From Candidatus Magasanikbacteria bacterium GW2011_GWA2_56_11 (GTDB lineage: Bacteria > Patescibacteriota > Patescibacteriia > Magasanikbacterales > UBA922): a stretch of 45,541 nt of DNA. The notes under the pieces were generated by a model. That model saw only the letters and a program-made list of their open reading frames with translations. It did not search any database and was not told the origin of the DNA. Location of the stretch: NCBI GenBank assembly GCA_001004885.1, contig LCRX01000010.1, positions 1 through 45,541 of the forward strand. The letters are read 5' to 3'. Shown in pieces: positions 1 to 45,541 of this stretch; within the stretch, counting starts at the first letter, position 1, and the number at the start of each line of letters is the position of its first letter. The translations under genes were made by a program, and so were the position numbers.

Positions 1-2895
1 TAAGAAGTCGGTCAACTGGGCATTGCGCCAGATTGGCAAGAAGAACGCCAACCTGAACAGGCTGGCTATCAAGGCTGCGGAAGAAATCCAGCAAATGGAT
101 TCTAAGGCGGCGCGCTGGATAGCCGCGGACAAATCATCCATTGTCGTCGACATCGCCACCGAAGACCGGGCCGGTTCGGCGCTAAACTCCGGCGCGGTCT
201 CAACCGCAGCCTTGGTGTCGGCAAACTCGGTAATCTTTTCTGCCTGATCATTTGGCGACTCTTCGGTTTTATCCCCTGAATTCTTCGACGAGGTCGAAAG
301 CGGCTGGCTCAGCTTGCAGCCGTCGCGATAGAGCGCCACTGCCTTCAAACAGAGCTTCCAAGACTCGTGGTAGGCTTCTTTGACGTCCTCCACCGTGGCC
401 TCGTTGGGCATGTTGATAGTCTTCGAAATCGCCCCGGACAAAAAAGGCTGGGCCGCGCCCATCATTCTCAGGTGCCCTTTCCAATGGATAAACCGTTGAC
501 CTTTTCTGCCGCACCGGTTGGCGCAGTCGAATATGGGGTAGTGTTCCGGTCTAAGATGCGGCGCCCCCTCGATCGTCATGGTGCCGCAAACGTACTCGTT
601 GGCGGCGTCGATCTCGGCCGGGGTAAAGCCAAGCGCGGCGAGCAAATTAAAGTTGGGATCGTTGTACTCTTCCGGAGAGAAACCCACCCGCTTCAGGCAG
701 TCCTCGCCGAGCGTCCACATGTTGAAAGCAAATTTGGCCTCAAAGGCGCTGACGAGCGCCTTGTTGACGTTCACGACATCCTCGTCGGTAAAACCTCTGG
801 CCTTCAGCGCCGCGGCGTTAATAAAGGGCGCGTTTGTGATGTTCGCCGTACCTTTCATGTAGTCTATAATCTCTTTGCTCTCGCTTGGGGTATACCCCAA
901 ATTCTTGAGGGCCACCGGTACGGCCTCGTTGACGATTTTGAAGTAGCCGCCGCCGGCCAATTTTTTGAATTTCACCAGAGCGAAATCCGGCTCGACGCCG
1001 GTCGTGGCGCAGTCCATTAGAAGCCCGATCGTGCCGGTGGGGGCCAAGAGCGTCGTCTGCGCGTTGCGGTAGCCGTAATTTTCTCCCATCTCCAGGGCTT
1101 CGTTCCAGGCCTCGCGCGCGGCGGCCAGAAGATATGCCGGCGCATACTCCGGATTGATGCCGACGGGCTTGACGGTCAATTTTTCGTAATCGGCCTCCGG
1201 CGCGTTAAAGGCGGCCCGACGGTGGTTGCGCATTACCCGGAGCATGTCCTTTTTGTTGAGCTCGTACTTCGGAAATGTCCCCAAAAACTTGGCCAGCTCG
1301 GCGCTGGTACGGTAGCTCTCGGCCGTCATGAGGGCGCTGACAGCTCCGGTATAGGCGTAGGCTTCTTCCGATTCGTACGGGATGCCGCTCATCATCAGTA
1401 CCGACCCGATATTGGCATAACCCAGCCCGAGCGTGCGAAAATCATAGCTGCCCTGGGCGATCTCTTTGCTCGGGTACTGCGCCATAAGGACGCTAATCTC
1501 CAAAACCACGGTCCACAGGCGGGTGGCGTGGCGGAAACCATCGGTATCGAAAGCCAGCGTTTCGGGATCGAAAAAGCGGGCCAGATTCAAAGAGGCCAGG
1601 TTGCAGGCGGTGTTATCTATAAACATGTACTCGCTGCACGGATTGGACCCGTTGATGCGCCCGGACTGCGGACAAGTGTGCCACTCGTTGACGTTGTCGT
1701 CGTACTGCACGCCCGGATCGGCGCAGGCCCAGGCCGCGTAGGCGATCTGATCCCACAACTCGCGCGCTTTCAGCGTCCGACAGACCGTGCCGTCGGTGCG
1801 CCACGTCAAATTCCACGAACCGTCCCGCTCCACCGCTTCCATGTATTTATTAGGCACGCGCACCGAGTTGTTCGAATTCTGTCCGGAAACTGTCTGGTAG
1901 GCCTCGCCCTCATAGTCCGAAGGATACCCGGCGGCGATAAGAGCCGCCACCTTTTTCTCTTCTCCCACTTTCCAGTTCACGAAATCCTCAATATCCGGAT
2001 GGTCCAAATTCAGAATTACCATTTTTGCCGCGCGGCGGGTGGTGCCGCCGGACTTGATCGCGGCCGCGGCCCGATCGCCGATCTTGAGCCAGCTCATAAG
2101 CCCGCTCGACTTGCCGCCGCCCGAAAGCGGTTCGCCCCGGCCGCGCAAACCGGAAAAATTTGTTCCCGTACCCGAACCGTACTTAAATAACCGGGCCTCG
2201 CGCACCCACAAGTCCATAATCCCGCCCTCGTTTACCAGATCGTCTTTCACCGCCTGGATAAAACAGGCGTGCGGCTGGGGATGCGAGTAAGCGTCTTTGG
2301 ACTTGGTCATGACGCCGGTGTCGGGGTCAACGTAATAATGGCCCTGGGCGACGCTATTGATGCCGTAGGCCCAGTGCAGCCCGGTATTAAACCACTGCGG
2401 CGAGTTCGGAGCGGCCATCTGGCGCAGGAGCATTACGACGAGCTCGTCGTAAAAAATCTGCGCGTCCTCGGACGAGGCAAAATAGCCGTATCGCTCGCCC
2501 CAGTACCGCCAAGTGCCGGCGAGCCGATGAACGGTCTGCTTCACGCTCGTTTCGGGTCCAAGCATGGGAGACCCGTCCGAATTGCGTTTCGGCGTACCGT
2601 CCTCGTGGTACTGCGGCACGCCGGCCTTGCGGAAATACTTCTGGGCGATAATATCCGTCGCCACTTGCGACCACTGTTTGGGGATCTCGATATTTTTCAT
2701 CTCAAAAACCACCGTACCGTCCGGTTCGCGGATCACTGAGCTGCGCGACTCGTACTCTACCAGGTCAAAGGGGCTGATGCCGGGAGAGGTAAAACGGCGT
2801 TGAAAGCGCAGACCCTGTTCGCTGTAAGTAAACGCCGTGTTCTCTTGCTCTCCCAGTTTCAATCCGGCGATAAATTTGGAATCGGTTGGACCCAT
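1..2895 (-). CDS. nrdJ: Adenosylcobalamin-dependent (class II) ribonucleotide reductase, C-terminus lost
   Basis: The enzyme reduces ribonucleotides to deoxyribonucleotides using a B12-generated thiyl radical, in the cytosol. From the ATG at 2895 the frame is open to the window edge. Visible family blocks: [62 protein letters not shown] with the active-site N-x-C-x-E (Cys about residue 420), [32 protein letters not shown] and [13 protein letters not shown]. After the last block comes the usual low-complexity linker. The C-terminal domain expected next is absent: from about base 131 leftward the DNA is an alkD-like gene in antisense. The same frame is open upstream of 2895 to a TAG, but the family alignment and an ATG favour 2895; no good Shine-Dalgarno precedes it. 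Control by NrdR is implied by two upstream boxes. Confidence 0.9.
2..247 (+). pseudogene. C-terminal fragment of an AlkD-like DNA alkylation repair protein
   Basis: The frame open from the left edge reads [15 protein letters not shown], then [13 protein letters not shown] and ARWIAAD. This is the characteristic C-terminal part of the HEAT-like DNA alkylation repair family (AlkD/COG4912), which excises alkylated bases. Family members normally continue with a short ALREL-like helix after the ARWIA(S/A)D motif. Here, from about base 131, the frame runs into sequence that is the antisense of nrdJ and stops at 247. The last 80 or so codons of the open frame are therefore read-through and not alkD. 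The gene is cut off on the left by the window and on the right by the junction. Family assignment is from memory of the motif. Confidence 0.6.
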
Positions 2896-2980
2896 ATGGC
2901 ACCCATTACGGGGAACTCCCCAGTTTAAAAAACACCACGCCTCGAATGTATCGGTCCTGTGGTGACTAGGAAGCAGCGGA

Positions 2981-3026
2981 AACTATATGTTGTGGTATAT
3001 AGCGGTTTATACCACTATATATAGAG
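2981..3026 (-). promoter_or_regulatory. Two NrdR boxes upstream of nrdJ
   Basis: Positions 3013-3026 read CACTATATATAGAG and 2981-2994 read AACTATATGTTGTG, against the NrdR consensus CACWAWATWTWGTG (13/14 and 12/14 by eye). Their centres are 32 bp apart, three helical turns, which is the usual arrangement for cooperative NrdR binding. They sit 86-131 bp before the nrdJ start, and the promoter-distal box overlaps a possible -10 (TATATA). The rest of 2896-3264 shows no gene; it contains a TTATCCACA 9-mer at 3148-3156 and a plus-strand TATAAT at 3131. Confidence 0.75.
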
Positions 3027-3226
3027 TCCCTCACTGACAGGCATAACATAGTATAACACAGTAGCCGCGACGCGCCAACGCCGACACCTCAACCGTTTTT
3101 TGTCTTTGTAGAGCACCGTTCAGTGTGTCGTATAATGTCGCCGCGAGTTATCCACACTGCCGCTCCAAAAAAGACGGCGAAAAACACCATCCCGACCTGG
3201 GACAAGACTTCGCGGCCGGGCCAGAC

Positions 3227-3255
3227 TTGTATTTCACCCTGGAGGGCCGTATACT
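3227..3255 (+). promoter_or_regulatory. ruvB promoter
   Basis: TTGTAT, a 17-bp spacer and TATACT end 9 bp before the ruvB ATG at 3265. Transcription would begin about 3 nt upstream of the start codon, so the ruvB mRNA is probably leaderless or nearly so. Confidence 0.6.
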
Positions 3256-3264
3256 TTTCCTGTT

Positions 3265-4311
3265 ATGACCAATATCGCTTTCGAACCGAATGACGAAGCG
3301 GACGATCGCCTGGTGGAACCCGACATCCAAGCCGAGGAGGCGCAATTTGAAACCACGCTCCGGCCGGAGAGGCTCGCCGATTTTGTCGGCCAAGAGCCGA
3401 TCAAGCGTCCGCTCTCCATCTCTATTGAGGCGGCGCTGAAACGCAAAGAGCCGCTCGAACACGTGCTCCTCTACGGCAATCCGGGCCTGGGCAAAACCAC
3501 GCTCGCCCACATCATCGCCCGGGAAATGGGCGGCACTATTAGAGTAACGGCCGGCCCGGCCCTGGAGCGCGTTGGCGACCTGGCCGCTATTTTGACCAAC
3601 CTCAAAGCCGGCGACATCCTTTTTATCGACGAAATCCACCGGCTCAACAAAACCATCGAAGAGGTACTCTATAGCGCCATGGAGGACTTTGCCCTCGACA
3701 TTATTCTGGGCAAAGGCCCGGCCGCGCGTACTCTGCGGATGCCCTTGGAGCGCTTCACCCTCATCGGCGCCACCACCAAGCTGAATCTGCTCTCCGCCCC
3801 GCTGCGCGACCGCTTCGGCCACGTCTACCATCTGTCATTCTACGAGATAGACGACATCGAACGCATAGTCCGGCGCAACGCGGCGCTGCTCGAAATCGCG
3901 GTCGACACCGAATCGGCCGCCCTCATTGCCGCCCGCTCGCGCCGTACGCCGCGGGTGGCCAACCGACTCCTAAAGCGCGTGCGCGACTATGCTCAGGTCA
4001 AGCATAATGGTATACTAAATGCCGAAATCACCCGACAGGCCCTCGATATGCTGCGCGTGGACCACCAGGGGCTCGACGAAGTCGACCGCAAGATACTGCT
4101 CGCGATAATCGACAAATTCCAGGGCGGCCCGGTTGGCCTTTCTACGCTTGCCGCGGCCGTCGCGGAAGAAATCGAAACCATCGAACAAATCTACGAACCG
4201 TATCTTCTGCAACTTGGGCTGATAGAGCGCACCCCGCGCGGCCGCAAGGCAACACGAGCCGCGTATGAACATCTAGGCCGCGCGACCGGAGGACAGGCAG
4301 AGCTTATGTAG
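3265..4311 (+). CDS. ruvB: Holliday junction branch migration ATPase RuvB
   Basis: RuvB is the hexameric AAA+ motor that, with RuvA, drives Holliday junction branch migration in recombinational repair. The 348-residue length is normal for the family. Visible: [15 protein letters not shown] near the N-terminus, Walker [10 protein letters not shown], Walker [11 protein letters not shown], sensor I IGATTK, the arginine-finger region APLRDRFG, and the C-terminal winged-helix part with [21 protein letters not shown]. The ATG at 3265 is chosen because the promoter -10 lies just upstream and the N-terminus matches family length. No ruvA or ruvC lies beside it in this window. The next operon starts 55 bp downstream. 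Confidence 0.97.
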
Positions 4312-4366
4312 GCGGATACGGGAGGAATAAAAACCGCCGAGCGTTTCACTTACCACAAGGGCCAAT

Positions 4367-4630
4367 ATGCTCATCGCCATACCGCTCTACGTCACATTAT
4401 TCATTTATCTCGTCCTGCTCGCCGTCTTCGTGGCTTTCGCTGTCGTCAATTTCTACCATATTATCACTAGCGGCACCTTTACCCTGGCCAGCTTTAGCGT
4501 TACGTTTATTACCTTCGCGCTCACAGTGCTAACACTTTATTATACCTTCTACCTGGCCAAAGATGTTGACTGGCAGGTCAGCCTGATTCTGTTTAACTCC
4601 GACTGGCTGAGCGAATTTATTCCCAGCTAG
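4367..4630 (+). CDS. Small two-helix membrane protein, unknown function
   Basis: I do not recognise this 87-residue protein. It has a hydrophobic segment at about residues 3-33 and another at about 40-66, followed by a short polar tail, so it is predicted to be a small integral membrane protein. It lies 55 bp after ruvB, and its stop is separated by one base from the next start, so it is almost certainly co-transcribed and perhaps translationally coupled with the PH-domain protein that follows. A gene of this size directly ahead of a YdbS-like membrane protein may be its partner, which is inference only. Confidence 0.7.
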   Translation: MLIAIPLYVTLFIYLVLLAVFVAFAVVNFYHIITSGTFTLASFSVTFITFALTVLTLYYTFYLAKDVDWQVSLILFNSDWLSEFIPS

Positions 4631-4631
4631 T

Positions 4632-5186
4632 ATGCACCTCTCCCATGTTATCCGGCAAAAATCCTACGAACGCGTCGAATATGCTCTCCGGCGGCATTGG
4701 CTAACCTTCGTGCCGGCCGTCTTTCTGTTTATCCTCCTTCTCGGTGTCCCTCTGGCGCTTTACGCCTTGATTAATTCTCTCTTCCCCGCCATTTTAAACA
4801 GCGCGGTCATCTTTCCTATCGCCGTGCTTCTGGGCAGCGTCTATTATCTGTTTACCTACCTTTTCTTTTACGTGCAATTCATCGACTACTACCTCGATCT
4901 TTGGGTTATAACCAACGACCGGGTAGTGGATATCGAGCAGCACGGCCTGTTCGACCGTGTTACTACCGAACTTGATCTCTTCCGCATCCAGGATGTAACC
5001 AGCAATGTCAAAGGCGTCTTGCCCACCGTCTTCCACTATGGTGATGTCACTGTTACCACCGCCTCCTCCAACTCCAGCATCGTCTTCCGCCAGATTCCGC
5101 GTCCGGACCACGTTCGGCAAGAGCTCATCCGGCTGGCGGATGAAGACCGCAAGTATCATCTGGGGGATATAAAATCTGAAAACTAG
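4632..5186 (+). CDS. Membrane protein with bacterial PH (bPH2/YdbS-like) domain
   Basis: The 184-residue protein has two long transmembrane segments (about residues 26-50 and 57-83) followed by a cytoplasmic domain beginning YLDLWVITNDRVVDIEQHG and continuing ELDLFRIQDVTSNVKG and YGDVTVTTASS. This two-helix plus bPH2 layout is that of YdbS/YdbT-type proteins, whose role is poorly defined (membrane-associated, sometimes linked to stress). It is the middle gene of a tight three-gene operon: one base separates it from the upstream gene and three bases from the downstream gene. Confidence 0.8.
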   Translation: MHLSHVIRQKSYERVEYALRRHWLTFVPAVFLFILLLGVPLALYALINSLFPAILNSAVIFPIAVLLGSVYYLFTYLFFYVQFIDYYLDLWVITNDRVVDIEQHGLFDRVTTELDLFRIQDVTSNVKGVLPTVFHYGDVTVTTASSNSSIVFRQIPRPDHVRQELIRLADEDRKYHLGDIKSEN

Positions 5187-5189
5187 CTT

Positions 5190-5492
5190 ATGGCATGGTG
5201 GGGTGGTTTTTCCGCGGCCGCCAAGGCTGGACTGGCGTACTTACTAGTCATCAACCTGATGACCTTTTTTTATTTTATCTACGACAAGTCCCAATCGGTC
5301 CGCGGCGGCCGACGGGTGAGCGAACGCACACTCTGGCTGCTCGCCCTATTCGGCGGCTCACTCGGAGCGCTGCTCTCCATGCATCTCACCCGTCATAAAA
5401 CCAAAAAACTTTCTTTTCAAGCTGGCCTGGCCCTTATCATCGCTCTGCAGATTATTATTCTGCTTGTTATCGCCGGGTACGCGATAAAATAG
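5190..5492 (+). CDS. DUF1294 family membrane protein
   Basis: The 100-residue protein has an N-terminal hydrophobic helix, the polar stretch YDKSQSVRGGRRVSE, a second helix WLLALFGGSLGALLSMHLTR, then HKTKKLSF and a C-terminal helix. The YDK...R.RV.E..L..L...GG..GA....HKT.K..F pattern is typical of DUF1294, a family of small inner-membrane proteins of unknown function. It is the last gene of the operon starting at 4367. In the 217 bp after it I see one hairpin (GTGGC...GCCAC near 5571) and the promoter of the next gene, but no clear terminator. Confidence 0.8.
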   Translation: MAWWGGFSAAAKAGLAYLLVINLMTFFYFIYDKSQSVRGGRRVSERTLWLLALFGGSLGALLSMHLTRHKTKKLSFQAGLALIIALQIIILLVIAGYAIK

Positions 5493-5655
5493 CCGGCTAA
5501 AATTCTTTTTCCGCCGACCCCCTTTCCCTTACTCGGACAAAAAGGTAATCTTTCGGTAACACCCAGCGCTGTGGCGGCTCTAGCCACGTATGGGTACACT
5601 GCGGCCACACTTGAGAACAGGTTAGATTTGCTCCGGCGCCAGAAGGGCAAAACCG

Positions 5656-5683
5656 TTGCATAAACGCTCTCGCCTGTTATAAT
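5656..5683 (+). promoter_or_regulatory. Promoter of the decarboxylase/dehydrogenase operon
   Basis: TTGCAT, a 16-bp spacer and a perfect TATAAT, with the ATG of the next gene 26 bp downstream of the -10. Confidence 0.6.
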
Positions 5684-5709
5684 GGCTCTACCTAGACTTA
5701 TTTGCCCGT

Positions 5710-7241
5710 ATGAAAGCCTCAGACATTCTGGTCAAAGCGCTCGAAAATGAAGGCGTCGAATACATCTTCGGCCTGCCCGGCGAGGAAAACCTCGACCTCA
5801 TTGAATCCCTGCGCGCCTCGCGCATCAAACTCATAGTTACCCGCCACGAACAGGCGGCTGGCTTTATGGCCGCCACCTACGGCCGGCTGACCGGCAAAGC
5901 CGGCGTTTGTCTCTCGACCCTGGGTCCGGGCGCCACCAATCTGGTAACGGCCGCGGCGTATGCCCAGCTGGGCGGTATGCCGATGATCATGATTACCGGC
6001 CAAAAACCGATCCGCAAGAGCAAACAAGGGCATTTCCAAATCGTGAATGTAGTAGACATGATGCGGCCCCTGGCCAAGCTGTCCAAACAGATTGTCGGCG
6101 CCGGTTCTATCGCCTCCACTGTCCGCGAGGCCTTCCGGGTGGCCGAAGATGAACGGCCCGGCGCCGTACATCTGGAACTGCCGGAAGACGTGGCTGCCGA
6201 GCCGGCCGAGTCCGCGTCGCTCCTGCCGGTCTACAGAGTCCGGCGGCCGGCGGCCGAAGAAAAGGCCGTGCTCGCCGCCGTCGAGCTGATTAAAAAAGCC
6301 CGGCAGCCGCTCATCTTGGTTGGCGCCGGCGCCAACCGCAAGCTAATTTCCAAAATACTCCGCGAGTTGATAGACAAAACCGGCATTCCGTTTTTCACCA
6401 CCCAGATGGGCAAGGGCGTCATTGACGAGCGCCACCCGCTTTATCTGGGTACGGCCGCCCTCACGAGCGGCGACTATCTTCACTGCGCTGTCGACGCGGC
6501 TGACCTTATCATCAATGTCGGCCACGACGTGATTGAAAAACCGCCCTTTATCATGCGTCCCGAGGGCCAGGCAGTGATCCACATCAACTTTTCCAACGCC
6601 CATGTAGACGAAGTTTATTTCCCCCAATGGGAAGTCATCGGGGACATCGGCAACGCGCTCTGGCAAATAAAAGAACGGCTGGAGCCGGCGGCGCACTGGG
6701 ACTTCTCCTACTTCAAACGGGTAAAAACCGAACTCGACGCCCGGATCGCCAGTGGCGCACAGGACGAACGCTCCCCCCTTATCCCGCAGCGCATCGTCTC
6801 CGACATCCGCCGGATAATGCCTGCGGAGGGCATTCTCACGCTCGGGCCGCCAAACTGGTGTACCCGGACCGGCCGGTAATGGCCGTCGTCGGCGATGGCG
6901 GATTCATGATGAATTCCCAGGAGCTCGAAACCGCGGTCCGGCTCGGGCTCAATCTCGTCGTTGTCATCCTCAACGACAACGGCTTCGGCATGATACGCTG
7001 GAAGCAGAGCGCGGCCGGTTTCGACCGCTACGGCCTGGAGTTCGGCAACCCGGATTTCGTCAAGTACGCGCAGGCTTATGGCGCTAAGGGCTACCGGATA
7101 GAAAAAGCCGGCGATCTAGCCGAGCGCGCGGCAGAATGCTTGCGTGCGCCCGGCGTGCACATTATCGAAGTCCCGGTAGACTACTCCGAAAATGAGCGGG
7201 TATTCACCCGCGAACTCAAAGAAAAAAATTGTCCGGCCTAA
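5710..7241 (+). pseudogene. Thiamine-diphosphate decarboxylase (acetolactate-synthase-like), internal deletion and frameshift
   Basis: Residues 1-376 or so match the large-subunit acetolactate synthase/2-oxoglutarate decarboxylase family: ENEGVEYIFGLPGEENLD, the ThDP-activating Glu in TRHEQAAGFMA, LSTLGPGATNL and MITGQK. The frame then ends (..GILTL, GPPNWCTRTGR, stop at 6879). From about 6846 another frame resumes with AAKLVYPDRPVMAVVGDGGF and NDNGFGMIRWK, the C-terminal ThDP/Mg site, ending at 7241. The roughly 40 residues expected between (a DNG.YK..FAR..., then ALATMGAGLPSA block) are missing, so about 115-120 bp (not a multiple of three) is gone at 6840-6850. Either the gene is inactivated or the assembly dropped a segment. 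The partner dehydrogenase follows after 9 bp, suggesting one operon. Confidence 0.85.
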
Positions 7242-7250
7242 CCCGCCCCT

Positions 7251-8615
7251 ATGCCTATCCAATCCACCAATCCAGCCACCGGCGAAATTGTCTTTACCTA
7301 CCCAGAACTGGCCCCGGAGCAAATTCAAAGCAAACTGGCTATTGCCGAAGCGACCTTCCAATTCTGGAAAGAAGCCCCCTTTTCCGAGCGCGCGGCCAAA
7401 ATGAAAAACCTCGCCGGCGTCCTGCGCGGCCAAAGCCGCCGGTGGGCCGAAATCATGACTCGCGAGATGGGCAAGCCGATCACGGCGGCCATGGCAGAAG
7501 TGGAAAAATGCGCCTGGGTGTGCGAATACTATGCCGAAAACGCCGAGCGTATTTTAGCCGCAGAGACGATCGCCACGGACGCGAGTGAAAGTTTCGTCCG
7601 CTTCGAACCTTTGGGCAGTGTGCTCGCGGTTATGCCCTGGAACTTTCCCTTCTGGCAGGTCTACCGCTTCGCGGCCCCGGCGGTCATGGCCGGAAATGTT
7701 GCCCTGCTTAAGCATGCCTCCAATGTTCCCGGCTGCGCCGAGGCGATCCAGGAGACGTTTGCCGCGGCCGGATTCGCCGAAGGCATTTTCCAAAATTTGC
7801 TTATCGGCTCAAACCAGGTAGACGGGATTGTCCGCGACCCGCGAGTCAAGGCGGTAACGCTGACCGGGAGCGAATACGCCGGACGCAAAGTAGCCGAGGC
7901 GGCCGGAGATGAAATCAAACCGAGCGTTTTGGAACTCGGAGGAAGCGACGCCTTTATCGTCCTTGAAGACGCCGACCTCGAGGCCGCGGCCAAAATCGGA
8001 GCGATGGCGCGGCTGCAAAACTGCGGCCAAAGCTGTATCGCGGCCAAACGATTTATCGTGGTGGAAAAAATAGCCGACAATTTCATTGAACTGTTTAAAC
8101 AGAACTTCGAGGCTACGCTGGTCGGCGACCCTATGGACGAAGCGACCCAAATGGGCCCTTTGATCAGTGAAAAATCTCTCCAAGAGATCGAACGGCAAGT
8201 GAAAGAATCAATCAAAAAAGGCGCCCGCCTCGCCACCGGCGGACAGCGGCTGGAGCGCCCGGGCTCGTTCTTTGCCCCGACGATCCTTACCGACGTCAAA
8301 CCGGGCATGCCGGCCTATGAGGAAGAAATTTTCGGACCCGTGGCGGCTGTCATCACGGTCCGCGGCGCCGACGAGGCGGTCCGGGCCGCCAACGATTCGC
8401 GTTTCGGCCTGGGTTCATCGCTCTGGACCGGCAATCTTGAACGCGCCAAGGCCCTCGTCCCCCGCATCGAGGCCGGCTCGGTCTTTATCAACGGCCTGGT
8501 CAAATCCGATCCCCGGCTGCCGTTCGGCGGCCTTAAAAAATCCGGATACGGCCGCGAGCTGTCCTCCTACGGGATCAAAGAATTCGTGAACATAAAAACG
8601 GTGTGGATCAAATAA
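7251..8615 (+). CDS. NAD(P)-dependent aldehyde dehydrogenase, succinate-semialdehyde type
   Basis: This 454-residue protein oxidises an aldehyde, probably succinate semialdehyde, to the acid. Visible are PWNFPFWQVYRFAAPAVMAG with LKHASNVPGCA (cofactor-binding region), TLTGSEYAGRKVA, the general base Glu in LELGGSDAF, the nucleophilic Cys in NCGQSCIA, EEIFGPVAAV and PFGGLKKSGYGRELS. Length and the PWNFPFWQ...KHASNVPGCA block resemble the short YneI/Sad and GabD2 group. It starts 9 bp after the decarboxylase frame. In cyanobacteria a ThDP 2-oxoglutarate decarboxylase of the same type is paired with a succinate-semialdehyde dehydrogenase to bypass 2-oxoglutarate dehydrogenase; the pairing here suggests the same chemistry, but substrate is inferred. 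Confidence 0.9.
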   Translation: MPIQSTNPATGEIVFTYPELAPEQIQSKLAIAEATFQFWKEAPFSERAAKMKNLAGVLRGQSRRWAEIMTREMGKPITAAMAEVEKCAWVCEYYAENAERILAAETIATDASESFVRFEPLGSVLAVMPWNFPFWQVYRFAAPAVMAGNVALLKHASNVPGCAEAIQETFAAAGFAEGIFQNLLIGSNQVDGIVRDPRVKAVTLTGSEYAGRKVAEAAGDEIKPSVLELGGSDAFIVLEDADLEAAAKIGAMARLQNCGQSCIAAKRFIVVEKIADNFIELFKQNFEATLVGDPMDEATQMGPLISEKSLQEIERQVKESIKKGARLATGGQRLERPGSFFAPTILTDVKPGMPAYEEEIFGPVAAVITVRGADEAVRAANDSRFGLGSSLWTGNLERAKALVPRIEAGSVFINGLVKSDPRLPFGGLKKSGYGRELSSYGIKEFVNIKTVWIK

Positions 8616-8729
8616 AATTTATTTTCCCGTCGGCTATAATCGGAAATGGGATAAATAAAGGGATAATCAGGTTTCTCGGATAACAAACTTAATAAGACAA
8701 ATCTGTCCCAAATTGCCAGTCCGCTGATC

Positions 8730-9392
8730 ATGCTCCATGCCGGTGGCCGCGGTCACGGAAAAGAGAATTCCCTCGCGGCGATGCGGGAGGGCTTAACTTA
8801 CCGGCCGGATATTCTCGAACTCGATATTCGCCAAAGCCGCGACGGCGTACTTTTTTGTTATCACGGATTCAATCCTGTCTCTTTCGTCGCGGCGTATTTC
8901 CTGCGTTTCCTCCGCTTCTCTTTCATTCAAAAAATTATTCGCGTAAACGCACTCACCGAGCTCATAGCCGAAATCCCCCCAACGGTTATCACTTTTTTGG
9001 ATATTAAAGATCGTCATATACCCGCCAAGAGGATCGAAACGGCGTGCGCCCGCCATGCCGGGCCGGTCTGGCTGGCCGCCTACTCGGTACCCTACCTGCA
9101 TTCGCTCCGGCGCCAACTTGGTAAGCGGTTCACCTATGTGTTCAACTTTAGCTTCCTTCATCTCGAAAAAGGCATCGAAGCGGCGGCTAAAGCCGGAACG
9201 GACATTATAAAATTGCGGGCGGCGCAGTGCAGACCAGAGATTATCGAAAAACTTGGCCAACAGGGTCTGCGCTTCGCCATTCACCCAGCAGGATTAACCG
9301 CTAAACGGTATCTCCAGTTACTTAAAGAAGTCGGCTCAGCCTGGGTATGCGTAGACGATATGCGCAGTAAAAAAGTTTTACGCGGACTATAA
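8730..9392 (+). CDS. Glycerophosphodiester phosphodiesterase-like protein
   Basis: The N-terminus reads LHAGGRGHGKENSLAAM, then DILELDIRQSRDGVLFCYHG, which corresponds to the GDPD pattern H-R-G...EN...A...E.D...DG..V..HD. Further on, FLDIKDR and IIKLRAAQ fit later barrel strands. GDPDs cleave glycerophosphodiesters with a metal-assisted histidine pair; here the first motif is HAGG rather than HRG, so activity should not be assumed. The frame is open back to 8667 without another ATG, and the first strand of the barrel (SPLIM) would begin before 8730, so the true start may be a non-ATG codon upstream. A TATAAT lies at about 8636. The gene stands alone between the dehydrogenase and transketolase. 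Confidence 0.7.
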   Translation: MLHAGGRGHGKENSLAAMREGLTYRPDILELDIRQSRDGVLFCYHGFNPVSFVAAYFLRFLRFSFIQKIIRVNALTELIAEIPPTVITFLDIKDRHIPAKRIETACARHAGPVWLAAYSVPYLHSLRRQLGKRFTYVFNFSFLHLEKGIEAAAKAGTDIIKLRAAQCRPEIIEKLGQQGLRFAIHPAGLTAKRYLQLLKEVGSAWVCVDDMRSKKVLRGL

Positions 9393-9605
9393 TTATCCAC
9401 ACCAAAAGGGAGAGCCAAAGGATGAGGTAGAATATTGGATACGCCACGACTCTGCTCTCTAACGCCGCCTCAAAAGATCGCCGACTTTTCCTCCTCTGTC
9501 CGCCGCCACAAACAGACCACCAATCGAGCGGTCGATTTGCTTTAGCCAGCTAGTACGCCTCTGTCTTTCATGCTAAAATGAACTCGCCCATTATCCTTCT
9601 TTATT

Positions 9606-11423
9606 ATGCCCGCATCTAACCTCGCCCGACTCGTCCGCCACCACATCCTCGTCTCCACCACCGCCGCCGGCTCCGGCCACCCCTCCTCTTCGCTGTCGGC
9701 CGCGGATCTTATGACGGCCCTCATGTTCGGCGGCACTTTCCGCTTTGACCTCTCAAATCCCGGCTACCCCAATAACGACCGCCTGATATTTTCCAAAGGC
9801 CACGCCGCGCCGCTCTTCTATGCTCTTTGGGCCGCGGCCGGGGCAGTAAGCGCGGAGGAACTGATGAAATTGCGCCAATTTGACAGCCCGCTCGAAGGCC
9901 ACCCGACCATGCGCTTCCGCTATACCGAGGCCGCCACCGGCTCTCTTGGCCAAGGGCTTTCGATAGGCGTCGGCATGGCGATGAATGCCAAGTATCTGGA
10001 CAAGCTCCCCTACCGCACCTATGTGCTTTTGGGCGATAGCGAAATGGCCGAGGGCTCTGTCTGGGAGGCGATGGCGAGCGCGGCGCATTACAGGTTGAAT
10101 AACCTCGTTGCCATTCTCGACGTCAACCGCCTGGGCCAGCGCGGCGAAACAATGCACGGCCACGACATCAAAGCATACGCCCGCAAGGCCAAAGCTTTCG
10201 GCTGGGACGCGATTACCATAGACGGACACCGCCTGGAGGCCTGTAACCAGGCCTTTGCCCAGGCGCTCGCGGCCAAGGACCGGCCCGTGATGATTATTGC
10301 CAAAACGCTCAAGGGCAAGGGCGTATCGCTGATGGAAAATAAAGACAACTGGCATGGCCGGGCGCTCAAGGCCGAGGAGCTGGAACAGGCGCTCCGGGAA
10401 ATCGGGCCGGTAACGGAAACCCTCCGCGGCCGGATAGCCAAACCGCTGGCCCGAACCCCAAAGACCTATACTCCGGCAGCCAAAACAGAACCGATCGGCC
10501 CGGGACCCATGTCCACGCGCAAGGCCTACGGCCAGGCGCTCGTAAATATCCACCACGACTTTCCGGACATGGTGGTGCTCGACGCCGAAACCAGCAACTC
10601 CACTTACGCCGAATTTTTCAAAAAAGCCTATCCGGATCGTTTCCTGGAAATGTACATCGCCGAGCAGAATATGGTCGGCGCGGCGCTCGGTCTCTCCCGG
10701 CGCGGCAAAATCCCGTTTGTCTCCACCTTCGCCGCCTTCCTCACCCGCACTTTCGACCAGATCCGCATGAGCCAGTACTCGCACGCGAACATTAAATTTG
10801 TCGGCTCGCACGCCGGGGTATCTATCGGCGAAGACGGATCCTCGCAGATGGCTCTCGAAGATATCGCCATGATGCGCAGCGTCCAAAATTGCGCGGTGCT
10901 GTACCCGAGCGACGCGGTTTCGACCGAACATCTCGTCCGGGCGGCGGCGGCGCACCAGGGCAGCGTTTATCTGCGCACGACGCGGATGGATACGCCGGTC
11001 TTGTACACAAAGCGGGATAAATTTAAAATCGGCGGCAGCCAGGTGCTCAGACGGAGTCCGCATGACGCGGTAACCGTGGTCGGCGCCGGAATAACGCTCC
11101 ACGAAGCGCTGCGGGCGCAGGCGGAACTCAAAAAAGAAAATATTGCCATCCGCGTGATAGACCTCTATAGCGTCAAACCGCTGGACACCGCCACCCTCCA
11201 AAAAGCCGCGGCCGAAACCAAGGCTCTGGTTGTCGTCGAAGACCACTATGCCCAGGGTGGCATCGGCGAGGCTGTAACGGCCGCTGTTGCCGGCGCCGGC
11301 ACTCCGGTGTACTCGCTTGCCGTCACACGAGAGCCCAGAAGCGGGAAACCGCAGGAGCTGCTTGATTATGAAAGTATCTCGGCCAAGAGTATTATAGAGA
11401 CCGTACGAAAAATAGTGGAGTAA
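9606..11423 (+). CDS. tkt: Transketolase
   Basis: A full-length, single-chain transketolase of 605 residues, transferring two-carbon ketol units in the non-oxidative pentose phosphate pathway. Visible are the N-terminal GSGHPSSSLS, FSKGHAAPLFYALW, GHPT, TGSLGQGLSIGVGMA, the ThDP motif GDSEMAEGSVWEAM with LDVNRLGQ, KTLKGKGVS, and in the second half DAETSNSTY, EQNMVGAALG, the pyrimidine-domain STFAAFLTRTFDQIR and GEDGSSQMALEDIAMMR. It is shorter than E. coli TktA (about 660), as is common for the type that splits into TktN/TktC in other phyla. Upstream (9393-9605) I see a TTATCCACA 9-mer at 9393 and a TAAAAT at 9574 as a possible -10. A symmetric terminator follows. Confidence 0.95.
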   Translation: MPASNLARLVRHHILVSTTAAGSGHPSSSLSAADLMTALMFGGTFRFDLSNPGYPNNDRLIFSKGHAAPLFYALWAAAGAVSAEELMKLRQFDSPLEGHPTMRFRYTEAATGSLGQGLSIGVGMAMNAKYLDKLPYRTYVLLGDSEMAEGSVWEAMASAAHYRLNNLVAILDVNRLGQRGETMHGHDIKAYARKAKAFGWDAITIDGHRLEACNQAFAQALAAKDRPVMIIAKTLKGKGVSLMENKDNWHGRALKAEELEQALREIGPVTETLRGRIAKPLARTPKTYTPAAKTEPIGPGPMSTRKAYGQALVNIHHDFPDMVVLDAETSNSTYAEFFKKAYPDRFLEMYIAEQNMVGAALGLSRRGKIPFVSTFAAFLTRTFDQIRMSQYSHANIKFVGSHAGVSIGEDGSSQMALEDIAMMRSVQNCAVLYPSDAVSTEHLVRAAAAHQGSVYLRTTRMDTPVLYTKRDKFKIGGSQVLRRSPHDAVTVVGAGITLHEALRAQAELKKENIAIRVIDLYSVKPLDTATLQKAAAETKALVVVEDHYAQGGIGEAVTAAVAGAGTPVYSLAVTREPRSGKPQELLDYESISAKSIIETVRKIVE

Positions 11424-11435
11424 AACCGGCCAATG

Positions 11436-11464
11436 AAAAGACCCGCTATCAGCGGGTCTTTTTA
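11436..11464. terminator. Bidirectional terminator between tkt and efp
   Basis: AGACCCGCT and AGCGGGTCT form a stem with a short TATC-type loop, flanked by A-run on the left and T-run on the right. It can terminate tkt on the plus strand and efp on the minus strand. Confidence 0.9.
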
Positions 11465-11475
11465 TGTTTGCAAGT

Positions 11476-12045
11476 TTATTTCTCCCCGGCCCGGCCGCTG
11501 TACTCGCCGGTCTCCGTGTTCACCAGTATTTCTTCGCCTTCTTTGATAAATATCGGTACCTGGACTTTCAAACCGTTGTCCATGATGGCCTCTTTGGTAA
11601 TATTGCCGCCGGCCGTGTCGCCTTTGACCGCGGGCGGAGCCTGAGTAACCGTGTACTGAATTTTTTTCGGAAGTTCCACCGCTACCACTCGCTCCTCATG
11701 CATGATGGCAATTACCTCCACGCCGTCTTTGAGGTACTGGGCGTCGTCGCCGATCGTACTCGCGTCCACGTCCAAAGTTTCGTAAGACAGTTTGTTCATG
11801 AACGAATACATGTCGCCGTTCCGGTACAGATATTGCATATTCTGGCGTTCCACCTGGACCGTGTCCACGGTCTCGCCGCTCTTGTAGGTAATTTCAACGC
11901 TTTTGCCCGTAGTCAGACTTTTCATTTTCGTCTTGGTAAAAGCCGAGCCCTTGCCCGGGTTGACGAACTGAAAGTTAGAAACGACAAACAGGTCTCCCTG
12001 ATGGCGAATGACGGCGCCTTTGCGGATATCGGTAGTGTCTCCCAT
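11476..12045 (-). CDS. efp: Elongation factor P
   Basis: EF-P binds stalled ribosomes between P and E sites and promotes Pro-Pro bond formation. The 189 residues cover the usual three beta-barrel domains: an N-terminal KOW-like domain, an OB domain with LDVDASTIGDDAQYLKDG and a C-terminal OB domain with VKGDTAGG, the ITKEAIMDNGLKVQVP block and GEYSGRAGEK. The modifiable loop is NPGKGSAF, with Lys32 at the position that EpmA beta-lysylates in E. coli (Lys34), not the Arg or Pro-rich loop of other EF-P classes. It starts 10 bp after the stop of epmA, so the enzyme and its substrate are in one operon. Confidence 0.97.
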   Translation of the reverse strand: MGDTTDIRKGAVIRHQGDLFVVSNFQFVNPGKGSAFTKTKMKSLTTGKSVEITYKSGETVDTVQVERQNMQYLYRNGDMYSFMNKLSYETLDVDASTIGDDAQYLKDGVEVIAIMHEERVVAVELPKKIQYTVTQAPPAVKGDTAGGNITKEAIMDNGLKVQVPIFIKEGEEILVNTETGEYSGRAGEK

Positions 12046-12055
12046 ACGGAAGGCT

Positions 12056-13084
12056 TCAATTATTCATTAATTTTGACATTGGCAATACTAACACATCATC
12101 GATATTTTTGCAACCCGAAAGGGCCTGAACCAGACGGTCAACGCCCAAGGCAATGCCGCTCGCATCGGGCATGGTGACCAGGGCTTCGATAAACTCCTCG
12201 TCCACGTCAAAAACGTCTTTGCCCGCCGCCCGACGCTCGGCCTGCTCGCCTATTAGCCGCCGCCGCTGTTCTGCCGGATCGGTCAGCTCGCCGAAGGCAT
12301 TGGCCAGCTCCAGACCGTTAAGGTACACTTCGAAACGCTCGGCGTACCCAGGCTCGGCTTCGGATGCCCGGGCGAGCGCGGCCATCGGGAGCGGGTAGTG
12401 GTGCACGATAACCGCCCCCATATCCGCGAGCCGCGGCTCGATCTCGTTTAAAAATATCCGGTAAAACAAATCCTCATATCGCTCCTCAACCCCTGGCGCG
12501 TACCCCCGAGACCGGCAAAGCGCCAGCATCGCCTCCCGCTCCAGATACTCGTCCAGATTCACTCCGGCCTGCTCCTGCCACAACTCGCGCATGCGTACCC
12601 GCTTGAACGGCTTCCAGTTGGCCGTCTCCCGCGGCAGGCTCCAGCCGGGCAATTCCAACCGAAGCAGACTGTCAGTGACATGCGCTAGCAAGCGCTCGAC
12701 ATCGTCCATGATTTTGTAAAAATACGCGCCGGCCCGGTACCACTCAAGCATCGTGAACTCCGGATTGTGCGTGCCGCCGAAACTCTCGTAATCGCGAAAC
12801 ACCTTGCCGAGAGCAAAAATTCTCTCGAATCCGGCGGCCAGCATCTTTTTCATCGCGTACTCCGGCGAAGTGTGCAGCCAGGCTGCGTACTCGCGCCCGC
12901 GCTCGTCGTGCACCGCGAGTTTCATGGGCGACAGGTGCGGCTCTTGTCCGGGCAGACGCAATATCTGGGGCGCCTCGGCTTCCAAAAATCCCTCCTGCCA
13001 AAACCATTCCCGAATCAGGCGCACGACGTGCGCGCGCACTGTCAAAAGCGCACGATTTTTCGCCAAATGGGTAACGTGGGACAT
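12056..13084 (-). CDS. epmA: EF-P lysyltransferase EpmA (truncated lysyl-tRNA synthetase paralogue)
   Basis: This is a class II aminoacyl-tRNA synthetase catalytic core without an anticodon-binding domain: TSPEYAMKKMLAAGFERIF, FRDYESFGGTHNPEFTMLEWYR (motif 2 region), AERFEVYLNGLELANAFGELTD and the motif 3 block SGIALGVDRLV. These are EpmA/GenX/PoxA signatures, and the neighbour is efp with a lysine loop, so the assignment is firm. I chose the ATG at 13084 (342 residues). A longer frame starts with a TTG at 13153, only 6 bp from the divergent mgtC start, and would run through the mgtC promoter; a GATAAT 15 bp before 13084 supports the shorter form. No epmB (lysine 2,3-aminomutase) is in the window. 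Confidence 0.93.
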   Translation of the reverse strand: MSHVTHLAKNRALLTVRAHVVRLIREWFWQEGFLEAEAPQILRLPGQEPHLSPMKLAVHDERGREYAAWLHTSPEYAMKKMLAAGFERIFALGKVFRDYESFGGTHNPEFTMLEWYRAGAYFYKIMDDVERLLAHVTDSLLRLELPGWSLPRETANWKPFKRVRMRELWQEQAGVNLDEYLEREAMLALCRSRGYAPGVEERYEDLFYRIFLNEIEPRLADMGAVIVHHYPLPMAALARASEAEPGYAERFEVYLNGLELANAFGELTDPAEQRRRLIGEQAERRAAGKDVFDVDEEFIEALVTMPDASGIALGVDRLVQALSGCKNIDDVLVLPMSKLMNN

Positions 13085-13100
13085 AGCCGCGAACGCGAAA

Positions 13101-13129
13101 TTATCATTTCCTGTTAGCCGTGCTATACT
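13101..13129 (+). promoter_or_regulatory. mgtC promoter
   Basis: TTATCA, 17-bp spacer, TATACT. The start codon of mgtC is 30 bp downstream of the -10. The element lies in the short divergent region shared with epmA. Confidence 0.5.
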
Positions 13130-13159
13130 ACTATCTATTCTGCTTTTCTTCAAGCATCT

Positions 13160-13555
13160 ATGGACTACGCCACATTTGCCTTGCAGCTCCTACTGGCGAT
13201 AATTCTCGGCGGCCTTATCGGCTGGCAGCGGGAGAAAAGCGGCAAGGCGGCCGGCGTTCGCACCTTTACGCTCGTAACCCTCGGCTCCATGCTCTTTACC
13301 GTGATCTCCGTCAATGCTTTCCCACAAGACCCGTCCCGCATCGTCGCGCAGATCCTCACCGGCATCGGGTTTATCGGCGCCGGCACGATTATCCATAAAA
13401 AAGACGCTGTCGAGGGCCTCACCACCGCCGCCGGTTTCTGGGCCGCGGCCGCGCTCGGTATAGCCCTGGGCGTCGAGTGGTTTATAGAGGCGGCAGTCGC
13501 GGCGGCCGTCATTATGCTTATCCTCCTTCTGCCTGAACGGAAACTCTTCCGGTAA
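13160..13555 (+). CDS. MgtC/SapB family membrane protein
   Basis: The 131-residue protein has four hydrophobic helices and the conserved MgtC core: LLAIILGGLIGWQREKSGKAAGVRTFTLV near the N-terminus, then GIGFIGAGTII and VEGLTTAAGFWAAAALG. MgtC proteins are inner-membrane proteins tied to magnesium limitation and, in pathogens, control of ATP synthase. This copy is the short form without the C-terminal soluble domain of Salmonella MgtC. It is transcribed divergently from epmA and followed by the tRNA-Gly promoter. Confidence 0.9.
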   Translation: MDYATFALQLLLAIILGGLIGWQREKSGKAAGVRTFTLVTLGSMLFTVISVNAFPQDPSRIVAQILTGIGFIGAGTIIHKKDAVEGLTTAAGFWAAAALGIALGVEWFIEAAVAAAVIMLILLLPERKLFR

Positions 13556-13573
13556 ATCCGGCCAAAGGCTGGC

Positions 13574-13602
13574 TTGACAGGAAGCGCGTATTATTTTATA
13601 CT
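13574..13602 (+). promoter_or_regulatory. Strong promoter of tRNA-Gly(TCC)
   Basis: Perfect TTGACA, 17-bp spacer, TATACT. Between it and the tRNA lies a perfect inverted repeat GGGTATACC-TGC-GGTATACCC at 13618-13638 and a second one, CCGAGC-AA-GCTCGG, near 13653. These would form hairpins in the 5' leader or be protein sites. Confidence 0.8.
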
Positions 13603-13687
13603 TTTTCCGTTATACGCGGGTATACCTGCGGTATACCCATTCACTCGGAAAATATCCCGAGCAAGCTCGGCACTTTTTCCTCGCTTT

Positions 13688-13759
13688 GCGGGTATCGTAT
13701 AGCGGTTATTATGTCAGTTTTCCAAACTGATGATGTGGGTTCGACTCCCACTACCCGCT
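13688..13759 (+). tRNA. tRNA-Gly(TCC)
   Basis: Acceptor GCGGGTA pairs with TACCCGC, anticodon stem TCAGT/ACTGA encloses loop TTTCCAA (anticodon TCC), T arm TGGG-TTCGACT-CCCA is canonical. CCA is not encoded. The D stem is weak. Confidence 0.95.
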
Positions 13760-13766
13760 CACAGTC

Positions 13767-13803
13767 AAAAAAAGAATGGCCTACTCACGCCATTCTTTTT
13801 TTT
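13767..13803. terminator. Terminator after tRNA-Gly
   Basis: An A-run plus GAATGGC pairs with GCCATTC plus a T-run around the 8-base loop CTACTCAC. It can serve both strands, including the convergent TrmB-type gene. Confidence 0.9.
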
Positions 13804-13848
13804 GCACAAACAGCAAGGCATCTATTACCTGTTCCCCTTCGTTAACAA

Positions 13849-14598
13849 CTACTTATTTACCAAGGGGATTTTCAACCCCTTCCATAACATCCGCCATACG
13901 AGTCGCTGATTATCCGCGTTGGCCTGGTCTTCAATAATAACTAAAATGCAGCTCTGCCATGAGACCGTCATTACCCGATTGCCATAAATAATGGTATGGC
14001 TTTTGAACGACTGACCTGCCGGTAGAAATCGCACCTCACGCAATTCGTCTTTGGCGCGTTTTGCTTCGAGCAACCCCGACGAAGATTTTTCCACAATAAT
14101 CCTCGCCCCAATGCCGCGCCGGATGCGTTCTTTGGTAAATTCTTCGTAGCCTTTGGGAAATAATGTCAGAAGTTCAGCCGAAGTGCCATACACCAAATTT
14201 TCTTTGTCAGGGATATCGTGCCGAATACGATCGTAATAAGCCTGCCAAATCATTTCTTTGCCTTCATAATAAAATACTTTCGGTTTTTGCGCGCCTTTGC
14301 TCTGAATCGCTCGCAACTCGGGCAACAAATTGATATAGGCAATTTGTTTTTCGTGGAGCGATTGGTAAATCTCATCCGGATCGGCAGCTTCGAAAAAACG
14401 TTTTTTACCGCGCGCGGTCTGACGTAACAATCCCTTAGTGATAAGGGACGGCAGGATATCATACGCCGACACGCGGTGCAGGCCGGCCTGTTCGGCGATG
14501 GCCTGCACACTGGCCGGGCCAAGCTGCAGCGCCGCCAGATACATCGCGGCTTCGTGGCGGGATAATCCGAATTCCTGGAGTTGAGGAGGGGTAACCAC
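13849..14598 (-). CDS. TrmB-family transcriptional regulator (paralogue 1)
   Basis: A 249-residue protein with an N-terminal winged helix (LSRHEAAMYLAALQLG, QAIAEQAGLHRVSAYDILPSL, KGLLRQTARGKKRFFEA) followed by a short coiled segment and a C-terminal effector-type domain (KVFYYEGKEMIWQAYYD, NLVYGTSAEL, HTIIYGNRVMTVSW). TrmB proteins are archaeal and bacterial sugar-responsive regulators; paralogous sets are common in Patescibacteria. The start is a GTG at 14598. The ligand is unknown. An imperfect inverted repeat around TACTAC...GTAG (about 14622-14643) upstream could be its operator. Three relatives lie in this window. Confidence 0.85.
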   Translation of the reverse strand: MVTPPQLQEFGLSRHEAAMYLAALQLGPASVQAIAEQAGLHRVSAYDILPSLITKGLLRQTARGKKRFFEAADPDEIYQSLHEKQIAYINLLPELRAIQSKGAQKPKVFYYEGKEMIWQAYYDRIRHDIPDKENLVYGTSAELLTLFPKGYEEFTKERIRRGIGARIIVEKSSSGLLEAKRAKDELREVRFLPAGQSFKSHTIIYGNRVMTVSWQSCILVIIEDQANADNQRLVWRMLWKGLKIPLVNK

Positions 14599-14793
14599 AA
14601 TGATTGAAAGTTGTCGGAAATTTACTACATTTCTTATGGTAGACCGTTTTTTGAATTTTGTAAAGTAATATTTTCTGCTAAATTAAGATAAATTTAATTA
14701 TTCACTGCCACTAAGTATTCTGTATAGAATTCTACGTATTTACAGGGTATAAGTTAGGTATAAACTACAAACAGGCAAACTTAGGAGGTCAGG

Positions 14794-15168
14794 ATGTGTG
14801 GTTGGTTCCTTCTGTTAACTGTCCTCGGTCTTCTTTTCTTGCCCCTGGCTTTTCTCAACTACGAAGGATCCAGACAGAGAAAATGGAGCGGACCACCCCT
14901 GCATAGGGTACCTACCGCGGAGTGGGAGACCCCCTGGTGGCCAAAATTTTGGCTGGCCCTGGCAATGATATGCGCTTTGGGCGGTGTCACCACTGCCACA
15001 ATCGTAGCTCTCTTTGACCCTGAGTGTGCCAGTCAGCTAATCACGCCCCACCGACTTCGGCGATGTGGCCACGGTAGCTGCCCAACGTGCCCGCCTCAAA
15101 CGTCAAACCAGACGTCTAACCCAGCATCGTCTGCCTCCACCGAAGCCGAGGGCCAGTGCCGTAAATGA
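14794..15168 (+). CDS. Two-helix membrane protein with Cys-containing tail, unknown
   Basis: No family recognised. The 124-residue protein has an N-terminal hydrophobic segment (residues 3-22), a basic/polar stretch rich in Trp and Pro, a second hydrophobic segment (about 50-71) and a C-terminal tail with RRCGHGSCPTCPP followed by Ser/Thr/Asn repeats. A strong TTAGGAGG site lies 7 bp before the ATG, unlike most core genes here. The AT-rich upstream region (14599-14793) contains the palindrome TAGAATTCTA and two TATAA-like boxes. A hairpin follows at 15230. Confidence 0.6.
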   Translation: MCGWFLLLTVLGLLFLPLAFLNYEGSRQRKWSGPPLHRVPTAEWETPWWPKFWLALAMICALGGVTTATIVALFDPECASQLITPHRLRRCGHGSCPTCPPQTSNQTSNPASSASTEAEGQCRK

Positions 15169-15229
15169 TCGCTCTTTTTGTGCGCCACACACATTTAAAA
15201 GTGGCATCCAGTCCTGTGCACAGATAGGG

Positions 15230-15261
15230 CAAAGAACTAGGCGGCAACGCTTAGTTCTTTG
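15230..15261 (+). terminator. Hairpin with GCAA tetraloop after gene 14794
   Basis: CAAAGAACTAGGCG pairs with CGCTTAGTTCTTTG (one G-T wobble) around a GCAA tetraloop. No T-run follows, so it may be an RNA 3' end or a processing/stability hairpin rather than a simple terminator. Confidence 0.5.
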
Positions 15262-15369
15262 TCTATGAAAAAGGCTGGGCTACGCTGTGGGGACGGCTGC
15301 CAAATTAGTTCTGACCTCTTCAACCAAACAGCTCGAATTTCGGCAGGTGGCTAGAAACACCTTTTTCCG

Positions 15370-15573
15370 CTAGGTAGGGCGCAGAAACGACGTACCTTCA
15401 TACGCCATGGGTGGTACGGACGTCGACGAATGTTGACCACCTGTTGCACAAGATGGAGCTGGTTGCGCCAGCACCGCGATCGCGTGATGCAATGCGGAAG
15501 GATCGAGATGTGTGTAGCGTTCGGTCATCTGGATATTGTGCAACTGCCTCAAAAAGCCTACATGCAATTGACA
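15370..15573 (-). pseudogene. Tyrosine recombinase (integrase) C-terminal remnant
   Basis: On the minus strand the frame reads HNIQMTERYTHLDPSALHHAIAVLA, ending at 15370. This is the C-terminal signature of phage-type/Xer-like tyrosine recombinases, with the catalytic Tyr in the ERYTHL motif. Nothing upstream in this frame resembles the catalytic R-K-H-x-R core, and a plus-strand gene promoter and coding sequence occupy 15568-15748. It is therefore a decayed fragment and a sign that a mobile element once inserted here. I see no flanking repeats that would define its ends. Confidence 0.65.
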
Positions 15574-15616
15574 TTCTTTTCCAATTCTGTCATTTATTGT
15601 ATTAAGGAGGTCTAAC

Positions 15617-15748
15617 ATGCGGTTTGTTCTTATGTTCGTTCCGGCTTGCAGACACCATGTCCCCTCGGACTGGTTCTGCAAAGAGTGTGGCACATGGAGG
15701 CCCGGGGAGGACATCATGTGTTGGAATTGTTACCAGAAGGGGAACTGA
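15617..15748 (+). CDS. 43-residue zinc-ribbon microprotein
   Basis: An AAGGAGG site 6 bp before the ATG and a TTGACA at 15568 support a real gene. The product has a short hydrophobic start (MRFVLMFVPA), two Cys/His elements and the pair CKECGTWRPGEDIMCWNC, a classical CxxC-x(n)-CxxC zinc ribbon. It is too small to be an enzyme and could be an adaptor, a regulator or a remnant domain. A very strong hairpin follows at 15764-15793 (13-bp stem, loop TACG). No relatives recognised. Confidence 0.65.
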   Translation: MRFVLMFVPACRHHVPSDWFCKECGTWRPGEDIMCWNCYQKGN

Positions 15749-15763
15749 GTCCCTCGGGGCATC

Positions 15764-15793
15764 GCCCCCGTCCTGCTACGGCAGGACGGGGGC
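15764..15793 (+). terminator. 13-bp GC-rich hairpin after the zinc-ribbon gene
   Basis: GCCCCCGTCCTGC and GCAGGACGGGGGC form a perfect stem with a TACG loop. There is no immediate T-run; a TTTTC stretch follows about 33 bp later. Confidence 0.55.
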
Positions 15794-15881
15794 AGTTCAT
15801 ACCTTTCGCATCTCGGCGGGACAGTTTTCTTTAATCTTGTAGTACAGCCCAATGGCACGGCTTTTAACACCCAGATCAGTG

Positions 15882-15910
15882 TTTTGATTGATCAAAATAG
15901 GTTGTATACT
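15882..15910 (+). promoter_or_regulatory. Palindromic operator overlapping a plus-strand promoter
   Basis: TTTTGAT-TG-ATCAAAA (15882-15897) is a perfect inverted repeat covering a TTGATT -35; TATACT follows at 15905-15910 (15-bp spacer). No protein frame starts downstream before 16068, so any transcript would be a short RNA of about 100 nt in which CCTCGGC (15917) can pair with GCCGAGG (16003). The whole 15749-16067 gap otherwise holds only the flanking hairpins. Confidence 0.45.
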
Positions 15911-15990
15911 GTCCCTACCTCGGCCGAAGGCCTGCAGATAACACCGGGTGCCGTTGCCCATAAAGTCAGGATGGCACACACATAGACGAC

Positions 15991-16019
15991 AAAAAAGCTC
16001 CTGCCGAGGCCTGAGGAGC
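15991..16019 (-). terminator. Terminator of the 16068-17661 minus-strand genes
   Basis: Read on the minus strand, GCTCCT and AGGAGC form a stem followed by TTTTTT. Confidence 0.75.
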
Positions 16020-16067
16020 ATATGACTCACACCCCGAACAGGGCGTCTTTAATTTCACGCTCATACC

Positions 16068-16567
16068 CTAAGCCTCGAATACGAGTTCAGCGATTTCATC
16101 TTCGGCCATATCGGGTAACACCGCCATTTCCTTAATCTTGCCGGCAACGTGCCGAGCATATTCCCTGCGGGCATCTTCATCCTTTGCGGCATGGTATCTA
16201 TCTAGTTTTAATGCCGCGCTATTCCAAAAGAATAATATAAGGCCGACAATGTCATTAGGAGGGTAATCAGGAAAATGTTTTCTGGCTTCAGAAACGGCAT
16301 CTTGAGCCAACTGCATTTCTTCTTCCTCGGTAAAAGTAATGCCCCGATCATTCCTAGATTTGATTGTCCTGCCAGATTTATCGAGTTCAAGCCCTCGCAC
16401 TCTTTTATCTTGGAAAACAGCTAAACGCACCACGGCATCAGCTTCGAATCTTCGTCTCTTTAGAGGACATCCACCCACTCGTTTGGCTTAAACACTTGTA
16501 ATGCCAGTGACTCGTGTTCTCGCCCATCATCCAATAAGCGGGGCGTCTCATGCCTTTCTCCACCCAT
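16068..16567 (-). pseudogene. Frameshifted hypothetical protein downstream of the ATPase/STAS pair
   Basis: No family recognised. From the ATG at 16567 a frame reads MGGERHETPRLLDD... to FKPNEWVDVL and meets TAA at 16460. The next frame continues at the same point with LKRRRFEADAVVRLAVF and runs 130 residues to 16068, with a charged middle and an alpha-helical acidic end (DMAEDEIAELVFEA). The two parts join naturally by a -1 shift at CTC-TAA. There is no classical slippery heptamer, so an indel (real or sequencing) is the simplest explanation, though recoding is possible. A GTG at 16478 could start the second part alone. A TATAAT lies 19 bp upstream of the ATG. Confidence 0.6.
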
Positions 16568-16639
16568 AGGAAAATAAATAGAGTAAATTATACTTAGGTT
16601 TAGTATACAGGAAGAGGTTTCCTATTCATATCCGAGAGA

Positions 16640-16933
16640 CTACTCCCCGATTTTAAACCGCATGTTATTAATCTTCTCCAACATTTTAAGGGTAGCTTGC
16701 ACGGACGGATTTTCTGTATTTCGCAAAACGACTCGTCGGGGAAAATCGTTTAAAAGCATAGTCAAAAATTCATCGCCCCAAGAAGGTGAAAACGTGATTA
16801 CTCCACTAAAATCAACCTCGATCATTTCTTCATCATTTACTGTTTGCAGGGTTGGTCGAAAAGCCGCGTAGGCTTCTTTACCTAATTGCCGAGAGGTAAG
16901 CGTGGTCCCAAATTTTCCCAAATCAATTTTCAT
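16640..16933 (-). CDS. STAS-like (DUF4325) protein
   Basis: The 97-residue protein reads FGTTLTSRQLGKEAYAAF, EEMIEVDFSGVITFSPSWGDEFL and RRVVLRNTENPSVQATLKML, which fits the DUF4325 STAS-like family: a central hydrophobic strand ending in D-x-(S/A)-G-V, then S-x-S-x-x-x-E. STAS domains act as anti-anti-sigma-type partners of GHKL kinases. It begins 2 bp after the stop of the MerR-ATPase gene, so the two are certainly one operon and probably interact. AT-richer than the surrounding genome. Confidence 0.8.
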   Translation of the reverse strand: MKIDLGKFGTTLTSRQLGKEAYAAFRPTLQTVNDEEMIEVDFSGVITFSPSWGDEFLTMLLNDFPRRVVLRNTENPSVQATLKMLEKINNMRFKIGE

Positions 16934-16935
16934 AA

Positions 16936-17661
16936 TTAAAAAGTTAATTGCGCGAAACAGCCAATATAATTTGGCGTAACTGTCTGGATGTTCAGATCCT
17001 CATCACCTTGTTTTAAAAAAAGTTCAGCGTTTCCGGTTCCAAAAATAAGTGAGAAAGGATTGTCTGAAACAATTCCTCTCACATACTTTAACCCATTTCC
17101 TCTCGCTTCTGGCGCCCGGCCGGAGAGAACTTCAGTAAAAGCCACTTTCACTGCCTCCACATCGGTTTGTAGACTCTGTCTTACTCTTTTTAAAGTCTTT
17201 AAAATCCCCTGCCCGCGGTCGGCTAATACTACTTTTCTTTTATTAATGTCATACCCAAAAAATATCCCGGGCAAATCAGGCCAATTACCCAAATTGTGGT
17301 CAAAAGAATTATTCCCGATTTCTCCTGCTGCTGAGGAAATTAATGGAAAAATAGCGGCCAGCGCAGGAACCTGGCCCAATTCATTTTCAAACCGGCTTAA
17401 GCGCGCTTGAAAGACAGAGCTGTTTTGACAATAAAAATCTGAGGGAATTGTAGTGGGTTCTGGGGTGGTAACCCATTTTTTAGCCAAAAATGTAATATCC
17501 ACTAAATAGATATTAATATCCTCTAGCCTAAAATACCGGTGTCCGCCGGCTGATCGTATGGAGGGGAATTTCCCTTGTTTTTCCCACCGCCTTAGGGTAT
17601 CTACAGAGATTCCCATCATTTTGGCTGTTTCTCCGATAGAGAAGAGTTTGGGATTTTCCAT
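16936..17661 (-). CDS. MerR-type HTH fused to GHKL histidine-kinase-like ATPase
   Basis: The 241-residue protein starts with a MerR/excisionase-type helix-turn-helix (residues 6-50: FSIGETAKMMGISVDTLRRWEKQGKF, then GGHRYF). Residues 95-241 form a GHKL ATPase: the N-box-like EIGNNSFDHN (114-123), the G1-type DRGQGI (148-153) and the G2-type RGNGLKYV (187-194). No dimerisation/phosphoacceptor His domain is visible, so it is not an ordinary sensor kinase; it resembles an anti-sigma-type serine kinase tethered to DNA. The ATG at 17661 is preferred over a TTG at 17676, being 10 nt after the likely transcription start. The STAS-like gene follows after 2 bp. Confidence 0.85.
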   Translation of the reverse strand: MENPKLFSIGETAKMMGISVDTLRRWEKQGKFPSIRSAGGHRYFRLEDINIYLVDITFLAKKWVTTPEPTTIPSDFYCQNSSVFQARLSRFENELGQVPALAAIFPLISSAAGEIGNNSFDHNLGNWPDLPGIFFGYDINKRKVVLADRGQGILKTLKRVRQSLQTDVEAVKVAFTEVLSGRAPEARGNGLKYVRGIVSDNPFSLIFGTGNAELFLKQGDEDLNIQTVTPNYIGCFAQLTF

Positions 17662-17676
17662 ATCTTTATTAAACAA

Positions 17677-17734
17677 ACTATACCATAGTCTTAAAATCTA
17701 TGCAAGTTATTGTAAATATATGCAAATCTATGCA
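17677..17734 (-). promoter_or_regulatory. Promoter with phased operator repeats for the MerR-ATPase operon
   Basis: On the minus strand, TTGCAT (17705-17700), a 17-bp spacer and TATAGT (17682-17677) form the promoter. Three direct repeats of AAATCTATGCA (one with A for C) start at 17694, 17714 and 17724 on the plus strand, so their spacing is 20 and 10 bp, in register with the DNA helix. The first covers the -35; the others lie upstream, as expected for an activator or autoregulator. Confidence 0.7.
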
Positions 17735-17913
17735 TTTTTATTAGAATCTTAGTATCTGGAACTTAGTTCAGTTAAAATTAACAATAAGCTGACAATGACC
17801 AAAGACAGTATTCGGGCTATCGATCTCCGTAATGATGTGAGCCATGCCATGGCCATTTACAACACAACCATCTTGTGCTATGGTCCATGCCTCGACAAAA
17901 AAGGAGACACCCG

Positions 17914-18306
17914 ATGACCTACGATCTCGTTCCCGACCGCGTGTTCCTGACCGACGACTGCAGTGAGGCAAACCGGCCGAACTGCAAACAAAGGGGCAGG
18001 CCCCACGTTCACATCGGCTGCGGCGGCCACAACAACTGGCCGATCGGATCCGTCGCCGGCCTCGTCACGATCGTCAAGTGTCTGCAGGCAGCGGATTTCC
18101 TCACCGCTGAGCAGAGCCAAGACGCGCAGGCCAAGCTCAAGGCCCGCGACGGAGCGGGGCTCGCCGAACTCGCGGAGACGGAGACCGAGGCCGACCTCAG
18201 GAGGTACGAGTTCGTGCTCTTCATCGGCAAGGGCGAAGACCCCCTCGCGCCGGCGTACAGGGAGAGAGCGGCGCTCGTCATCCATTCGGTCTTCTTCCCC
18301 GGCTAG
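17914..18306 (+). CDS. Conserved-looking hypothetical protein, 130 residues
   Basis: No family recognised. The ATG at 17914 follows AAAGGAG by 7 bp; longer frames upstream lack a ribosome site. The protein is soluble, begins MTYDLVPDRVFLTDDC, has a Gly/His/Cys-containing segment (RPHVHIGCGGHNNWPIG), a helical Ala/Glu-rich middle and ends YEFVLFIGKGEDP...LVIHSVFFPG. HVHIGCGGH could bind a metal, which is speculation. It is much more GC-rich than the ATPase module beside it. Upstream (17740-17913) I see weak inverted repeats around CATGCCATGGCCAT and ATGGTCCATGCC. Confidence 0.55.
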   Translation: MTYDLVPDRVFLTDDCSEANRPNCKQRGRPHVHIGCGGHNNWPIGSVAGLVTIVKCLQAADFLTAEQSQDAQAKLKARDGAGLAELAETETEADLRRYEFVLFIGKGEDPLAPAYRERAALVIHSVFFPG

Positions 18307-18442
18307 CCGCCAGGCACGCGCTGCCGTGGCACGTTACCGCAGGTGCCCAGGCAAAGCGAATAAGCTGCGGTCCCTTCAAAAGCTGCTTTATTCAAGGCGG
18401 TTTTTGTTTGTCCGATTTCGGGCTCTCTGCCAATACTCGACA

Positions 18443-18471
18443 TTGACAATTTGACTGTAATCGCTTAATGT
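18443..18471 (+). promoter_or_regulatory. Promoter of the nucleoside phosphorylase gene
   Basis: TTGACA, 17-bp spacer, TAATGT. An AAGGAGA ribosome site (about 18486) and the ATG at 18499 follow. Confidence 0.65.
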
Positions 18472-18498
18472 AGCCCCGGACTGCCAAGGAGATAACAC

Positions 18499-19299
18499 AT
18501 GGGAGGATTAAAAGCTGACGCCCCGACCACGACGGCGGGCAAACAGTATCATCTTGAGACGAGCACAGGAGACCTGGCTCGCCACTGCCTTCTGGTTGGA
18601 GCGCCAGAGCGGGCAGAGATGGTCGCTGCCGAGTTCTTCGATCGCAAACCTGCGGCCAGGAAGGTCGGGGACCACCGCGGCCTCAAGAGCTTCACCGGCG
18701 AGTACCTGGGCGTTCCTATCTCCGTCGTCACGACGGGGATGGGCAGCGCCTCGACCGGGATCGTGCTTCCCGAGGCTGTCCGCTCGGGAGCCAGGCGGTT
18801 CATCCGCGTCGGCTCCTGCTCGACACTCCAGCGCGAGCCAAAGGTTGGCGAGTCGGCCATCGCCTGCGCGGCGGTGCGGCTGGACGGCGCGGGCGAGAAC
18901 TGGGTGCCGATACAGTACCCGGCGTACGCCGACTACCGGGTGGTCGCCGCTCTCGTGGATGCGGCCAACCAGCTCAACCTACCGCACCACGTCGGTGTTG
19001 AGGCTACCACTACCTGCTTTAACGAAGGGCAGGCGCGCCCTGACGACATGGGCTACATTCCACCCCGCCTCTTGGCGCAACATGAAGAGCTCACGCGACG
19101 CGGAGTCCTTCTGTACTCCATGGAGAGCGCGACGATCTTTGTCTGGTGCTCAACGCACGGCGGCTTCTGGGCCGGCTCCGTGAACGCCATCTACGGCAAT
19201 CGCCAGACCAACGACTTTGCGGTCACTGGCGACGAGGACGCTGCCCGGATCGCCCTTCGTGCCATGTGCCTGCTGCACACACGCTGTCCGATCGAGTAG
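18499..19299 (+). CDS. Uridine phosphorylase-like nucleoside phosphorylase
   Basis: Family PNP/UDP phosphorylase (hexameric type): LVGAPERAEMVA, SVVTTGMGSASTGIVLPEA, RRFIRVGSCSTLQ with VGE, and the late SMESATIFVWC segment carrying the ribose-binding Glu. The enzyme splits a pyrimidine (or purine) nucleoside with phosphate to give the base and ribose-1-phosphate, feeding the pentose phosphate route that transketolase serves. The 266-residue length is close to E. coli Udp (253). The start is fixed by promoter and ribosome site. It stands alone, with hairpins downstream. Confidence 0.85.
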   Translation: MGGLKADAPTTTAGKQYHLETSTGDLARHCLLVGAPERAEMVAAEFFDRKPAARKVGDHRGLKSFTGEYLGVPISVVTTGMGSASTGIVLPEAVRSGARRFIRVGSCSTLQREPKVGESAIACAAVRLDGAGENWVPIQYPAYADYRVVAALVDAANQLNLPHHVGVEATTTCFNEGQARPDDMGYIPPRLLAQHEELTRRGVLLYSMESATIFVWCSTHGGFWAGSVNAIYGNRQTNDFAVTGDEDAARIALRAMCLLHTRCPIE

Positions 19300-19312
19300 C
19301 AGAGTTCACTCC

Positions 19313-19384
19313 ACACAACGACGCCACACAGCCTTTCGCTCCAACATAATGTTGGGCAGAGGGGCGGAGGGGCGTCGTTTGTGT
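19313..19384 (+). terminator. Branched hairpin after the phosphorylase gene
   Basis: ACACAACGACGCC pairs with GGCGTCGTTTGTGT (one bulge), enclosing a second palindromic hairpin CCAACA-TAA-TGTTGG. There is no T-run at its base; the adjacent simple terminator at 19412 provides one. Confidence 0.55.
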
Positions 19385-19411
19385 TCATGGCCAGGCAGTT
19401 CTAACGGTAGT

Positions 19412-19441
19412 AACCGCCACCATCCCGGCAGCGGTTTTTTT
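19412..19441 (+). terminator. Rho-independent terminator
   Basis: AACCGC and GCGGTT form the stem, follow-on sequence is TTTTTT. Confidence 0.8.
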
Positions 19442-19451
19442 CTGTTCGGGA

Positions 19452-19480
19452 TTGAATCGTACCCTGAACTTTGGTACTAT
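19452..19480 (+). promoter_or_regulatory. Promoter of the tandem-SET gene
   Basis: TTGAAT, 17-bp spacer, TACTAT, with a GTG start 26 bp downstream of the -10. Confidence 0.55.
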
Positions 19481-19505
19481 TTACCTGCCTGACTTTCCGA
19501 AAAAT

Positions 19506-20447
19506 GTGAAAGACATAATCATTCAATCATCTTCCATCGCCGGCCGCGGCCTCTTTGCGGCCAGGGAGTTCAAAAAAGGAGAGACGATTTTTTGCGTGCG
19601 CGGAAGTACTATAAAATACCCCTCTGTGCCCGATTGGCACATTGGCCAGAAGTGGCTGAATATCGGCCCCAATACCTGGAAAATAGCCTACTGGGATGGA
19701 CCCTGGAAGTTCATTAATCATTCTTGCGCGCCGAACTCCGGACTGCGGGGCAAAACCAAAGTGGTGGCCATGCGTCCCATTTGCCGCGGCGAAGAGGTTA
19801 CTATAGATTACTCCTGCACCGAGGCCTCCACCAGCCGCTGGCGGATGGTTTGCCGCTGCGGCTCTTCCCGGTGCCGGAAAATTATTCGCACCGTACAGTT
19901 TCTGCCGGAAAAATTGTTTAAAAAATATCAGAACTACATCCCAAATTTCTTACAAAAAGAATACTTGTCCCAAAAAGTATATGAAGGGGAGCTGAGCGAC
20001 GGCACCCGGGTCCTTTTCGCCAAGGGCAGAATAAAGAAGGGCGAGATATTGTACACGGTGAAAGGACCGATAATTTATTACCCCAAGGCTCCGCGCTCCG
20101 AAATCGGCTTCCACTGGCTGGGCATCCGAAAGAACACCTGGCTCATACCGCAGAGGGAAAGCCCCTGGTGGGTCATGCGGCACTCGTGCCAGCCGAATGT
20201 CGGGCTAAAAGACCAAACCAAGGTAGTCGCCATGCGTACCATCTTCCCCCACGAAGAAGTGACTATTGATGATTCAATCACCGAGGCCGATCCGAACTGG
20301 AGAGTAGACTGCCGCTGCGGATCGTCCAATTGCCGGCGGGAGATCCGTTCCATCCAATACCTGCCGGAAAAACTATTCCGACAGTACCAGCCGTTTATCC
20401 CGAAGTTCTTTCAGGAAACCTACCGCAAAAGTAAGCTGCGCGCGTAG
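19506..20447 (+). CDS. Tandem SET-domain protein (putative lysine methyltransferase)
   Basis: Two SET domains in one 313-residue chain. The first has SSIAGRGLFAAREFKKGE, FINHSCAPNSGL, EEVTIDYS and a post-SET-like CRCGSSRCRKIIR. The second repeats the plan: LFAKGRIKKGE, MRHSCQPNVGL, EEVTIDDS and CRCGSSNCRREIR, each copy followed by LPEKLF and a YxxxIPxF(L/F)Q tail. SET enzymes methylate lysine in proteins with S-adenosylmethionine. In copy two the N of NHSC is R and the catalytic-position Tyr of DYS is Asp, so only the first domain looks active. I chose GTG 19506; a TTG at 19452 overlaps the promoter. Substrate unknown. A terminator follows. Confidence 0.85.
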   Translation: MKDIIIQSSSIAGRGLFAAREFKKGETIFCVRGSTIKYPSVPDWHIGQKWLNIGPNTWKIAYWDGPWKFINHSCAPNSGLRGKTKVVAMRPICRGEEVTIDYSCTEASTSRWRMVCRCGSSRCRKIIRTVQFLPEKLFKKYQNYIPNFLQKEYLSQKVYEGELSDGTRVLFAKGRIKKGEILYTVKGPIIYYPKAPRSEIGFHWLGIRKNTWLIPQRESPWWVMRHSCQPNVGLKDQTKVVAMRTIFPHEEVTIDDSITEADPNWRVDCRCGSSNCRREIRSIQYLPEKLFRQYQPFIPKFFQETYRKSKLRA

Positions 20448-20482
20448 GCCGGGTTTGGCCGCCGCGCTTGTGCTATCAACCG

Positions 20483-20517
20483 AAAACTCCGCCCAAACGG
20501 CGGGGTTTTGTATTTTT
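20483..20517. terminator. Terminator after the SET gene
   Basis: AAAACTCCGCC pairs with GGCGGGGTTTT around CAAAC, then a T-rich tract. Probably shared with the convergent TrmB-type gene. Confidence 0.8.
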
Positions 20518-20525
20518 AGTCCGCC

Positions 20526-21272
20526 CTATTCCACGGCCGCGTTTTGCGCCCCCTGCCACGACAGCTCATACGCCTGGCGCATCGCGTCGGCAATCGGTTT
20601 GCTCTCGAGAATTAGGGACATGTTCTCGACGTAGTTGATAAACGCCACTTTGTTATTGTAAATATTCACCTCGATGTCCGGCCAAAACAAACCGCGCGGC
20701 ACGATAACAGTTTGCGATAATTCGTTTTTATCGTACGGCTGGTGTTTGGCCTGCCAGCCCGAACCAGCGCCCGCGATCCGCCGGGCGCGGATGCCCAGCT
20801 TCACGCGCTTATCAATATAGAGGCGGTCGATAGAATACGTTTCGCGTTTGAAAAACTCGTCGGTGTTCCACTCCAAAATTTCGTCCGGGCGCGATTCGAG
20901 CGTATCATCGAGCACTTTTTGAATCGCCCCCTTACCCTCGTAAAAAATTATCCGCGGCTTGCCGTCCTTTTGGTTATAGCGGGCGGCGAGCTCGGGCATA
21001 GCCTTTTCTAGCTCCTCGTGCATGTCCGAGACCATGCGCAACAAAGCCTCCGGCGGCTCGGCCACAAATCGCGTCTTGCCCCGAGACAGAGTCTTGCCGA
21101 CAACACCTCGTCGAACCAGTTTGGCGAGAATCGAGTAGGCCGTGGTGCGCGGCAAGCCGGCTTCCTTGGCAATATCCTGCGCCGGAGCTACCGAGAGCTC
21201 AAGCGCCGCGAGATACACCTGAATTTCGTTTTTCGAAAACCCCAAACGCTGCAAGATAATATCAATAGTCAT
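20526..21272 (-). CDS. TrmB-family transcriptional regulator (paralogue 2)
   Basis: The 248-residue protein has the winged helix (LGFSKNEIQVYLAALELS, QDIAKEAGLPRTTAYSILAKL, RRGVVGKTLSRGKTRFVAE), a short helical linker and the C-terminal domain (RIIFYEGKGAIQKVLDD, YDKNELSQTVIVPRG, YNNKVAFINYVE). A longer frame to 21359 would translate the operator and promoter, so ATG 21272 is chosen. The promoter (TTGATT at 21323-21318, 17-bp spacer, TATATT at 21300-21295) gives a very short leader, and the operator at 21277-21291 lies on the transcription start. This points to autoregulation and to control of the divergent tRNA-like/NUDIX transcript. Effector unknown. Confidence 0.88.
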   Translation of the reverse strand: MTIDIILQRLGFSKNEIQVYLAALELSVAPAQDIAKEAGLPRTTAYSILAKLVRRGVVGKTLSRGKTRFVAEPPEALLRMVSDMHEELEKAMPELAARYNQKDGKPRIIFYEGKGAIQKVLDDTLESRPDEILEWNTDEFFKRETYSIDRLYIDKRVKLGIRARRIAGAGSGWQAKHQPYDKNELSQTVIVPRGLFWPDIEVNIYNNKVAFINYVENMSLILESKPIADAMRQAYELSWQGAQNAAVE

Positions 21273-21291
21273 AAATGACGAATAATTCGTC
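21268..21291. promoter_or_regulatory. TrmB-type operator, copy 1
   Basis: GTCATAAATGAC followed by GACGAAT-A-ATTCGTC (perfect inverted repeat 21277-21291). It lies between the -10 and the start codon of the minus-strand TrmB-type gene. An almost identical 24-bp sequence recurs at 21355-21378. Confidence 0.65.
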
Positions 21292-21354
21292 GTCAATATA
21301 CCACCATTTTTTGTTATAATCAAGAATAAATTATGGGCGAGTTGACTTATCCCC

Positions 21355-21402
21355 GTCATAAATGACGAAATAATTGTCGGACGCGTCCCCCTCTGGCATA
21401 CT
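21355..21402 (+). promoter_or_regulatory. TrmB-type operator copy 2 and divergent promoter
   Basis: The 24-bp element at 21355-21378 repeats copy 1 with few differences and overlaps the -35 of a plus-strand promoter: TTGTCG (21374-21379), 17-bp spacer, CATACT (21397-21402). Binding here would repress the transcript that runs into the tRNA-like gene and the NUDIX gene. Confidence 0.6.
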
Positions 21403-21465
21403 TCTTGCGTTCGGTCAGCGTGGAATTAGCGGCAAAAGCCGCCTGTTCCCCTGCCGTTGCTGTCT

Positions 21466-21699
21466 CGGGGCGTAGCGCAGCCTGGTAGCGCGCTCGATGC
21501 CGTGCCGGACAAAGGTTGGCCGTTCTCCCGCGTGAGTCCAGAACACGAGGTTCATGGACCCCACGTGCCGCGAAGATTGGTGGTTATGTGCTCCGGAGAC
21601 GTCCCAGCGTCCCCGCCAGCCACCACCCAGGTCCTGCAGGGAGAATTTGCCGCCTCCGGCCTAATCGAGAGGCCGCTGGTTCAAATCCAGCCGTCCCGA
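21466..21699 (+). tRNA. tRNA-Pro-like gene interrupted in the anticodon loop by structured sequence
   Basis: Both tRNA halves are clear. 5' half: acceptor CGGGGCG, TA, D arm GCGC-AGCCTGGTA-GCGC, G26, anticodon-stem strand CTCGA (21493-21497). 3' half: TCGAG (21665-21669), variable AGGCC, T arm GCTGG-TTCAAAT-CCAGC, acceptor CGTCCCG, A73. The halves pair in both acceptor and anticodon stems, and C1-G72 with A73 is Pro-like. Between the anticodon-stem strands lie 167 nt instead of 7. The insert folds by eye into nested helices: 21504-21509/21655-21660, 21523-21529/21639-21645, hairpin 21536-21544/21550-21559, and 21579-21584/21622-21627. I could not find a canonical group I core, and no excision leaving seven nucleotides gives U33. 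Intron, tRNA-like RNA or broken gene are all open. Confidence 0.7.
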
Positions 21700-21751
21700 C
21701 CTCCGGGCCGGGCGGTCATTCCTCCCTTCCGTTCCGGATACCGCCATCCCC

Positions 21752-22381
21752 ATGGACCGGGAGGCATTTTACGCCGAACAAATTGAAGCCTGGGAAAAAA
21801 CCGGCGGGCCGACGCGTGCCGTCGAGATTTTGGACGTATTTATCTTCAACCGATCCGGCGAGATGCTGGTGCAAAAACGGTCGTACCAAAAAGCCCATAA
21901 TCCCGGCCTGTTGGATAAATCCGTCGGCGGCCATATTCGGTCCGGCGACACGGCGGATTTTTCGGTCATGGTCGAGACGGTGCAGGAATTGCAGACCCCC
22001 TCCATTGTTTTAAAAAATGACAACGACTTTGAGAAGGCTCTAAAACTGCTGAGTGAATATATGGCGACAGTGGCCATTATTAAGCACGTAAAGACCAAAA
22101 TCTATATCATCGACAAAGTCCTCAAGGACAAGATCGTCCCCATTGCCAACAAGGTCCACCTCTATTACGGCATTTACGACGGCAGCACCCGGATCGTAGA
22201 CCGCGAAGCCAAAGGAACCCTGTTTTACTCTCTCCCGGAGCTCGAAAATGAAATGCAACAATTCCCCAAAGCTTTCACTTCGGACATGCATACATTCATC
22301 GGGGAGTTGCGCCCCGAAATGGAGCGCTTTCTCGCCTGTCTTTCTTCTGGCCAGCCGCCTTCCGCAGACCGACAAAAATGA
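21752..22381 (+). CDS. NUDIX hydrolase-like protein with divergent box
   Basis: The 209-residue protein opens with a NUDIX fold: RAVEILDVFIFNRSGEMLVQKRS, AHNPGLLDKSVGGHIRSGDTADFSVMVETVQELQTP. The NUDIX box GX5EX7REUXEEXGU is only partly kept (GX5D, X7, VET, QEL): the helix Glu residues survive but the first Glu and the Arg do not. The K(R)S...GLLDxSVGGH layout resembles the isopentenyl-diphosphate isomerase/MutT-like branch. NUDIX enzymes hydrolyse nucleoside or other diphosphates; a changed substrate or lost activity is possible. It follows the interrupted tRNA-like gene by 52 bp and is probably in the same TrmB-controlled transcript. Confidence 0.75.
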   Translation: MDREAFYAEQIEAWEKTGGPTRAVEILDVFIFNRSGEMLVQKRSYQKAHNPGLLDKSVGGHIRSGDTADFSVMVETVQELQTPSIVLKNDNDFEKALKLLSEYMATVAIIKHVKTKIYIIDKVLKDKIVPIANKVHLYYGIYDGSTRIVDREAKGTLFYSLPELENEMQQFPKAFTSDMHTFIGELRPEMERFLACLSSGQPPSADRQK

Positions 22382-22418
22382 TTCTAAAAATCACAGCCCC
22401 GGGCTGTGATTTTTAGAA
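22382..22418. terminator. Bidirectional terminator
   Basis: An 18-bp perfect stem, TTCTAAAAATCACAGCCC with its complement, separated by one base, between two convergent genes. Confidence 0.85.
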
Positions 22419-22425
22419 CCGACAG

Positions 22426-22914
22426 CTACATCGCCGCCGCCCGCTCCATGTGCTCCTCTACCAGTTGCGGTATCTTGCCCTGCAGCCAGCTGGCGGCCTG
22501 TTCTTCTTCCTGTAGTATTTCCCGGCACTTCGCCGCCACTTCCATCTCGCCGACCTTTTCCGCCGCGGTCACCAGTGCGCGGTAAGAGGCGATCTCCAGC
22601 TGCTCTACGGCGTATTCCTCGAGCGCGTTCTGGATCACGGCGTCCTTGCCCGGCCGGTTGATGGCGCCCCCGACCGTACCCATGAGGCTCGCCATCGCCT
22701 TTTTGAGCCGCGAAACGTCGCCGCCCAGCCGCTCAATACATTCCTTGTCCTCCTCAGCGTGCCGCCTGGCCGAGGCGATAAGCTCGTCAATTTTAGAGCT
22801 TACCTCCGGCATATCCTTGGCCTCTTGCCGATGCCGCTCGAGCATTTGCGCGTACGATTGCTCCACGCTATAGGCATCGTTAAGCCAAGTAATCAAAGTT
22901 TCTTTGTGAGCCAT
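22426..22914 (-). CDS. DUF892 (YciF-like) ferritin-fold protein
   Basis: The 162-residue, all-helical protein begins MAHKETLITWLNDAYSVEQSYAQML and continues ELIASARRHAEEDKECIERLGGD, then NALEEYAVEQLEIASYRALVTAAE. These helices with spaced E, H and D residues are typical of DUF892/YciF, a ferritin-like diiron family associated with stress responses. ATG 22914 is chosen because the longer frame to 22977 adds residues unrelated to the family. It is convergent with the NUDIX gene and divergent from the tRNA-fMet promoters. Confidence 0.88.
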   Translation of the reverse strand: MAHKETLITWLNDAYSVEQSYAQMLERHRQEAKDMPEVSSKIDELIASARRHAEEDKECIERLGGDVSRLKKAMASLMGTVGGAINRPGKDAVIQNALEEYAVEQLEIASYRALVTAAEKVGEMEVAAKCREILQEEEQAASWLQGKIPQLVEEHMERAAAM

Positions 22915-23022
22915 ACAATAGCAAGTTAAAAGTACTCTAAAATGTACGACGCATAGCCAATAAGACGGCTTACGCACTCATCATCCACCCCTCCCGCCCA
23001 TACCCGGCATTACCAGGCATAA

Positions 23023-23116
23023 TTGACATGCCGTCCCCGGAATGGTATCATGAAGGGCGACTCCGCCCACGACAACGCCCCGGCCACTTGATTTCCCAAA
23101 GGCCGTCGGCTATACT
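23023..23116 (+). promoter_or_regulatory. Tandem promoters of the tRNA-fMet/tRNA-Gly unit
   Basis: Promoter 1: TTGACA (23023), 17-bp spacer, TATCAT (23046). Promoter 2: TTGATT (23088), 17-bp spacer, TATACT (23111). Both point to the tRNA pair downstream. Confidence 0.7.
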
Positions 23117-23137
23117 AGGTCCATTCTCTGAACACAG

Positions 23138-23211
23138 CGCGGGGTAGAGCAGCCAGGCAGCTCGGCGGGCCCATAACCCGCAGGTCGCGGGTTCAAATCC
23201 CGCCCCCGCTA
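23138..23211 (+). tRNA. Initiator tRNA-fMet(CAT)
   Basis: The three GC pairs GGG/CCC in the anticodon stem, the C1-T72 mismatch in an otherwise complete acceptor stem (CGCGGGG/CCCCGCT), D arm GAGC-AGCCAGGCA-GCTC and loop CCCATAA mark it as the initiator. Residue 33 is C, not the usual U. CCA is not encoded. Confidence 0.93.
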
Positions 23212-23282
23212 CAACGGAGCCGGCGCGACCCTCCATAAGCAAAGACAAAGCGCGCCGCGCGCGCAGTAGCTTTAGCGAAGGC

Positions 23283-23356
23283 GCGGTAGTAGTTCAGTTG
23301 GCTAGAACGTCTCCTTGCCAAGGAGAAGGTCGCCGGTTCGAATCCGGTCTACCGCT
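23283..23356 (+). tRNA. tRNA-Gly(GCC)
   Basis: Acceptor GCGGTAG/CTACCGC, anticodon stem TCTCC/GGAGA with loop TTGCCAA, T arm GCCGG-TTCGAAT-CCGGT. It lies 71 bp after tRNA-fMet and shares its promoters. CCA is not encoded. A perfect 10-bp hairpin (23360-23384, loop TCCCC) follows. Confidence 0.95.
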
Positions 23357-23430
23357 CAGGAAGTTGCAGTCCCCCTGCAACTTCGGTATAATATGGTCTA
23401 GGTTATTCACAATAGCCTATACTGTGTGGC

Positions 23431-23475
23431 ACAAAACAAAAAGCACCCTCTCTATCAGGGTGCTTTTTGTTTTGT
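23431..23475. terminator. Bidirectional terminator after the tRNA pair
   Basis: A 19-bp perfect stem (ACAAAACAAAAAGCACCCT and its complement) around CTCTATC, with T-rich 3' arm in both directions. Confidence 0.9.
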
Positions 23476-23490
23476 CACGCAAGCTTACGC

Positions 23491-24021
23491 CTAAAACCAT
23501 ACGTACTGCCGAAGCTCCTGCCTCCGCTCGCGATAATCTGGCAAAGCGGAAGCGACTAGGTTCCAAAAACCGTCAGAATGGTCCAAATGCCGAATGTGGC
23601 ACAGCTCATGGACCACTACATAATCCAGCAAATGATCCGGCAAAAACAGTACCCGGTAATTAAAGTTGAGATTCCCCGCATCCGAGCAGCTCCCCCAGCG
23701 CGAACGCAAATCCTTCACCGTTATGCGCCGAACAGAAAAACCAAAAAAAAGGTTATACAATTTCACGCGCCCTCTCACCAGCCGGCGCGCCCGCGCTTTG
23801 CACCTGTCATAGGGCAAAATCTCGGCCGGCGAGACTTTTTTGGCTGCCGAACGGAAGCGTTCGAGAGTGCGCCGGATCCAGGGCGACTTGGCCTCGACAA
23901 AGCGCTCGACTGTGGCGCTGGAGACGCCGCTCGGTACTGTGATGGTAATGCCGCTCACGCGCACGCAAACCGACAAATACCGCGACCGACGCCGAACGCG
24001 TACCTGGTACGGTACGTCCAA
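23491..24021 (-). CDS. YgjP/DUF45-type zinc metallopeptidase
   Basis: The 176-residue protein has an N-terminal strand-rich part (VPYQVRVRRRSRYLSVCVR), FVEAKSPWIRRTLERF, then RITVKDLRSRWGSCSDAGNLNFNYRV, LLDYVVVHELCHIRHLDHSDGFW. RWGSCS...N and the HExxH-type HELCH with a downstream H are the signature of the M48-related YgjP family (SprT-like fold). The likely zinc ligands are the two His of HELCH and a later His. The start is a TTG at 24021; the frame extends a few codons further back without an ATG. Biological role unknown, perhaps processing of DNA-protein crosslinks or cell proteins. Confidence 0.88.
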   Translation of the reverse strand: MDVPYQVRVRRRSRYLSVCVRVSGITITVPSGVSSATVERFVEAKSPWIRRTLERFRSAAKKVSPAEILPYDRCKARARRLVRGRVKLYNLFFGFSVRRITVKDLRSRWGSCSDAGNLNFNYRVLFLPDHLLDYVVVHELCHIRHLDHSDGFWNLVASALPDYRERRQELRQYVWF

Positions 24022-24393
24022 CCCGGCGATTTGCCCGCGTTTTTTAACTGGGGTTTTGTTAGGCAGACTGATTCAATCTAAAAGCTATTTGGGCCGTAAA
24101 ACCGGTTTGGCGACAGGCAGCCCTGGCTGCGGACACCAGACCGGAACCCAGTCAAAAACCTCAGGAGGCAAACAACAAAGCCAAGGGAATGAACTGGTCC
24201 TTACTATAACAAACTCGTCGAATGATTTCCATTTGCCGGCCAATACGCTCCTCTTCCAAACACTGTCGGGCGGATAAAATTTCCTTTAACCCCGCCAATA
24301 CCGGCTCAACAATATTTCAAACAGAGACTTACCGCGTTATCCACACGCCAGACAGATTGACGTACGGCCACCGGCGTTGCTATGCTTAGAGTT
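24022..24393. other. Intergenic stretch without recognisable gene
   Basis: I find no convincing frame. It contains a short hairpin (GCAGCCCTGGCTGC near 24117), an isolated TCAGGAGG with no start codon at usable distance, a TTATCCACA 9-mer at 24337-24345, and at its end the promoter of the microprotein (TTGACG at 24357, 18-bp spacer, TATGCT at 24381). Confidence 0.5.
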
Positions 24394-24430
24394 AGGATAA
24401 TTTATCCTTAACATCCATATACGTATATGG
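24394..24430 (+). promoter_or_regulatory. Two palindromes controlling the Cys-rich microprotein
   Basis: AGGATAA-T-TTATCCT (24394-24408) sits at the expected transcription start. CCATATACGTATATGG (24415-24430) is a perfect 16-bp palindrome that includes the start codon at 24427. They could be operators, for example for a metal sensor, or an RNA hairpin hiding the start. Confidence 0.6.
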
Positions 24431-24531
24431 TTGAGTGCACTTCCTGCAGCATGGAAGTCGAGGAAAATCAGGTCTGCGGTCAGTGCGGGGCCTGCGATAC
24501 CTGCGGCTGCGACTGCTCAGACGACGAGTAA
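24427..24531 (+). CDS. 34-residue Cys-rich microprotein, metallothionein- or zinc-knuckle-like
   Basis: The frame from ATG 24427 encodes 34 residues, eight of them Cys, arranged C-x2-C near residues 4 and 7 and then CGQCGACDTCGCDC, with an acidic DDE end. Cys density and absence of hydrophobic core point to metal binding. The start is supported by a promoter about 40 bp upstream and by the palindrome that contains the ATG. I know of no assigned family; small metallothioneins and rubredoxin-knuckle fragments are the nearest analogies. Function (metal storage, detoxification or a zinc-dependent regulator) is inference. Confidence 0.65.
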   Translation: MVECTSCSMEVEENQVCGQCGACDTCGCDCSDDE

Positions 24532-24696
24532 AATTCGTGCCTACCCCAGAGCTACGCGGCGCTGGGACATAGAACCGCTCTGCACAAGCGGTTTTATGAT
24601 ATATGAACGCGGATCAAACAGCAAGCAGAACCGTAAGAAGAAACCGCCGTGTCCGTCAACAATAACGGACGTACCTTGAGTACGTAAATTACGCTT

Positions 24697-24900
24697 ATGG
24701 CACGAAAAACTTCTCCTACCAGGCAAAAACGCCGGGCCGCCTCCGGGCCGCGCGGCGTCGGCGCCAAAGAAAAACGGCAGTACGAACATATTAAGACCTC
24801 GGCCAAGCGCTCCGGACGCTATGGCGGCAGAGCCAAAGAAGTGGCGGCCCGCACAGTTCTCAAGCAACACCGCGCCCAGGGTCACCGCCCGGGCAAATGA
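24697..24900 (+). CDS. Small, strongly basic protein, unknown
   Basis: The 67-residue protein is rich in Lys and Arg (MARKTSPTRQKRRAASGPRG at the start) and carries KEKRQYEHIKTSAKRSGRYG and AKEVAARTVLKQHRAQG. The block R-Q-Y-E-H-I-K...AxE(I/V)AARTV(N/L)KQ recurs in short bacterial proteins often labelled plasmid stabilisation or Rho-N-like; its function is unproven. The charge suggests nucleic-acid binding. The region 24532-24696 before it has no clear promoter. Confidence 0.65.
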   Translation: MARKTSPTRQKRRAASGPRGVGAKEKRQYEHIKTSAKRSGRYGGRAKEVAARTVLKQHRAQGHRPGK

Positions 24901-24931
24901 CAGCCTAATTTCCTTTCTGCGCCATTATCCT

Positions 24932-25117
24932 ATGACCGCTTCACCAAAAGGGCCGCCTCGCACATTGCCGGGCGATGACGGTATTGGCGTGATTATCGGC
25001 CTCATAATACTCTTGTCTCTGCTTGTCGTGCTCATAGTCTACGGAATACCGGCCCTGCGCAGAGCAAGGAACGACAAAGATGCCGCTCTCCAGAGTGAGT
25101 ACCTAGACAACGCCTAA
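24932..25117 (+). CDS. Small single-pass membrane protein, unknown
   Basis: From ATG 24932 a 61-residue protein has a polar Pro/Gly-rich start (MTASPKGPPRTLPGDD), one long hydrophobic helix (about residues 18-41) and a charged C-terminal tail. A longer frame from 24821 overlaps the basic protein in another frame and is less likely. It starts 31 bp after that gene and may be in the same transcript. A clear terminator follows at 25153. Confidence 0.55.
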   Translation: MTASPKGPPRTLPGDDGIGVIIGLIILLSLLVVLIVYGIPALRRARNDKDAALQSEYLDNA

Positions 25118-25152
25118 ACACCAGCCATTGGCCGACTGCAATGGAGGTAAGC

Positions 25153-25184
25153 AAACCCCGGCCCATGGGCCGGGGTTTTATTTT
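25153..25184 (+). terminator. Rho-independent terminator
   Basis: AAACCCCGGCCC pairs with GGGCCGGGGTTT, followed by TATTTT. Confidence 0.88.
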
Positions 25185-25267
25185 GCCCTTTCCATCTCCC
25201 TGGTTCTCTGAAACAATCAGGGGACTAGGGAGATGGCGCAGCTAAGGTGTGCGCCGTACCGACTTGT

Positions 25268-25861
25268 TTAGACCGTGGGATGGGTGCCGTCGTCTGCCCC
25301 GCCCTTCGTTGGCGGAACACCGGCGTGCTGGGCCCAACGGATGAAGAGGGGCTCCAGCCGCTGGATCGCGCGAGCGGCGAGCATCTCCTGTTCATCTTTG
25401 CCGGCCTTGAGCAAGTCAGCCGAATCGTACATGGCGGCCGACTTGTACAGCCACCAATAGATCGGCATGATAACGAGCAGGGAGAACGTCGCCCGGAGCA
25501 GCGCGAAGATCATAATCGCGAACACTCCAGACAAAAACGCGCAGAACATCGCCTCGGTCACCCCCATCGCCGCATTCAGATGCCTCTGCGGCAAGGCGGC
25601 GAACGAGATGACGAACCAGGCCAGACCGGCGATCTGCGCGGCCAGAGACACGTACAGGACGATATCGCTGGCCTTCTCGCCACCATAGTAGATGGCGACG
25701 ACCGACCCGGGGATGACCGCCAAGCACTTGAGGAGGGCCCTCGCGTGCTTGGTGGTGTTCTCATCGAGGGCAGACTTATCGTCGCCCTCGGCCGTCCGGT
25801 AAAGGGGGGCGAAGATAAACGCCCGCAGAACCGACTCGACCGCCTGGAAAATGAACCCCAT
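25268..25861 (-). CDS. Four-helix membrane protein, unknown
   Basis: No family recognised. The 197-residue protein has an amphipathic N-terminus (MGFIFQAVESVLRAFIFAPL), a charged loop, then hydrophobic segments at about residues 42-62, 67-90, 98-125 and 125-141, and a soluble helical tail with KAGKDEQEMLAARAIQRLEPLF. The ATG follows a G-rich tract (GGGGGGAAT) that can act as ribosome site. It has a 150-nt or longer leader with several inverted repeats, described separately. No neighbour on the same strand suggests a function. Confidence 0.6.
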   Translation of the reverse strand: MGFIFQAVESVLRAFIFAPLYRTAEGDDKSALDENTTKHARALLKCLAVIPGSVVAIYYGGEKASDIVLYVSLAAQIAGLAWFVISFAALPQRHLNAAMGVTEAMFCAFLSGVFAIMIFALLRATFSLLVIMPIYWWLYKSAAMYDSADLLKAGKDEQEMLAARAIQRLEPLFIRWAQHAGVPPTKGGADDGTHPTV

Positions 25862-26036
25862 ATTCCCCCCTCGTAGTCTTATGAAGTAACTCTACCTGCC
25901 GGTATCTTTCCCAAAGGGATGCCACTTAGAAAAAAACATCGGCAGGTAAGGCTGCTTATACCCCCTGTAAAGAGCAGTCGTTGGATCAAGCCGAGCACGG
26001 TCGTTCTCGATCCAAACAGAGCATTATACATATTTT
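25862..26036 (-). promoter_or_regulatory. Structured 5' leader of the membrane-protein gene
   Basis: On the minus strand TTGGATC...GATCCAA (about 25980-26016) and TACCTGCCG...CGGCAGGTA (about 25892-25949) can each form a helix, with a T-run inside the second. The 26037-26132 remainder of the gap is AT-rich without a gene. Confidence 0.4.
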
Positions 26037-26132
26037 GGGACTAAATGTCAATGGTAGAAGGTAAAAAATGATTAAAGATAAAAATATTTATTATAAATTA
26101 GCCAAATTATTAATAAATTGTTGTCATAAAAC

Positions 26133-26161
26133 TTGACAAATAGTAATGCTAGCTATAAAAT
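26133..26161 (+). promoter_or_regulatory. Promoter/operator of TrmB paralogue 3
   Basis: TTGACA (26133), 17-bp spacer, TAAAAT (26156). The -35 lies in an inverted repeat TTGTCA-N7-TGACAA (26121-26139), a possible operator. Confidence 0.6.
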
Positions 26162-26199
26162 AAACCCACAAATGCGCTTAAACCAGTATTCGGGCATCC

Positions 26200-26958
26200 A
26201 TGGACCTCCACCAAAACCTCGCCAAAATCGGCCTTACCGACAAGCAGTCGGCGGTCTACCTCGCCAGCCTGCAGCTCGGCGTGGCCCCGGTGTCGGAGAT
26301 CGCCCGCTATGCCGGCCTTAAGCGGCCGACAGTCTACCTGCTTCTCGACGACCTCGAAAAAATTGGCCTGGTCAGCAAAACCAAAAAAGAGCGCCGAACG
26401 CTTTTCAAAGCCGAAGAACCCAAGCGCCTGCTCACCGACCTCGCTATGAAGCGCGAGCTGGTCGAGGGTATGCTGCCCTCGCTCGAGGCGATTTACAACG
26501 TGAACCCAGAAAAGCCGGCGATAAAAATCGGCGAGGGGGTGGCGAGCGTCAAGAACGCCTACATCAACATATTTACCTACCTGGCCACCCACCCACAGGA
26601 GGAACTGTTGATTTTCGGCTCGCTCAAGGACGCGGCCGAGCATTTTGAGGCGCAGGTGCTGGACTTTTTTTACCGCTCGATGGCGAAATCCCGAAACCCC
26701 GTGCGCGAGATCGGCAACGACGATCATGAAACCCGCAAATATTACCGCGCCTCGGCCCGGCTTAATCCCCGGCATGACATCCGCCTTATCCGCAACGAGG
26801 GCCGCTTCTTTCAGACCGACAACATGCTTTATGGAAATACGCTGGTAATTTTCTCGGTAAAAGAACAAATTTTTTGCATTACCATCGAGTCGCCGAACAT
26901 CGCCGAGACTTACCGGACGCTCTTCAACCTGGCCTGGAAAAGCGGCAAGAGTATCTAG
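26200..26958 (+). CDS. TrmB-family transcriptional regulator (paralogue 3)
   Basis: The 252-residue protein has an N-terminal winged helix (LAKIGLTDKQSAVYLASLQLG, SEIARYAGLKRPTVYLLLDDL, KIGLVSKTKKERRTLFKAE) and a C-terminal domain with AIKIGEGVASVKNAYINIF, ELLIFGSLKDAAEHF, RLIRNEGRFFQTDNMLYGNTLVIFS. The overall plan matches the other three TrmB-type proteins of the window, with divergent effector regions, so they probably sense different ligands. It is preceded by its own promoter and followed by no obvious target gene on the same strand; the convergent neighbour is the HD-domain gene. Confidence 0.87.
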   Translation: MDLHQNLAKIGLTDKQSAVYLASLQLGVAPVSEIARYAGLKRPTVYLLLDDLEKIGLVSKTKKERRTLFKAEEPKRLLTDLAMKRELVEGMLPSLEAIYNVNPEKPAIKIGEGVASVKNAYINIFTYLATHPQEELLIFGSLKDAAEHFEAQVLDFFYRSMAKSRNPVREIGNDDHETRKYYRASARLNPRHDIRLIRNEGRFFQTDNMLYGNTLVIFSVKEQIFCITIESPNIAETYRTLFNLAWKSGKSI

Positions 26959-27001
26959 AACCTATCGCAAAATAACTCCAAGGCCAGTTTGGAGACAGGT
27001 G

Positions 27002-27709
27002 CTAAAACAAACTATCCGCGAGAGCTCCATACGCCGGCGCGTCAGCCTCGGCGCACTTCATCCTCGTCCGGCATATTCTCCGGACGATTTTTTTATTCCT
27101 CGCGCTCAGCCTATCGAACATAAAACGCGCCTTTTCTTTGGACCGGATTATCCCTTTTTGGCGATAATACTCCGGCCAGTTGTTCGCAAAGAAAGACAGG
27201 CTATCGGCCTGCATAACCAGGCGGGAGTTAGTATCCAAACCGAATTCATGACCGGCGGCGATATTGGCCGCCGCCCGGGAAACTGTTTCGTTAATTCCCA
27301 GAGAAATTAACCGGCGACACAGCACTTCCCCACATCTCTTCTGATGCTCCAGTTTAAAACTCTGGTAATCCGGAAAATCCCCGATCTCCACCCGTTGCGC
27401 TTCCGGATCGTAGCGCTCGATATCGTGCCCGAAGGCGGCGAGCATCAACTCAAGGGAAGCGCCAGGCTCAATCCGCAGGAGCCACTCGAGCGTGGTGACG
27501 GCGTGGCTGTACTCCTGCGGCAGTACACGCCGGCCGGCAGAATCACCCGCCGTGAATTTTCTTGTCGCCGCGGCCAGCGCTCTTACCCAGCTTGCCGCCG
27601 TCGGGCCATGCCGGCGATCAACGTAATTCAAAATAGTCTCAATTTTATTTTGATCCCCTGAAAGTAAACCGCTCATATTTTCGGCTACCAATTTATAATT
27701 GTATCGCAT
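27002..27709 (-). CDS. HD-domain-like protein
   Basis: The 235-residue protein contains SHAVTTLEWLLRIEPG, LMLAAFGHDIERYDPE, LEHQKRCGEVLCRRLISLGI, AANIAAGHEFG and VMQADSLSFFANNWPEYY, ordered like the H...HD...H...D metal ligands of HD-type phosphohydrolases. The substrate cannot be read from sequence. ATG 27709 is chosen; a GTG at 27772 would extend through the 39-bp palindrome, and a later ATG at 27679 is also possible. The start codon and its G-rich upstream lie inside that palindrome, so translation may be controlled by the hairpin. It is probably co-transcribed with the two genes upstream on the same strand. Confidence 0.7.
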   Translation of the reverse strand: MRYNYKLVAENMSGLLSGDQNKIETILNYVDRRHGPTAASWVRALAAATRKFTAGDSAGRRVLPQEYSHAVTTLEWLLRIEPGASLELMLAAFGHDIERYDPEAQRVEIGDFPDYQSFKLEHQKRCGEVLCRRLISLGINETVSRAAANIAAGHEFGLDTNSRLVMQADSLSFFANNWPEYYRQKGIIRSKEKARFMFDRLSARNKKIVRRICRTRMKCAEADAPAYGALADSLF

Positions 27710-27745
27710 CCCCCCTGCCGGGAAAGTTTCCCGGCAGGGGGGATG
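27707..27745. repeat. Perfect 39-bp palindrome over the HD-gene start
   Basis: Two 19-bp arms (CATCCCCCCTGCCGGGAAA and its complement) flank one base. On the minus strand the hairpin ends with GGGGGGATG, which contains the ribosome site and start of the HD gene. No T-run follows, so it is not a standard terminator. Confidence 0.8.
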
Positions 27746-27785
27746 GCCGATTTTGTAGGTGTTCGGCTTCACCGGCAGTCCACGG

Positions 27786-28694
27786 CTACGCGGACCGCAC
27801 TTGTTTCTCCGCAGAGTTGACCTCCAGCGTGAGAAGGAACGGAACCTGGTCGGCGGGGCCTTCGAGCAGGGCGGCTGCGCGAGCAGCTTCGAGCTTCGCG
27901 TAAACCTGCTCTTTCACTGATTGCAGATTCAACTGCATTCTCTCCACCGCCTCGGCGATGAGAGCCCGAACATCTTGCTCGAGCCTATCCGTCGCCTCCC
28001 CGATCCGTCCAAGTTCCGTAATCATGTCGAGATCACGGAACGAGGCGCTGAGGCCGCTGACCGATGCCAGGACCTCGTCAAGGTAGGTATTTGTCTGAGT
28101 CCGGAATTCCTCCAGTTCAGACCGTGCCCGACTAAGCCTGGTCACGCTTTGTCTGGCCTGTTCAAGGCACGTACCGGTAATATCCGGCCCGCCTTGCTCA
28201 GACCGACGTTCGAAGTACCTCAGGATTTCCAGGGCCCGGGCGTGCACCCGCTCGACCTCGGCCAAAGTCTTGCGGAACGCACTTCCCTCGCCAAGCTCCC
28301 TTTCGCGGGTGCTGCTGACGAGGTCTCTGAGATACTCGGCAACGCAGTCGCCGACGCTCAGAGCCTCCGGAGGACACGACCCACCATCCTTGTTGGTCGT
28401 GTCCTCCTCGTTACAAAGCCAGCGGGCCGTGATGGCGATGAGAAGGATGACGCCGAAGATAAGCACGAACTTATTAAGAGGCGGCCACAATTCGACATAA
28501 TTGCTGGCCGGCCCACCCGGCTTGGTCCACCAATACAGGCCGGCGACCAGAGCCAGAGCCACCACGAAGGGGAGCCTCTCACTCAGCCAACGAAGGTTGG
28601 CCCCCCGGAGGCTCTTCCGTCGCTCCCGGCCTTCCTGGCCGCGTTTATTGAGCACATGGCGTTTTGCCACGACACTGATTTCGTCGATTTCCAT
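27786..28694 (-). CDS. Membrane-anchored coiled-coil protein, unknown
   Basis: The 302-residue protein has a short cytosolic start (MEIDEISVVAKRHVLNKRG), two transmembrane helices (about residues 43-56 and 76-94) and a long C-terminal helical region with heptad-like spacing (AEVERVHARALEILRYFER, LEQARQSVTRLSRARSELEE, RLEQDVRALIAEAVERMQL). It could be a scaffold or a tethered receptor-like protein, but no signalling domain is visible. AGGAGG lies 4 bp before ATG 28694 and overlaps the stop of the upstream gene (TAGGAGG), so the two are translationally coupled. Confidence 0.65.
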   Translation of the reverse strand: MEIDEISVVAKRHVLNKRGQEGRERRKSLRGANLRWLSERLPFVVALALVAGLYWWTKPGGPASNYVELWPPLNKFVLIFGVILLIAITARWLCNEEDTTNKDGGSCPPEALSVGDCVAEYLRDLVSSTRERELGEGSAFRKTLAEVERVHARALEILRYFERRSEQGGPDITGTCLEQARQSVTRLSRARSELEEFRTQTNTYLDEVLASVSGLSASFRDLDMITELGRIGEATDRLEQDVRALIAEAVERMQLNLQSVKEQVYAKLEAARAAALLEGPADQVPFLLTLEVNSAEKQVRSA

Positions 28695-28702
28695 CATTCC
28701 TC

Positions 28703-29020
28703 CTAATCCCACACCGGATCGCCCCACACCACGCGGGCGACCAGATGGAAAATGACATCACTAACGACCAGGGCCAGGCCGACCTCGACGACCTCGCCTC
28801 TCGACACTGCCAACCCGTACAGCAGCACCACCATGCCCGGGTAGGCATGATGAGTGTGCAACTTCTGCCCGCGGACGGTCCAAACGGCGAACCGTTCGAA
28901 CCGGCGGGGGCCGTCTTTCAGTCTCCGCCCGCGCGTGGCCCGAAGCGCGAGGGTGAAAAGAAGAATCGCGAAAGTGAGCCCAAGGAACATGCCGCCTCCG
29001 ACCGTGGATGGGTTGATCAA
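28703..29020 (-). CDS. Small membrane protein with HTHHAYPG motif, unknown
   Basis: The frame starts at TTG 29020 (105 residues); an in-frame ATG at 28990 gives 95. It has a hydrophobic N-terminal helix (MFLGLTFAILLFTLALRA), a basic stretch (GRRLKDGPRRFERF) and then KLHTHHAYPGMVVLLYGLAVS, a hydrophobic segment with clustered His that could bind a metal, followed by another helix and WGDPVWD. It is the first gene of a unit with the coiled-coil protein and perhaps the HD protein, under the symmetric promoter at 29050-29087. No family recognised. Confidence 0.6.
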   Translation of the reverse strand: MINPSTVGGGMFLGLTFAILLFTLALRATRGRRLKDGPRRFERFAVWTVRGQKLHTHHAYPGMVVLLYGLAVSRGEVVEVGLALVVSDVIFHLVARVVWGDPVWD

Positions 29021-29049
29021 TTGAAAAGGGCAATGCTCTTAACTTAAGA

Positions 29050-29087
29050 ACTGGACAGTATACATCTGATGTTATATACTGTCCAGT
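29050..29087. promoter_or_regulatory. Perfectly symmetric bidirectional promoter
   Basis: A 13-bp inverted repeat (ACTGGACAGTATA, 29050-29062, and its complement at 29075-29087) with 12-bp centre. On each strand it gives TGGACA, 17-bp spacer, TATACT, so it reads as two fully overlapping promoters facing away. The minus one would drive 29020-27002; the plus one faces the TrmB gene at 29186. Confidence 0.65.
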
Positions 29088-29156
29088 GTTGGTGTTAGAT
29101 TGTTTTAATATTTAATTTATTTATCTAAAATTACAGTAAAATAATTCTATACTAAC

Positions 29157-29172
29157 GACGAAAATTATCGTC
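29157..29172. promoter_or_regulatory. TrmB-type operator at TrmB paralogue 4
   Basis: GACGAAAATTATCGTC resembles the GACGAATAATTCGTC operator at 21277. It follows a TATACT -10 (29148-29153) by 3 bp and precedes the start codon by 13 bp, the same layout as at paralogue 2. Confidence 0.6.
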
Positions 29173-29185
29173 ATTTTCCTTAAAT

Positions 29186-29944
29186 ATGCTCCCGCTCCCG
29201 CTTCTCGACGCCCTAGGCGCTCTCGGCCTCACGCCCAAGCAGGCCGGCATTTACTTCGCTTGTCTCGAATCCGGGCCGGCAACGGTCGGCAGAATAGCGC
29301 AGAGGGCGGGAGAAAAGCGGACCACCGCGTACAGCATCCTGCAGGAGCTGACGCGCCAGGGATTGCTCAAAGCGGCGAAGTCCGGCAATAAATACCTGTT
29401 TTCCCCTGAGAAACCGGCCGAACTCCTGGAGAAGCTCGAAGAGAAAAAAGAAAAGATAAAGGGTGTCCTGCCCTTTTTGAATGACAAATTCCTCCACGAC
29501 AGCCCGGAACCGCGCCTAGAGATGTTCACCGGCCGGCAGATCGCGAAACTGTTCGACCGGATGCTTATGAGCCGGGAAAAAAAACTGTTCATGATCCGGT
29601 CCGATGCCGATAAGAGCGACGTCATCGGCCGGGAATTCCACTTCGGCGCCCGGCGCCGCGAGAAAAAAATTTCCACCCAGGTTCTCCTGCCCCGGGACAC
29701 GAAAAAATTAACTCGCGACCAACAATACTTTGCCAACCAGAGAGAGCGGCAGCGCGAAGTCCGGCTTCTGCCGGTTGGCCTGGACGTAACCAGCGATATT
29801 TTCATCTTCGACAGCACCGTCGTCACCATTTCTCCCCGGGACAGGATCGGATTCTGCGTGGTCAACCAGGATTTTGCCGCCTTTATGAAAGGCGTATTCA
29901 ATATGCTCTGGGGAATAAGCCAATCGACTTTTGCCCGACGATAA
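29186..29944 (+). CDS. TrmB-family transcriptional regulator (paralogue 4)
   Basis: The 252-residue protein has the winged helix (LGLTPKQAGIYFACLESG, GRIAQRAGEKRTTAYSILQEL, RQGLLKAAKSGNKYLFSPE), a helical linker (LLEKLEEKKEKIKGVLPFL) and a C-terminal domain with RLEMFTGRQIAKLFDRML, KLFMIRSDADKSDVIG and DIFIFDSTVVTISP. The operator on its transcription start suggests autorepression. Because the operator resembles that of paralogue 2, the two may cross-regulate. A simple terminator follows at 29951. Confidence 0.88.
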   Translation: MLPLPLLDALGALGLTPKQAGIYFACLESGPATVGRIAQRAGEKRTTAYSILQELTRQGLLKAAKSGNKYLFSPEKPAELLEKLEEKKEKIKGVLPFLNDKFLHDSPEPRLEMFTGRQIAKLFDRMLMSREKKLFMIRSDADKSDVIGREFHFGARRREKKISTQVLLPRDTKKLTRDQQYFANQRERQREVRLLPVGLDVTSDIFIFDSTVVTISPRDRIGFCVVNQDFAAFMKGVFNMLWGISQSTFARR

Positions 29945-29950
29945 AATATT

Positions 29951-29982
29951 AAAAACCGCGTCCTCTCGAACGCGGTTTTTTA
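29951..29982. terminator. Bidirectional terminator
   Basis: AAAAACCGCG and CGCGGTTTTTT around TCCTCTCGAA. Confidence 0.88.
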
Positions 29983-29994
29983 TTTTCTACCGGT

Positions 29995-30348
29995 CTACTC
30001 GCCCACCAAACGCGCGGCATCGGCCAAAAGCTGGGCTCCTTTCGGGCCATTTAAGGCCTCGTCCAGATTTCCGCCGGTGATGGATACTCCCTCGCTTTCC
30101 AGTGCCGTGGCCACCGCGTCCCAGTCCTCGACTTCATCCGCTTCTGTCAACAACCGCGCCCACGCCATTTTTGTCTCCATCGGAGTGGAACCGGCCAGTA
30201 ACGACTCCAGCCTGGCGATTGCGGCCAGCTTGTATGCCGTCTCACCGGCTTCAGGCGAAAGGACGTCTGCCGGTTCCTCTTCGGCGTCGGCACCGGCAAC
30301 CGTAGCGGCCAACTGTCTGGGCTCTCCCGCTTCTGAATATGCGCTCAT
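29995..30348 (-). CDS. Acidic soluble protein, unknown
   Basis: No family recognised. The 117-residue protein is Ala/Glu/Leu-rich, predicted helical, with no signal or membrane segment: an acidic N-terminal part (DAEEEPADVLSPEAGE) followed by helices (YKLAAIARLESLLA, METKMAWARLLTEADEVEDW). A promoter TTGACC, 17-bp spacer, TATTCT lies about 30-60 bp upstream. It shares the terminator with TrmB paralogue 4, which is convergent. Confidence 0.65.
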   Translation of the reverse strand: MSAYSEAGEPRQLAATVAGADAEEEPADVLSPEAGETAYKLAAIARLESLLAGSTPMETKMAWARLLTEADEVEDWDAVATALESEGVSITGGNLDEALNGPKGAQLLADAARLVGE

Positions 30349-30481
30349 ACGACTTTAGTTAGGTTTGTACTTCTCTAGAATACAATAACTCAATCCGGCG
30401 GTCAAGAAAATTATGGCTGCCGGGTTACGCAATATTGCGTCGGACTTACTAGCCGCCGAAGCATTGGAATGTACTGTCTGG

Positions 30482-30555
30482 TCGGGGTGACACGACTCGA
30501 ACGTGCGACCTACTGGTCCCAAACCAGTCGCTCTAGCCAACTGAGCTACACCCCG
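30482..30555 (-). tRNA. tRNA-Pro(TGG)
   Basis: Acceptor CGGGGTG/CACCCCG, D arm GCTC/GAGC, anticodon stem ACTGG/CCAGT with loop TTTGGGA, T arm GCACG-TTCGAGT-CGTGT, A73. An intact Pro tRNA, in contrast to the interrupted Pro-like gene at 21466. Confidence 0.95.
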
Positions 30556-30606
30556 TTTGTGTCCATTTACCCAAAGCGGCGAATTATATTCGCCGCTAAT
30601 TGGTAG

Positions 30607-30918
30607 TGCCGAGGGCCAGGATCGAACTGGCGACACAAGGATTTTCCTTCTCTCCAAACGTTTCCGTAAGGCTTGGACTATCTCTTCATCCCGGTTTAAC
30701 GGGAGCTGGGCGCTTATCGAGGATTATTGTTGGGACTCACCTCGTAGTCTCTACACCTTCCCTGGGACTAAACCCTCCAGGGCTTGGCTCGGGATTACCA
30801 TTCCGGCGCACAATGGCTGCGGAAACAGGCTTCCCCGAATTCACCCAGTTTTGCACTCCGGATTACTCCAGAGGGGACCGAAAACCAGTCCTCTGCTCTA
30901 CCACTGAGCTACCTCGGC
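30607..30918 (-). tRNA. tRNA-Phe(GAA) with a group I intron
   Basis: Exon 1 (30918-30887) is GCCGAGG, TA, D arm GCTC-AGTGGTA-GAGC, A, GAGGA, CT. Exon 2 (30646-30607) is GAAAA, TCCTT, GTGTC, T arm GCCAG-TTCGATC-CTGGC, CCTCGGC, A. Joined, the loop is CTGAAAA, giving anticodon GAA and an ordinary tRNA-Phe. The interruption is exactly between U33 and G34. Confidence 0.93.
30647..30886 (-). ncRNA. Group I self-splicing intron in tRNA-Phe
   Basis: The 240-nt insert shows the group I core. P1: exon GAGGACU pairs with the guide GGUCC(CC)UC (30879-30871), with the U-G wobble at the 5' splice site. P- and Q-like blocks AATTCGGGGAA and AATCCCGAGCCAAG; R-like GTAGAGACTAC (30754-30744) and S-like ATAGTCC (30681-30675), whose GACTA/TAGTC pairing is P7. 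The last intron base is G. There is no endonuclease frame. This layout is like the small IC3 introns of cyanobacterial tRNA-Leu and Azoarcus tRNA-Ile. Confidence 0.92.
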
Positions 30919-30967
30919 TACGGCTAAATTGTACTGCTTTATTCGCTAGGCGGCAAACCGCGCCTAG

Positions 30968-31039
30968 TGGACCGGAGAGGAGTCGAACCTCCGACCACCT
31001 CATTGCAAATGAGGCGCTCTACCACTGAGCTACCGGCCC
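30968..31039 (-). tRNA. tRNA-Ala(TGC)
   Basis: Acceptor GGGCCGG/CCGGTCC (one G-T pair), anticodon stem CCTCA/TGAGG with loop TTTGCAA, T arm GGAGG-TTCGACT-CCTCT. First gene of the minus-strand Ala-Phe-Pro tRNA cluster. Confidence 0.95.
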
Positions 31040-31234
31040 TCGCCAGGGACTCGCCTCTCCCCGAAGCTTGAAATAGCTAAAAAGCGAAGAGAGTATACCA
31101 AGCAGAGGCGCGGCTGTCAACCTTGCGCCGAGAGATAGGCTCCGGGTAAGAAAGCGCCCGGATGGCCAAAAACCGGCTGGCGCAATCCGCGGATTGGTGA
31201 TAATATTTTTCCGGACCAAACCGGGAGGAAAACG

Positions 31235-32290
31235 ATGGATTGGAGAATGACCAAGGCAGCCGCCGAACAGGTAGGGCGATTTGCCGCCAACCTGGTCCGA
31301 GCTAGGCTGCTCGGCCGCCAGGCCATCTGGCCTTTTTTCGCCCTCTACTACGCCACCCACCGCTGCAACGCCGGCTGCGCTTGGTGCAGTCGATCGAGAG
31401 AGGTGCGCACCCCTCGACGACTGGCCGAGATGAATCTGCGGCGAACCCGGCAGGTGCTCGCGAGTGTGCGGGAAATCGTGCCCACGCTCTACGTCACCGG
31501 CGGCGAACCGCTGGTGCTCGACGACATCGAGGCTAGGCTCGAGATCGCGCGGAGTCTGGGATTCTATCCCATCCTCCTCAACACCAACGCCACCCTGCTC
31601 CACCGCCGGTCAGACGTACTGCGGCTGCTGGACACGCTGGTCGTAAGCCTCCACACCGTGGATCCGGCGGCCCTGGCCGCCACCTACGGAGTAAGCCGGC
31701 AATCGGCCGTCCAGGCGCTCGACAACATCAAAATGGCCGCGGAGCGGTCGGCGTCTGGCGGCGCCCAGATGATGGCCAACTGCGTGCTGACGCCGGACAA
31801 TATCGGTGGCGCCAATGCCGTCCTCGACTTCTGTCTCGCGCACGGTATCGAACTCGCGGTCGTTCCGGCCGTGGTACACCAACAGCCGCTGATGGCTTCG
31901 GGTGATCCGGCGGCGCGTCTGAAGTACACCCAATTCCTGGATCGGGTAGTGGCTATCAAGCGCCTCCACCCTGAAAAAATCCAGGGGACGATGGGCTATC
32001 TGTGGCGCATCCGCGATCTGCAGCCGTTCCCCTGCCGGCCGGACGGCATGCTGCCGATATCCCCGGACGGATGGGTGATCAACCCCTGCGACGCCGACTA
32101 CAGTCGCCGCGGAATCGTGGACGGAAGGACTTCGGTCCGGACGATCCTCAACAGCAGGGTCGACTGGAGCGCGCCCTTCCGGCAGTGCGCCGGCAAGTGC
32201 CTCAAGGCCTGCTACGTGCAGCCGGCCGAGGTGCTCGGCAACTGTCCGCCCGCCATCCTGGCCGAGTATTTGGCCAGGATGCGGCGTTAA
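31235..32290 (+). CDS. Radical SAM protein with SPASM-like C-terminus
   Basis: The 351-residue protein has the radical SAM 4Fe-4S motif C-x3-C-x2-C (CNAGCAWC, Cys44/48/51), the SAM-binding TGGEPL near residue 90, and a Cys-rich C-terminal part with FPCRP, VINPCDADY, CAGKCLKACY and a final GNC, which fits a second cluster domain (SPASM/twitch type). Such proteins modify peptides, nucleotides or lipids through the 5'-deoxyadenosyl radical. A GGGAGG lies 5 bp before the ATG. The methyltransferase gene starts 11 bp after its stop, so the two probably act on one pathway. No precursor-peptide gene is obvious nearby. Confidence 0.88.
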   Translation: MDWRMTKAAAEQVGRFAANLVRARLLGRQAIWPFFALYYATHRCNAGCAWCSRSREVRTPRRLAEMNLRRTRQVLASVREIVPTLYVTGGEPLVLDDIEARLEIARSLGFYPILLNTNATLLHRRSDVLRLLDTLVVSLHTVDPAALAATYGVSRQSAVQALDNIKMAAERSASGGAQMMANCVLTPDNIGGANAVLDFCLAHGIELAVVPAVVHQQPLMASGDPAARLKYTQFLDRVVAIKRLHPEKIQGTMGYLWRIRDLQPFPCRPDGMLPISPDGWVINPCDADYSRRGIVDGRTSVRTILNSRVDWSAPFRQCAGKCLKACYVQPAEVLGNCPPAILAEYLARMRR

Positions 32291-32301
32291 AGGGAGCACC
32301 G

Positions 32302-32946
32302 ATGGAGAGTTCCACGCGAATTATCCTTGGTCTGGCCATTCTGGCAGCGCTGCGATTAGGATACAAGATGCGCATGGGGCGAGCTGGTCGGGGAAGCCTC
32401 CTCAGCCGAACTGGATCTACCAGGGCCCGGACAGTCATAATTGCCATCCTCGGCCCTGTCTTGGCCTGGCAGCTTCTCCTGCCAGATTCGCTACCCAACG
32501 GTCTGGTCATGGATACACCCGGTTGGTTGGAGGCCAATGGTCTGGCACTGTTCATCTCCGGGGCGATCCTTCGAACCTGGTCGCAAATCACGTTGGGCGA
32601 CAATTGGTCGGCGGACCTAAGTACCAGGCCCAGACACGAGCTCCTCGAAACTGGGCCCTACGCTTTGCTCCGTCATCCAATTTATGCCTCGTACATCCTC
32701 ATCGCCCCCGGCCTCATGTTCACCACCGGCAACTGGCTGATCGGCGCGCTTGCCCTGGCCTACACGCTGGTCTCGCAGTTACGGATCCCGGAGGAAGATG
32801 CGATGCTATGTGCCTGCTTCGGTGAGCGGCATCTGGCATACCGGTCGATCATCATCGACCGGCGAAACAGAATCATCACCGCCGCGGTCGCAGTTCTCAA
32901 CCTTTGCGGAGCCGGCCACGAACTCTCGTGGCTGCTCGGCTGGTAA
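32302..32946 (+). CDS. Isoprenylcysteine carboxyl methyltransferase-like membrane protein
   Basis: The 214-residue protein has about five hydrophobic helices and the ICMT/PEMT signature near the C-terminus: LLETGPYALLRHPIYASYIL, then IPEEDAMLCACFGERHLAYR. This family methylates carboxyl, thiol or lipid head groups with SAM at the membrane. The ATG 32302 follows an AGGGAG site by 6 bp; a longer upstream frame overlaps the radical SAM gene and is not coding. In bacteria the substrate is usually unknown. Being co-transcribed with a radical SAM enzyme, it may complete a two-step modification. Confidence 0.82.
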   Translation: MESSTRIILGLAILAALRLGYKMRMGRAGRGSLLSRTGSTRARTVIIAILGPVLAWQLLLPDSLPNGLVMDTPGWLEANGLALFISGAILRTWSQITLGDNWSADLSTRPRHELLETGPYALLRHPIYASYILIAPGLMFTTGNWLIGALALAYTLVSQLRIPEEDAMLCACFGERHLAYRSIIIDRRNRIITAAVAVLNLCGAGHELSWLLGW

Positions 32947-33010
32947 GAAAGACGAGCCGGATCGAATGCTGTCGGGGAGGCAGCTTCAAACTCCCCGCTT
33001 CCACTCCCGC

Positions 33011-33078
33011 CTTTATATACATAGAGGCGGGAGAAAAACAAAAAACCGCGGCACCGCGGTTTTTTGTTTTTCTCCCGC
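33011..33078. terminator. Terminator with two competing hairpins
   Basis: A perfect 25-bp stem (33027-33051 with 33054-33078, 2-base loop) with A-rich and T-rich arms works in both directions. Its left arm GCGGGAG can alternatively pair with CTCCCGC just upstream (33004), so two structures exclude each other. Confidence 0.85.
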
Positions 33079-33096
33079 GCTATTCGTTGCCAGCGC

Positions 33097-33729
33097 CTAG
33101 TACCACTCCTCATGCCACTGCCGCATTTTTTCTATCTCCTCGCTCTGTGACTCGATAATCTCGCGGGACAGCGAACGAATTTCCGACCGCTTGGCCGTAT
33201 CGACCGCCATCTGCGCCATCATCACGGCCATCCCGTGATGCGGGATCATCGCCTCGATAAACGCCTTGTCGAACGATTCGGCCGTCTCCAGGTTTTGAAT
33301 ATCCGCCTCAAACCTCATCATCCGGCCCATCGTTCCCCGACCCATCATCGGTCCCGACCCCCAATACTCATCCGCCTCTTTCCCGTACCACTGCCGGTAC
33401 CAGCCGCGCATGTTTTCAATCTCCCTAGTCTGGGCGTCTTTAATCTCCGCCGCCAGTGCCTTCAGCTCTTCGTGTTCCGCTCTTTCGAGCGCCAGCTCGG
33501 CCATCTCCACCGCGCTCTCATGATGGCTGATCATCTGTTCGATAAAATGCGCGTCTATCTCCGCCGAGCCGATCCAGTTGCCCATCATTCCCTGGTTCCA
33601 CCGCATCAGGCCGCGCGGCATCATGGAGCTTTGCGGCTGGTAGGCGGCCCACAGGGCGGAGGACAAGACCATGACCGCGATCCCCAACAGCAGACCGGCC
33701 AGGCCCCAAACATGTTTTTCATTAGTCAT
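33097..33729 (-). CDS. DUF305 protein, membrane-anchored
   Basis: The 210-residue protein has one N-terminal transmembrane helix (about residues 8-28) and two DUF305 halves, each with the hallmark M-I-x-H-H: EQMISHHESAVEMAELAL and EAMIPHHGMAVMMAQMAV, separated by a Met/Gly-rich stretch. DUF305 proteins are ferritin-like four-helix, His/Met-rich proteins often linked to copper. Promoter TTGCGC, 17-bp spacer, TATCCT lies upstream. It is beside the ArsR-controlled metal(loid) cassette but has its own promoter. Confidence 0.88.
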   Translation of the reverse strand: MTNEKHVWGLAGLLLGIAVMVLSSALWAAYQPQSSMMPRGLMRWNQGMMGNWIGSAEIDAHFIEQMISHHESAVEMAELALERAEHEELKALAAEIKDAQTREIENMRGWYRQWYGKEADEYWGSGPMMGRGTMGRMMRFEADIQNLETAESFDKAFIEAMIPHHGMAVMMAQMAVDTAKRSEIRSLSREIIESQSEEIEKMRQWHEEWY

Positions 33730-33811
33730 AAAACATTAACTTAAAGAGGGTATCACCCCGCATAGGCAGGATACAAAACCCATGCCGGATGCGCAAGATT
33801 AAATCATTTAT

Positions 33812-34768
33812 TTACCACGCCACTAAATTAAACCAATACCCAATGAACATAATGCCCGCCGCCACTGTTCCAAAAAATATCGCCAAAAGCTTCAGGGTCA
33901 TTACCTTTTTAAGCATAATCGCTTCTGGCAAAGACAATCCGGCGACAGCCATCATAAAAGCTAGCGCCGTACCCAGCGGCATGCCTTGGGCGGTCAAGGC
34001 GAAAACAATTGGCACAAGCGTAGAACAGCCGGCATAGATCGGAATGCCGGCCAAGGTGGCGACCGGCACAGCCAACAATGAATTTATATTAAAATATTGC
34101 TTAAAAAATTCCGCCGGCACGTAACCATGAATACCGGCGCCAACGGCTACTCCGATCGCGATGACTAACCATAGTTTTTTAAAAGTTATATAAGTTTCAT
34201 TGAGCGAATATTGGATTTTACCTTCCATGCTTTTGGGGAGATAGCCAGAACCCGGATTCCCACCGCTATTATCGCTGAATTCCAAAACTATTTCTTTATC
34301 TAATTTCATTTTTCCGATAGCCAATCCGGCGACAACTCCCAGAATAATCCCAGCCAAAGCATAGAACACCGCGATTTTCCAACCAAAGGTCCCGCCTATC
34401 AACACAAAAACAACCTCGTTAACCAGCGGAGAAGTAATAATAAACGAAAAGGCGATTCCCAGCGGTATTTCCGCTTTCAAAAAGCCGACAAAAACCGGAA
34501 TGGATGAGCAAGAGCAAAAGGGAGTAACCGCGCCTAAAATTGACGCTGAAATATTACCTACCCCAAATTTCTGCTTGCCAAAGGCTTTTTTTAACTTATG
34601 CGGCGGTAAAAAGGTTCTGATAAAGGCAATTACCGCTATGACGATTAAAACCAACAAATATATTTTAATCGTATCATACACAAAGAAATTGACGCTGCTA
34701 CCGATTTTTGCGGCGGAATCAAAATTGAACAAAGAATAAACCAACCAATCGGCAAATCGTTGAATCAT
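33812..34768 (-). CDS. ArsP/YraQ-type permease (SO_0444 family)
   Basis: The 318-residue protein has two blocks of about four to five helices around a soluble loop (residues 155-195). The diagnostic TPFCSCSSIPVFVGF and, in the second half, AGIPIYAGCSTLVPIV mark permease family PF03773, whose members export organoarsenicals, other metalloids or Cu/Zn. The conserved Cys pair or triplet of the FCSCSS motif is intact. It is the last gene of the arsR cassette, and is AT-rich compared with neighbours, suggesting recent acquisition. Confidence 0.9.
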   Translation of the reverse strand: MIQRFADWLVYSLFNFDSAAKIGSSVNFFVYDTIKIYLLVLIVIAVIAFIRTFLPPHKLKKAFGKQKFGVGNISASILGAVTPFCSCSSIPVFVGFLKAEIPLGIAFSFIITSPLVNEVVFVLIGGTFGWKIAVFYALAGIILGVVAGLAIGKMKLDKEIVLEFSDNSGGNPGSGYLPKSMEGKIQYSLNETYITFKKLWLVIAIGVAVGAGIHGYVPAEFFKQYFNINSLLAVPVATLAGIPIYAGCSTLVPIVFALTAQGMPLGTALAFMMAVAGLSLPEAIMLKKVMTLKLLAIFFGTVAAGIMFIGYWFNLVAW

Positions 34769-34780
34769 AATTCAATTTTT

Positions 34781-35071
34781 CTATCCACGGAAACCGCCAT
34801 TGCTGTTTCCGCTTCCACAGATTTTTTTCTTTTCATCCGGTTTGCAACCAGCACCGCAAGAATCTTCACCCGGGCGGCAACCGCCGATACCACTGTTATT
34901 GGCAAAAATATTTTTAATGAAATTCACGGCGGAAAATTCAAATTTCACGTTTGTGGAGTGGCATCGTTCGCAAATAAATTTTCCATTTATACCATCTTCT
35001 TTTTCTTGGATAGTCGCTTTAATATCAAAAACATTGCCGCAGTCGGAACATATATATTTGTAGTTAGCCAT
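34781..35071 (-). CDS. Zinc-ribbon protein of the arsR cassette
   Basis: From ATG 35071 a 96-residue protein begins MANYKYICSDCGNVFDIKAT, followed by FICERCHST: a CxxC...CxxC zinc ribbon like FmdB-type regulators. The C-terminal part is Cys/Gly-rich (IGGCRPGEDSCGAGCKPDEKKKICG), which could bind a metal(loid). It lies between arsR (28 bp upstream) and the permease (12 bp downstream). A role as metallochaperone for the permease is plausible but inferred. Confidence 0.75.
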   Translation of the reverse strand: MANYKYICSDCGNVFDIKATIQEKEDGINGKFICERCHSTNVKFEFSAVNFIKNIFANNSGIGGCRPGEDSCGAGCKPDEKKKICGSGNSNGGFRG

Positions 35072-35099
35072 ATTTTTTCTAAAATTAAGTAACAGTAGC

Positions 35100-35402
35100 T
35101 TAACAATTTGACATTTTTTCTTTTGCCGCAGAAATTCCAATCAAGACTTTTTCCAATTTCGCTATATTTTTTCTATTAAGGGAATAATAGACCCGTTTAC
35201 CGTCTTTATGATTTATTATTAAATTATTTTGCCTTAAAATACCCAAATGATGCGAAACAAGGTTCTGGGGGAGTTTTAATTTTTCAAATATTTCGCAAAC
35301 ACACTTCTCACCGGAAGCAAGAAGCAAAATTATATCCAGACGGGCGTCAACACCCAAAGTCTTAAATAATTGTGATAGATTACGCTTTTTGGCAGGTTCC
35401 AT
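35100..35402 (-). CDS. ArsR/SmtB-family metal-sensing repressor
   Basis: The 100-residue winged-helix protein contains LGVDARLDIILLLASGEKCVCEIFEKL, NLVSHHLGILRQNNLI and GKRVYYSLN. CVCEI in the helix before the recognition helix corresponds to the ELCVCDL metal-binding site of ArsR/CadC-type sensors. Release from DNA on metal(loid) binding would induce the cassette. Its operator lies directly before the start codon. Gene order arsR - zinc ribbon - permease forms a compact detoxification or efflux unit. Confidence 0.92.
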   Translation of the reverse strand: MEPAKKRNLSQLFKTLGVDARLDIILLLASGEKCVCEIFEKLKLPQNLVSHHLGILRQNNLIINHKDGKRVYYSLNRKNIAKLEKVLIGISAAKEKMSNC

Positions 35403-35405
35403 AAT

Positions 35406-35454
35406 AACATATCAACTAACATTGATATGTTAACAAACAATGCATTACTCTGTC
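35406..35454 (-). promoter_or_regulatory. ArsR operator and promoter
   Basis: AACATATCAA-N6-TTGATATGTT (35406-35431) is a perfect inverted repeat 3 bp before the arsR start. On the minus strand TTGACA, 17-bp spacer, TTAACA places the -10 inside the operator, so binding would block transcription. Confidence 0.8.
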
Positions 35455-35499
35455 AAAACAGTTTGGCCGCCACCGATTATATTTTTTACAGCGGACTCC

Positions 35500-35607
35500 T
35501 TGACAATACCAGCCGTCTATACTAGAATTTACAGTTCCCGTCACAATTCATAATATTCCGCTGCGCTGCCTCCAGATAAATTTTACTGTGTGAAAGCAGC
35601 ACAGCGG
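35500..35607 (+). promoter_or_regulatory. Promoter and hairpin leader of the Cys-rich anchored protein
   Basis: TTGACA (35500), 17-bp spacer, TAGAAT (35523). The roughly 120-nt leader holds CCGCTGCGCTGC (35558) pairing with GCAGCACAGCGG (35596) and a smaller GCGGC...GCCGC hairpin just before the GGAGG ribosome site. Confidence 0.6.
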
Positions 35608-35657
35608 AAGCATCCGTGTGCCAGGAGCGGCTTTGCGCCGCGATTACGGAGGCAGGA

Positions 35658-36008
35658 ATGTATAGGTGGCTGCTTATCGTTTTTGCTGCTTCTATGGTGG
35701 CTCTGTCCGTGGCAGTCGCCCTCCGGTCCCTCGGCGGGGGTGACCACAGGGGTAGCGGCGGGTTGCGCAAGCGCCCGGTCGAGCCCTGCATGGCAGCCTG
35801 CGAGAGGCTGGCCGCCTGCGGGTACTGCACGACCGGCGAGAGCGACCAATGTATATCGGCTGCTCGGTGCCCCGACTCATGCACCACGCCGCACAGCCAG
35901 CGGATCGCGGCGTGCCTCGCCGCTCTCGATGACTGCGACAAGGATGCCCTCTCCCGCTGTTTCGACGCGGCGGACACCCCAACGGCCAATCCGTTGCCTG
36001 CCAACTAA
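35658..36008 (+). CDS. Membrane-anchored Cys-rich extracytoplasmic protein, unknown
   Basis: The 116-residue protein starts MYRWLLIVFAASMVALSVAVAL, one N-terminal anchor or signal helix, then a short linker and a domain with ten Cys: PCMAACERLAACGYC, QCISAARCPDSC, AACLAALDDCDKDALSRC. The regular Cys spacing indicates a disulfide-stabilised domain outside the membrane, similar in style to small Cys-rich lipoproteins of other phyla; no lipobox is visible. GGAGG lies 6 bp before the ATG. It is flanked by its own promoter and a strong terminator. No family recognised. Confidence 0.65.
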   Translation: MYRWLLIVFAASMVALSVAVALRSLGGGDHRGSGGLRKRPVEPCMAACERLAACGYCTTGESDQCISAARCPDSCTTPHSQRIAACLAALDDCDKDALSRCFDAADTPTANPLPAN

Positions 36009-36086
36009 CAACCGCCACCCGACACCTGCCGAGACTCCAAAGATTGGAGTTTGAGCAGGGAGAAAACGGGTGGCGGTTGTTTTTTG
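36008..36086 (+). terminator. Large branched terminator
   Basis: ACAACCGCCACCCG pairs with CGGGTGGCGGTTGT, followed by TTTTTT. The loop holds nested helices CCTGC/GCAGG and ACTCCAA/TTGGAGT. The remainder to 36380 shows no gene. Confidence 0.85.
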
Positions 36087-36379
36087 TGGCCAATGGTTTT
36101 ACTCTCCAATACCATACCTATATATGCATACTTCTAAACTTATTATCAGATCGACGTAGAAATTCACGAGCTGGCGTTTAACGCACTAAAACCCTATCAC
36201 GAGAGAAGCGCAACTTTTGACGACAAAAGTAAACTGGCGAACCGTATATTCACGAATATGGTGCTACAGAAAGAAGAATAGTTTGATGTTGAGTATACAC
36301 CGACATTTAATTTTTAATCCGAATGGATACCAAAGCTAAACGCAACCTCCGAACTGTTGAAACAGGGCGAATATTACAG

Positions 36380-36401
36380 AAAACAGGCTCATTAGAGCCT
36401 G
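36380..36401 (-). terminator. Terminator after tRNA-Asn
   Basis: On the minus strand CAGGCTC-TAAT-GAGCCTG then TTTTC. Confidence 0.8.
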
Positions 36402-36415
36402 CTCATCCTATGTTG

Positions 36416-36488
36416 CTCCCAGGGCAGGACTCGAACCTGCGGTATCCGCGTTAACAGCGCGGTGTTGTACCAGCTCAACTACCCGGGA
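36416..36488 (-). tRNA. tRNA-Asn(GTT)
   Basis: Acceptor TCCCGGG/CCTGGGA (one G-T pair), D arm GTTG-AGCTGGTA-CAAC, anticodon stem CCGCG/CGCGG with loop CTGTTAA, T arm GCAGG-TTCGAGT-CCTGC, G73. Confidence 0.95.
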
Positions 36489-36492
36489 AAAT

Positions 36493-36523
36493 AAAACACT
36501 CTCCGGTGCAGGAGAGTGTTTTT
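36493..36523. terminator. Hairpin between tRNA-Asn and its promoter
   Basis: AAAACACTCTCC pairs with GGAGAGTGTTTT around GGTGCA, with T-runs on both strands. On the minus strand it lies between promoter and tRNA, so it could attenuate tRNA-Asn transcription. Confidence 0.75.
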
Positions 36524-36599
36524 GCGTCGAATCAAAACTACTCGCCTGCGGACGGAGAGAAACAATTATTATTGCCGGCGAATAGCTCCATATAAAAAG

Positions 36600-36664
36600 A
36601 CTATAACAAGACGGCCCTTATGAGTCAAGCAACTATTGACAGGCAGACAAAATTCTGCTAAACT
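36600..36664. promoter_or_regulatory. Divergent promoters for tRNA-Asn and the gene at 36760
   Basis: Minus strand: TTGACT (36628-36623), 17-bp spacer, TATAGT (36605-36600). Plus strand: TTGACA (36636), 17-bp spacer, TAAACT (36659). The -35 elements are 7 bp apart. Confidence 0.75.
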
Positions 36665-36687
36665 AGGCCATTGTTCTTTGGCAATTC

Positions 36688-36733
36688 TGGCCGGCGGCCT
36701 GTACCAGATACCACTGGTTTAGGCCGCCGGCCA
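36688..36733 (+). promoter_or_regulatory. Leader hairpin of the gene at 36760
   Basis: TGGCCGGCGGCCT pairs perfectly with AGGCCGCCGGCCA; the loop itself contains ACCAG/CTGGT. It is followed by AAAAA and then the AAGGAGG ribosome site. Confidence 0.7.
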
Positions 36734-36759
36734 AAAAGCAGACCCGGCAAGGAGGCAAC

Positions 36760-37341
36760 TTGGAGTTCTCAATTAGCACCTTCAACCTCGTGATGCTGGC
36801 CAATGTGCTGGCGTGCACGCTCCAATTCCAGGTCCAGCGCGTCGACGCGCGCTACGGGCGGATCCCGCCGCGCCACTCGCTCATCCCCGGGACCAGCCAG
36901 GAGTTCCTCTACTGGCAGGACTTCCACACCCAGACCTGGGGTGACTGCCTGGGGCTGGGCCTGATCTGGGTGACTTTCGCCCATTACGTCGAGGCCGGTC
37001 TCATGACCCCGATCCTCTGGGTCGGGTTCGCCGTCATAGCGGTGGTCGACGCGGTCTCCTTCCGCCGGCTGTGCCTGAGTAAGCGCCACAAGCCGGACTG
37101 GGTGTTCCCCTCGACCGGCACCATGAGCGCCGGCGGCTGGACGCACCTGCCGTACCACGGCATCGGGATGGCTGCCGCGGCCGCGAGCCTCTGGCTCACG
37201 GCCACCAGGTGTAATAATCTTGTCATCTTGGTGATCTTCGCCGCCGGTGTCTTGACGTACAGCGCCGCCTTCGCGGTAGACGTGATCACCGGCCACTTCG
37301 ACCCGCTCCGCCGCCACGCGGACAAATCCTCCCGGGCGTAA
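36760..37341 (+). CDS. Membrane protein, unknown (TTG start)
   Basis: The 193-residue protein starts at a TTG placed 4 bp after AAGGAGG. It has an N-terminal hydrophobic helix (residues 5-20), a polar region with FLYWQDFHTQTWGD, then helices at about 64-85, 90-105, 130-150 and 150-172, and an Arg-rich cytosolic tail (HFDPLRRHADKSSRA). No family recognised. It has its own strong promoter and hairpin leader and is followed by a bidirectional terminator, so it is a single-gene transcription unit. Confidence 0.65.
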   Translation: MEFSISTFNLVMLANVLACTLQFQVQRVDARYGRIPPRHSLIPGTSQEFLYWQDFHTQTWGDCLGLGLIWVTFAHYVEAGLMTPILWVGFAVIAVVDAVSFRRLCLSKRHKPDWVFPSTGTMSAGGWTHLPYHGIGMAAAAASLWLTATRCNNLVILVIFAAGVLTYSAAFAVDVITGHFDPLRRHADKSSRA

Positions 37342-37386
37342 CCCCATACGCCCGCACCTTCCATTGCCTATCGCTTGCGGTAGCCA

Positions 37387-37432
37387 GCGGAATAAAAACT
37401 ACCCTGTTAATTCGGGGTAGTTTTTATTCCGC
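37387..37432. terminator. Bidirectional terminator
   Basis: An 18-bp stem, GCGGAATAAAAACTACCC and its complement, with 10-base loop, between convergent genes. Confidence 0.88.
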
Positions 37433-37453
37433 CTGAATTTACTTTTTCGTGCT

Positions 37454-39145
37454 CTAGCTCACCTCGAGCGTATACCGCAGCTTCATCTCTTCCTTCTGCT
37501 CCCGCCGCAGTTCGGCAAATGTCTTTTTGGTCCAGGGCGAGTGCTTGAGCACCTCCGACATCCATTGTCCACCCAAAAGATGGGAGAGCATCACGTAATT
37601 CGCTCCGGCGTGGTACAAATTGGACATAAAACGCGCGTGGTGCAGGCTGCAGATAATCACCGGCTTATCGCTCAATTTACGCACGAACCGCACCATAACT
37701 TCCTGGTCGTCGTGCTCCGGGATGGTCGAGATGATCAGCTTCGCCTTGTCGAGTCCAAGGCCCTCCAAAAATTCCACGTCAGCCGCGTCGCCGAAGTGCG
37801 CGGGAATGCCGCGGCGCCCGAGCTTGCGTATTGTCTCGGGATTAAAATCCACGACCGCAAACGAAATCTTTTTCTGGGCCAGCGCCTCGCAGACTTTCCA
37901 GCCGATGCGGTGGTAGCCGAAAACCCAAACCGGGTAAACTGTCTTTTCCCGGTTCTCGTCCTCGCCGTCTTCTCTGCCCAGGCTGTCCAAAAGCGGCCGC
38001 AGTCTCTGGTATACCTGTTCGCTATAAGTGATAAGATACGAAGAAACCACAATGGTAGTAAGCGCGATAATGGTAAGAAGAGCCAGCTCCGGCCCCTGCA
38101 AATACCCCAGCTCCTGGCCTTTGAATATCAGGATGAAACCGAACTCGCTCACCTGCGCCGCCGTTACCCCGGCCAAAAAAGCGCTCCGGCGGCGGTAGCC
38201 CATGCGGCGCATGACGATGTAGAGGATGATCGGGTCAACAATAAGCACAAAGGCCGAGAGCACGATACCGGGCCCAAGCACGGACGTGATCTCGCCGAGC
38301 TGAAGTTCGCTGCCCAAGACCACGAAAAATAGGACAATGAAAAAATCGCGCAGCGGACGCAGCCGGCTGCTAATCTCGGCCTGGTAAGGCGAGGAGCCCA
38401 AGGAAATGCCGGCAATCACCGCCCCTATCTCCACCCCGAGTCCGGTCGCGTACACCAGGCTCGCCACCCCGAAACACCAGGCGACCGTGAAAATAAAGAG
38501 CATCTCGCCGGAGCTAGCTGTCTGTTTCATGATAAGCGGCAGCACATACCGGGAGAGCAGGTAAATGCCGGCGCCGATAAGAATGCCTTTCACGAGAGTC
38601 GAAAACAACGTCGCGTACCAGGCGCCGTCAATTTGAAAGGTGTTAAGGAGAATGAGTAAAAGCACCGCGATCACATCCTGCACGATCAAAAGCCCGATAA
38701 CGTACTGCCCATACACGGTCTCCACGTCTTTTTTGTCGGCCAGGAGCTTGATTACGATAATCGTGCTCGAAAAAGTGATCGCCACCGACACGAACAGCGC
38801 GGGCAAAAGAGTGAAGCCGAACAAGCGCATCACCAGGTATCCCACCCCGGCGGTAACCAAAAACTGTATCAGCCCGCCGACGAATACTACCTTGCCCACG
38901 CGCTTGATATAGTCCACATTCAGCGTGAGGCCGACGATAAACAAAAGCAATACGATTCCGAACTGAGCGAGCGCGGTAAAAAAAGACTCTTCTCCGTGCA
39001 CGATATTCAAAAATAGCGGCCCGGCGATGAGCCCGGCGACGATGTAGGCCACTATCAGCGGCTGGCGCAAAAGGCGCATGACAAAAGCCACGCTTACCGT
39101 AATCCCCAAAAGAATGCTGACTTGCAAAAAGATGTTCTGGTCCAT
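37454..39145 (-). CDS. CPA2-type cation:proton antiporter with TrkA-N domain
   Basis: The 563-residue protein has 12 or so transmembrane helices (residues 5-385) with LRQPLIVAYIVAGLIAGP, FGIVLLLFIVGLTLN and ITFSSTIIVIKLLADK plus LLIVQDVIAVLLL, typical for KefB/KefC-like exchangers. Residues 410-530 form a Rossmann TrkA-N domain: VWVFGYHRIGWKVCEAL, FAVVDFNPETIRKL, AHFGDAADVEFLEGLGLD and KLIISTIPEHDD. The nucleotide loop is GYHRIG rather than GxGxxG. It probably exports K+ or Na+ in exchange for protons, gated by a nucleotide. TATAAA and TATACT boxes occur 35-60 bp upstream. Confidence 0.92.
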   Translation of the reverse strand: MDQNIFLQVSILLGITVSVAFVMRLLRQPLIVAYIVAGLIAGPLFLNIVHGEESFFTALAQFGIVLLLFIVGLTLNVDYIKRVGKVVFVGGLIQFLVTAGVGYLVMRLFGFTLLPALFVSVAITFSSTIIVIKLLADKKDVETVYGQYVIGLLIVQDVIAVLLLILLNTFQIDGAWYATLFSTLVKGILIGAGIYLLSRYVLPLIMKQTASSGEMLFIFTVAWCFGVASLVYATGLGVEIGAVIAGISLGSSPYQAEISSRLRPLRDFFIVLFFVVLGSELQLGEITSVLGPGIVLSAFVLIVDPIILYIVMRRMGYRRRSAFLAGVTAAQVSEFGFILIFKGQELGYLQGPELALLTIIALTTIVVSSYLITYSEQVYQRLRPLLDSLGREDGEDENREKTVYPVWVFGYHRIGWKVCEALAQKKISFAVVDFNPETIRKLGRRGIPAHFGDAADVEFLEGLGLDKAKLIISTIPEHDDQEVMVRFVRKLSDKPVIICSLHHARFMSNLYHAGANYVMLSHLLGGQWMSEVLKHSPWTKKTFAELRREQKEEMKLRYTLEVS

Positions 39146-39253
39146 ACCCCGTCCGGGAAAAATTGCGTCCTTATTTTTTATAATCTAGGGCTAGTATACC
39201 AAAATACCCGCCTCCCGGCGAGAGTGATTTTTTTATACCGAAGAGCCGCCGCG

Positions 39254-40975
39254 CTAACGCGTTCGCGGCTCGAACACCACGAAGTGAGGCGATTCGTAAA
39301 CCTTGGCAAACCACGGTTCGGCAAAATTACCGGCCGGCAGCACGATCACCCGCTCACGCGATTCATGCGGAAAATTGTCCACGGTAAAATATAGACGGTG
39401 TTCGCCGCCCACGGCCGGGAAGAGGATGAAGCGGTCAATCGGCCCAAAACGGTTCTCCCGCGCCAAACGATAAAACTCCTCCGGCGTACGCGCCCGGCCA
39501 AGCTCCTCGAGAAACAGCAGCCGGTCGGAAAAATTCGCCGCCGGATGGGAATTGTGCATGTTGTAATAAACAAACGTGTTGAGCGGCGCAAAGGCCGGCA
39601 GGTGCGTGCTTCCGGGCTGAACAGACACCTTGGTGAAAGCATCGCCGCGGTCCCGCAAAAACGCCGCGAGCTCGGTTACGCCGGCATAAGGGGAGCGCGC
39701 CAGCGAACGATTTCTCTGCACCACCGGTTCGTCGGCAAAAGTGCCAAAAAAAAGCTGACCGGAAAGCGCGATGACACCGACAAGAGCGGCGGAAGTCCGC
39801 CAGGCCGCGGCCGGATAACGGCGTAAGAGGTAGAGCCAGACCCGCTCCAAAAAATAGGCCGCGGCCAGCGCCAGGACAATAGTATTAAAAAAGTGGAATC
39901 CCTTGGCCTCTTGGAGAGGCGAGGCAAACAACCATATCGCGGCCAGGCCCATTGCTTGCCAGACATAGCCGGCGGCCAAAAAACTCAACAAAACGCGCGG
40001 ATAAAACCGAGACCGGAAAAATATCAGCCCGCCCAAGGCCAAAAGCATGAGCAAGCCGCGCAGCGTGAAGGCCATGGCCGGACCGTGCGTGGCCAGCCAT
40101 GGCAGGTGGAGAAAACCCAGCTGCCAGTTCTCGGCCCCCAACTCGCGGTAGCTAAGAGCGAGCGGCAGCCAAAACAGGGCTCCTACGGCCAGGGCCACGG
40201 CGCCCACAAACGCCAGCCGCCAGTATTGCCAGGCTGCCACCTTTTTATAAAATAAATTGAACAGAGCTGCTCCGATAGCCAGGAGAAAAAACCAAAAATA
40301 AAACAACAAAAAAAGCAGCCCGCCCGTGAGGCCATACCACCACCCTCGTCCGGATCCGAAGCGGTCGTGCCACAGGTCGTAGAGCAAAAAACCGCCCCAC
40401 AAAATCGCCAAGGAAGCGCTAACCATCTCGTAAGGCTTGAGGATTATCGCGTCCCAATCCAAAAAAACGAACAACAATACGGCGGATATAAACCAAGCCA
40501 AAGGACCCGGAGCAAACTCATCCGCTCGGCGCCGGCGCCAATATTTTTCCTGCAGCCGATAAAATACAAAGGGATAAACAACAATCGTGAATAACGAAGC
40601 AAACTTCGCTATTTGGACGCCGTTCCAGTCCATAAGCCGGCCCAACGCGCCGAAAACCTGAAAAAATAACGCCGGATAAAACGGGGGCAGGCTGGCGTAC
40701 GCGAAATCGGAAAAAAGAGATCCGTGCGCAAACATTTCATACATCGCGGCAATCGTTACCTCATCTCCCTGGAGTCCCCAAAACATGAGCGCCAGGTGGC
40801 GAACAAAAAAATAATAGGCCAGGCCGCTCGCCAGCCCGACCCATAATAAAAAATAAGAAAGCCGCCACCGTCGGAGAACCCAAGCCACGGACCCCGCCAG
40901 GAAAACATAAAACATGGCCTTGACCGCTATCAGGTGCTGGATGTCGCTGTAGGTAAGATCTTTAACTAGCTCCAT
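39254..40975 (-). CDS. GT-C fold membrane glycosyltransferase-like protein
   Basis: The protein has about 12 transmembrane helices over residues 10-425 and a C-terminal extracytoplasmic part to residue 573. After an early helix it has LMFWGLQGDEVTIAAMYEMF, an acidic motif in the first outer loop as used by GT-C enzymes that take sugars from polyprenyl-phosphate donors, then SLPPFYPALFFQ and WNGVQIAKF. It recalls arabinofuranosyltransferase AftA-type proteins, but donor and acceptor are unknown. I chose ATG 40975; another ATG at 41011 lies inside a perfect 13-bp inverted repeat. Likely role: cell-envelope glycan or glycoprotein synthesis. Confidence 0.75.
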   Translation of the reverse strand: MELVKDLTYSDIQHLIAVKAMFYVFLAGSVAWVLRRWRLSYFLLWVGLASGLAYYFFVRHLALMFWGLQGDEVTIAAMYEMFAHGSLFSDFAYASLPPFYPALFFQVFGALGRLMDWNGVQIAKFASLFTIVVYPFVFYRLQEKYWRRRRADEFAPGPLAWFISAVLLFVFLDWDAIILKPYEMVSASLAILWGGFLLYDLWHDRFGSGRGWWYGLTGGLLFLLFYFWFFLLAIGAALFNLFYKKVAAWQYWRLAFVGAVALAVGALFWLPLALSYRELGAENWQLGFLHLPWLATHGPAMAFTLRGLLMLLALGGLIFFRSRFYPRVLLSFLAAGYVWQAMGLAAIWLFASPLQEAKGFHFFNTIVLALAAAYFLERVWLYLLRRYPAAAWRTSAALVGVIALSGQLFFGTFADEPVVQRNRSLARSPYAGVTELAAFLRDRGDAFTKVSVQPGSTHLPAFAPLNTFVYYNMHNSHPAANFSDRLLFLEELGRARTPEEFYRLARENRFGPIDRFILFPAVGGEHRLYFTVDNFPHESRERVIVLPAGNFAEPWFAKVYESPHFVVFEPRTR

Positions 40976-40978
40976 ACG

Positions 40979-41014
40979 GCTATGTTTGTGGCGTGCAAAC
41001 ACCACAAACATAGC
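40979..41014. repeat. Inverted repeat before the GT-C gene
   Basis: GCTATGTTTGTGG and its exact complement flank 10 bp, 3 bp upstream of the chosen start codon. It may be an operator, a leader hairpin or the end of the upstream transcript. No T-run follows on the minus strand. Confidence 0.6.
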
Positions 41015-41098
41015 AGATTTATTTGCCGCAGTAAACTGCCGCCCGGCAGACGCCGACTCCGAGGGGCCAACGACGCACCCACCGGTCCGGACCCAAGT

Positions 41099-43930
41099 TT
41101 ACCGCTTTTTGAAGAGTCCGCCCACCTTCGCTGCCGAACGTCTTAGCGCCTCCGCTATCCCGGCCGCGCGCCGCCGCAAAATGAGGGCAAACGACAAAGA
41201 AGCCAGCACGCCGGCCGCGATTGCGCCCCGGCGGGGTATCGCGGGCGAACGCGGACGCGTAGAAGTAGACGAAGTTTGATTCTCACCCACGCGCTCTAAA
41301 TCATCGGCCGAGCGCGGCCACAGTTCATACTTGTCTTTTACTTTTACCAGAATGCCGACAGCGCTTACGTTCTCTCCCCTCTCAAAAGGAAGTTTCCCGA
41401 TTCCGGTGCCGCGTTTAAGGCTGACTTTTATTTCTCCGCCGCCATCGTCCAGATACAAATATCCGCTTTTTACATCGGTTATTTCCCCGCTAAGCGCCAC
41501 CAAAAAACCTGGCGTTACGCTGCTGAGCGCCCCTATTGAGAGGGGTACAGACAGCGGCGCCGGCCCGGCAGAGAGCTGGCGGACAGCGGCCGGGTTCGCA
41601 ATTTTAATTCTCCGCTCGCCCTGATACTCCGAGAGCTCGCCCGCAATTTCTATCCGGTCTCCCGGGCGCAGTGGTGGAACTGGTTTTTTGTTTAGATAAG
41701 CCTGGATACCATAAGCAGTGCCCGCCGTCTCTCCCCCTTCCTGCAGGTACCACAAACCGCTTCCCAGTATTCCGGGGCTCACTGTTACGACGCCGCTGAC
41801 CTTAACTAGGCTGCCGAGCGGCAACCCGGCCAGTTGCTTTATGGTTACTTCCTTCGCCCCGGCCACTGTCTGACCGGATTTTTTGCTTTTTGTGCTGGAA
41901 GCCTTCTTGGTCGTGCTGGTGGTGGGTCTAACTGTCTTAGCGGCTGTCTTAGACGCGTCGGCAACCGCCCTGCCGCCAGACTTCGAACCAACATCCGAGG
42001 ATTTTGGCGGGGCGATGGCGGGCAAAGGCACCTGGCCGCTGTTCCCGGCCTCTGTTTCGGGCCAGACAGGAGTTGCCGGCGTATCTTCGCTGGCAGAGGA
42101 AAATTCGTTAGCCTTTCCCGGGGTTACAGTCGCGGTCCACGACCAGCTATCGCCGTCAAAAGCGTATGACTGGCCTTCCTCGACGTCAGAGATCAGAAGT
42201 TCTGCCGCGGCTGAACTATCCGGCAACAAAAGTCGAATTGACTCAGACGTGTTGTTGAACACCAAGCCAGTTACCTCGCGCTGCCAAGCTCGGTATTCTC
42301 CTGGCTGGAGCTTGGTTCCCTCTGGTAAGCGGTAAGGCGCAGAACCCCCGGCCGCATCGTCGAGATAGAAACCGGACAAATCTATACCCAGAGCCGTCGA
42401 ATTGAAGAGCTCCACAAACTCTGGCCCGTCGTCGCCAGCTGGATTTAAAAATACCTCTGAAATCCGTACCAACCGGGCCAATTCCAGATCCAAACTGCCG
42501 CCGGCGCTGGGGGCAGGTGCTGGTGCTGCCGCCGGCGCCGGAGTAGGCGCACTGGCCGCTGGCACTGGCGAGTTGGCAGCCTCCGGTTCTCCAGCCGGCA
42601 CTGTCACACGATTGTCTGCTCCGGGAGTGGGCGTTGTCGTCCACTGCCAGTCGCCAACATCTGAACCCGTATCCGAAAGATCGGCCGGGCGCGCCAGGGC
42701 TATACCCTGCCCCGGTACTGGCGCGCTGCCCGGCTCCGAACCATAGCGCACCTGGTCAGCGGTCGCGCCATTCGGATCCTTTAAAATAATCTCATCACCG
42801 CCGTTATTCAGCCTGGATGTCGCTAAATACACGACTACATAATCTTGAGGCCCGATGGTTGACGTCGGCGCCGCGATCTCACCGGCCGCATCGTAAATCC
42901 GCCAGCCGCCAAGGAGCAGAGTGGAAGACGCGGGGTTGTAAAGCTCAATCCACTCCCTTTCGCCCGCGGACGGATAGACCATGATTTCGCTTAGGACAAC
43001 CGTGCCGGTCGTTGTCGCCATCGGCAGGGTCGAAGACGGCGCCGGCGGCGGTGAGGCAAGCGGCCAGGTGGATGTGGCCGCCGAGGGCGTAGAGGTCGAG
43101 GCCGTCTTGTCCGGCAGGACGGCAGGCTCTTCCGTTACCCCAGAATCCAAGTCTTCAATCGGCGTGTCAGCCGTAGTCGTTACCACGTCGGTACTGGTTT
43201 CCACGATCACGAAGACGGAAAATTCCCCGCCAGCCCCGGGCAACTCCAAAGTCGCGAGCGGTACCGTATTTGTGGGTGCGTCAACAGACCCTTCGCTCCC
43301 GAACGGCACCGGAGCGCTCGAGGCGTTCTGCGGCGAGGAGGCGGCACGGACCAGGTCCGCGCTGTTATTGTCCGTGTCGGCTCCATTTCCCAGGCCCCCG
43401 CCCGGCTTGCGCTCCAAGCTCGGCAGCGCGGTCGTCGGGGACGGCGCGGCCGCCGTCTCCACCTGGCCCGCCCCGCCCCAGCCGACCAAATCAACGATTT
43501 GTCCAAACTCGTCAAGAAGCACCAGAGTATTGTTGTCCGCAAGAGACGCGTCGGCGTAGGTGAAATCCGGCTGGACTTCGTTAATTAACACGTAGTCCTC
43601 ATGCGCGATGAGCAGATGACGGCGCGGTTCGAGAATAGTCCCTTCGGGAAACCCCTCGATAAGGTAGCTGTACTCCCCGCTGTTGGCCGACTGAGTGAGT
43701 TTTGCCAGCCGCCAGAGGCCCAGATCCGCCTCTTCGGAGCTTGGATTGTAGAGCTCGACGTATTCGTCGGTGCTTTTCCCGGTACCGCCGGATAGTCTAA
43801 TCTCGCTTATTACCACTCGACCCGGTCCGGCGGCCTGAACCGGTCCGGAAAACAAAAAAATACCCCCGGTTAAAGTCAACACCAAGAGTACTCCCACGGC
43901 GCGGCGCGCGCGCCAAAAAAATGACGACAT
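41099..43930 (-). CDS. Secreted multi-domain protein with lamin-tail and OB-fold domains
   Basis: The 943-residue protein has a signal sequence (RRAVGVLLVLTLTGGIFLFSGPVQAA), then three lamin-tail-like domains marked by VVISEIRLSGG...DEYVELYNPSS, VVLSEIMVYPSAGEREWIELYNPAS and VRISEVFLNPAGDDGPEFVELFNST. They are separated by long Pro/Thr/Ser/Ala linkers. Residues about 690-890 hold two OB-like domains (LGSLVKVSGVVTVSPGILG...GDRIEIAGELSEYQGERRIKI; VALSGEITDVKSGYLYLDDGGG). A C-terminal helix and KR-rich tail (LASLSFALILRRRA, GLFKKR) would anchor it in the membrane. LTD proteins in bacteria are often next to or fused with nucleases, so DNA handling at the surface is possible. ATG 43930 follows AAAGGAGGG by 3 bp; a longer frame to 43975 lacks the signal at its start. 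Confidence 0.85.
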   Translation of the reverse strand: MSSFFWRARRAVGVLLVLTLTGGIFLFSGPVQAAGPGRVVISEIRLSGGTGKSTDEYVELYNPSSEEADLGLWRLAKLTQSANSGEYSYLIEGFPEGTILEPRRHLLIAHEDYVLINEVQPDFTYADASLADNNTLVLLDEFGQIVDLVGWGGAGQVETAAAPSPTTALPSLERKPGGGLGNGADTDNNSADLVRAASSPQNASSAPVPFGSEGSVDAPTNTVPLATLELPGAGGEFSVFVIVETSTDVVTTTADTPIEDLDSGVTEEPAVLPDKTASTSTPSAATSTWPLASPPPAPSSTLPMATTTGTVVLSEIMVYPSAGEREWIELYNPASSTLLLGGWRIYDAAGEIAAPTSTIGPQDYVVVYLATSRLNNGGDEIILKDPNGATADQVRYGSEPGSAPVPGQGIALARPADLSDTGSDVGDWQWTTTPTPGADNRVTVPAGEPEAANSPVPAASAPTPAPAAAPAPAPSAGGSLDLELARLVRISEVFLNPAGDDGPEFVELFNSTALGIDLSGFYLDDAAGGSAPYRLPEGTKLQPGEYRAWQREVTGLVFNNTSESIRLLLPDSSAAAELLISDVEEGQSYAFDGDSWSWTATVTPGKANEFSSASEDTPATPVWPETEAGNSGQVPLPAIAPPKSSDVGSKSGGRAVADASKTAAKTVRPTTSTTKKASSTKSKKSGQTVAGAKEVTIKQLAGLPLGSLVKVSGVVTVSPGILGSGLWYLQEGGETAGTAYGIQAYLNKKPVPPLRPGDRIEIAGELSEYQGERRIKIANPAAVRQLSAGPAPLSVPLSIGALSSVTPGFLVALSGEITDVKSGYLYLDDGGGEIKVSLKRGTGIGKLPFERGENVSAVGILVKVKDKYELWPRSADDLERVGENQTSSTSTRPRSPAIPRRGAIAAGVLASLSFALILRRRAAGIAEALRRSAAKVGGLFKKR

Positions 43931-44094
43931 AGTCCCTCCTTTGTCGGCGAAGGCTCGCAGAGCGAAGACCGACACAATTATACCAACCAGTCCGGCCTTG
44001 CCACGCCCGAGACGGGCAAAAACAGACTAAATTAATAAATTACTATGCGCTCATGAGATGAGTATACCCATCCTTTTCAATTTGGCAAGGTGAT

Positions 44095-44412
44095 TTATCC
44101 ACGACGAATTAAAACCCTATTCCCTGCCATGGACAGAGCACAAATGAACTATTTGGCTCCTTTTGTATATATTATTCTATACAAATGTGGATAAATCTGT
44201 GGGAAAATACCCATAAAAGTGCATAAACCCAAAAAAATAGGGTACGAAAACAACCCGCGCACCCATTTTCCCCTGCCTATGCACACCGCCGTATTGTTAT
44301 TTGTATAAACTATTCTATACATTGTGGATAAACCTGTGGGAAAAGTACTTAAATTGTGGATAAGTCTGTATAATCTTTACTCAAGGTTTAAATGTTTAGA
44401 ATAGTCTATACA
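44095..44412. repeat. AT-rich repeat region with DnaA-box-like 9-mers (possible origin or control region)
   Basis: Three exact TGTGGATAA sequences (44186, 44323, 44355; TTATCCACA on the minus strand) and one near match TTATCCACG (44095). Two of them are in a repeated unit: TGTATA-N8-TATACA, 2 or 1 bases, TGTGGATAAA(T/C)CTGTGGGAAAA, at 44164-44206 and 44302-44344. A third partial copy (TAGAATAGTCTATACA) lies at about 44397. The block 43931-44480 has no gene and is markedly AT-rich. Confidence 0.6.
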
Positions 44413-44479
44413 TTTAAAATTGATTGAACACAAAAAAATTGGCCTTACTCAGCCATTTTACACCCTAAACTACTCATCA

Positions 44480-44508
44480 TTGACATAAACCTACAGTCGT
44501 GCTATACT
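44480..44508 (+). promoter_or_regulatory. Strong promoter of a candidate RNA gene
   Basis: Perfect TTGACA, 17-bp spacer, TATACT, with no protein frame before the terminator at 44788. Confidence 0.8.
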
Positions 44509-44514
44509 GCTATT

Positions 44515-44817
44515 GTAGTTCATTCAAAGGTACACAACCGTCCAGAACCGTTCCGGTTCCGGGCTAAATGCCATCTCAGCTCCGAGACGCTGGCCACCTA
44601 GGCTAGAACCAGAGCAGTATGGTTATAGGTTGTGCTCTCCCCATGCTGCGCCCTTACTCGGCCACCCGTGTTTTTAAAACAAACACCAAAAGTGGCTAAA
44701 AATAGCGGCGGCCGAGTTTCTGGTGAATCCCCATTCATAGCACGTTTTCCCCTCAAAAGGAGCGTGTCCGAGCCATTGATTAACCCAGGGCGTACGGTCG
44801 CCTCTTTTTTGTTTTTA
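44515..44817 (+). ncRNA. Candidate structured non-coding RNA, about 300 nt
   Basis: The region has its own promoter and terminator and no credible protein. Helices visible by eye: CACAACC (about 44533) with GGTTGTG (44627), GAACCG-TTC-CGGTTC (44547), ACTCGGCC (44655) with GGCCGAGT (44710) enclosing CCAC/GTGG and GTGTTT/AAACAC, and CACG...CGTG (44743-44766). I could not match it to RNase P RNA, tmRNA, SRP RNA or 6S RNA by their conserved blocks. It may also be a long leader of the dksA-like gene, although that gene has its own promoter. Confidence 0.5.
44788..44817 (+). terminator. Terminator of the candidate RNA
   Basis: GGCG-TACGGT-CGCC then TCTTTTTTGTTTTT. Confidence 0.8.
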
Positions 44818-44868
44818 GCTAAGACAAATAAGCCTGAGACGGCTGTTGTTGAGTTGGCGGTGTCGGGC

Positions 44869-44897
44869 TTGTAAAAGTTAGGTCAATCGGGTATACT
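44869..44897 (+). promoter_or_regulatory. Promoter of the DksA/TraR gene
   Basis: TTGTAA, 17-bp spacer, TATACT, 33 bp before ATG 44931. Confidence 0.65.
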
Positions 44898-44930
44898 ACG
44901 CCAATACTTGTGAATCCTGAACCCATACTT

Positions 44931-45326
44931 ATGGCCAAAACTACCAAGGTACCTTTCGAACAGGCCTTGCTCGACCAAATCAAAGCCCAGCTTCTCGAAG
45001 AAAAAAGCAAGCTCGAAGAAGAGCTAACCCAGTTTACCAAGCCCAACCCTCATGTGGCCGGTGATTTTGATACCAGCTACCCTGAATACGGCGACGATAT
45101 AGAGGACAACGCGCAGGAGGTAACTGACTACCTGTCCAACAAACCGGTCGAGATAACCCTGGAAAAAACCCTGCGGGACGTAAAAACCGCTCTCACGCGC
45201 CTAGACGATGGTACCTACGGTATATGCAAATATTGCGACCAGGCTATTGACGAAAAACGCCTGCTGGCCCGGCCGACGTCGAGTTCGTGCGTCAGCTGTA
45301 AAAAAACGCTTACGGATGAAGCTTAG
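44931..45326 (+). CDS. DksA/TraR family C4 zinc-finger protein
   Basis: The 131-residue protein starts MAKTTKVPFEQALLDQIKAQLLEEKSKLEEEL, a coiled-coil N-terminus, then DTSYPEYGDDIEDNAQEVTDYL, and the C-terminal zinc finger CKYC...CVSC in YGICKYCDQAIDEKRLLARP. DksA/TraR proteins bind the RNA polymerase secondary channel and, with or without ppGpp, modify transcription. The acidic DDxxDxA tip residues of E. coli DksA are approximated by GDDIEDNA. A GTG at 44910 would add seven residues. The gene may be co-transcribed with lspA, but a terminator intervenes. Confidence 0.9.
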   Translation: MAKTTKVPFEQALLDQIKAQLLEEKSKLEEELTQFTKPNPHVAGDFDTSYPEYGDDIEDNAQEVTDYLSNKPVEITLEKTLRDVKTALTRLDDGTYGICKYCDQAIDEKRLLARPTSSSCVSCKKTLTDEA

Positions 45327-45345
45327 AGCTGTCAGCAATCATCGG

Positions 45346-45541
45346 ATGAACCCTATGGCAGCCGCAAAAACCCGCTTTCTAGCTTCCCTCGGCGGGTTTT
45401 TTTTAGTCGCGCTCGACCAGTTTCTCAAGTACGCCGTCCGAACGCATCCGGAAAATGCCTTCTATCTCTGGCGGCCGTGGATAGGCTGGGAGTACTTTTC
45501 CAATCCCGGAGTCGCCTTTGGCATCAAAATTCCCTTCCCGG
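45346..45541 (+). CDS. lspA: Signal peptidase II, N-terminal part (runs off the window)
   Basis: The open frame encodes a first transmembrane helix (FLASLGGFFLVALDQFLKY) with the conserved D-Q-x-x-K, a loop with ENAFYLWRPWIGWEY, and FSNPGVAFGI, matching the N-x-G-x-A-F motif of lipoprotein signal peptidases. The catalytic aspartates lie beyond the edge. Starts at 45346 or 45355 (both ATG) are possible. LspA removes signal peptides from prolipoproteins in the membrane. A complete terminator sequence lies inside its first codons. Confidence 0.8.
   Translation, partial: MNPMAAAKTRFLASLGGFFLVALDQFLKYAVRTHPENAFYLWRPWIGWEYFSNPGVAFGIKIPFP
45366..45404 (+). terminator. Terminator of dksA-like gene, embedded in the lspA coding start
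   Basis: AAAAACCCGC pairs with GCGGGTTTTT around TTTCTAGCTTCCCTCG, followed by eight T. It lies within codons 7-20 of the lspA frame. Confidence 0.75.

Follow-up and report, generated by a model that had tools for sequence, protein, structure and literature searches.

Engineered tRNA scaffolds keep the acceptor, D and T arms and carry a folded RNA in place of the anticodon loop; in E. coli, structured RNAs of up to ~250 nt are stable in this form (PMC3753655). A large RNA also occupies the position of the anticodon arm in tmRNA (RF00023), which has a tRNA-like end, and the bacterial Y RNA YrlA (RF02553) is a non-coding RNA with a tRNA-like module. Group I introns (RF00028) are inserted into the anticodon loops of tRNA genes. 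Finally, short insertions that are not introns occur in the rRNA genes of CPR bacteria, some of them at known RNase III IVS sites; like the 23S IVS elements, these are short structured inserts in a structural RNA gene (PMC11270868).

The tRNA-Pro-like gene that we describe here lies in a window of 45,541 nt (the whole stretch of DNA that was analysed). It has the layout of the engineered scaffolds, but those are man-made, whereas this case is natural and found in a bacterial genome. By analogy, the scaffolds show that the Pro-like RNA would be stable if it were made; they are not evidence for this RNA itself. Unlike tmRNA, the gene has a full D stem and an acceptor of the tRNA-Pro type, and it has no match to the Rfam tmRNA model; a separate tmRNA is present elsewhere in the sampled stretches of the source genome. 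A tRNA group I intron does occur in the tRNA-Phe gene of the window, but in contrast to it the Pro-like insert has no core match, is shorter (167 vs 244 nt) and leaves no working loop. The host of the insert is a tRNA, unlike that of the IVS and CPR rRNA insertions, and the gene scores 14.8 bits against the YrlA model, far from the gathering score of 69. The computed properties of the gene are an intact tRNA body, a predicted arm in place of the anticodon loop, the lack of any excision that restores this loop, and the existence of a second case adjoined by a promoter. Rather than an intron-bearing tRNA, the gene probably encodes a non-coding RNA with the shape of a tRNA, unless it is a tRNA gene that was broken recently. 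Its parts are as follows.

21466-21699, plus strand: tRNA-Pro-like gene with replaced anticodon loop (cloverleaf pairing, MFE structure)
21466-21472, plus strand: acceptor stem, 5' strand, CGGGGCG (7/7 pairs with 21692-21698, probabilities 0.92-0.98)
21475-21491, plus strand: D arm, stem 4/4, loop AGCCTGGTA with G18 and G19 (MFE structure)
21493-21497, plus strand: anticodon stem, 5' strand, CTCGA (5/5 pairs with 21665-21669)
21498-21664, plus strand: insert of 167 nt replacing the anticodon loop, predicted to fold into a long arm with a three-way junction and two hairpins at its end
21504-21529, plus strand: basal helices of the arm, 5' strand (partners 21639-21660, pair probabilities mostly 0.9-1.0)
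21530-21566, plus strand: hairpin A of the three-way junction (MFE structure)
21570-21637, plus strand: hairpin B of the three-way junction (MFE structure)
21639-21660, plus strand: basal helices of the arm, 3' strand (MFE structure)
21665-21669, plus strand: anticodon stem, 3' strand, TCGAG (pairing)
21675-21691, plus strand: T arm, GCTGG-TTCAAAT-CCAGC (5/5 pairs, probability 0.99)
21692-21699, plus strand: acceptor stem, 3' strand, and discriminator A73 (read from the sequence)

The initial annotation of this stretch, made from the sequence alone, had described intact acceptor, D, anticodon-stem and T-arm pairs around 167 nt in place of the anticodon loop, and both statements hold. All pairs of the acceptor (21466-21472/21692-21698, 7/7), D (21475-21478/21488-21491, 4/4), anticodon (21493-21497/21665-21669, 5/5) and T stems (21675-21679/21687-21691, 5/5) are present in the MFE structure; the 21/21 pairs are standard, including one G-U in the acceptor stem, and the pair T21498-A21664 extends the anticodon stem helix. 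The bases for tertiary contacts that were checked are kept (T8, A9, A14, G15, G18, G19 and A21), as are C48, T54, T55, C56, A58 and the discriminator A73. The gene thus has the intact stems and conserved tertiary bases of an elongator tRNA-Pro. A73 is directly followed by CCT, so that CCA is not encoded. The gene was missed by ARAGORN with default settings and by the Rfam tRNA model, and was detected by ARAGORN solely when introns were allowed; of 1000 dinucleotide-shuffled versions of the region, one gave any ARAGORN call. A strict split-cloverleaf detector, run on the whole window, returned just this gene and the tRNA-Phe with the group I intron. It returned nothing, and we saw no interrupted tRNA, in 400 kb of a relative from the same family (G028). 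The genome of this relative is a single contig with 30 tRNAs according to Rfam, none of which ARAGORN identifies as Pro, Gly, Phe or Cys.

Cloverleaf body and insert arm appear together in a single MFE structure, which contains the four nested helices that had been named from the sequence (21504-21509/21655-21660, 21523-21529/21639-21645, 21536-21540/21555-21559 and 21579-21584/21622-21627). Most pairs of the basal helices and of hairpin A have probabilities > 0.9, whereas hairpin B has lower values; the helices of the insert are short (up to 8 bp) and bulged. At the level of architecture, and as far as a predicted fold goes, the locus is a tRNA body whose loop has been replaced by a folded domain. 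The insert folds more stably than its shuffles (z = -3.58, and -2.88 on recomputation), but with the same script 17 of 200 random 167-nt windows of the contig reach the recomputed value, so stability alone proves little, and we have withdrawn the folding z-score as proof of selection. No Rfam family scored above its gathering score when matches up to E = 10 were considered. The RF00028 and group II models gave no match to the insert at E ≤ 10 even with permissive filters, which bears out the claim that there is no group I core and provides none of the strong hits to a known intron model that would have spoken against the initial annotation. The best Rfam match, Twister-sister (19.9 bits, gathering score 34), overlaps the T arm, looks like a chance hit and was rejected. 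By blastn, no homologue of the insert was found in 192 related genomes, phages and plasmids. It was also rejected as a repeat or mobile element, with no other copies in its own genome, and as a derivative of a tRNA, its best local score against the tRNAs of the genome being equal to the shuffle mean.

The anticodon arm of a tRNA is 17 nt long, and the loop of a tRNA-Pro follows the pattern U33-N-G-G-N. The insert can be cut in 18 ways such that an arm of 17 nt remains, and we enumerated all of them. As had been claimed for excisions leaving a 7-nt loop, U33 arises in 0 of 18, and a proline anticodon (NGG) arises in none either; U33 is present in 44 of the 45 ordinary tRNAs of the source genome. 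The best excisions yield the loop TGCCTAA, with G33. The same 7-nt loop would result from the direct repeat GCC at either end of the insert. As a positive control, the same listing was carried out on an interrupted tRNA-Met of a viral contig and returned CTCATGA, with U33 and CAU. Neither directly nor after one excision does the Pro-like gene offer a 7-nt loop with U33 and NGG, and the insert has neither the catalytic core match nor the host-restoring excision of a group I intron. With neither U33 nor a proline anticodon obtained from any excision, a standard intron is unlikely. In introns of the archaeal type, the exon-intron junction is a bulge-helix-bulge, i.e. a 4-bp helix between two 3-nt bulges; the junctions in the MFE structure, which is one predicted structure, do not have this form. 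ARAGORN labels the gene as a tRNA-Arg(CCU) with an intron. We rejected this label, because the loop TGCCTAA has G33 and the body is Pro-like; an ordinary Arg(CCT) gene on contig C12 also speaks against it. The single exception to U33 in the genome is an initiator-like tRNA-Met (window 23138-23212, plus strand) with C33 in the loop CCCATAA, a loop that is also found in a tRNA-Met of another genome (G182, locus L034).

The source genome is 99% complete and contains 45 ordinary tRNAs plus the tRNA-Phe with the group I intron. Judging from its gene content and size, it is probably that of a Patescibacterium. It has G-, T- and C-wobble tRNAs in every four-codon box except that of proline. The search for other tRNA-Pro genes that the initial annotation had proposed found TGG and CGG genes, but no ordinary Pro(GGG). 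As this is the only G-wobble tRNA of a four-codon box that is missing, the Pro-like gene is a candidate for the former Pro(GGG); GGG is not rebuildable, however, the flanks of the insert being without the bases of a Pro(GGG) loop. In the order as a whole, Pro(GGG) seems to be dispensable, since its ordinary pattern, which may miss variants, was met in just 29 of 86 genomes.

Pattern scans for more members were carried out in three sets of related genomes (86, 381 and 383), with a different gap range in each. Together the three scans span gaps of 105-220 nt, each range in its own set only, and all of them require the D-arm motif GCGCAGNNTGGT. In these sets and in IMG/VR, we found one further Pro-like case, in G075, a genome that belongs to the same order but to another family.

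L032 (G075:C16), 1683-1499, minus strand: second tRNA-Pro-like gene, 185 nt (pattern scan, cloverleaf)

Among the matches listed from 85,000 species genomes, a list filled up by tandem tRNA arrays, there was no Pro-like case beyond this one, and it is absent from the congener G076 and from the other genomes of that family. The acceptor, D and T stems of the second gene are intact, and 4 of 5 anticodon pairs are formed, the broken pair being 27-43. Its insert of ~115 nt is structured (z = -4.37). Here, too, the excisions yield neither U33 nor a Pro anticodon; U33 is present in 35/35 tRNAs of this genome. A promoter with 10/12 consensus positions (TTGACA-17-TAGTAT) lies directly upstream. As the same genome carries three ordinary tRNA-Pro genes (GGG, CGG and TGG), the product of the second gene would be an extra RNA. 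The two Pro-like genes are alike in architecture, their inserts are unrelated in sequence, and we saw no homology of the first insert with the second or with the flanks of the tRNA-Ile insert described below. The bodies are 88-89% alike, as against 91% for ordinary tRNA-Pro of other bacteria. We thus rejected the idea that the two bodies form one special family, each being as close to ordinary tRNA-Pro elsewhere, and the two cases may be independent. Downstream of the second gene, a further structured region of ~300 nt is followed by a terminator-like hairpin.

Two other tRNA genes of the source genome are interrupted in the anticodon loop.

Window 30606-30918, minus strand: tRNA-Phe(GAA) with a compact group I intron of 244 nt (RF00028 69.4 bits; ARAGORN with introns allowed)
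Contig C8 of the source genome (G000), 1918-2153 (locus L011, 119-354), minus strand: nested tRNA-Ile(UAU) (cloverleaf)

The stems of the outer tRNA-Ile(UAU) are complete (7/7, 4/4, 5/5, 5/5), and its anticodon loop is interrupted by ~160 nt which hold a complete second tRNA-Ile(UAU) (RF00005, 68 bits). When the outer halves are joined, ARAGORN calls a tRNA-Ile(TAT) with the correct loop. The ends of the insert overlap by TATA, which resembles a target duplication. This shows that anticodon loops were invaded more than once in the source genome, and the nested gene can be read either as a scaffolded RNA or as a tRNA gene lost to insertion.

The Pro-like gene is flanked by a divergent regulator gene and a NUDIX-domain gene, which begins 52 nt downstream.

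20526-21272, minus strand: divergent TrmB-family regulator (Pfam PF01978, E 1.6e-16)
21275-21291, no strand assigned: perfect palindrome ATGACGAATAATTCGTC at the TrmB start, putative operator 1 (sequence)
21362-21378, no strand assigned: imperfect copy with 3 mismatches, putative operator 2 (sequence)
21374-21402, plus strand: weak promoter-like TTGTCG-17-CATACT with TGn (read from the sequence)
21752-22381, plus strand: NUDIX-domain gene, weak PF00293 match (E 4e-4, just under the Pfam cut-off)

An exact 15-nt repeat, GTCATAAATGACGAA, occurs at the TrmB start (21268-21282) and upstream of the Pro-like gene (21355-21369); the first copy is placed within the perfect palindrome, the second within the imperfect one. 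The initial annotation had placed a TrmB operator in the promoter of the Pro-like gene. The shared repeat agrees with this, but the perfect palindrome is the one at the TrmB start, whereas the promoter copy carries three mismatches. The weak promoter overlaps this copy, matches 8/12 consensus positions, lies ~65 nt upstream of the tRNA body and falls below the scan threshold. From this arrangement, control of the Pro-like gene by TrmB and co-transcription with the NUDIX gene are plausible.

Three options had originally been offered for the locus, i.e. a new intron class, a dead gene, and a stable RNA that resembles a tRNA but has a giant anticodon arm. The failure of all 18 excisions to give U33 disfavours the first and leaves the other two standing. 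Tentatively, the best explanation is a tRNA-Pro-derived non-coding RNA that uses the tRNA body as a scaffold for a ~170-nt branched arm replacing the anticodon loop. Cloverleaf and arm form one MFE structure, and neither here nor in G075 does excision produce U33 or a Pro anticodon. The bases flanking both inserts differ from U33-N-G-G-N, so that a simple insertion does not account for them. Body pairs are broken nowhere in the first gene and once in the second, and decay would not hit the loop only. The G075 gene adds its good promoter, the lower z of its insert and the ordinary Pro genes beside it, and engineered scaffolds of the same layout are stable in E. coli (PMC3753655). Against this, the insert has no homologue in the sets searched that could show selection, its stability is unexceptional for the genome, the promoter of this copy is weak and CCA is not encoded; moreover, the two cases are alike in architecture and not in insert sequence, and their bodies resemble each other no more than they resemble ordinary tRNA-Pro of other bacteria. 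It is also quite conceivable, and only a little less so, that a small structured insertion together with loss of the loop recently destroyed a dispensable tRNA-Pro, the body being intact because the event is young. Such a loss seems tolerated in an order where so few genomes match the Pro(GGG) pattern, and of the G-wobble tRNAs for four-codon boxes the source genome lacks this one only. The ordinary stability of the insert and its lack of homologues support this reading; the tRNA-Ile loop of the same genome was also invaded, with its TATA overlap, and the GCC repeat at the insert ends would lead to a 7-nt loop. However, this loop is not of the tRNA-Pro type, the body pairs and tertiary bases are all undamaged, and the case from the other family keeps its body and a good promoter. 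The two readings are close. We lean towards the scaffold, with the dead gene close behind, because nearly only the loop was rebuilt in two genes with otherwise intact bodies, and because the G075 gene is not needed for decoding and lies behind a good promoter.

The introns of tRNA genes lie in the anticodon loop, as this insert does, and the genome has both a true tRNA group I intron and a tRNA-Ile whose excision gives a correct loop. It is nevertheless unlikely that the tRNA has an intron that belongs to an undescribed class and is excised by an unknown mechanism, given the outcome of the excisions, the lack of a group I, group II or other Rfam match, a junction that is not a bulge-helix-bulge in the MFE structure, and the three ordinary tRNA-Pro genes that remain in G075. 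We judge it at least as improbable that RNase III cuts the arm without ligation, as happens in fragmented 23S rRNA, giving a two-piece tRNA-like RNA held together by its stems. Short rRNA insertions outside groups I and II are common in CPR bacteria, some at RNase III IVS sites (PMC11270868), and the arm is predicted to be helical; but its helices are short and bulged, and the two-piece product would still be without a usable anticodon. An assembly artefact or chimera is very unlikely. The genome is in 23 contigs, but the gene sits mid-contig, its halves form one perfect cloverleaf, GC is continuous across it, and a second genome shows the same architecture.

For the tRNA-scaffolded RNA, we infer transcription, processing and a function. 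It would be transcribed from the promoter region that it shares with the divergent TrmB gene; TrmB may control it, and the NUDIX gene may be co-transcribed. Its ends would be trimmed by RNase P and the 3' tRNA enzymes, CCA would be added, and the Pro-like body would act as a closed, end-protected scaffold that is neither spliced nor used in decoding. More generally, it is possible, if doubtful, that some Patescibacteria-like bacteria make natural tRNA-scaffolded RNAs (with an unknown branched domain in the Pro-like genes and a second tRNA in tRNA-Ile) that are expressed, processed at their ends and do not decode. Should the Pro-like RNA be made, it would be the natural equivalent of a tRNA scaffold designed in the laboratory and would represent a type of non-coding RNA that ordinary tRNA searches overlook. 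Should the gene be dead, it would clearly capture the loss of a tRNA gene to an insertion; this small genome would then have at least two invaded anticodon loops, not counting the one with the group I intron.

Interrupted or unusual tRNA genes were also seen in viral contigs. In locus L266 (IMGVR_UViG_3300044712_000998, 4253-4437, minus strand), a tRNA-Met carries an insert of ~108 nt that splits CAU, is too small to be a typical group I intron and has no group I match. In the viral contigs L245, L246, L259 and L261, tRNA-Met-like 3' halves follow an unusual D-arm region that has an extra hairpin.

Follow-up and report, generated by a model that had tools for sequence, protein, structure and literature searches.

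The window analysed here, a 45,541-nucleotide stretch of contig LCRX01000010.1 from Candidatus Magasanikbacteria bacterium GW2011_GWA2_56_11, carries on its minus strand, from 30918 to 30607, a tRNA-Phe(GAA) gene in which a group I intron of 240 nt separates U33 from G34. The 5′ exon (30887 to 30918, 32 nt) comprises the 5′ strand of the acceptor stem, the D arm, the 5′ strand of the anticodon stem, C32 and U33, and the 3′ exon (30607 to 30646, 40 nt) comprises the GAA anticodon, the T arm, the 3′ strand of the acceptor stem and A73; CCA is not encoded. The intron itself occupies 30647 to 30886. An Infernal search with the Rfam group I model RF00028 (release 15), which the preliminary description of this locus had proposed as a check, gave a strong match from 30897 to 30654 over the full length of the model (positions 1 to 253), with a score of 69.4 bits for a gathering cutoff of 50 bits and an E value of 1.1e-15. 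When allowed to search for introns, ARAGORN reported tRNA-Phe(gaa) at c[30606,30918], in which GGACU and GAAAA are separated by an insert of 240 nt; run without introns, it called no tRNA-Phe at 30918 to 30607. The rebuilt tRNA is a cloverleaf with regular stems and a 7-nt anticodon loop, CUGAAAA; its only irregularity is one G·U pair in the anticodon stem. The splice junction can be shifted by one base in many relatives (a shared G), and we set it at U33/G34 because, by group I rules, the 5′ exon ends in U and the intron in G.

The gene is flanked on the same strand by tRNA-Ala(UGC) upstream (30967 to 31039), probably in the same transcript, and by tRNA-Pro(UGG) downstream (30479 to 30555), both called by ARAGORN. 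A promoter-like sequence, TTGACA-17-TATACT, precedes tRNA-Ala at 31092 to 31120 on the minus strand and matches the consensus, its sole mark, at 11 of 12 positions. The Ala-Phe-Pro gene order was seen again in relatives.

Elsewhere in the window, on the plus strand at 21466 to 21701, the intron mode of ARAGORN called a tRNA-Arg(CCU) interrupted by 160 nt. The halves of its acceptor stem, D arm and T arm seem genuine, but position 33 would be a G, no intron was detected there by Rfam, and a search of 49 genomes gave short matches to the 3′ half only. It is perhaps a disrupted tRNA.

The anatomy of the intron could be assigned along its minus-strand sequence. P1 pairs the exon strand GGACU (30887 to 30891), whose U33 is the 5′ splice site, with the internal guide GGUCC (30875 to 30879), and P10 pairs the adjacent intron strand UUUUC (30880 to 30884) with GAAAA in the 3′ exon (30642 to 30646). 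P2 forms a stem of 7 bp capped by a GUAA loop. Of the core helices, P3 is made of CUGGGUG (30842 to 30848) and CGCCCAG (30706 to 30712), and P7, the guanosine site, of GACUA (30745 to 30749) and UAGUC (30676 to 30680). An extra, P7.1-like hairpin, CGAGG...CCUCG (30718 to 30744), lies between P7 and P3. The U·G pair of P1 at the 5′ splice site, the P7 pairing and the terminal G, all named in the preliminary description, are indeed present, and so is the absence of an endonuclease frame that it had reported: the intron contains no sense-strand ORF of at least 60 aa, and its antisense frames matched no Pfam family above its cutoff. The intron thus lacks the homing endonuclease by which a mobile intron is recognized. 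The P10 pairing GAAAA/UUUUC did not figure in that earlier list of features.

Conservation of this structure was assessed in an alignment of 68 intron-bearing tRNA-Phe genes, by counting the 77 pairs of a predefined structure. Pairing was preserved in 95.4% of cells, compared with 79.3% after shuffling and 49 to 50% after sliding by one column, a measure that favors the structure over its slid versions because it was drawn mainly from the window sequence. Two-sided changes, which are stronger evidence than the share of paired cells, were found at 50 of the 77 pairs and in 929 cells, for a shuffled mean of 262 and at most 212 in the slid versions. Cells of P3 are paired in 99.8% of cases, with four pairs changed on both sides; P4 (99.5%) and P6a (97.3%) also display two-sided changes, the extra hairpin covaries, and P8 (71.5%) and P5 (77.8%) are the weaker stems. 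Both strands of P7 are invariant in the 68 sequences, and its pairs, like those of the D arm, never vary and are therefore silent on covariation. The GG at the 3′ junction is also invariant; the pattern by which 67 of the 68 sequences were found partly presupposes the terminal G, but L063, which BLAST found outside that pattern, has it too.

The two guide strands of the intron covary with the exons that they contact. All 68 homologues have the U·G pair of P1, and the variants of this stem track the host exon (GGACU/GGUCC, GGAUU/GAUCC, GGCCU/GGGCC and GCCCU/GGGGC). Likewise, 3′ exons read GAAAA or GAAGA, each with the matching guide in the intron, and one pair of P10 is UA in 37 homologues and CG in 31. 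Minimum free energy folding was unremarkable (z = −0.88). The case for the intron is thus made by the covariance-model match and covariation, not by folding energy.

No other tRNA-Phe gene was found in the genome, which comprises 1.25 Mb in 23 contigs and is 99% complete. A covariance model gave 45 tRNA matches, and GAA was absent among the anticodons read from the loci extracted. BLAST of the spliced sequence against the whole assembly returned only the two exons of 30918 to 30607 and short matches to the D arm, and hence not the second, uninterrupted tRNA-Phe that the preliminary description had raised as the finding that would speak against its reading. With 23 contigs, such a gene could lie in an assembly gap. 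As this is the only tRNA-Phe found and the gene for PheRS-alpha is present, the host should depend on splicing. We also searched 379 genomes of the phylum, all at least 90% complete, with strict patterns for the intron and for an intact tRNA-Phe. The former matched 13 genomes and the latter 212, and none had both (expected, 7.3; P = 1.8e-5), a mutual exclusion that depends on a partial detector because the intact pattern matches only 212 of the 379; since 154 genomes fit neither pattern, the intron is at least as frequent as 13 of 379. The locus holds a real, complete group I intron within the sole tRNA-Phe gene found in the genome, and, judging from its sequence, this intron is very probably active.

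Our reading, to which we assign a probability of roughly 0.93, is that of a single tRNA-Phe(GAA) gene interrupted after U33, just before G34, by a small group I intron that is probably autocatalytic. An Ala-Phe-Pro precursor would most likely be transcribed as one RNA from the minus strand. Once the intron has folded, P1, formed by the exon's GGACU and the intron's GGUCC, would display the U33·G wobble, and a guanosine positioned at P7 would attack after U33. The freed U33 would then attack after the terminal G, with GAAAA of the 3′ exon held on UUUUC by P10, and the products would be ligated tRNA-Phe and free intron. Transcription, both transesterifications and any aid from host proteins are predictions from the sequence.

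Self-splicing in vitro is known for the small tRNA introns of Azoarcus and Anabaena. The present intron has no maturase or endonuclease frame, and ORF-less introns of 200 to 336 nt, the range observed in 107 CPR tRNA-Phe genes, occur throughout its family. These points argue against the idea that the intron does not act alone and that splicing needs a protein, either a maturase or a host factor. We nevertheless consider this idea as unlikely rather than implausible, because P8 and P5 are less well paired and many group I introns require protein help in the cell (PMC3984707).

The preliminary description had regarded a tRNA-Phe host with an insertion at 33/34 as unusual and had suggested a search of other Patescibacteria. 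The same insertion was confirmed by ARAGORN in the tRNA-Phe genes of 19 of 144 relatives. The arrangement is unusual with respect to the published bacterial tRNA hosts that we found, but it recurs within Patescibacteria and is not a one-off. A pattern scan of 84,980 GTDB species genomes yielded at least 115 matching stretches. About 110 of the 115 matches listed read as intron-bearing tRNA-Phe, and all but one of them are titled as, or are consistent with, Patescibacteria, although about 30 of the matches listed are titled merely "bacterium" or "group bacterium." The taxa named include Moranbacteria, Magasanikbacteria, Falkowbacteria, Yanofskybacteria, Wolfebacteria, Doudnabacteria, Peregrinibacteria, Gracilibacteria, Microgenomates and others. 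The exception, L169, bears the title Methylomirabilis, probably by mislabelling. Three of the scan matches (L081, L141 and L143) have the tRNA-Phe 3′ exon with a 5′ exon that was not located, and two candidates, from Hydrogenophaga (L153) and Brevibacterium (L190), were rejected as tRNA introns because no tRNA is found there.

In many relatives with the intron and in many without it, the gene lies between tRNA-Ala and tRNA-Pro, so both states exist at one locus. Two genera, g19 and g24, are mixed, with the intron present in G035 and G037 and missing from G018 and G023. Comparison of the intron tree with host lineage required 14 label changes, where the least possible is 7 and the shuffled mean 18.4, and 16 of 65 branches were starred. 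The tree therefore tracks host lineage only partly, and vertical and horizontal history are inseparable.

A separate feature of many Patescibacteria tRNA-Phe genes is G37 (loop GAAGA) where A is usual, whether or not the gene is interrupted (L062 to L066, L068 and scan matches), which bears on the modification of A37.

In the same family, the commonest site of group I introns is tRNA-Asn(GUU) at 35/36, where many relatives have one related to the tRNA-Phe intron. The genome of the window also has a tRNA-Asn(GUU) gene interrupted by a group I insert of 477 nt (L003, contig C15, 1382 to 1933), and the window contains an uninterrupted tRNA-Asn(GUU) at 36415 to 36488 that is rather different from that copy. 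ARAGORN named the host of the Asn-type introns Thr(UGU). We discarded this name, since the tRNA body has Asn-like features (U1-A72, G73) and the U·G pair of P1 falls at U35. These Patescibacteria introns resemble the tRNA-Phe intron in phylum and in their anticodon-loop site after a U, and differ in its position, 35/36 versus 33/34. In the anticodon loop, each CPR intron comes directly after a U, which is U33 in Phe(GAA) and U35 in Asn(GUU), and published introns of other bacterial tRNAs are known to do the same, after U34 in Leu(UAA) and after U36 in Ile(CAU) and in Arg(CCU). Insertion after a U is explained by the U·G pair that P1 requires; the GAA anticodon has no U, and U33 is the adjoining one.

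In the intron tree, Phe and Asn introns form separate clades, save for genome G037 (L218/L236), in which a Phe-type intron sits in tRNA-Asn. This intron (L236, 564 to 1186) combines a Phe-type core with a small HNH-like ORF near its 5′ end, whose Pfam HNH match is below the cutoff of that family. A similar small ORF is found near the 5′ end of the tRNA-Asn intron of genome G118 (L067, 992 to 1692), which was left out of the tree. HNH-like ORFs were found only in these two tRNA-Asn introns.

Two other observations were made in the genome of the window. A third group I intron lies in a 16S rRNA-like sequence (L002, contig C9, 17256 to 17542) and is followed by a reading frame whose beginning is LAGLIDADG-like. 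In addition, ARAGORN called two different tRNAs (L007 and L016) Ile(UAU), and no Ile(CAU) was singled out.

The tRNA-Phe intron might also represent the known proteobacterial and cyanobacterial tRNA intron lineage, subgroup IC3, newly moved to tRNA-Phe. Its P4-P6 sequence and GGUGUAGAGACUA motif closely resemble those of tRNA-Leu(UAA) introns from Bradyrhizobium and Mycetohabitans plasmids. However, these comparators, two proteobacterial introns obtained from plasmid records with an Azoarcus intron sequence as bait, run directly from P7 to P3, and the CPR introns have a hairpin of about 30 nt inserted there. Moreover, searches for relatives of the pre-tRNA, by BLAST in phages and plasmids and by pattern in viral contigs, gave only tRNA-Phe exon matches or none, and thus no relative of the intron, and the depth and spread of the introns in CPR speak against a recent transfer. 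We therefore find a new arrival of this lineage improbable.

It is far less probable still that the locus is a dead tRNA-Phe pseudogene with a decayed intron, its function being taken over by a gene elsewhere or by the host cell: CPR bacteria are generally regarded as living on other cells and an intact gene could sit in a gap between the 23 contigs, but the 1.25 Mb contain no other tRNA-Phe, an intact match is absent from all 13 intron-bearing genomes of the 379, and the two-sided changes preserve core and exon pairs across the family, unlike decay.

With a single interrupted gene as the preferred reading of the locus, a broader interpretation can be put forward, tentatively and at somewhat less than even odds. 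Patescibacteria may have seen a radiation of anticodon-loop introns that specialized by site according to the available U (Phe 33/34, Asn 35/36), that came and went within genera and were now and then carried from tRNA to tRNA by HNH-bearing forms, and that left an essential single-copy tRNA dependent on a ribozyme. Growth should depend on that ribozyme because no other tRNA-Phe was found. As standard ARAGORN misses the gene, such genomes can seem to have no tRNA-Phe, and this apparent loss is an artefact that matters to completeness claims in reduced bacteria. Closely related genomes with and without the intron make its gain, loss and site switching testable.

Several reports bear on these introns. 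Lui et al. 2021 (PMC8172020) state that group I introns in some CPR tRNAs made these hard to detect; the passages found name no tRNA, site or structure. The tRNAscan-SE 2.0 paper (PMC8450103) gives fMet and Ile2 as intron hosts, tRNA group I introns have been described in cyanobacteria and in alpha- and betaproteobacteria (PMC4033280), and another paper adds claims of Arg, Gly and Lys hosts in cyanobacteria (PMC5733544). tRNA-Phe is not named as a bacterial group I intron host in the literature that we found, from a search that lay mostly outside subscription papers and leaves priority unproven. The kind of element is already known; neither its host tRNA nor its insertion site turned up in the published lists of bacterial tRNA introns that we found, to which both are added here. 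The group I introns and insertion sequences of CPR 16S and 23S rRNA (PMC11270868) share hosts and ribozyme class with the tRNA-Phe intron; they reside in rRNA and often encode LAGLIDADG endonucleases, and tRNA is outside the scope of that paper.

The closest structural parallels are with the tRNA introns of other bacteria. Those of tRNA-Leu(UAA), tRNA-Ile(CAU), tRNA-Arg(CCU) and tRNA-fMet are likewise small and placed in the anticodon loop after a U that forms the U·G pair of P1, and the P4-P6 and GUGUAGAGACUA core is common to the tRNA-Phe intron and the tRNA-Leu(UAA) introns of the Bradyrhizobium and Mycetohabitans plasmids. The latter (L247 and L248), which we take to be of subgroup IC3, pass directly from P7 to P3, and the predicted hairpin of the tRNA-Phe intron sets it apart from that subgroup, which has none between these two elements. 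Subgroup IA introns carry P7.1 at the place of the extra hairpin. What further distinguishes the present intron from the known bacterial tRNA introns is its host, tRNA-Phe, and its site at 33/34, ahead of the whole anticodon.
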